A DNA stretch of 24,434 bases, from IMG/VR virus record IMGVR_UViG_3300010149_006292, positions 1-24,434 of that record; one strand, written 5' to 3'. This DNA is from a virus. This document shows, piece by piece, positions 1 to 24,434 of this stretch (its first letter is position 1; each line of letters opens with the position of its first letter). A model generated the notes under the pieces. It worked only from the letters and a program-made list of their open reading frames with translations. It had not been told where the DNA came from and searched no databases. The position numbers were made by a program, and so were the translations under genes.

Positions 1-12
1 TTCCGGCTTCAT
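1..12 (-). CDS. Possible start of a further gene downstream of the tail fibre gene (partial)
   Basis: On the minus strand, ten bases after the stop codon of the J-like gene, an ATG at 12-10 opens a frame reading M-K-P-E to the window edge. The position fits the next gene of the same operon, but only four codons are visible and no clear Shine-Dalgarno sequence precedes it. No product can be named. Confidence 0.3.
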
Positions 13-21
13 ACTTTTATT

Positions 22-3000
22 TTACTCGTCTGTGGCTAAAACTCTAATATTGATTTTTAGTCCACCTAGTGCTGCAAGGTCACTTGCTGAAGCGAAAGGC
101 CCTACCTTCTCAATGTTTAGCGGTGCTCCCCATTGACTTATATCAATAGTAAACTGATCACTCTCTTTATTTACAAAAAATGAGGTGTTATCAGTGTGCC
201 AACCGTGGGAATGAATCACGTCATCTATATTAGTTTGAGTTGGGTCCATTACGTCGCATAATACATTATACTTGCCAATATCATAACTAACCCCATCAAA
301 AGGTACTACAATTTTAATCAGTCTCTGGTAAGCACTCCGATAGTCTCTAGATCTTTCGGAATTAATTCCATCTTCAGTCAGCATGCCCGTTTTGCAGGAA
401 GCTACGATATTTGATAAATCTAAAACTCCTTTAGAGAAAGATTTATTTACATTTACTACGTAATCCCTTTTGATAATCCCTATGTTTTCACCTTGATTTA
501 TGTCTTCTGTAAGAATTTTAAGAGGAGTGAAATCTCGATAACTTGGCCCCCCATAATATCGACAAAGAATCTCTGCTTGGTCGAAAGTAGCTCCAATAAC
601 TATTTCTCCCCAGCCGCGAAAAGCCAAAGCCGCATCATGAGAACTTAATATACTGCTTTCAGATAAAAATATAGCTGTCCCCGGCTGTTCCAAGAAAGGC
701 TCCTTAATAACTCCGTCAATTTCTTCCTGCTGCGTCCTCTCTAAGCCTTCGGCGGTATATTTAGTTTTTAAATTAGTTACTCTAGTAGAGAAATTAAGAT
801 CTGTATCTGTTAATATTTTAGGAAGACGGTAAGGTTTACTTGAGTCAGGATCAATACTCGAACTCTGTACATAAAGAGGAGTATCATCATCGTCATCAAA
901 AGCTCTCTTAAGAGATAGATTGTCAAAGAAAGCCATTGCAACCCTAATGTTTTGGACTTCGTCTCGTCCAACTTTAGGGAATGGAATTTGTACGGCATCA
1001 AGGTCTACATCATTTCCAAAGAGATAATAGCCTCGGTGAACTAATCCGTCATAATCAGCTTTTATGTCTTGTACCAATCCTTCGAAAGCGGTTCCTTGAG
1101 CAGAGACAGTAGAAGACCTTAGGTTATCTATATTCGCTTCAGTGTCAGCTGTGAAAACTTCACCTACTCTATTTTGAATTTCAACCCTAAACTCAGGAGC
1201 TTGATTTAAAGCTACTTGAGTGTCGCCCTCGAAATCCTGCCTATTGTCTCCCGTAGTATAATAATAAACTAACCCAACAGTGTTATTGAAATAATTATCA
1301 AATGCTTCTTCATCTATAGTCGTATTTCCATTAGCTTTTTCTACTTGGTTAATAGAGAAATATAAATAGCCATTAGGTTGAATACTTGCCTGCGCTTTAT
1401 AAGGATAATCATTTTGAGCAGCACGTCTATCACTTAAATAATTAATTTTAAAAGGAAATTTAGGATTGTCCTTCTCATGTTGCTGGGCAAAAAATAAACC
1501 GCTAGGAGAATCAATAGAAATAGACATTATATCATAGTTAACATCTACTTTTTCCTCAGTAAAGACTTCTTTAGCTCCGTTACCCACACCAATATTACCA
1601 ATAGTATTAGCGTAAAGAGGATTGTTGCAACTAGTCACTCCATCTGCTCCTTGCGCTTCGACGACTATATCAAAATTACGTAGAGGAAATTTAGGGTAAT
1701 CTCTTATAACGAATCCGCTGGGATCGACTTTGTAAAAAGTCTCATTACTATTAGGGCCTGCGTTTGTGTACCTAGAGTAGCCTCGAGTGTTCTCGTTATT
1801 ACCCGTGTAAGTTAATTCTGTTGTAGGTTGGAGATCATTAATTATGTCAGGAGTATTATACAAATAATCAAAAACAAAACTAGGAGAGGCGGTAGGAGAG
1901 CTATACCCCGTGAATTCATAATAGATAGTATCGCTAGGTATATTTATAGCCGCACCAGATTGTTGATACTCTCTTATAGTAATTCTATAGTTTAAAAGGT
2001 CATTAAGATAATGCATCTCATAAGCATCAGGATTTCCTAAAGTTATTTTCCCTTCATCTTGGGTAATTTGGGGGTCATCATTATATATTCCTTCAGGGTC
2101 GCTTACGTTCCATATGAAAGTTGGCTCTTCAGAATCTGTACTTATAATGCCGCTATTAGCTGGGTTTGCATTTCCTATAAGACCTTCCGTTCTTAGAGAG
2201 GTAATTTTCTTGGTCCCGACCGGATTAACTACATAATTATCAATTTCCTCTAAATCAGGGACATCAAACTTATTAAATAATCCGTGCCCAACAGTTCCCG
2301 CATCAGTTATAGGGTAAATAACAATGTAATGAGCCACTTTTTCACTGATTAAAGCTTCTAATTTTATACGGGATAAGTCGTCAGAAAAGTATTTTTTATC
2401 ATCATCCGATATTACAGCTACTTCATTAGCTGCAATTTTGTAATAATCTTCAGCATCAACGATGTAAGTAACGCTATCCGCTGGATTAGAAATTGGATTC
2501 GCAGTGTTCCAGTTTTTTGTTATGAGGGGATCGCCTGAAGTTATAATACTTATAGAATAATTTAAAGAAAGTTGATTGTCTTTAATACTCTGTGCTGGAG
2601 TAGTTACGGTTTTAGTCGATGCATCCCCTAGATAAAGAGTAGATTTAAATCTTGCTGTAGAAAAATCTATCAACATGCTCAAAACATTTCTATTTTCGGA
2701 AGAAGACGTTCCGTCATACTGAAAAGGATGATCCGCGGTTACGGTTAGAAGATTTTTATTGGTGTATTCTCCTTGGTCGCCACCGGCAGAAGGCACATAA
2801 TCTTGTTCAGGGTAAGCTTCAGTCCAGCCATCTATGTCTAGATTATTAAAACCTACTATATCTCGGACAGGGAAAAACCCCGAAGCACTGTCTACGTCTG
2901 ACAGTGAAGTGTTTACGCTGTCTACTTTGTCATATTTGCCCGTCGAGTACAAAAGCGCAGCAATAGAATTAGATCCGTTTGCTTCTTCTTTAGCGTTGAC

Positions 3001-5625
3001 AACTTTATAATTTAAATAATTTCCATCTATATAATCGGGATCATCTTTATCAGCCGGCTCAACGCTCCATATTAAATTTTCTCCCGAAAAACAACCTCCA
3101 GAATAAGCGACAGAAATAGAGTCCTCCCCAGCTACATAAGGACTTACATTATTATTAGTATAGCCCGTAATGACATAATTTTTAAAATCAAGTTGGTTTC
3201 CGGTTTGGTTACTATAATTGCTGTCCAATACTCCTACAGTTCCGTCAGTTTTAATGCCCAACCCGCTATTAAAAAAGATTTGAGTACAGACAGGGGCTCC
3301 GGTGATGATGGTGTCAGATCTGTACGCTCCATCGGTACCGGAAAGTGAGTTGGTATCAGAACCATTAAAGTAAAGTTTTTGTATATGGCTTCTTCTCACG
3401 CCGTCTTGTTCTTGACTTGAGTTAGAACTGCTAGATGCGTAATCATAAGTGGGAGTTAAAAGTGAAAGCTCGTATATTTTATCTGCTGAAAAATTTAAAG
3501 ATTGATCTAAGACTATACTGTTAACGTTATTGCTTCCCTCAAAGTCATAAGCTAAAGCTCTACTTTTGTTGATAGTTAAAGGGCGAACTATATTAGTTCT
3601 TCCGCTGTATTTTAAAGGGCTAATGTTATTATCGTAAATCTGTATGACGTCTCCCGGGCGCAAATAACTGGCCTCTAACCCAGCTGTAAATGAAACTGTC
3701 TCTGTCTCTTCAGCTTCACTAGCTAATATCCACTTGGCGAATCGCCTTGCTTGCCCTCTACTTGTGCAACCTAAAGCTGTTGTTTGTATTTCTCTTATAC
3801 CGTATCTTCTAACAGCTTCCTCATTTTCTACGTATTCAATAGCTGGTTGAAAAGAATTTTTCTTATCGTTATAACGAACTATAGCTACAGTATGTCTGGC
3901 TTTTTTTGACGAACTAGAATAAGTGAAATTGCCATCAACGACATTAGAGTTGTTGAATTGATAAACTGGTAATTTATATTTATCTTGAGCGGAAAAAATA
4001 CTACCATTAGCATAATAAGCTAAACCCCTAAATACTGAAGCTAAATCATTGACGACTTTAAAAGCTTCTTCCCGGGATGTAATAATATAGTTAATAGTGA
4101 ACCTAGGTTCAAATCCACCATAAGTGTCATCAACTAACTCGTCGCAATATTGAGCTATTTCATATAAAGCCCACTTATCAATATTTGAAGAATTTATATA
4201 TTCACCGAGGCCATAACGCGGGTTAGTTAGCAAGTCATAAAAACACCAAGCTGGATTATCAGTCCATTGTTCTACGTACTCTCCATTCTCATTTTTTTTG
4301 AATTCCCCATCCCATACAGAGTCTTTAGGGTCGACAGTGGAGCGCACCCATGTGGTTATTTTGTAATTAGAAGCGCCCGCATTTTCTTCTGTAAGAGTAC
4401 AGTTTTCTTTAAGAGCTCCAGCCCCGTCACTTTTGCCATAGCTTTTTAAAATAGGATTATAGTTATTAGGCACTTTAACTTTCATGAGTTTAGTGTCATA
4501 GGCTCGATGAGGCATTCTTTGAAAATTCCGAGCATCAAAGAGGCTATAAACCATAGAAGAATAAGGATAGATCAGTTTAGTTCCGTATACCTCTACAAGA
4601 GAGTCTACAAAAGTCTGATTTCTTAAAAATGAAGTCAAGGATTCCGGAGTTGTCCTAACTATTCTTATCCTCCAACCCTCAAATCCCTCTTTATCCATAA
4701 ACCCTGCTTGTGACACATCAATAGGCGTGGTTCGAATATAAGGTTCGTCTATTTTACCAGTTATTGTTTCTTTTTTAGCGAGAGTCCATTTATAAGAAGA
4801 AAGTGTGCTTTTGTTAAGGTTAGTCTGAGTTTCATTAGAGAACTTAGTGTCAAACATAGGTTGATAATAAATACTGTACTCCACAGTTCTTGCTTTTGTA
4901 TCTCCGTATCCAGTGGAGGCTTTTGCGCAAGCCCGGAGGTATTTTGATTTTTTATAGGTCTTCGGCCCCGCCATAATATTTTCAAGAAGGGCTGCAACTT
5001 TTATATTAACTTGAATAGAGGAGCACTCCTTGTTCAGGATAGTGTACGTTTTAGCATATTTATCTATATCGCCTTTTAATACGGCGTGTTTTGTAGAGGT
5101 TGGGCTAGCGTCTCCTCCTTTTACTTCTGGTCCGTAAAGTCTCTCTCCCACCGCTCTAGTTATTGAAAGGTCGAGTTGTTCATTGGAATCAAGATCTCCG
5201 TATCCGGGTAAATCGGCTCCAAGTTTAGGGACGTCCCCTAGAGGATTTCCTTTAACATAATTAATGTTAATAGAAGGAAAATTATAATATCCATCTTTAT
5301 CAACTAAAGGAACTTCGTTCCAATAGACGGACCTTAAAAACCCTAATTCCTCACTCATGACCGTGTCTGATGCGTTGGTTCCTGTGGCCGTATATACATC
5401 AAAATTAACCTGTTTCCATCCTGTTGCATTAGATGGATCATATTTATAAGTATATTTACCGCTGGCTAGCCCCTCTATAGTTCCTTCTGAAATAAGGTCT
5501 ACTACCTCTGAATAAGAACGAGATACAACATACTGAGGGCCTTTGTTAGCTACATCTTCTGAGCCAACATATTTTCTTACCGCTGCTATATCTACTATTT
5601 GCGGTCTTCCTTTTTTTTCTCCCAT
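22..5625 (-). CDS. J: Lambda J-like tail tip / central fibre host-specificity protein
   Basis: This 1867-aa protein is the likely central tail fibre that closes the tail tip and contacts the host receptor. Residues about 1-670 follow lambda gpJ closely. They contain the DLISEGTIEG segment (about 43-52), PNNYNP (386-391), a VWDG...NPAWC block (438-461), DKWALYEIAQYCD (483-495), GCTSRGQA (619-626) and a PGDVIQI strand (657-663). The remaining ~1200 residues are not recognisable to me and would carry the host-specific part. Lambda gpJ is 1132 aa, so this one is much longer, mostly by its C-terminal extension. It is last in the M-L-K-I-J order, as in lambda. The ATG at 5625 is chosen because AAGGATTAAGGAAAA directly precedes it; a duplicated copy of this start lies just upstream. 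The J assignment is strong; the receptor is unknown. Confidence 0.95.
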   Translation of the reverse strand: MGEKKGRPQIVDIAAVRKYVGSEDVANKGPQYVVSRSYSEVVDLISEGTIEGLASGKYTYKYDPSNATGWKQVNFDVYTATGTNASDTVMSEELGFLRSVYWNEVPLVDKDGYYNFPSININYVKGNPLGDVPKLGADLPGYGDLDSNEQLDLSITRAVGERLYGPEVKGGDASPTSTKHAVLKGDIDKYAKTYTILNKECSSIQVNIKVAALLENIMAGPKTYKKSKYLRACAKASTGYGDTKARTVEYSIYYQPMFDTKFSNETQTNLNKSTLSSYKWTLAKKETITGKIDEPYIRTTPIDVSQAGFMDKEGFEGWRIRIVRTTPESLTSFLRNQTFVDSLVEVYGTKLIYPYSSMVYSLFDARNFQRMPHRAYDTKLMKVKVPNNYNPILKSYGKSDGAGALKENCTLTEENAGASNYKITTWVRSTVDPKDSVWDGEFKKNENGEYVEQWTDNPAWCFYDLLTNPRYGLGEYINSSNIDKWALYEIAQYCDELVDDTYGGFEPRFTINYIITSREEAFKVVNDLASVFRGLAYYANGSIFSAQDKYKLPVYQFNNSNVVDGNFTYSSSSKKARHTVAIVRYNDKKNSFQPAIEYVENEEAVRRYGIREIQTTALGCTSRGQARRFAKWILASEAEETETVSFTAGLEASYLRPGDVIQIYDNNISPLKYSGRTNIVRPLTINKSRALAYDFEGSNNVNSIVLDQSLNFSADKIYELSLLTPTYDYASSSSNSSQEQDGVRRSHIQKLYFNGSDTNSLSGTDGAYRSDTIITGAPVCTQIFFNSGLGIKTDGTVGVLDSNYSNQTGNQLDFKNYVITGYTNNNVSPYVAGEDSISVAYSGGCFSGENLIWSVEPADKDDPDYIDGNYLNYKVVNAKEEANGSNSIAALLYSTGKYDKVDSVNTSLSDVDSASGFFPVRDIVGFNNLDIDGWTEAYPEQDYVPSAGGDQGEYTNKNLLTVTADHPFQYDGTSSSENRNVLSMLIDFSTARFKSTLYLGDASTKTVTTPAQSIKDNQLSLNYSISIITSGDPLITKNWNTANPISNPADSVTYIVDAEDYYKIAANEVAVISDDDKKYFSDDLSRIKLEALISEKVAHYIVIYPITDAGTVGHGLFNKFDVPDLEEIDNYVVNPVGTKKITSLRTEGLIGNANPANSGIISTDSEEPTFIWNVSDPEGIYNDDPQITQDEGKITLGNPDAYEMHYLNDLLNYRITIREYQQSGAAINIPSDTIYYEFTGYSSPTASPSFVFDYLYNTPDIINDLQPTTELTYTGNNENTRGYSRYTNAGPNSNETFYKVDPSGFVIRDYPKFPLRNFDIVVEAQGADGVTSCNNPLYANTIGNIGVGNGAKEVFTEEKVDVNYDIMSISIDSPSGLFFAQQHEKDNPKFPFKINYLSDRRAAQNDYPYKAQASIQPNGYLYFSINQVEKANGNTTIDEEAFDNYFNNTVGLVYYYTTGDNRQDFEGDTQVALNQAPEFRVEIQNRVGEVFTADTEANIDNLRSSTVSAQGTAFEGLVQDIKADYDGLVHRGYYLFGNDVDLDAVQIPFPKVGRDEVQNIRVAMAFFDNLSLKRAFDDDDDTPLYVQSSSIDPDSSKPYRLPKILTDTDLNFSTRVTNLKTKYTAEGLERTQQEEIDGVIKEPFLEQPGTAIFLSESSILSSHDAALAFRGWGEIVIGATFDQAEILCRYYGGPSYRDFTPLKILTEDINQGENIGIIKRDYVVNVNKSFSKGVLDLSNIVASCKTGMLTEDGINSERSRDYRSAYQRLIKIVVPFDGVSYDIGKYNVLCDVMDPTQTNIDDVIHSHGWHTDNTSFFVNKESDQFTIDISQWGAPLNIEKVGPFASASDLAALGGLKINIRVLATDE

Positions 5626-5650
5626 TTTTCCTTAATCCTTTATTTATTAT
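5623..5650 (-). promoter_or_regulatory. Start-region repeat, copy 1 (upstream of the J-like gene)
   Basis: These 28 bases, including the ATG of the J-like gene, are identical to 9058-9085 in front of the M-like gene. On the minus strand they read as an AT-rich ATAATAAATA block, then AAAGGATTAAGGAAAAATG. The AAGGA is a plausible ribosome binding site. The AATAAATA core differs by one base from the T4-type late promoter TATAAATA, but promoter function is only a guess. Confidence 0.6.
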
Positions 5651-5666
5651 GTTTTTTCTTACCCAT
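5640..5666 (-). CDS. Eight-codon leader ORF (MGKKKHNK) before the J-like gene
   Basis: An ATG at 5666 opens M-G-K-K-K-H-N-K-stop and is preceded by its own AAGGATTAA site at 5672-5680. The arrangement closely resembles the true J start 41 bases further on (AAGGATTAA, spacer, ATGGG, A-rich codons), so it looks like an imperfect tandem duplication of the J start region. It could be a leader peptide that tunes J translation or simply a relic of duplication. Translation is not shown. Confidence 0.35.
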   Translation of the reverse strand: MGKKKHNK

Positions 5667-5678
5667 TTTATTTAATCC

Positions 5679-6431
5679 TTAGCCATTCCAGCTAGATGTG
5701 TCTATTTGATTAGGTATATTATATTTTAACCCGTACTTAGTTTCTCCCCATTTAGAGCTTGGTTTTTTAATTTCGGCGTCAATATCTACAACATCAGCAG
5801 AGCTTTGGATAACGTGACTTCCGACTAAAAGCCTTCCATACCCTACAAACACAGGGCCGCCTTCTCTAACTGTGTTTTCAGGACCATTAAAAAGATAAGA
5901 CTTAGCTCCCCCTCCTTCAATTTCTCTAAAGTCTCCAAACTTAGGCATTTCTGTTAAAAGGTTTGTCACCCCGGCTGCAATTAATCCTATACCTCCAAGT
6001 ATCAAGGCGCTTTGAGCCATAGCGCCTCCACCTAAAGCGCCTAGCAAACCTCCGGCCCCGAATGCTCCTAACCCGCTAGCCACTAAAAAAACTCCTGCTA
6101 TAATAGTAATCCAGTCTCCTGCGCCTTCAATAACCGGTACTATATCTATAGTTTTAATACCTTGTTTTTTCATAACCAGTTCTGAAGACATTAGCCCTTC
6201 CTCACTATTTATATCTTTACCTTCTTCAATTGCAAAATCTTGGTCATTTATTAAAACTCTGTATTTAATATTTTGTTTGTCGTTTTCCAATAACTGCCGG
6301 AAAAAATTTTTTGTGTTACACTCGATTCCTCTTACGGCATCTCCAACGCTATCTACAGACAAATTCCATTCTGAGCGTCCTAACTGCTCAGCCAAAACTC
6401 CATGAATTGTAATTTTAGTTAAATTTTTCAT
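5679..6431 (-). CDS. I: Lambda I-like tail assembly protein
   Basis: This 250-aa protein sits between the K-like and J-like genes, exactly where lambda tail assembly protein I lies. Its first ~95 residues look like the ubiquitin-like TAPI domain (TKITIHGVLAEQLG start). They are followed by a glycine- and alanine-rich hydrophobic stretch (about 105-160) typical of gpI, and a C-terminal part with GPVFVGYGRLLVGS (about 192-205). In lambda, gpI acts with gpJ and gpK in tail-tip initiation. The start at 6431 overlaps the end of the K-like gene by 17 bases, implying translational coupling. The hydrophobic centre could be mistaken for a transmembrane protein, but the gene order argues for gpI. Confidence 0.88.
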   Translation of the reverse strand: MKNLTKITIHGVLAEQLGRSEWNLSVDSVGDAVRGIECNTKNFFRQLLENDKQNIKYRVLINDQDFAIEEGKDINSEEGLMSSELVMKKQGIKTIDIVPVIEGAGDWITIIAGVFLVASGLGAFGAGGLLGALGGGAMAQSALILGGIGLIAAGVTNLLTEMPKFGDFREIEGGGAKSYLFNGPENTVREGGPVFVGYGRLLVGSHVIQSSADVVDIDAEIKKPSSKWGETKYGLKYNIPNQIDTSSWNG

Positions 6432-7155
6432 ATCGAAATATAGAATGAATTCTTTTTTTGTAAGTTCTATTTAAAGGCTCAATACACGGATATTTTCCTC
6501 TTGGATGATGCGTGAAGGTGTTATCTCCTAAGTAAACCCCCACATGGATAGGGCCTTTCCCTTCCACTAATTCAAAAGATAAAATGTCATGTTTTTTTAG
6601 TTCGTTTGTATTCACTTGATGGAAAAGATGTTTGTTTTTACTTGTATTTAACTTAAAAATTTTCTCTATTAAATTCGGATTTTGGGTATGCCAATCCGGG
6701 TTAGTCCTGCTATTTTGCTCGTCTAACAAATTTATATCTAATTTTTGGTAATATTCTTTCACTAAAGAATAGCAATCTGCGGTCTGCGTTTTAAAAGGTT
6801 TGTTATAAATAAAAGTTTTATTCTTTTTATAATCAAAGAAAGAAAAAGAATCAGAAGGTATGTTATAAAGAACATAATCGAGTTGATGGGATTGGCTGTT
6901 TAAAATATCATAATTAGAAAATGTTTTATTTTCATTGGGGTGAGAATGATAAATAGCTTTTATTTTACCCTTGCGTGAGGCGTGTAAATAATCAACCGGG
7001 CTTAAAGAGAAAGTTTTTTTAGGAGTGTCCGAAACATTTCTACATTCAAATACAAGAGATTGAGGTTGTTGAGAGACTACAACTCCGCAACATTCTCTAG
7101 GATTTTCTGCTAGAGCGTGGTGTTTTATTTTTTGTTTTATATTTTCTTCAATCAT
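6415..7155 (-). CDS. K: Lambda K-like tail tip peptidase (JAMM + NlpC/P60)
   Basis: This 246-aa two-domain protein matches the phage gpK architecture. The N-terminal MPN/JAMM metalloprotease-like domain shows E21 in PRECCG and the full zinc motif H70-S-H72-P...S80-N-Y-D83. The C-terminal NlpC/P60 cysteine peptidase-like domain shows C128 in ADCYSLV and H204 in IHVGVYLG, with H216/H217 a possible third residue. In this family the second domain is thought to cut peptidoglycan peptides during tail assembly or DNA entry. Both active sites look intact. The ATG overlaps the stop of the L-like gene by one base (TAATG), so the genes are probably coupled. Confidence 0.93.
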   Translation of the reverse strand: MIEENIKQKIKHHALAENPRECCGVVVSQQPQSLVFECRNVSDTPKKTFSLSPVDYLHASRKGKIKAIYHSHPNENKTFSNYDILNSQSHQLDYVLYNIPSDSFSFFDYKKNKTFIYNKPFKTQTADCYSLVKEYYQKLDINLLDEQNSRTNPDWHTQNPNLIEKIFKLNTSKNKHLFHQVNTNELKKHDILSFELVEGKGPIHVGVYLGDNTFTHHPRGKYPCIEPLNRTYKKRIHSIFRYEKFN

Positions 7156-8477
7156 TAACTTAACCTAGACATTTTTTTAGCGGCGGGGAATCCTCCATAA
7201 GGTAGCTTGCCTTTTCGTAGGGGCTGATCTTCTCCTTCAATAAATGTTTGTGCCCCTTTACTTTTTGGTAATCCAGATCCCCATCTCATTCTACATCCCG
7301 TTAAAGATTTAGAGCATTCATCCGCAACCGAGTAAGTAGAGTTAGGGGGAGAGATAGCAGAATCAGGGCCGGTTTGGCCGTTGGCTAGCCGACACACAAA
7401 ATAATATTTAATATCATCTTTTATAATATAAACAAAGTCTCCTTTATTATAGCCGTCGCTAGGGAAGGCAGGTTCACCATTCACCTTCCCAAATTCTCCT
7501 TTATCTGCCTTTAAGGCCGTTCCAATAACCTTATCGATCTCTTCATCGGAATCCGTAGCGATAGGCGCAGCTCTCTTCAGCATCCCGCATGCTGTACCAG
7601 CGGCAACAAAAGTTTTTTTGGCCGGGATCAAGTCCGGTCCTAAACCTTCAGCTTTTAAAGTTTTTACTTGTGCCTTTTGTAAGAGAGGGGGGACATTAGT
7701 CGGGTAGTTCAGCTCGTTGTTTGAGGGGTCATCTTTAAATTCGTCCTCATACGGTGCCTGATACCAACATCCTATTCCTCGGTATTGCCAAACGCATTTA
7801 TCAGCCAATATAACACGTTTAGGTAACTTCGTTCCTTCTAAATCAAGAACAGAGGAAAGTTGATAACTAAGCATTGTTTTATTTTCTGATTGTTTCCTTT
7901 CGATAAAATAAACATCACTAGGGAGATAAGCAAAAGGATCAGGCTCATACCCATCTGGCAGCATATTGCTGTTGCGACCAATTTTTGCTTCAGCATTACG
8001 TCCAAAATTTACCGAGTCTAAGTATTTGGCGAAGGTTCTTTTTCTAGTTACCTTAGCTCCAATAAGGTCTCCTATTTTTCTAATTTCATATTTTAAAAGA
8101 GCTAATTGATCGTTCCCTGTTTCAGACTGGCTACTAATAGAAAGAGTAGGTTGAGGCAAAGTCCCTCTACTGCTTGATTCAAAACCCTCTGCTTGGATCG
8201 GGGCGGGAACATAGGTTTTACCTTGCCATACGACATAAGAATTAAATACTTTAATATTGTTATGAAACCTTAAGATTCCGTCGCTGACAGTATTTTCATC
8301 TAAACCTAAATGTTTGGCATCGCTTTGAATATTTATATCTTTGTCTCTCATTAAGTCTGATACATCAATCTCAAACAAGGTGACCATAGATGAGGGTTCA
8401 AGGTTAGATAGCTCAAAATTTAAAGATTTTATAGAGCTTTGTAATTGAGCAGGGGTAGGATTGTCAAAATCGGGCAT
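7155..8477 (-). CDS. L: Lambda L-like minor tail protein with Fe-S cysteines and a large insertion
   Basis: This 440-aa tail-tip protein belongs to the lambda gpL family, whose members hold a [4Fe-4S] cluster in the C-terminal domain. The four cysteine ligands are recognisable: C228 and C237 in CVWQYRGIGC, and C388 and C395 in CSKSLTGC. The spacings of nine and seven are the same as in lambda. Lambda gpL is about 232 aa; most of the extra length here is an insertion of ~150 residues between the two cysteine pairs. The end of the insertion (about 342-372) has a YNKGD...YYFVCRLANGQTGP pattern resembling CBM5/12-type carbohydrate-binding folds. It lies between the M-like and K-like genes, as expected. 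Confidence 0.92.
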   Translation of the reverse strand: MPDFDNPTPAQLQSSIKSLNFELSNLEPSSMVTLFEIDVSDLMRDKDINIQSDAKHLGLDENTVSDGILRFHNNIKVFNSYVVWQGKTYVPAPIQAEGFESSSRGTLPQPTLSISSQSETGNDQLALLKYEIRKIGDLIGAKVTRKRTFAKYLDSVNFGRNAEAKIGRNSNMLPDGYEPDPFAYLPSDVYFIERKQSENKTMLSYQLSSVLDLEGTKLPKRVILADKCVWQYRGIGCWYQAPYEDEFKDDPSNNELNYPTNVPPLLQKAQVKTLKAEGLGPDLIPAKKTFVAAGTACGMLKRAAPIATDSDEEIDKVIGTALKADKGEFGKVNGEPAFPSDGYNKGDFVYIIKDDIKYYFVCRLANGQTGPDSAISPPNSTYSVADECSKSLTGCRMRWGSGLPKSKGAQTFIEGEDQPLRKGKLPYGGFPAAKKMSRLS

Positions 8478-8478
8478 T

Positions 8479-9060
8479 TTAGTTATTAGTCTCTACGAAA
8501 GTAGCTTTAATTGTATAATTGTCATGAAATGCAAAACTGGTATTAAACGTTGGGCAATAAAACCTTTTAACGTAATTTGCAGTGTCTAGATAAATTTCTG
8601 GAAGATATTGGACAGCAAAACTGCCCGAACCTTTTCTTGCGCGAAGAAAATGAGCTATTGCTCGAGCTTCAAGCTCAGTCCTCATGTCAAAAGACAGGTC
8701 TAGTCTAATTAAATTGTTATAAATTCCATCTGGAATCCTTTGTTCGTATCCATTGCCTAATACAATAGAGTTTACTTTAGGTTGCTGATTAACGGACAAA
8801 TTGTAAGAAGGGGTCCAAATAAACTGAGGAAGAGTTTTATTCCGTGGCCCCGGAGTAACGCTTGCGGTGGTGTACCCTCCCCAATAACTAGTTGTAGTGA
8901 TGGTTGTAGAAGCTGGGACAGCTTGCCTCGCGTAATAATATTTAATGTTTTTAGGGGCTCCAGTACCTGCTTGAATGGGATCTTGCGTAAAAACTATAGC
9001 ATTTTTAGCATATGTATTGCTGCTATTGTGCTCTGGTACGTTATATATACTATCTGCCAT
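8479..9060 (-). CDS. M: Lambda M-like minor tail protein with an added N-terminal module
   Basis: In this 193-aa protein, residues about 75-193 fit the phage minor tail protein M family (PSYNLSVNQQPKVNSIVLGNG start, RTELEARAIAHFLRARKG middle). These proteins form a ring of the tail tip next to the tube. The first ~65 residues are extra and resemble a CBM5/12-like module (SNTYAKNAIVF, IKYYYARQAVPA, SYW). The gene is first in the minus-strand tail operon. It starts next to the divergent control region, with the same AAGGATTAAGGAAAA leader as the J-like gene. Its stop is one base before the L-like ATG. The M assignment is good; the carbohydrate-binding reading is tentative. Confidence 0.85.
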   Translation of the reverse strand: MADSIYNVPEHNSSNTYAKNAIVFTQDPIQAGTGAPKNIKYYYARQAVPASTTITTTSYWGGYTTASVTPGPRNKTLPQFIWTPSYNLSVNQQPKVNSIVLGNGYEQRIPDGIYNNLIRLDLSFDMRTELEARAIAHFLRARKGSGSFAVQYLPEIYLDTANYVKRFYCPTFNTSFAFHDNYTIKATFVETNN

Positions 9061-9085
9061 TTTTCCTTAATCCTTTATTTATTAT
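9058..9085 (-). promoter_or_regulatory. Start-region repeat, copy 2 (upstream of the M-like gene)
   Basis: This is the second exact copy of the 28-base block at 5623-5650, again ending in the start codon. It gives the first (M) and last (J) genes of the minus-strand tail operon the same ribosome binding site and AT-rich upstream sequence. A shared promoter or shared translational enhancer is plausible. Confidence 0.6.
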
Positions 9086-9123
9086 ATTACACACAAAAAA
9101 GAGTGTAAAATAAAGATAAGGTA
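9061..9123. promoter_or_regulatory. Divergent intergenic control region between the two tail operons
   Basis: This 63-base AT-rich gap separates the leftward M-L-K-I-J genes from the rightward tube genes and probably holds promoters for both. It contains a 6-bp inverted repeat (TTACAC at 9087-9092, GTGTAA at 9103-9108, 10-base spacer). TATATT (9083-9088) and TAAAAT (9106-9111) are -10-like hexamers for the plus strand. No convincing -35 box is visible. Confidence 0.5.
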
Positions 9124-9966
9124 ATGTTAGGAAGAATAACACGGGAAGCGGAGAAGCTCACGATTAACGGCAGCGGAATACAAGGAATTCAATCTTTAAG
9201 CGCTTCTTATAGCTCAGCAGCTCAACCTACGACAGCTTTAGGTATAGGAGGAGCTATAGATTACTACCCACAAGGTCCTCAACAGGCTAATTTAGAGGTG
9301 GGTACAATATTAACTCAGCTTTTACCTCCGAATGCAGGATATTCTAGGGATTTGATGCAAAATTTTACGGGGACTTTCCCTTTTAGTGGGGTTGTGGACT
9401 ATGGAGCTAAGCAGTTTTACTTCACAGAAGGGTATTTAGAAACCTATTCAGTTAAGTGTGGCATTGGGCAAATTCCTGAGACTTCAACTAATTCAGTGAT
9501 TTATGGAAACTTTGGAACAGGGGCTAAATTTGACTCATGGGAGCAGACTTCATCCACGTCTCCTAGCTTAAATATTACTAGTTATGGGTCTATGGAGATA
9601 AACTTAGATACTTTTAGCACTAATAGAGTAAGCTCTTTTGATGTAAATATAGCTACGCCCCGAGTGCCTCTTTATGCGTTAGGTATTGATCAGCCTACTG
9701 GAGTCATAGCTGGAACCCCAATAGAAGTGAATGTTAATTTTGAATTAGAGGTAGATGATTATGAGATAAAGAGTATGAGGTTAAGTCCTGATGAAACAGT
9801 TTTCAAAAATACAGTGATAACTTTGAAAAAAAATGATTCTCACGATATATTATTAAGGTATGACTTTGACAATATGTTATTAACGTCAGAATCGTTCAAT
9901 GGGGGCGTAGACTCTAATGTAAAGATGAATTTCAACCTAAGATCTTTCATTTTGAGGGAAAAATAG
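9124..9966 (+). CDS. Tail-tube-like protein, paralogue 1
   Basis: This 280-aa beta-rich protein is not recognised by a named family motif but belongs with the next two genes. The N-terminal half has LTINGSGIQGIQSLSASY...ALGIGG, and the second half repeats the pattern as VSSFDVNI...PLYALGIDQP followed by an EVNVNFELE strand. This suggests two copies of one fold. Its place beside a lambda-type tip module and the repetition suggest a tail tube (major tail) or tube-like terminator protein. AAGG precedes the ATG at 9124. A beta-rich decoration protein is an alternative. Confidence 0.6.
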   Translation: MLGRITREAEKLTINGSGIQGIQSLSASYSSAAQPTTALGIGGAIDYYPQGPQQANLEVGTILTQLLPPNAGYSRDLMQNFTGTFPFSGVVDYGAKQFYFTEGYLETYSVKCGIGQIPETSTNSVIYGNFGTGAKFDSWEQTSSTSPSLNITSYGSMEINLDTFSTNRVSSFDVNIATPRVPLYALGIDQPTGVIAGTPIEVNVNFELEVDDYEIKSMRLSPDETVFKNTVITLKKNDSHDILLRYDFDNMLLTSESFNGGVDSNVKMNFNLRSFILREK

Positions 9967-9990
9967 TGTAATAAAAAAAAGGAAAAGGTC

Positions 9991-10929
9991 ATGGCACAAA
10001 TATTTTACGATAAAGCAGCGGTTCAGGTACGGGACCTCGCCTCGAATGAGGGAGAGGTATTAATGGCTTCAGATTGCTCTATTAATTTCTCTAACTCTAT
10101 TTCTCCTCTTTATAGTGTGGGTCGGAAGGGTCCGTTGGGACAGCTTCCAAGTGGGCCTCGTATTGGGGATATTTCATTTAACTTTCTTACTACCATTACG
10201 GGTTCTTATTTTGCGCAACAAGGAAACATTATTAACGGGCTTGCTAGTGGTATTAAAAATTCTACAGATTCGTACGCCAGCGGAGTTAGAATAACTTGCG
10301 CGGGAGTAAGCGGCATAGGTTTTCTTAATTCTTATAGTTTTAATGTTACATCCAATTCTGTTTCTTCATCTAGCGCCTCTTTCACTTTGTTTGGAAGTGG
10401 GACTTTTTTACCAGTAAGTGGAAGACTTGCTGCGAATGCAACGACTCAAGCTGGTAATGTAGGAACTGAGGGAGCGCGGGCTTCTATAGTTACTGGTATA
10501 GGGCATGGTAGATATACTCAAATGCCTCCAATAATGAATACTGTAATTTATGATGATTCAGTAACTCCTAGTTCTCAAGAAAGACAGACGGGGACTATTT
10601 ATAGTGCAGATTATTCTATAAGTTTTAACCATAACCCTCTTTATAAAATAGGCCAAGAGTTTCCTACTTGCACTTATTATACTACAGCTTCTGAAAGTAT
10701 AAATGTGACAGAAGATATTTTCGATTCAGGGCTAACTTATACCGGTATAGAGAGAAGTTACGTGATAGATGTAAAAGGTCTCGATCCCGGGCTAGCTAGT
10801 AGTGGGAGCACTGGAACATTTAGCGGAATGAAGGTAAAAGTAGTAAACGCTAAACAAATAAGTAGTTCTGTGTCTGTGGGTTTAGATGATATAATAAGAA
10901 GTCAAAAGACTTTAACCGCCGCTTATTAA
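9991..10929 (+). CDS. Tail-tube-like protein, paralogue 2
   Basis: This 312-aa beta-rich, serine- and glycine-rich protein resembles the following gene in its opening (IFYDKAAVQV against FYTASNAKLQV) and in ASDCSINFSNSISPLYSVG. The second half repeats this as SADYSISFNHNPLYKIG (about 208-224), again pointing to a duplicated tube domain. A good ribosome binding site (AAAGGAAAAGG) precedes the ATG. Being the most regular of the three, it could be the major tail tube subunit, but the sequence alone does not decide that. Confidence 0.62.
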   Translation: MAQIFYDKAAVQVRDLASNEGEVLMASDCSINFSNSISPLYSVGRKGPLGQLPSGPRIGDISFNFLTTITGSYFAQQGNIINGLASGIKNSTDSYASGVRITCAGVSGIGFLNSYSFNVTSNSVSSSSASFTLFGSGTFLPVSGRLAANATTQAGNVGTEGARASIVTGIGHGRYTQMPPIMNTVIYDDSVTPSSQERQTGTIYSADYSISFNHNPLYKIGQEFPTCTYYTTASESINVTEDIFDSGLTYTGIERSYVIDVKGLDPGLASSGSTGTFSGMKVKVVNAKQISSSVSVGLDDIIRSQKTLTAAY

Positions 10930-10930
10930 T

Positions 10931-11830
10931 GTGTTTTATACTGCCTCTAACGCAAAACTACAAGTTAATGGAAACGAAATTCTAGCTTCCGATGCTAATC
11001 TGTCTCTCGGCACAAGCATACAGCCTAATTATACCATAAGGCAAAGAAACACTAATGATTATTCAGCATCTAATGGAATAGGCGGCCAGCTCTCATTCAA
11101 CTATTACCTGACAGGTAGAGATTACTTCAAATCCTTTATTACTGGCCAAGGAGAGATACCCATAAAAGAAAGTCAAGTGCTCTCAGGGAATTTCGGAGGC
11201 TTAACTTTTGATAGTGGGTACCTAACATCTTATTCAGTAAATTTTAATCCAAACTCCCCTGCTATAGCAAATGCTACTGTTACTTTTTTTGATCAATTAA
11301 GTGGAGTGTTTTCGCCTACTAATGAAGCAGCTATTGCCGGGACTCAAGTTTTAAACTCAAGAAACGTTAATGTAACTCATTACATACCAATAGAAGATTC
11401 TACAACCTCTGGTGTAGCAGCTCAGCCAGAAGAATTTGTAGCAGGAACATATAATTATGTAGCGGAAGTTAAGCCTGTTTATCTCATGAATGAGACAAAG
11501 CCAAGCGCTGTTTCTTTTGGGCCTAAAACAGTTAATATGAATTTTGAGACCGATAACCCTATAGGGTATCTGCCTATTGATGGAAATACTGCGAGAATAT
11601 CAGTAGATTTAAAAAATGATGCAGAAGTAGTAGTGGAGAATTTTACGTGCTCTGGTTTATTAAGGCAAAGAAACTTAGCTTCTGCGATTGGAGATTATAT
11701 TAAGCAGAGCGTGAATGTAACTCAAGGCGCAACTCAAGGCACTAGCGTTTTTGTTAATAATATTATTGACAGTTATGGAGCAGCTGGCTGCGTAGGAATC
11801 GGGACTACGGGTTCGGAGGGGAATATCTAA
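10931..11830 (+). CDS. Tail-tube-like protein, paralogue 3 (GTG start)
   Basis: This 299-aa paralogue of the two upstream proteins opens FYTASNAKLQVNGNEILASDANLSLGTSIQPNY, matching paralogue 2 position by position. A second, more diverged copy of the fold seems to run from about 160 to 260. Translation must begin at GTG, one base after the previous stop, because no in-frame ATG would preserve the shared N-terminus. This implies coupling. It is probably a structural tail protein such as a second tube subunit or tube-tip adaptor. Confidence 0.6.
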   Translation: MFYTASNAKLQVNGNEILASDANLSLGTSIQPNYTIRQRNTNDYSASNGIGGQLSFNYYLTGRDYFKSFITGQGEIPIKESQVLSGNFGGLTFDSGYLTSYSVNFNPNSPAIANATVTFFDQLSGVFSPTNEAAIAGTQVLNSRNVNVTHYIPIEDSTTSGVAAQPEEFVAGTYNYVAEVKPVYLMNETKPSAVSFGPKTVNMNFETDNPIGYLPIDGNTARISVDLKNDAEVVVENFTCSGLLRQRNLASAIGDYIKQSVNVTQGATQGTSVFVNNIIDSYGAAGCVGIGTTGSEGNI

Positions 11831-11831
11831 A

Positions 11832-14800
11832 ATGCCAGTATTTAACCCTAAAAGAGGATTTATTCTAAGTGGTTCTAATATGAACTTCACTAGAAATGTG
11901 GCGGTAGGGGAAGAATTACTGGAGGCGTTAGTATATCTGGGAACAACGGGAGTCTCAGGGTTGATTCCGCCGGGCGCGATAACTGAAGAGCTTACAGTAG
12001 AAACGAATGATGGGGTTTTAGGATTAGGAAAAATTGATATAGTCTTGGATTCGCTAAGTCAAGTAGTGGCAAGTGGGATGACTTCAGGTTTCGTCAGTGG
12101 AAAAGCGGGAGACATTCTGCAACTAAGTGGAGAAAATTTTTACCAAATAACAGATGTAAATTTCGGCAGCGGAGAAGGTCGGTCGGGAACGTTTAATGTA
12201 ATTTCAGAAAATGTAATTGAAACTATAGTGCCTTCTGGAGCTACCTATGATGAGATTACAGTTTTTTCATCTTTAAGAACCGGGCTTAATGGGAATCAAT
12301 CTTTTGCCAGTGGGAAGACTTATAATAAATTTTTACCTATACCTACAGTCACTGGTTTAAACTCGGGGCAAATTATAGCTGGAGAAGAATTGATAATTGA
12401 AGGGATGGGAATGTCGGGGGTCACAGGGATAGAGGTAAATGATATTATTTTTACTTCTTTTACTTCATTGGGATCAACGGGAGTAAAGGCTACGGTCCCT
12501 ACAGGAAACGTTAGGGGGGTTCCTAAGCTTCTTCTTCAAAGTGGGGTTAGCGTAGATGCGGAAAGTAATCTTCTTTTTAAACCGTATGCTGAAATAGTCG
12601 GTATTACGCCGGGAATAAACTTAGGAGAAGTAGCTACTATAAGTGGCACTAATTTTAGCTCAGGGATCTTTTATACAGGAGAGGGAGATGGAACTGGATG
12701 TTTAGTTTCGGTAGGTGCCGAAACCGGTAATTTTAAATTAATAACTGACGCGGGAGGATATAATAGGCTGCAAGGGCATATACCTACGGGATTAGACATA
12801 ACTTTATCTGGCGGAAATATAGCTACTGGCCCCACGATATTAACAAGCCTTGTGGGTTTATTTTCTAATGGCTATCCTGAGGCTTACTCTTCTTCTGTTA
12901 GTTTTAGGCCCGGTATTCCTTCTCCTGAAATAACCGGAGTAGCTCCAATTTCAGGGGTAGGGCAGCAATCTGTTACATTAGAAGGGGACAATTTATATGG
13001 GATAACAGGGGTTAATTTTAGGGGGGGTAACGTTGGAGTTGGCACTGAGTTCCAGACTCAAAACATCATTGTAAATAAACCCGGTAAAAGTATTACAACG
13101 ATAGTTCCGGACACTTCTAATTTTAATGTAGCAGGGGGATTTTTAGACATAGATGTTTCAGGGTATTACGGCACAGGAAGTATAACTAATGGATTTTTTG
13201 TATATGGAACTCCTTCTATATCTAAAGTTATTCCAGATACTGATGTCGAGCCGGGTTCAACAGGAACTATATATGGAGCGAGAATGTATTCGGGCTCTAT
13301 AATAAGGCTTTATAATACCAATGTAGCACCTGCGAACTTTAGAGGCAATGTAGAAGTTAGCGGTTATTCTGCAGGCCATGACGAAATAATATTTAATTAT
13401 CCTAATAATTTTCAAACAGGAAACAATTATAGGTTAAGGGTGACTAACGAAAGAGGAAGCAGCTCGCTAGAAGCAATAACTACTTTTTTTGGGCCGACTT
13501 TAAGTGGAGTATCTATAGTAAGTGGGGAATATGGAGATCCTGTTGTGGTATCGGGGTATTTTTCAGGCATTAGACCTAGTGGTTTAAAGATAGGAGAAAA
13601 GGTGGTCCCTTCCTTCACTCAAGTCTCTCACACTGGAATCAGTTTTAATATACCTAAAAGAACTGCAAGTGATATAATCACTGTAAATACAAGCGGCGGA
13701 TTTGTTTCCAGCACAGGAATCATAAATATTTCTCCATCAAAGCCAACTATTAGTGGATACTTTTTAGGTCAGGGGGATGCGCCAGATACTTTTGATTCGA
13801 CGCAGGTATTTAAAGAGTCGGATGTGTTAACTGTGACGGGAGATTTTATGAGTCTTGTTACGGGAGTGACTTTTTCTGGGTCTAATACTACTTTCTCAAT
13901 TAACAATTTTGTCTCTCAAGAAGCTTCAAATTTAAAATTTAACGTACCTAAGGGGATAAACACAGGGAGCGGTCAATTTATCTTAAAAGACTTTAAATCA
14001 AGAGAAACAGAAAGCCCTTATCCTATAAACGTTACAAACGTTTCAGGTGCAAATAATTATTTGCTTCCGGGGGAGGTCTTGAATATAAGCGGGGATAACG
14101 TTTCAGGGCTTATTGTGGATTTCTCAAGTATAACTGGAGGATTTTTTACAGGCTTAGATTCAGTGGGTTCTAGTGTTGGTCAGATGGAATTGGTATCAGC
14201 CAAAGTGCCTTCGGGCGTTCGGCCGGGTGACTTGAGGATAAGTGGCAGGGGAAATGGGAGCGCTGGTATTCTTGATGGTTTTTCTCCATTAACTGTTGTT
14301 AGTGGGGTAACTGGATTTGATTCTAATAATAAAATAGAAACAGGCAGCACAGTAACTATATCGGGAATAAATGCTCAGACTAGCTTTATTTCCGGTAATT
14401 TAGCCGTAGGGATAAGCGGGACAGGAAATGGGGACTCACGGAATGGTGTTCATCTTTATTCTACTGATAGTTTTGCGACTGGTTCGGGAATAGGAAGCGA
14501 TCCTAATACGATCTATTCTGAGTTCACCTTTAGGCCAGACAATAGTTTTATAGGAACCGGTCAATTATTCCTCGTCAATTCTTGGGACCCACAGACCAGC
14601 TCTTCTGCTTTTTACGATAGCGAGTCTGAAGACTATTTAGCGAAACAGATCAATGTGTTTCCTAATGAATATATAATTACAGGAACTCGAGTAAATGCAA
14701 CTGGTTACGGGCCTGCTAGGGGCGTGACGGGTTCAAATGTTGAAATTTCTGGAGAAGGTTTTAGGGTTGTCTCGGGGGTATATTTTCAAATACCTAGCGG

Positions 14801-15119
14801 GGAAAACCTAGAAGCTGAATTCACCATAAATTCAAGCAACAAGATAACCGCTCTTGTCCCTACAGAAGGTATAGAGGCTCGAGGGATGACGAACATTCTA
14901 TTGTCTGGTGGGACCAATCAAAACATCGGTGAATTTGAAGTCATACTGGACGCTTCTGTGGTTGAGTTTAATATAGTTGAAGAAAATGATACACCTACGA
15001 GTTCAACACGGGTAGGCAACTTTACTCAAAAAGAGACAGTAGCAGGCGTTGTTTATTTAGTAACTAGGACTCGTTTCCCTGACGGGACAAGTGCTATAGT
15101 GAGTAGCGTTCCTGAATAA
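11832..15119 (+). CDS. Large multi-domain IPT/TIG-like repeat protein, putative tail decoration or adhesin
   Basis: The protein is 1095 aa and built almost entirely of Ig-like IPT/TIG-type repeats of about 75-120 residues. I count about ten from recurring openings (P-x-I-x-G-V, then G-x-x-V-x-I-S-G-x-N-F), a central TGVxF strand and a VPxG loop. Examples are VATISGTNF, VTLEGDNLYGITGVNF, LTVTGDFMSLVTGVTFSG and VEISGEGFRVVSGVYF. There is no signal peptide, so it is more likely a virion component than a secreted host protein. It lies directly after the tube-like genes behind a strong GGAGGGG site. Ig-like domains on phage tubes commonly decorate the surface and bind glycans weakly. Its stop is immediately followed by the stop of the opposing gene. 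Confidence 0.75.
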   Translation: MPVFNPKRGFILSGSNMNFTRNVAVGEELLEALVYLGTTGVSGLIPPGAITEELTVETNDGVLGLGKIDIVLDSLSQVVASGMTSGFVSGKAGDILQLSGENFYQITDVNFGSGEGRSGTFNVISENVIETIVPSGATYDEITVFSSLRTGLNGNQSFASGKTYNKFLPIPTVTGLNSGQIIAGEELIIEGMGMSGVTGIEVNDIIFTSFTSLGSTGVKATVPTGNVRGVPKLLLQSGVSVDAESNLLFKPYAEIVGITPGINLGEVATISGTNFSSGIFYTGEGDGTGCLVSVGAETGNFKLITDAGGYNRLQGHIPTGLDITLSGGNIATGPTILTSLVGLFSNGYPEAYSSSVSFRPGIPSPEITGVAPISGVGQQSVTLEGDNLYGITGVNFRGGNVGVGTEFQTQNIIVNKPGKSITTIVPDTSNFNVAGGFLDIDVSGYYGTGSITNGFFVYGTPSISKVIPDTDVEPGSTGTIYGARMYSGSIIRLYNTNVAPANFRGNVEVSGYSAGHDEIIFNYPNNFQTGNNYRLRVTNERGSSSLEAITTFFGPTLSGVSIVSGEYGDPVVVSGYFSGIRPSGLKIGEKVVPSFTQVSHTGISFNIPKRTASDIITVNTSGGFVSSTGIINISPSKPTISGYFLGQGDAPDTFDSTQVFKESDVLTVTGDFMSLVTGVTFSGSNTTFSINNFVSQEASNLKFNVPKGINTGSGQFILKDFKSRETESPYPINVTNVSGANNYLLPGEVLNISGDNVSGLIVDFSSITGGFFTGLDSVGSSVGQMELVSAKVPSGVRPGDLRISGRGNGSAGILDGFSPLTVVSGVTGFDSNNKIETGSTVTISGINAQTSFISGNLAVGISGTGNGDSRNGVHLYSTDSFATGSGIGSDPNTIYSEFTFRPDNSFIGTGQLFLVNSWDPQTSSSAFYDSESEDYLAKQINVFPNEYIITGTRVNATGYGPARGVTGSNVEISGEGFRVVSGVYFQIPSGENLEAEFTINSSNKITALVPTEGIEARGMTNILLSGGTNQNIGEFEVILDASVVEFNIVEENDTPTSSTRVGNFTQKETVAGVVYLVTRTRFPDGTSAIVSSVPE

Positions 15120-15338
15120 TTAAAGGTCGGCTTCCCCTATGTCTATAAAATAAAGAAGCCTATAAATTTTATTCGCTCCTTCTGATCCTTCATGATTAAA
15201 GACATCAAGAGGGGTATCCATGTTTAAATCGGGATTAGGTTTATTTAACCAATCCCCAACGTAATCTTCTTTCATTACCGCGCAACATTCGTTTACCAAG
15301 TTAACGAATGCGATTAATTTACTTTTTGGTACTATCAT
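15120..15338 (-). CDS. Orphan MbcA/ParS/Xre toxin-binding-like domain protein (DUF2384-like)
   Basis: This 72-aa protein has the hallmark of the C-terminal domain of ParS/MbcA/Xre-type antitoxins that bind RES-family toxins. A tryptophan-leucine pair (W30-L31) is followed by PNPDLN (34-39), TPLDVF (42-47) and a C-terminal amphipathic helix (NKIYRLLYFIDIG). The usual N-terminal helix-turn-helix is absent and no RES-type toxin gene is nearby. It is the last gene of the minus-strand operon. Its ATG lies inside the end of the oxygenase-like gene (20-base overlap) behind an AAGAAGAGAG site. The domain call rests on pattern recognition in a short protein. Confidence 0.6.
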   Translation of the reverse strand: MIVPKSKLIAFVNLVNECCAVMKEDYVGDWLNKPNPDLNMDTPLDVFNHEGSEGANKIYRLLYFIDIGEADL

Positions 15339-15969
15339 TACTCTCTTCTTGAAAAAATTTAACGTTAAAAGCTATAGATATTCTTAGATCGTCAGCGGGA
15401 TTAGGGTCTACGTAATGCATTAACCAAGAAGGGAAAATTATTATTTTACCCTCTGTTACGTCGTAGGTAAAAATACTACTATCATATGGATTTTTGGTAG
15501 CGTACCAGTTAGTCCCTTCTTTATGGGCTGGATTAGGTGAACTGAGTCTATGCTGGGGGCGAGGATCTAAAAAATGTATTTTACCTGAGTTAGGGGGAAA
15601 AGAAACATAATAAACTCCAGAGTAATCATTACCCGGATGAATATGAGGGGGGTTAAAGCTTCCTTTTTTATTTATATTGAGCCAAGGATCTATATTTATC
15701 CATTCCCCGGGTTCCCATTCGTGAGCGTCTTGGATTTTTTTTAATAGCTTTCTTATTTGTATATCAAAAAAAGAGACAATACTTTTATCGCTTTCTATGT
15801 CTAGCTCGTAACCCCCATATGAGTCGAGAGAAGGAGCATTCGAGCCATTTTCTAAATGGGTCTCAGCCTCATTAGATGACTTGATAAAATTTAAAATTTG
15901 AGGCTTAAATTGATTATGATAGGGGAAATCGAACTCCCACAAATCAGTGATAAATAAATCATGCTTCAT
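15319..15969 (-). CDS. 2-oxoglutarate/Fe(II) oxygenase-like protein
   Basis: This 216-aa protein resembles the putative 2OG-Fe(II) oxygenases common in marine phages and bacteria. Candidate metal and co-substrate residues are H109/H111 in NPPHIHPGNDYSGVYYV, D115, H185 in FPSWLMHYVDPN, and R196 in DDLRISIAFN. Together these form the HxD/H...H...R pattern of a double-stranded beta-helix. The substrate is unknown; such enzymes hydroxylate proteins, nucleobases or small molecules. The ATG overlaps the end of the aminotransferase gene by 11 bases, suggesting co-expression and perhaps action on a sugar or lipid made with it. The exact pairing of iron ligands needs a structure model. Confidence 0.75.
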   Translation of the reverse strand: MKHDLFITDLWEFDFPYHNQFKPQILNFIKSSNEAETHLENGSNAPSLDSYGGYELDIESDKSIVSFFDIQIRKLLKKIQDAHEWEPGEWINIDPWLNINKKGSFNPPHIHPGNDYSGVYYVSFPPNSGKIHFLDPRPQHRLSSPNPAHKEGTNWYATKNPYDSSIFTYDVTEGKIIIFPSWLMHYVDPNPADDLRISIAFNVKFFQEESNDSTKK

Positions 15970-17059
15970 TTTTAATAGCCTCCACTATTTTATTTTGTTC
16001 TTCTTCTTTAAGGAAAGGATGCATAGGGAGACTCAAGACTTCACTAGAGGCCAGTTCTGCGACTGGGAAATCCCCTAGATCATTCGTCTTCCACCAAGGG
16101 AGAGAAGAGAAAACTGGTTGTTGGTGTAAGCATTTGGGGTAATATATTGCCGTAGGTATACCCTTCTTCTGAAGTGTACCCCTTACTTCATCTCTGTTTC
16201 TTATTCTAATTGTATACTGTCCATAAACGTGAGTGTTTCCTTGGGATACAATTGGAGTGGCGCAAGTATCTGCGAGGAGCGTAGAGTATCTTTCCCCAAT
16301 ATTTGCGCGGTCTTTGACTTCTTGAGGGAAGTGAATGAGCTTCTCTAATAGGACTGCGGCTTGGATAGTATCAAAGCGTCCATTCATTCCTACTCGGTCA
16401 TGGTATCCTCGGACAATGCCTCCATGATTTCTTATAGATTTAAATTTTAAGCTTAGTTCTTCATCGTCAGTGAAGATGGCTCCCCCATCTCCGTAACATC
16501 CAAATACCTTGGCCGGAAAAAAACTCGTACTACCAATCAGGCTAGCCCCACAACTTTTCTTGCCATGGCGAGTTGCTCCAAAGCTCTGAGCGGCATCCTC
16601 AATAACGGGTATGTCATACTTATCTGCGATAGAACAAATTTTCTCTAAATCGGGCATCTGACCAAATAGGCTGACAGGGATAATAGCTTTAGTGTTCTTA
16701 TTAATTGCTGCCTCTAAAAGATCAGGATTCATATTGTAGCTTTCAGGCTCAATATCGATGAAGATTGGGGTAGCTCCTACCGCCATGACTACTTCAGCAG
16801 TACTAATCCAAGTAAAAGGAACCGTTATAACCTCATCTCCCGGCCCTATATCTAAGGCTCTTAAAGCGATTTCTAAACTAACAGTGCCGCTGCCTACTGT
16901 AACGCAATGCTTAACTTTAGTGAAGTTGGCTAGTTTTTCTTCCAGATCTTCTATTTCAGGCCCCATTACATATTTTCCGTGATCTAATACTGAATGAATA
17001 CGTTTATCAATGGCGTTTTTGTATTTTTTGTATTGAGATTTTAAATCAATAAATTCCAT
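15959..17059 (-). CDS. DegT/DnrJ/EryC1/StrS-family sugar aminotransferase
   Basis: This 366-aa PLP-dependent aminotransferase is of the usual family length. It shows the N-terminal QY...I...VLDHGKYVMGPE segment, a phosphate-binding GSGT (56-59), EDAAQSFGA with D155 contacting the PLP ring nitrogen, and the Schiff-base lysine K184 in SFFPAKVFGCYGDGGA. Family members transfer an amino group from glutamate to a keto-sugar nucleotide, making aminosugars for O-antigen, capsule or glycoprotein glycans. In a phage it may help modify virion glycans or the host surface. All core catalytic residues are present. The exact sugar substrate cannot be given. The gene lies 12 bases after the GspC-like gene in the same operon. 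Confidence 0.92.
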   Translation of the reverse strand: MEFIDLKSQYKKYKNAIDKRIHSVLDHGKYVMGPEIEDLEEKLANFTKVKHCVTVGSGTVSLEIALRALDIGPGDEVITVPFTWISTAEVVMAVGATPIFIDIEPESYNMNPDLLEAAINKNTKAIIPVSLFGQMPDLEKICSIADKYDIPVIEDAAQSFGATRHGKKSCGASLIGSTSFFPAKVFGCYGDGGAIFTDDEELSLKFKSIRNHGGIVRGYHDRVGMNGRFDTIQAAVLLEKLIHFPQEVKDRANIGERYSTLLADTCATPIVSQGNTHVYGQYTIRIRNRDEVRGTLQKKGIPTAIYYPKCLHQQPVFSSLPWWKTNDLGDFPVAELASSEVLSLPMHPFLKEEEQNKIVEAIKNEA

Positions 17060-17071
17060 TATGCTTTATAT

Positions 17072-17581
17072 TTATTTGCTTTTGTCTCTCTCTTTTCTAT
17101 ATTTTTCTATCGCTTTAGCGATATTCTCTCGGCGCTCTTCTTCTTTATTTTTATTTTTATCATCTTTTTTATCCTTTTTTATCACAGTGGGGCGATTAAA
17201 AATGGGGGCTGGGCCAATTATATTAGGTATTTTATTAATCTCAAAAGAGAGAGTTTCGACGACGCCGTTATTATTTATTTTTACGAGGTTTTTCTTAACA
17301 CTTAAAAGCTCTATGCCGCTATCACTCCTTTTTTTATTACTAAGGGTAAGGAACCTTTTAGGAATATCTTTAGAATAAAGGAAGACGTTAGTGAGATTCT
17401 TATACTTCATAATTCCCGTGAGATTTAATTTAATAGGAGGAGCATTAGTCTTTACTACGAGCGGAGCAGGAGGTAAAAAATCTTTACCTAGAGAGAAGGC
17501 GTTACGGGTGGTAATGCCTGTATACTGATTATCAGCAGCAGAGGCCATCGTTAGAGAAAGTAAAAAGATGAGTTTTTTCAT
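17072..17581 (-). CDS. Secreted GspC/PilP homology-region-like protein
   Basis: This 169-aa protein has a clear signal peptide (MKKLIFLLSLTMASA, cleavage near residue 15). Residues about 25-114 look like the HR beta domain of type II secretion GspC and pilus PilP proteins: a TRNAFSL box, a proline linker (PPAP, APP), a KLNLTGIM strand, then LLSVKKNLVKINNNGVVETLSF. The HR domain normally links the inner-membrane assembly platform to the secretin. The C-terminus (134-169) is a highly charged lysine/glutamate helix. There is no membrane anchor apart from the signal peptide, and the usual PDZ part of GspC is missing. It starts one base after the pilin-like gene, so the two probably act together. 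Moderate confidence, based on pattern only. Confidence 0.55.
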   Translation of the reverse strand: MKKLIFLLSLTMASAADNQYTGITTRNAFSLGKDFLPPAPLVVKTNAPPIKLNLTGIMKYKNLTNVFLYSKDIPKRFLTLSNKKRSDSGIELLSVKKNLVKINNNGVVETLSFEINKIPNIIGPAPIFNRPTVIKKDKKDDKNKNKEEERRENIAKAIEKYRKERDKSK

Positions 17582-17582
17582 T

Positions 17583-17867
17583 TTATTCGGCGTAGTAGTA
17601 AGGGATTCCAGCTGTTGTGTGGCAATTATAGCACTGATTATAGGTTTCTACCAACAGCTTTATGTCTTCAGGGCTTTTAGCTGAGTAAGTGCTAAAATCG
17701 TATTCGGGCATATAGTGGAAAGTTTCTACTTGTTTTCTATATGTCTTACACGCTGCAATTCGTCCTGACCTCTTTGCATTCATATATGTTTGAAGAGAGA
17801 AAGATGCAATCAGCATGATAATAGTTGTAACCAGAAGAAGTTCTAATATTGTAAAGCTCTCTTTCAT
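17583..17867 (-). CDS. Type IV pilin / pseudopilin-like protein with a CXXCH motif
   Basis: This 94-aa protein has a textbook class III prepilin start: a short basic leader (MKES), then F5-T-I-L-E9-L-L-L-V and about 20 hydrophobic residues. F5 would be mature residue 1 and E9 the conserved mature glutamate 5. The residue before the cleavage site is serine instead of the usual glycine. The small C-terminal domain (about 30-94) holds C40 and C79-Y-N-C82-H83, a perfect CXXCH that could bind haem c or form a disulfide. It lies between an unknown phage gene and the GspC-like gene. Its role in a phage is unknown; hijacking or blocking a host pilus or secretion system is one possibility. Confidence 0.72.
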   Translation of the reverse strand: MKESFTILELLLVTTIIMLIASFSLQTYMNAKRSGRIAACKTYRKQVETFHYMPEYDFSTYSAKSPEDIKLLVETYNQCYNCHTTAGIPYYYAE

Positions 17868-17873
17868 TCATGT

Positions 17874-18389
17874 TTACGAATGTTTCCAGAGGCTTAATTT
17901 TTCTTTTTTTGAGACGGTTGATGGGGTCGACGCAGGTGTTAGCGTTTTCGCTGAGGCCCAATAATGGAGTCGTGTCAGAAACGAAAGAAACCTACGGAAA
18001 AATTTATATTTAAAAGTTCTTCTAAAGGCTATTTCTTGAGGGTTTTGTTCTTTGTGAGGCTGATGAGCTTCAAAAGTTATAAGCTCTTTTTTATCTACTA
18101 ACCCTTTATTAAAAGTAAAACTGAAAACTACCCAATAAGATTTATCGCTTTCTTCCTTAAGTAGATTGTAAAAGGTTATTTTCCCTGAATAACAAACTTT
18201 TACCCATCGTTCTTTTGGGTTTACTTTCTCAGGGTGATTTAAAAAAAGTTTTTGTTTATATATTTTATAATTGAAGAGAGAGTTTTCTAGGCTCTTCGTT
18301 TGGAAGTCAGTTCTATCGACTAGTTTCTCCTGCTTTTTGGTTAACAGGCTTCTTAAGTAAGATTTAGGTACAGTTATATTGTCAAACAT
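17874..18389 (-). CDS. Phage protein of unknown function (MFDN... family)
   Basis: This is a basic protein of 171 aa from the ATG at 18389. The start is chosen because MFDNI, followed by a D-FQTKSLEN-L--Y-I segment, matches a widespread group of uncharacterised phage proteins that begin MFD and carry an FQTK/YQTK-D/SL motif. An earlier ATG at 18428 would add 13 residues with no family support. The chosen start overlaps the pyrophosphatase stop as ATGTTTGA. The middle is predicted beta (KVCYSGKITFYNL, YWVVFSFTFN). The end is rich in aromatic and basic residues (FRRFLSFLTRLHYWASAK), possibly an amphipathic helix. No function is known to me. Confidence 0.7.
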   Translation of the reverse strand: MFDNITVPKSYLRSLLTKKQEKLVDRTDFQTKSLENSLFNYKIYKQKLFLNHPEKVNPKERWVKVCYSGKITFYNLLKEESDKSYWVVFSFTFNKGLVDKKELITFEAHQPHKEQNPQEIAFRRTFKYKFFRRFLSFLTRLHYWASAKTLTPASTPSTVSKKEKLSLWKHS

Positions 18390-18927
18390 TGCTATTTTTT
18401 TGTTGTTGATTCCATCTATCGTGAGCATCCAAAACTACCGTGGAGGCTTTTTTTCCGTTTTTCCATTCACCGACTTTAACAGTGCTTGATTTATCTATTT
18501 TGTATATACGAAAAAATTGTTTAAATATTTTAAGATGCTCCGCTTCGATAGAGCTCAGTCTAGGGTAACGGGATTTTGGGGTCCAGTGAGGAACGGCTAT
18601 AACCTTGTAGTCTATTTCCTCATTATCTACAAAGTCTAAAACTCCTAGAGCGCGACATTTCACCAAGCTCCCTCTGTCGATAGGGTCGTGATTAAAAATT
18701 AATACATCTAAAGGGTCATTATCAAGTGCGAAAGTTTGTGTTATGAATCCGTAATTAATAGGGTATTGGAGCGAGGAAACAAGACACCGATCGAGTTCAA
18801 ATATATTATATTTTTCGTTATATTCGTATTTAGTATTAGTTCCTTTAGGTATCTCTACAATGCAGCTGATATGGCCAAAGCCATCCTGAGTAATAGGGAT
18901 ATCATTTACTAAATTGGTTGGAGTCAT
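18382..18927 (-). CDS. ppa: Class I (soluble) inorganic pyrophosphatase
   Basis: This 181-aa enzyme hydrolyses pyrophosphate to two phosphates in the cytosol. The active-site residues of E. coli PPase can be matched: E25, K33, E35, R47 (ELDR), Y59 (YPINYGF), the metal-binding triad D69/D71/D74 in DNDPLDVL, D101, D106, K108 and Y142-K143. Length and order are normal for the family. It heads the minus-strand operon. Removing PPi would favour DNA synthesis together with the RNR genes, and nucleotide-sugar synthesis together with the downstream aminotransferase. The start codon lies 16 bases from the ATG of the divergent plus-strand gene, so its promoter would overlap that gene. Confidence 0.95.
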   Translation of the reverse strand: MTPTNLVNDIPITQDGFGHISCIVEIPKGTNTKYEYNEKYNIFELDRCLVSSLQYPINYGFITQTFALDNDPLDVLIFNHDPIDRGSLVKCRALGVLDFVDNEEIDYKVIAVPHWTPKSRYPRLSSIEAEHLKIFKQFFRIYKIDKSSTVKVGEWKNGKKASTVVLDAHDRWNQQQKNSNV

Positions 18928-18943
18928 AAGTGTAATATTTTAT

Positions 18944-19264
18944 ATGAACTTAATAGTTTGCGCCCCTTTATCTGAGCCGCCAACAGAATCTTTGCCATTT
19001 AGGTATGTTTTATCTTGCGCCCATATGGACTGCGATATGGACGTTCTTTTAGAGTGCGAGCGTGGAACAGAAGATTTATATTGGAAGTTTTTAAACCAGC
19101 GGGGCATGTTTGATTTTATTTCTGATATAATTTGTCCTCTTCAAGAAAGGGGCTTAAGTATTGATACTCAAGTGCGGAACCAAAGGGCTACTATAATTAC
19201 TAATTATATTAGGTTAGAAAACCAAATTGACATAATAGAGTCCATAAAGAAGCGAATGATTTAA
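18944..19264 (+). CDS. Unrecognised 106-aa protein, lone plus-strand gene
   Basis: This frame fills the only stretch (18928-19260) where no minus-strand frame is open, and its composition looks protein-like. It has a possible SAHM-x-CDMDVLLECE core, an FLNQRGMFDFISDIICPLQERGL segment and a charged helical C-terminus (QIDIIESIKKR). I prefer the ATG at 18944 to the TTG at 18914 because the TTG would run into the pyrophosphatase start. There is no good Shine-Dalgarno sequence in front of either. Its stop overlaps the stop of the opposing coiled-coil gene (19261-19264). I recognise no family. Confidence 0.55.
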   Translation: MNLIVCAPLSEPPTESLPFRYVLSCAHMDCDMDVLLECERGTEDLYWKFLNQRGMFDFISDIICPLQERGLSIDTQVRNQRATIITNYIRLENQIDIIESIKKRMI

Positions 19265-19497
19265 ACCGATTCAACTTCTCCCATGTTATCATGCTTGAGA
19301 ACCTTAGCCTCTAAAACCTTGACTCTCTCACTAGCTTCCACAGCTTTTGAAGCAGCGTCTTGGGCCATTTGGTCAATTTCCTGAGCTTCGTGACGGGCCT
19401 CTTCAGAGGCTTTCCTTGCATCTTCAGCTGCGTCTTGGGTAGCTGCGGCACAACGACGGGCCGAATCGAGCATTAATCTTAAGTAACCACTTGCCAT
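19261..19497 (-). CDS. Small alanine-rich coiled-coil protein
   Basis: This 78-aa protein is almost all alanine, glutamate, aspartate and arginine in heptad-like order (AAEDARKASEEARHEAQEID, then ASKAVEASERVKVLEAKVL). It is probably one long helix or a coiled coil. There is no signal peptide or membrane segment. It follows the DUF2589-like gene by 12 bases in the same direction, so it may be part of that small cassette. Function unknown. Confidence 0.7.
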   Translation of the reverse strand: MASGYLRLMLDSARRCAAATQDAAEDARKASEEARHEAQEIDQMAQDAASKAVEASERVKVLEAKVLKHDNMGEVESV

Positions 19498-19509
19498 ACT
19501 TTAATTATA

Positions 19510-19986
19510 TTAAGTAGGGATAGTTTTTACAATTTTATCATTAATTCGAGCTATACCTTCAGGGGTATCACCATTTTTAATAGTGAGCTTTACTTTAGCT
19601 AATGTGTTTTTAGGGTCTTTTCTCCCTATCATAGCAATCATTCGTCTCTTTTGGTGGTTATCGGAGTTCTCAAATTGCCCTAAATCCACCTCAAATTCCA
19701 TCTCTAAGTTCTCTATCTTAAGATGGTTATGGCCCGCTAAAGTCATAATAGGGATTTCGACTTCTTGATCTCCTTCAGCAGTAGGGAGAATAATTTTTTT
19801 AGTGACGGGTCTGCCGTGATCATCAAAATATGTCCCTATAACCCGCTTTAAATGCTCAGTTTCCACATAACGTTGAGCATAAACAACAGAGTTATAGAGA
19901 CACTGGATCAAGTGATCAAACGTTTTTAACGCCGGAGCACCTCGGAATGATCCAGATTTTGAATAAGGTAATTTGTCTTCAGACAT
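19510..19986 (-). CDS. DUF2589-like protein, diverged partner
   Basis: This 158-aa protein starts where the DUF2589 gene stops (TAATG, one-base overlap). It shares the pattern of that family at low similarity: IPIMTLAGHNHLKIENLEMEFEVDL resembles VPLLSIIQTPNLGVKKATVDFDMEV in the neighbour. A C-terminal KVKLTIKNGDTPEGIARINDKI segment resembles HVEARDDGAPEGLMKVLDIL. The two are probably ancient paralogues that act as a pair. The central strands of the neighbour are shorter here. No function is known for the family. Confidence 0.65.
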   Translation of the reverse strand: MSEDKLPYSKSGSFRGAPALKTFDHLIQCLYNSVVYAQRYVETEHLKRVIGTYFDDHGRPVTKKIILPTAEGDQEVEIPIMTLAGHNHLKIENLEMEFEVDLGQFENSDNHQKRRMIAMIGRKDPKNTLAKVKLTIKNGDTPEGIARINDKIVKTIPT

Positions 19987-20597
19987 TACTTATTAGGCGG
20001 AGCTGGAGGAGTATTGCCTCCACCCACAGGAACAGGTTGAATAGCTGCTCCAAGAATGTCAAGAACTTTCATTAGTCCTTCGGGAGCTCCGTCATCACGG
20101 GCTTCTACATGGACTGTATATTTGGCTGAGTTATCTGTCTTACGAATATTTTCACTTTTAGTAGATACTGAAGCTGTAAGGTCTACTTTCACAGGGGACC
20201 ACCAGTTGTCATATTTAACGCTAAGATCAGTTTTAGTATTAACGGAGCTCGTATCCTGAGTGCTAGATTTGACTTCCATATCAAAGTCAACAGTAGCTTT
20301 TTTGACTCCTAAGTTAGGGGTTTGAATAATGGAAAGAAGAGGAACCTTAAGTTTACGGTTTTCAATTTTTGTAGTGATAGCTCCTTTATCATCTTTGGAT
20401 TCGATAGGAGCATCATAATCAAATTCCACCGTACGTGCGCTAAGGTTGCCGTTGCCATCGTCTTGCAGCCCGATGTCTTTGATAAAATTTTCCGTTGTGT
20501 GAGCTAACTGCCCTTGAGCTTTTGCTGCTCCAAGTAACGGTTCCGCGATGAGTGTCCCAATTGGGAGGCCTTTGAATTGATCTGCTATGCTAGCCAT
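19986..20597 (-). CDS. DUF2589 family protein
   Basis: This 203-aa protein matches DUF2589 along its length: the MASIADQFKGLPIGTLI start, a helix containing AAKAQGQLAHTTENFIKDIG, VPLLSIIQTPNLGV, VDFDMEVKSS, the DNSAKYTVHVEA strand and APEGLMKVLDILGAAI near the end. A proline-rich tail (GGGNTPPAPPNK) follows. The family has no known function. There is no signal peptide, so it is cytosolic. Instead of a clear ribosome binding site, the bases just upstream form a 17-base palindrome (20600-20616). Confidence 0.85.
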   Translation of the reverse strand: MASIADQFKGLPIGTLIAEPLLGAAKAQGQLAHTTENFIKDIGLQDDGNGNLSARTVEFDYDAPIESKDDKGAITTKIENRKLKVPLLSIIQTPNLGVKKATVDFDMEVKSSTQDTSSVNTKTDLSVKYDNWWSPVKVDLTASVSTKSENIRKTDNSAKYTVHVEARDDGAPEGLMKVLDILGAAIQPVPVGGGNTPPAPPNK

Positions 20598-20599
20598 GT

Positions 20600-20616
20600 A
20601 TATTGTTACACAATAT
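20600..20616. promoter_or_regulatory. Perfect 7+3+7 inverted repeat before the DUF2589 gene
   Basis: ATATTGT (20600-20606) and ACAATAT (20610-20616) are exact reverse complements separated by TAC. The element fills almost the whole gap between the preceding stop codon and the DUF2589 ATG, where a ribosome binding site would be expected. It could be an operator for a dimeric repressor or an RNA hairpin controlling translation. Confidence 0.5.
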
Positions 20617-20810
20617 TATTCGCCAGCTTTGAATTTTTGAAAAATATTTTTTAAATCCTTTAAGAAAGCGTTAGCCATCTCTACTTTTATAGCATCCGCT
20701 TCTTCCATAATCACAGTCTCTTTAAGTAAAGTCTCATACTTTTCCTTTACCTTTATAATGGCTGCATAAGTTTCTCGGGGTTTGGTTCTTTCAAATTCAG
20801 ACGGATTCAT
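20616..20810 (-). CDS. Small helical protein of unknown function (64 aa)
   Basis: This 64-aa protein looks all-helical and charged (TYAAIIKVKEKYETLLKETVIMEEADAIKVEMANAFLKDLKNIFQKF), without signal peptide or cysteine. Its ATG lies inside the end of the preceding 63-aa gene (14-base overlap), implying coupling. No family recognised. It could be a small partner of the DUF2589 proteins that follow. Confidence 0.65.
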   Translation of the reverse strand: MNPSEFERTKPRETYAAIIKVKEKYETLLKETVIMEEADAIKVEMANAFLKDLKNIFQKFKAGE

Positions 20811-20988
20811 CTTTTTTAAGTATTAAGGTTTTTACTTGATTGATACGTTTTAATATTTTTTCTAAATCTACTAATTCTCCATTAAGTTTTTTGCCTTGAT
20901 TTTTGTTGAGATCTTGAGAGAGAGATATCATTTCGCAAGATATCTGGCCCAACATAAAAGCCTCGCTAGAGAATTTGAATTGTGACAT
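20797..20988 (-). CDS. Small helical protein of unknown function (63 aa)
   Basis: This 63-aa protein follows nrdB by 21 bases. It is predicted helical, with a lysine-rich centre (NKNQGKKLNGE) and a leucine-zipper-like end (LVDLEKILKRINQVKTLIL). No recognised domain. It overlaps the next small gene and appears to be co-transcribed with the RNR genes upstream. Confidence 0.65.
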   Translation of the reverse strand: MSQFKFSSEAFMLGQISCEMISLSQDLNKNQGKKLNGELVDLEKILKRINQVKTLILKKDESV

Positions 20989-21009
20989 AGTCGTTCATAA
21001 GATGTTACA

Positions 21010-22026
21010 TCAAAAGTCGTCCTCAAGGGAACCCGATTGTTGATATTCTCTTACTCGGCGTTCAAAAAAGTTTCCCATAGCCTGAACATCAACTACTTCA
21101 CCTAACCAAGGGAAAGGGTTTTTATCGCTAGGGAAGCGATATTCTAGCCCAATACCTTCTAGTCTTCGGTTGCCAATGTAATGCATATAATCTACAAACA
21201 TATCTGCGTTAAGCCCGAGAATTCCTCTAGGTAATACATCTTTTGCGTAAGTGATCTCCAGCTCTACAGCCTTCTTGATCCATTCAGTAATCTCTTCTTG
21301 AAAAGCTTTCGACCAAAGTTTCGGGTTTTGTTCTATAATTTGATTAATGGCATAGGTACCAAACTGGATATGGGAGCTTTCATCACGTAGGGTATATTTA
21401 ATCTGATCAGCAATACCTTGCATTTTGTTTTGTCGCCCCAATGCTAGCAGCATAGCAAATCCGCTGAAGAAAAATATACCTTCGCATACAATCCAATAAG
21501 TAATAAAGTTCCTTAAGATTTCCTTTTTACCTTCTTGGCTATGGGGATTGAAATCTTTTCTACTAAGATCAGTGGTAATTTCCATTAAGAAATCATCTTT
21601 AGCTTTTATAGAAGGGATGTTCTCATAAGCTCGATAAACTTCATCTATTTTAAGATCCAGAGAATCACAAACATAAACAATAGTAAGATTATGGAGGCTC
21701 TCCTCAAACGCTTGTCGTAAAATATACTGCCGACACTCAGCATCAGTAATATAACGAAAACCACTAAGCAAAAGATTATTCCCAACAAGAGATTCGCTCC
21801 CAGCAAAAAAGCCAAGCGAACGTTTAACCAGCAGTTTTTCATCATCTGTAATATCTCCATTTTTCCATTGTTTAATATCTTCCGCCATAGATATTTCTGT
21901 AGGCATCCAATTGTTTGCGCATCCTTTGAGAAATAAATCCCATGCGGTTTTATGTTTATGAGGTAAAATGCAATTAACCCCAGCTATGTCTTTTCCTAAT
22001 ATTTGTCCAGTCTTTGAGTCACTCAT
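21010..22026 (-). CDS. nrdB: Ribonucleotide reductase class I beta subunit, class Ic-like (no radical tyrosine)
   Basis: This 338-aa R2 subunit makes the radical or oxidising metal centre used by NrdA to reduce ribonucleotides. Metal ligands are E78 (GSES), E109 and H112 (AFEESLH), E182 (VCEG), and E216 and H219 (RDESSH). The radical-tyrosine position, four residues after H112, is isoleucine (I116). The first ligand is glutamate in GSESLVGNNL, as in the Chlamydia class Ic enzyme (Mn/Fe), whose equivalent residue is Phe. W40 and Y328 fit the radical-transfer pathway. The C-terminal tail SGSLEDDF would dock on NrdA. The start overlaps the glycosyltransferase stop as ATGAGTGA. The R2 identity is firm; the metal content is inferred. 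Confidence 0.95.
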   Translation of the reverse strand: MSDSKTGQILGKDIAGVNCILPHKHKTAWDLFLKGCANNWMPTEISMAEDIKQWKNGDITDDEKLLVKRSLGFFAGSESLVGNNLLLSGFRYITDAECRQYILRQAFEESLHNLTIVYVCDSLDLKIDEVYRAYENIPSIKAKDDFLMEITTDLSRKDFNPHSQEGKKEILRNFITYWIVCEGIFFFSGFAMLLALGRQNKMQGIADQIKYTLRDESSHIQFGTYAINQIIEQNPKLWSKAFQEEITEWIKKAVELEITYAKDVLPRGILGLNADMFVDYMHYIGNRRLEGIGLEYRFPSDKNPFPWLGEVVDVQAMGNFFERRVREYQQSGSLEDDF

Positions 22027-22786
22027 TTGGCGTATAGTAATGTGATTGTAGTTTTAGATTACCCATGTAGGTGTTAAATCCGCGATGCCCTAAACTAATA
22101 TCTGCTACAACGTTTATCTCCCCGCCTAGAGATTTCCATAACTTGCAGAAACCATAATCTTCGCTCTCGTATTTTTTGGTGTCGGGGTTTACTTCACAGC
22201 GGAAAATATCATAAAAGTTGTCTCCCGCGTCCATGTATCCATCAATATCATTGGTGTATTTTATTTCTGGTTTAGCGGCGATTATTTTTTCTATACATTC
22301 CCTCTTTATAAGCATGAAGCCTGTAGCTGCATAGTTGGCTTGCACTATATCTTGGTTTTTAGCTTTCTTTAACTCTTTGTAATCTAGCTCGGTGGAAAAA
22401 TCCGTAGCTAAATGCCTCCAATATTCCGGCATCTTACCTGTGGAGGCCATTAGTTCTATTTTTTGACCATTGAAATATTTCTTAGGATAAACCCCAACTG
22501 TTACGTCTTGATCCGCTTCGACAAGCTTCATAACGTCAAACGCTGAAAATTGAGTGTCGGTATCTACAAATAATAAATGGGTGTAATCTTTATTAAGCAT
22601 AAAGGCGACTGACGCATTTCGTGCTCTACTAATTAAGCTTTCAAACCATATAGACCGAAGACCTATCTTTATTCCTTTCTGTCGACACACAGACATTAGA
22701 TCTATAGTGCTCATCATATAATCCGAGTGGACCATCCCTGTATAACCAATAACAGGATAAAATATGTTTACTTTAGAGTAATCCAT
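22019..22786 (-). CDS. GT-A-type glycosyltransferase
   Basis: This 255-aa protein has the features of a phage GT-A fold glycosyltransferase: SLISRARNASVAFML (50-64), a hydrophobic strand ending in the metal-binding DxD motif D75-T-D77, the acceptor-side loop QANYAATGFMLIKR (149-162), an acidic ESEDYGF (207-213) and H234 in ISLGHRG as a likely third metal ligand. I chose the ATG at 22786, which overlaps the nrdA stop by one base (TAATG), instead of the TTG at 22795. It would transfer a sugar from a nucleotide donor; the acceptor (virion protein, host glycan or modified DNA) is unknown. It lies between nrdA and nrdB. Confidence 0.82.
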   Translation of the reverse strand: MDYSKVNIFYPVIGYTGMVHSDYMMSTIDLMSVCRQKGIKIGLRSIWFESLISRARNASVAFMLNKDYTHLLFVDTDTQFSAFDVMKLVEADQDVTVGVYPKKYFNGQKIELMASTGKMPEYWRHLATDFSTELDYKELKKAKNQDIVQANYAATGFMLIKRECIEKIIAAKPEIKYTNDIDGYMDAGDNFYDIFRCEVNPDTKKYESEDYGFCKLWKSLGGEINVVADISLGHRGFNTYMGNLKLQSHYYTPNE

Positions 22787-24434
22787 TATTGGCAAGCCTC
22801 ACATGCTTCGGGGTTAGCGATAGAGCAAGCTATCTGCTCCTCTTCGGTATATTCTTTTTTAGTTGATTTTTCTACCTTAGATGCTCCTCGATTGCGAAGA
22901 TAATAGGTAGTTTTTAATCCTGCTTCCCAAGCACTCATATAAATGTCATTTAGGTATTTTAGACTAGTCCCTTTGTTGTATAAGTTAAATGATATACCTT
23001 GGTCAATCCATTTCTGACGAGCCGCATTACATTCAATTAGTTTAAACATATCTCGATCAAATGCGGTCTTATACTTTTCTCTATACTTTTCTGGAATATC
23101 TAAAAGCATAACATCGCCATCAACCTCTTTCACTGCCTCGGCAAGTTGAGGACTCCACAAGCCTTCCTTCTTCATGTCGTTTACAAACTGCTCATTAACA
23201 ACGTAAAAGTTTCCGCTTTTGCACTCGTAAACAAACATTACCGAGAAGTTCGGTTCGATACTCTGCTCCACACCGTTAATATAGCCGATAGTGGCAGTAG
23301 GAGCAATTGCCATAGTGTTACTATTTCTGATTCCATATTTTAAAATGTGTTCTCTTACTTTTTTCCAATCAAGTTTTCCCCGCACGGGAGTCTTTGGAGA
23401 TTTTTTTCTAAAATCTAGGAGAGTATTGTAAGTGTCAATAGGAAGGTGCCCCTTTTCCCAAAGTGAGCCAGAGTAAGTTTTATAACTTCCTCTTTCTTTT
23501 GCTAATTCACTAGAAGAAAGAATGGCATTGTAAGAAAAGAATTCTGTTAGCTCGTCGATAAACTTTACAGCCTTATCAGAATCATACTGTATATCAAGAA
23601 TTTGAAGAACGTCATGAGTTGCCATCATTCCTAATCCAATTGGTCGGTGCTGGAGATTAGAATTTTCTGCTTCTTTAGTAGGGTAAAAATTTAAATCAAT
23701 TACATTATCCAAGAGTCTAATAGCAGTCTTAATTGTAGAGGCTAATAAACCTCTATTTAATCCATCATCAACAAGATGGTTTTTTAAATTGACGCTACCA
23801 AGATTGCAGACAGCAGTTTCTCCTATTTCTACTTTTTCCCCGTCTTTATATTTGGACGGTTTAGTATGCAGGAGAATTTCGGTGCAGAGATTACTTGAGT
23901 GGACTGCTCCTTGGTGTTGGTTGCTATATCTAATATTAGAAGGATCTTTAAAAGTCACCCAAGGATGGGAAGTTTCGAATAGAACTTTCAACATCTTTTT
24001 CCACAAGTCTTTTGCTTTTACCTTGCGGAAATTTTTAAGTTCCCCGGCTTCAGCTTTATCTACCATTTGTTCATAGATGGCCGTAAAGCAATCGCCGAAA
24101 GCTTCATGCAAATCTCTCGAGTCCGATGGACAGAACATATACCAGTCAGCGTCCTCTTTTACTTTTTGCATAAAAAGATCAGGAACCCACGACGCTGTAT
24201 TCATATCGTGGCAACGTAATCTTTCGTCGCCAGTGTTTCTCCGAAGGTTTAGGAAATCTTCAAAGTCTAAATGCCAAGGTTCCAAATAAGCGCATCCCGC
24301 ACCCGGTCTTTTGCCGCCTTGGTTTACTGCGACAAGTGTGTCGTTGAGGATTTTGAGCCATGGCACAAGACCTCCAGAAATCCCGTTTGTGCCTTTGATA
24401 TAAGCCCCAGAAGCACGAAAATTAGTAACGTCAA
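22786..24434 (-). CDS. nrdA: Ribonucleotide reductase class I alpha subunit (5' end outside the window)
   Basis: The last 548 residues of NrdA are visible. The frame stays open to the window edge, reading ASGAYIKGTNGISGGLVPWL at its start, so the GTG at 24366 is internal. Catalytic residues are clear: the N-x-C-x-E motif in SSNLCTEI (cysteine codon at 23884-23886), the partner cysteine in AVCNLGSVNL, the PTATIGYINGVEQSIEPNF loop, the radical-transfer tyrosines in TTYYLR, and the C-terminal redox pair in CEACQ. The N-terminal ATP-cone region and the first active-site cysteine lie outside. With NrdB it would supply dNTPs for phage replication. It is first of the nrdA-GT-nrdB run. Confidence 0.96.
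   Translation of the reverse strand, partial: DVTNFRASGAYIKGTNGISGGLVPWLKILNDTLVAVNQGGKRPGAGCAYLEPWHLDFEDFLNLRRNTGDERLRCHDMNTASWVPDLFMQKVKEDADWYMFCPSDSRDLHEAFGDCFTAIYEQMVDKAEAGELKNFRKVKAKDLWKKMLKVLFETSHPWVTFKDPSNIRYSNQHQGAVHSSNLCTEILLHTKPSKYKDGEKVEIGETAVCNLGSVNLKNHLVDDGLNRGLLASTIKTAIRLLDNVIDLNFYPTKEAENSNLQHRPIGLGMMATHDVLQILDIQYDSDKAVKFIDELTEFFSYNAILSSSELAKERGSYKTYSGSLWEKGHLPIDTYNTLLDFRKKSPKTPVRGKLDWKKVREHILKYGIRNSNTMAIAPTATIGYINGVEQSIEPNFSVMFVYECKSGNFYVVNEQFVNDMKKEGLWSPQLAEAVKEVDGDVMLLDIPEKYREKYKTAFDRDMFKLIECNAARQKWIDQGISFNLYNKGTSLKYLNDIYMSAWEAGLKTTYYLRNRGASKVEKSTKKEYTEEEQIACSIANPEACEACQ

Follow-up and report, generated by a model that had tools for sequence, protein, structure and literature searches.

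The window analysed here, a stretch of 24,434 nucleotides corresponding to positions 1 to 24,434 of the IMG/VR virus record IMGVR_UViG_3300010149_006292, carries two neighbouring minus-strand genes, one encoding a short pilin-like protein (mini-pilin) and the other an exported protein with a predicted HR-like domain (HR protein) (Table 1). A single base (17582) separates the two open reading frames, and the arrangement described in an earlier note on this DNA, in which a pilin gene is followed after one base by the gene of a secreted protein, is indeed present. The pair is embedded in a compact minus-strand cluster whose order is ribonucleotide reductase and DUF2589 genes, pyrophosphatase, the 'GMFD' gene, mini-pilin, HR protein, DegT aminotransferase and 2OG-Fe(II) oxygenase, and which adjoins lambda-like tail genes. 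The position of the 'GMFD' gene upstream of the pair is retained in many relatives. Promoter and terminator scans yielded signals no better than chance level.

Table 1. Positions of the pilin-HR pair, its internal features and the adjacent cluster genes in the window
Feature	Position	Strand	Basis
Mini-pilin gene, 94 aa, ATG start; class III-like signal peptide followed by one long hydrophobic helix	17583..17867	-	ORF, 15-member alignment, profiles, AlphaFold
Glu9 codon (mature Glu5), pilin assembly residue	17841..17843	-	E in 32/32 distinct mini-pilins
Cys40 codon, in the long helix	17748..17750	-	C in 32/32 distinct mini-pilins
CxxCH motif (C-Y-N-C-H, residues 79-83), putative haem-c-attachment-like or metal/disulfide site	17619..17633	-	32/32 distinct mini-pilins
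HR-domain protein gene, 169 aa, predicted to be exported	17072..17581	-	ORF, alignment, AlphaFold model
Putative signal peptide of the HR protein, ~residues 1-16, MKK...ASA	17534..17581	-	Read from sequence
R-N-A-F motif, residues 26-29, ahead of the proline-rich linker	17495..17506	-	Invariant in 16 aligned HR proteins
HR-like domain, residues 53-111, six consecutive beta strands (predicted)	17249..17425	-	AlphaFold and Foldseek
'GMFD...FQTKSL' gene, 184 aa, conserved, upstream of the mini-pilin	17874..18428	-	ORF and relatives
Pyrophosphatase gene	18382-18927	-	Same-strand cluster member
DegT aminotransferase gene	15959-17059	-	Cluster member
2OG-Fe(II) oxygenase gene	15319-15969	-	Cluster member

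The HR protein comprises a signal peptide, an R-x-x-F motif, a proline-rich linker, the HR domain and a charged tail. This tail is short in the window protein, and those of relatives are longer by about 60 residues. Beyond the signal peptide no transmembrane anchor follows, and the protein contains neither a PDZ nor a coiled-coil domain; as it has no cysteine at all, it also lacks a lipobox cysteine. The elements RNAF-L, L-LTG and NNG are invariant across 16 aligned homologues, and dN/dS values of ~0.10-0.21 among relatives indicate purifying selection on the gene. An AlphaFold model built on the homologue alignment reaches a pLDDT of ~90 over residues 51-110, with strands predicted at residues 53-60, 63-69, 77-81, 90-96, 99-104 and 107-111; the published GspC-HR fold likewise consists of six consecutive strands, arranged into two three-stranded sheets (PMC3169554). 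A Foldseek search of the model against 350,542 PDB chains returned GspC-HR (3oss, probability 1.00), LspC (0.96) and PulC-HR (0.84) at ranks 1 to 3, while the PilP structures 2ivw and 2y4y appeared at ranks 13 and 20. Rank 4 (probability 0.89) went to 3jc8, a model of the type IVa pilus, through its chain Pa, which is interpreted as PilP. With 0.029 for the best match, the E-values were modest, yet four HR-domain proteins topping a list of 350,542 chains are not explained by chance. Because the model has six strands and its first matches are GspC and PilP proteins, the HR assignment of the window protein holds at the level of predicted fold, and the structural resemblance to GspC-HR and PilP that the earlier note had anticipated is borne out.

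Sequence comparison adds a weak yet concordant signal that points to GspC. NCBIfam GspC models match the HR proteins with E-values of 0.011 for the window copy and of 0.0014, 0.0049 and 0.012 (GspC_delta) for those of contigs L023, L157 and L072, respectively, all far under cut-off (e.g. 15.4 bits against 101.6 for TIGR01713). The HR profile gives a co-linear, weak match to the GspC profile of E. coli K-12 (P 0.02 and 0.013) and no match to the HofP profile of the same strain. Pfam T2SSC has no match in the window protein, searches of Pfam and PHROG returned no match of note, and the HR alignments, used as profiles against the sequences of solved structures, retrieved no HR protein. Since the anchor, PDZ, lipobox and neighbourhood tests all fail, the protein is neither GspC nor PilP proper.

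The first protein of the pair is pilin-like by its N-terminus. At the level of sequence, this signature is weak in the window protein alone and clear in the family: the Pfam N_methyl model remains under its cut-off for the window copy (E 0.18), whose best NCBIfam match is GspH (E 6e-4), and it matches 14 of the 15 family members first collected (best E 4e-6), all of which are matched by pseudopilin models (GspH/GspG). Among PDB sequences, PilA and geopilin match the N-terminal part. The leader of the window copy (MKES|F) has Ser at position -1, where 32 distinct mini-pilins, read from the alignment, have Gly (23), Ser (7) or Ala (2); this Ser may lower processing. In the AlphaFold model (mean pLDDT 77.5, falling below 50 at the C-terminus), helices at residues 7-52 and 66-84 form a helical hairpin and no C-terminal beta-sheet head domain is predicted, a domain that is also absent from short pilins such as geopilin. 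Cys40 and the CxxCH motif, whose joint invariance is a feature absent from the earlier note, are kept in mini-pilins down to ~30% identity, and by counting, Cys40 lies opposite residues 78-83 in the predicted hairpin. The gene is under purifying selection among relatives (dN/dS ~0.06-0.09). A Foldseek search with the mini-pilin model yielded no useful information, as the helical hairpin is too generic a fold, and a role in the virion was set aside, as neither position nor sequence supports it.

Distribution among relatives and probable host group

Altogether, 85 IMG/VR viral contigs with any of three families were tabulated; all counts given here refer to contigs, some of them near-identical, and not to independent events. 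The HR gene is present on 38 tabulated contigs, and was later also found on the 200-kb contig G030 and on one further viral contig. The mini-pilin gene accompanies it on 25 of the 38, so that the co-occurrence in related phages that the earlier note had proposed to look for exists, and in 21 of these 25 contigs the two genes are neighbours or overlap, with the same orientation. As purifying selection acts on both genes in the relatives in which they recur, the pair is more than a chance arrangement. It is not obligate, since some phage pilin is encoded on 28 of the 38 HR contigs and the HR gene stands without one on the remaining 10, where a search of the whole records found no mini-pilin. Together with contig G013, which has a mini-pilin gene without an HR gene, these contigs imply that the two products need not act together. 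Relatives also carry larger versions of the cassette, to which the earlier note did not refer, with full-length pilins of 315-330 amino acids whose sequences remain 64-88% identical over tens of viral contigs: L137 encodes two full-length pilins, two mini-pilins and an HR protein, and L018 and L023 each encode one of every kind.

Genes for the corresponding machinery were searched for in the phage contigs. Secretin (PF00263), prepilin peptidase (PF01478) and T2SSF (PF00482) were detected in none of 15 contigs (>1.3 Mb) and the motor ATPase T2SSE (PF00437) exceeded its cut-off in none of eight, which agrees with the absence of machinery reported in the earlier note; positive controls were recovered, and the contigs may be incomplete. 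Apparent T2SSE matches in three contigs proved to be P-loop fragments below cut-off, and the one in contig G005 was read as PhoH-like.

The pilin and HR families span two unrelated phage types with few other genes in common. The window and G005 are siphophage-like, with tape measure and lambda-J-like proteins, whereas a contractile-tail sheath (E 9e-63) marks G013, to which G030 is related, with matches to 90 of the 138 G013 ORFs; seven of the 25 window ORFs match G013, and seven match G030. Such a spread suggests that phages infecting one host group have exchanged these genes. Neither a tblastn comparison of the window proteins with 50,697 phage records nor a search of plasmids for relatives of these genes gave a match.

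An HR scan and a pattern scan for the large pilin among GTDB contigs both returned no relatives, and the host can therefore not be fixed by homology. Indirect signs favour a PVC-type (Planctomycetes- or Verrucomicrobia-type) host for these marine phages, because the large pilins of relatives are H-X9-DG/DUF1559-like and two relatives carry DUF1552 genes. The pilins match the H-X9-DG-CTERM and DUF1559 models weakly, under both cut-offs, and DUF1559 has been described as apparently restricted to Planctomycetes (PMC10632474). The DUF1552 (PF07586) genes lie at L178 8970-10211 (G030) and G012 45918-46814, with E-values of 1e-79 and 1e-83; the family is annotated in Rhodopirellula (PMC2754498), and none was found in 14 control genomes. 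The Verrucomicrobiota affinity suggested in the earlier note is thereby supported, indirectly, as far as a PVC-like host is concerned, Verrucomicrobiota themselves being compatible with these signs rather than demonstrated by them.

Comparison with known systems

With the HR domains of GspC (ETEC 3OSS, PulC, LspC), the phage protein shares six consecutive strands, the best fold matches and weak sequence matches, but it differs from GspC in having neither membrane anchor nor PDZ domain, in its predicted free periplasmic state, in its proline-rich linker and charged tail, in scoring far under the GspC cut-off and in the lack of a nearby secretin gene. PilP and HofP resemble it in their succession of signal peptide, R-x-x-F, proline-rich stretch and HR domain, with RDPF in E. 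coli K-12 HofP at the same place as the phage RNAF and with 2ivw and 2y4y among the fold matches. In contrast to PilP, the phage protein has no lipobox cysteine and no HofP profile match, and no pilus machinery genes were found in the phages searched.

Type IV pilins and pseudopilins (GspG/GspH, PilA, Geobacter PilA-N) have the N-terminal methylation-type helix with Glu5 in common with the mini-pilin, which departs from them in its length of only 94 amino acids, its predicted helical hairpin without a beta domain, the C...CxxCH pattern of all members and, in the window copy, Ser at position -1. The large pilins of relatives share the N-terminal motif and a C-x-N-x-x-R/K-Q-like motif with PVC-type H-X9-DG/DUF1559 pilins. 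Phage-borne pilins are already a recognised category, namely phrog_3433 ('pilin', moron/host takeover), which matches the N-terminus of the relatives' pilins, mainly the N-terminal helix, and does not match the window mini-pilin; we know of no HR partner for this family. In a partial literature search, no description of a phage GspC/PilP-type HR protein or of a phage pilin-HR cassette was found. Blockers of type IV pili are known from other phages and bind PilC (PfsE of Pf) or PilB (Aqs1 and Gp05 of D3112); disabling the host pilus is a possible common purpose (PMC8764522, PMC11436027). These blockers act on the platform or the motor, whereas the predicted target here would be the secretin and the pilus fibre, reached through homologues of host parts.

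Candidate roles of the pair

The favoured hypothesis, given somewhat less than an even chance of being correct, is that the pair is a host-takeover module directed against the host's own secretin machine, a type II secretion system (T2SS) or type IV pilus (T4P), which would be blocked or remodelled by competition. The HR protein, exported without the membrane anchor and the other domains of GspC and PilP, would be free in the periplasm and, as we infer, would occupy the secretin N0-domain site that the host GspC or PilP must hold. After insertion into the inner membrane, the mini-pilin would be processed by the host prepilin peptidase and join the host pilus or pseudopilus via Glu5 as a short helical subunit without a beta domain. 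This reading is favoured by the predicted HR-like fold, the pilin signature with its invariant Glu5, the frequent linkage of the two genes, the lack of machinery genes in the contigs searched and the presence of the same genes in siphophage and contractile-tailed lineages. In the simplest outcome, the machine would be blocked or remodelled during infection, and the phage might benefit, for example, by keeping out rival phages or by halting secretion or the uptake of DNA. As regards the direction of the effect, blocking is the most straightforward prediction, because a soluble periplasmic nanobody bound to the GspC-HR site of the secretin blocks type II secretion in vivo in Pseudomonas (PMC5646246). 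Against the takeover reading as a whole, the HR sequence profiles stay under every GspC and PilP cut-off and the Foldseek E-values are modest, and against pure blocking, the conserved full-length pilins look like working subunits, which suits re-programming better.

Re-programming of the host machine would mean that a pseudopilus or pilus specified by the phage is assembled from its pilins and the HR adaptor, with the host motor, platform and secretin, and that during infection the altered machine serves to secrete, attach, take up DNA or mask receptors. The cassettes of L137, L018 and L023 look like subunit complements, their full-length pilins are kept at high identity on many contigs and Glu5 is invariant in mini-pilins; however, the window holds only a mini-pilin and an HR protein, the latter has no membrane anchor for coupling to the inner-membrane platform, and no cargo or filament is known, so that this account is considered possible but rather unlikely. 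The cysteines of the mini-pilin suggest yet another role, in which Cys40 and CxxCH would bind haem c or zinc or form a periplasmic redox disulfide, the pilin helix would act as an anchor and the HR protein would be a neighbour with a separate envelope role. The invariance of these residues, their apposition in the predicted hairpin and the precedent of TfcP, a c-type cytochrome that serves type IVa pilus formation in Myxococcus (PMC8833165), are in line with such a haem or metal protein. Yet the 32-sequence alignment offers no invariant Met or His as second haem ligand, cytochrome profile matches are marginal and the conserved Glu5 argues for pilin assembly beyond mere anchoring, which leaves it improbable that haem or metal binding is the chief function. 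Finally, both genes might be host-derived envelope genes unlinked to any secretion machine (e.g. for envelope maintenance or lysis) that phages of one host group have retained. The varied contexts of the HR gene where it stands alone fit this explanation, but the adjacency of two parts of the same machine type in 21 contigs would be surprising unless they share a target, and a low probability is assigned to it.

If the competition model were true, the inner gate of the secretin would be a phage target and HR decoys would represent a novel means of shutting down or re-purposing type II secretion and type IV pili. A bolder extension, regarded as unlikely, is that PVC phages possess a modular kit of pseudopilins and a secretin adaptor that turns the host T2SS or T4P into a phage-specified apparatus, in which a miniature pilin that binds haem or metal would serve as a novel type of subunit. 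The pair would also offer an entry point to phages whose hosts probably belong to the PVC group, and the C...CxxCH mini-pilin would be a structurally unusual pilin that is worth solving by itself.

Other genes in the window and near the pair in relatives

Several further genes can be highlighted. In the window, positions 19510-20597 (-) and 19261-19497 (-) encode two DUF2589 proteins, matched at E 4e-15 and 5e-33, together with an alanine-rich coil. The contractile-tailed phages share the DUF2589 pair with the window, with identities that reach 63%; as this far exceeds the identity of most shared genes, it may be another host-group-specific module. On the strand opposite to the pilin-HR pair, the window encodes a 1,095-amino-acid glycine-rich repeat protein (11832-15119, +), which looks IPT/TIG-like by eye, has counterparts in the close relatives examined and gave no match in a PHROG search. 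Where the HR gene occurs alone, its contexts include small lipoproteins, a MotA/ExbB-like protein and exported CxxC proteins. One phage contig encodes a MotA/TolQ/ExbB-like protein (L109 4633-5022, E 2.7e-16) about 1 kb from an HR gene, and small exported proteins whose CxxC motif resembles that of metal chaperones (e.g. VCSSCGIGI, VCPSCAIGI) recur near HR or pilin genes (L089 4267-4641, L109 6704-7054 and L121 757-1152). An ankyrin-repeat protein of ~515-530 amino acids is common to both phage types at 53-58% identity, often near pilin genes (L117 8284-9828, G013 68411-69991 and G005 123202-124794). In addition, a serine hydroxymethyltransferase-like gene (L011 5950-7086) lies between the mini-pilin and HR genes of one relative.
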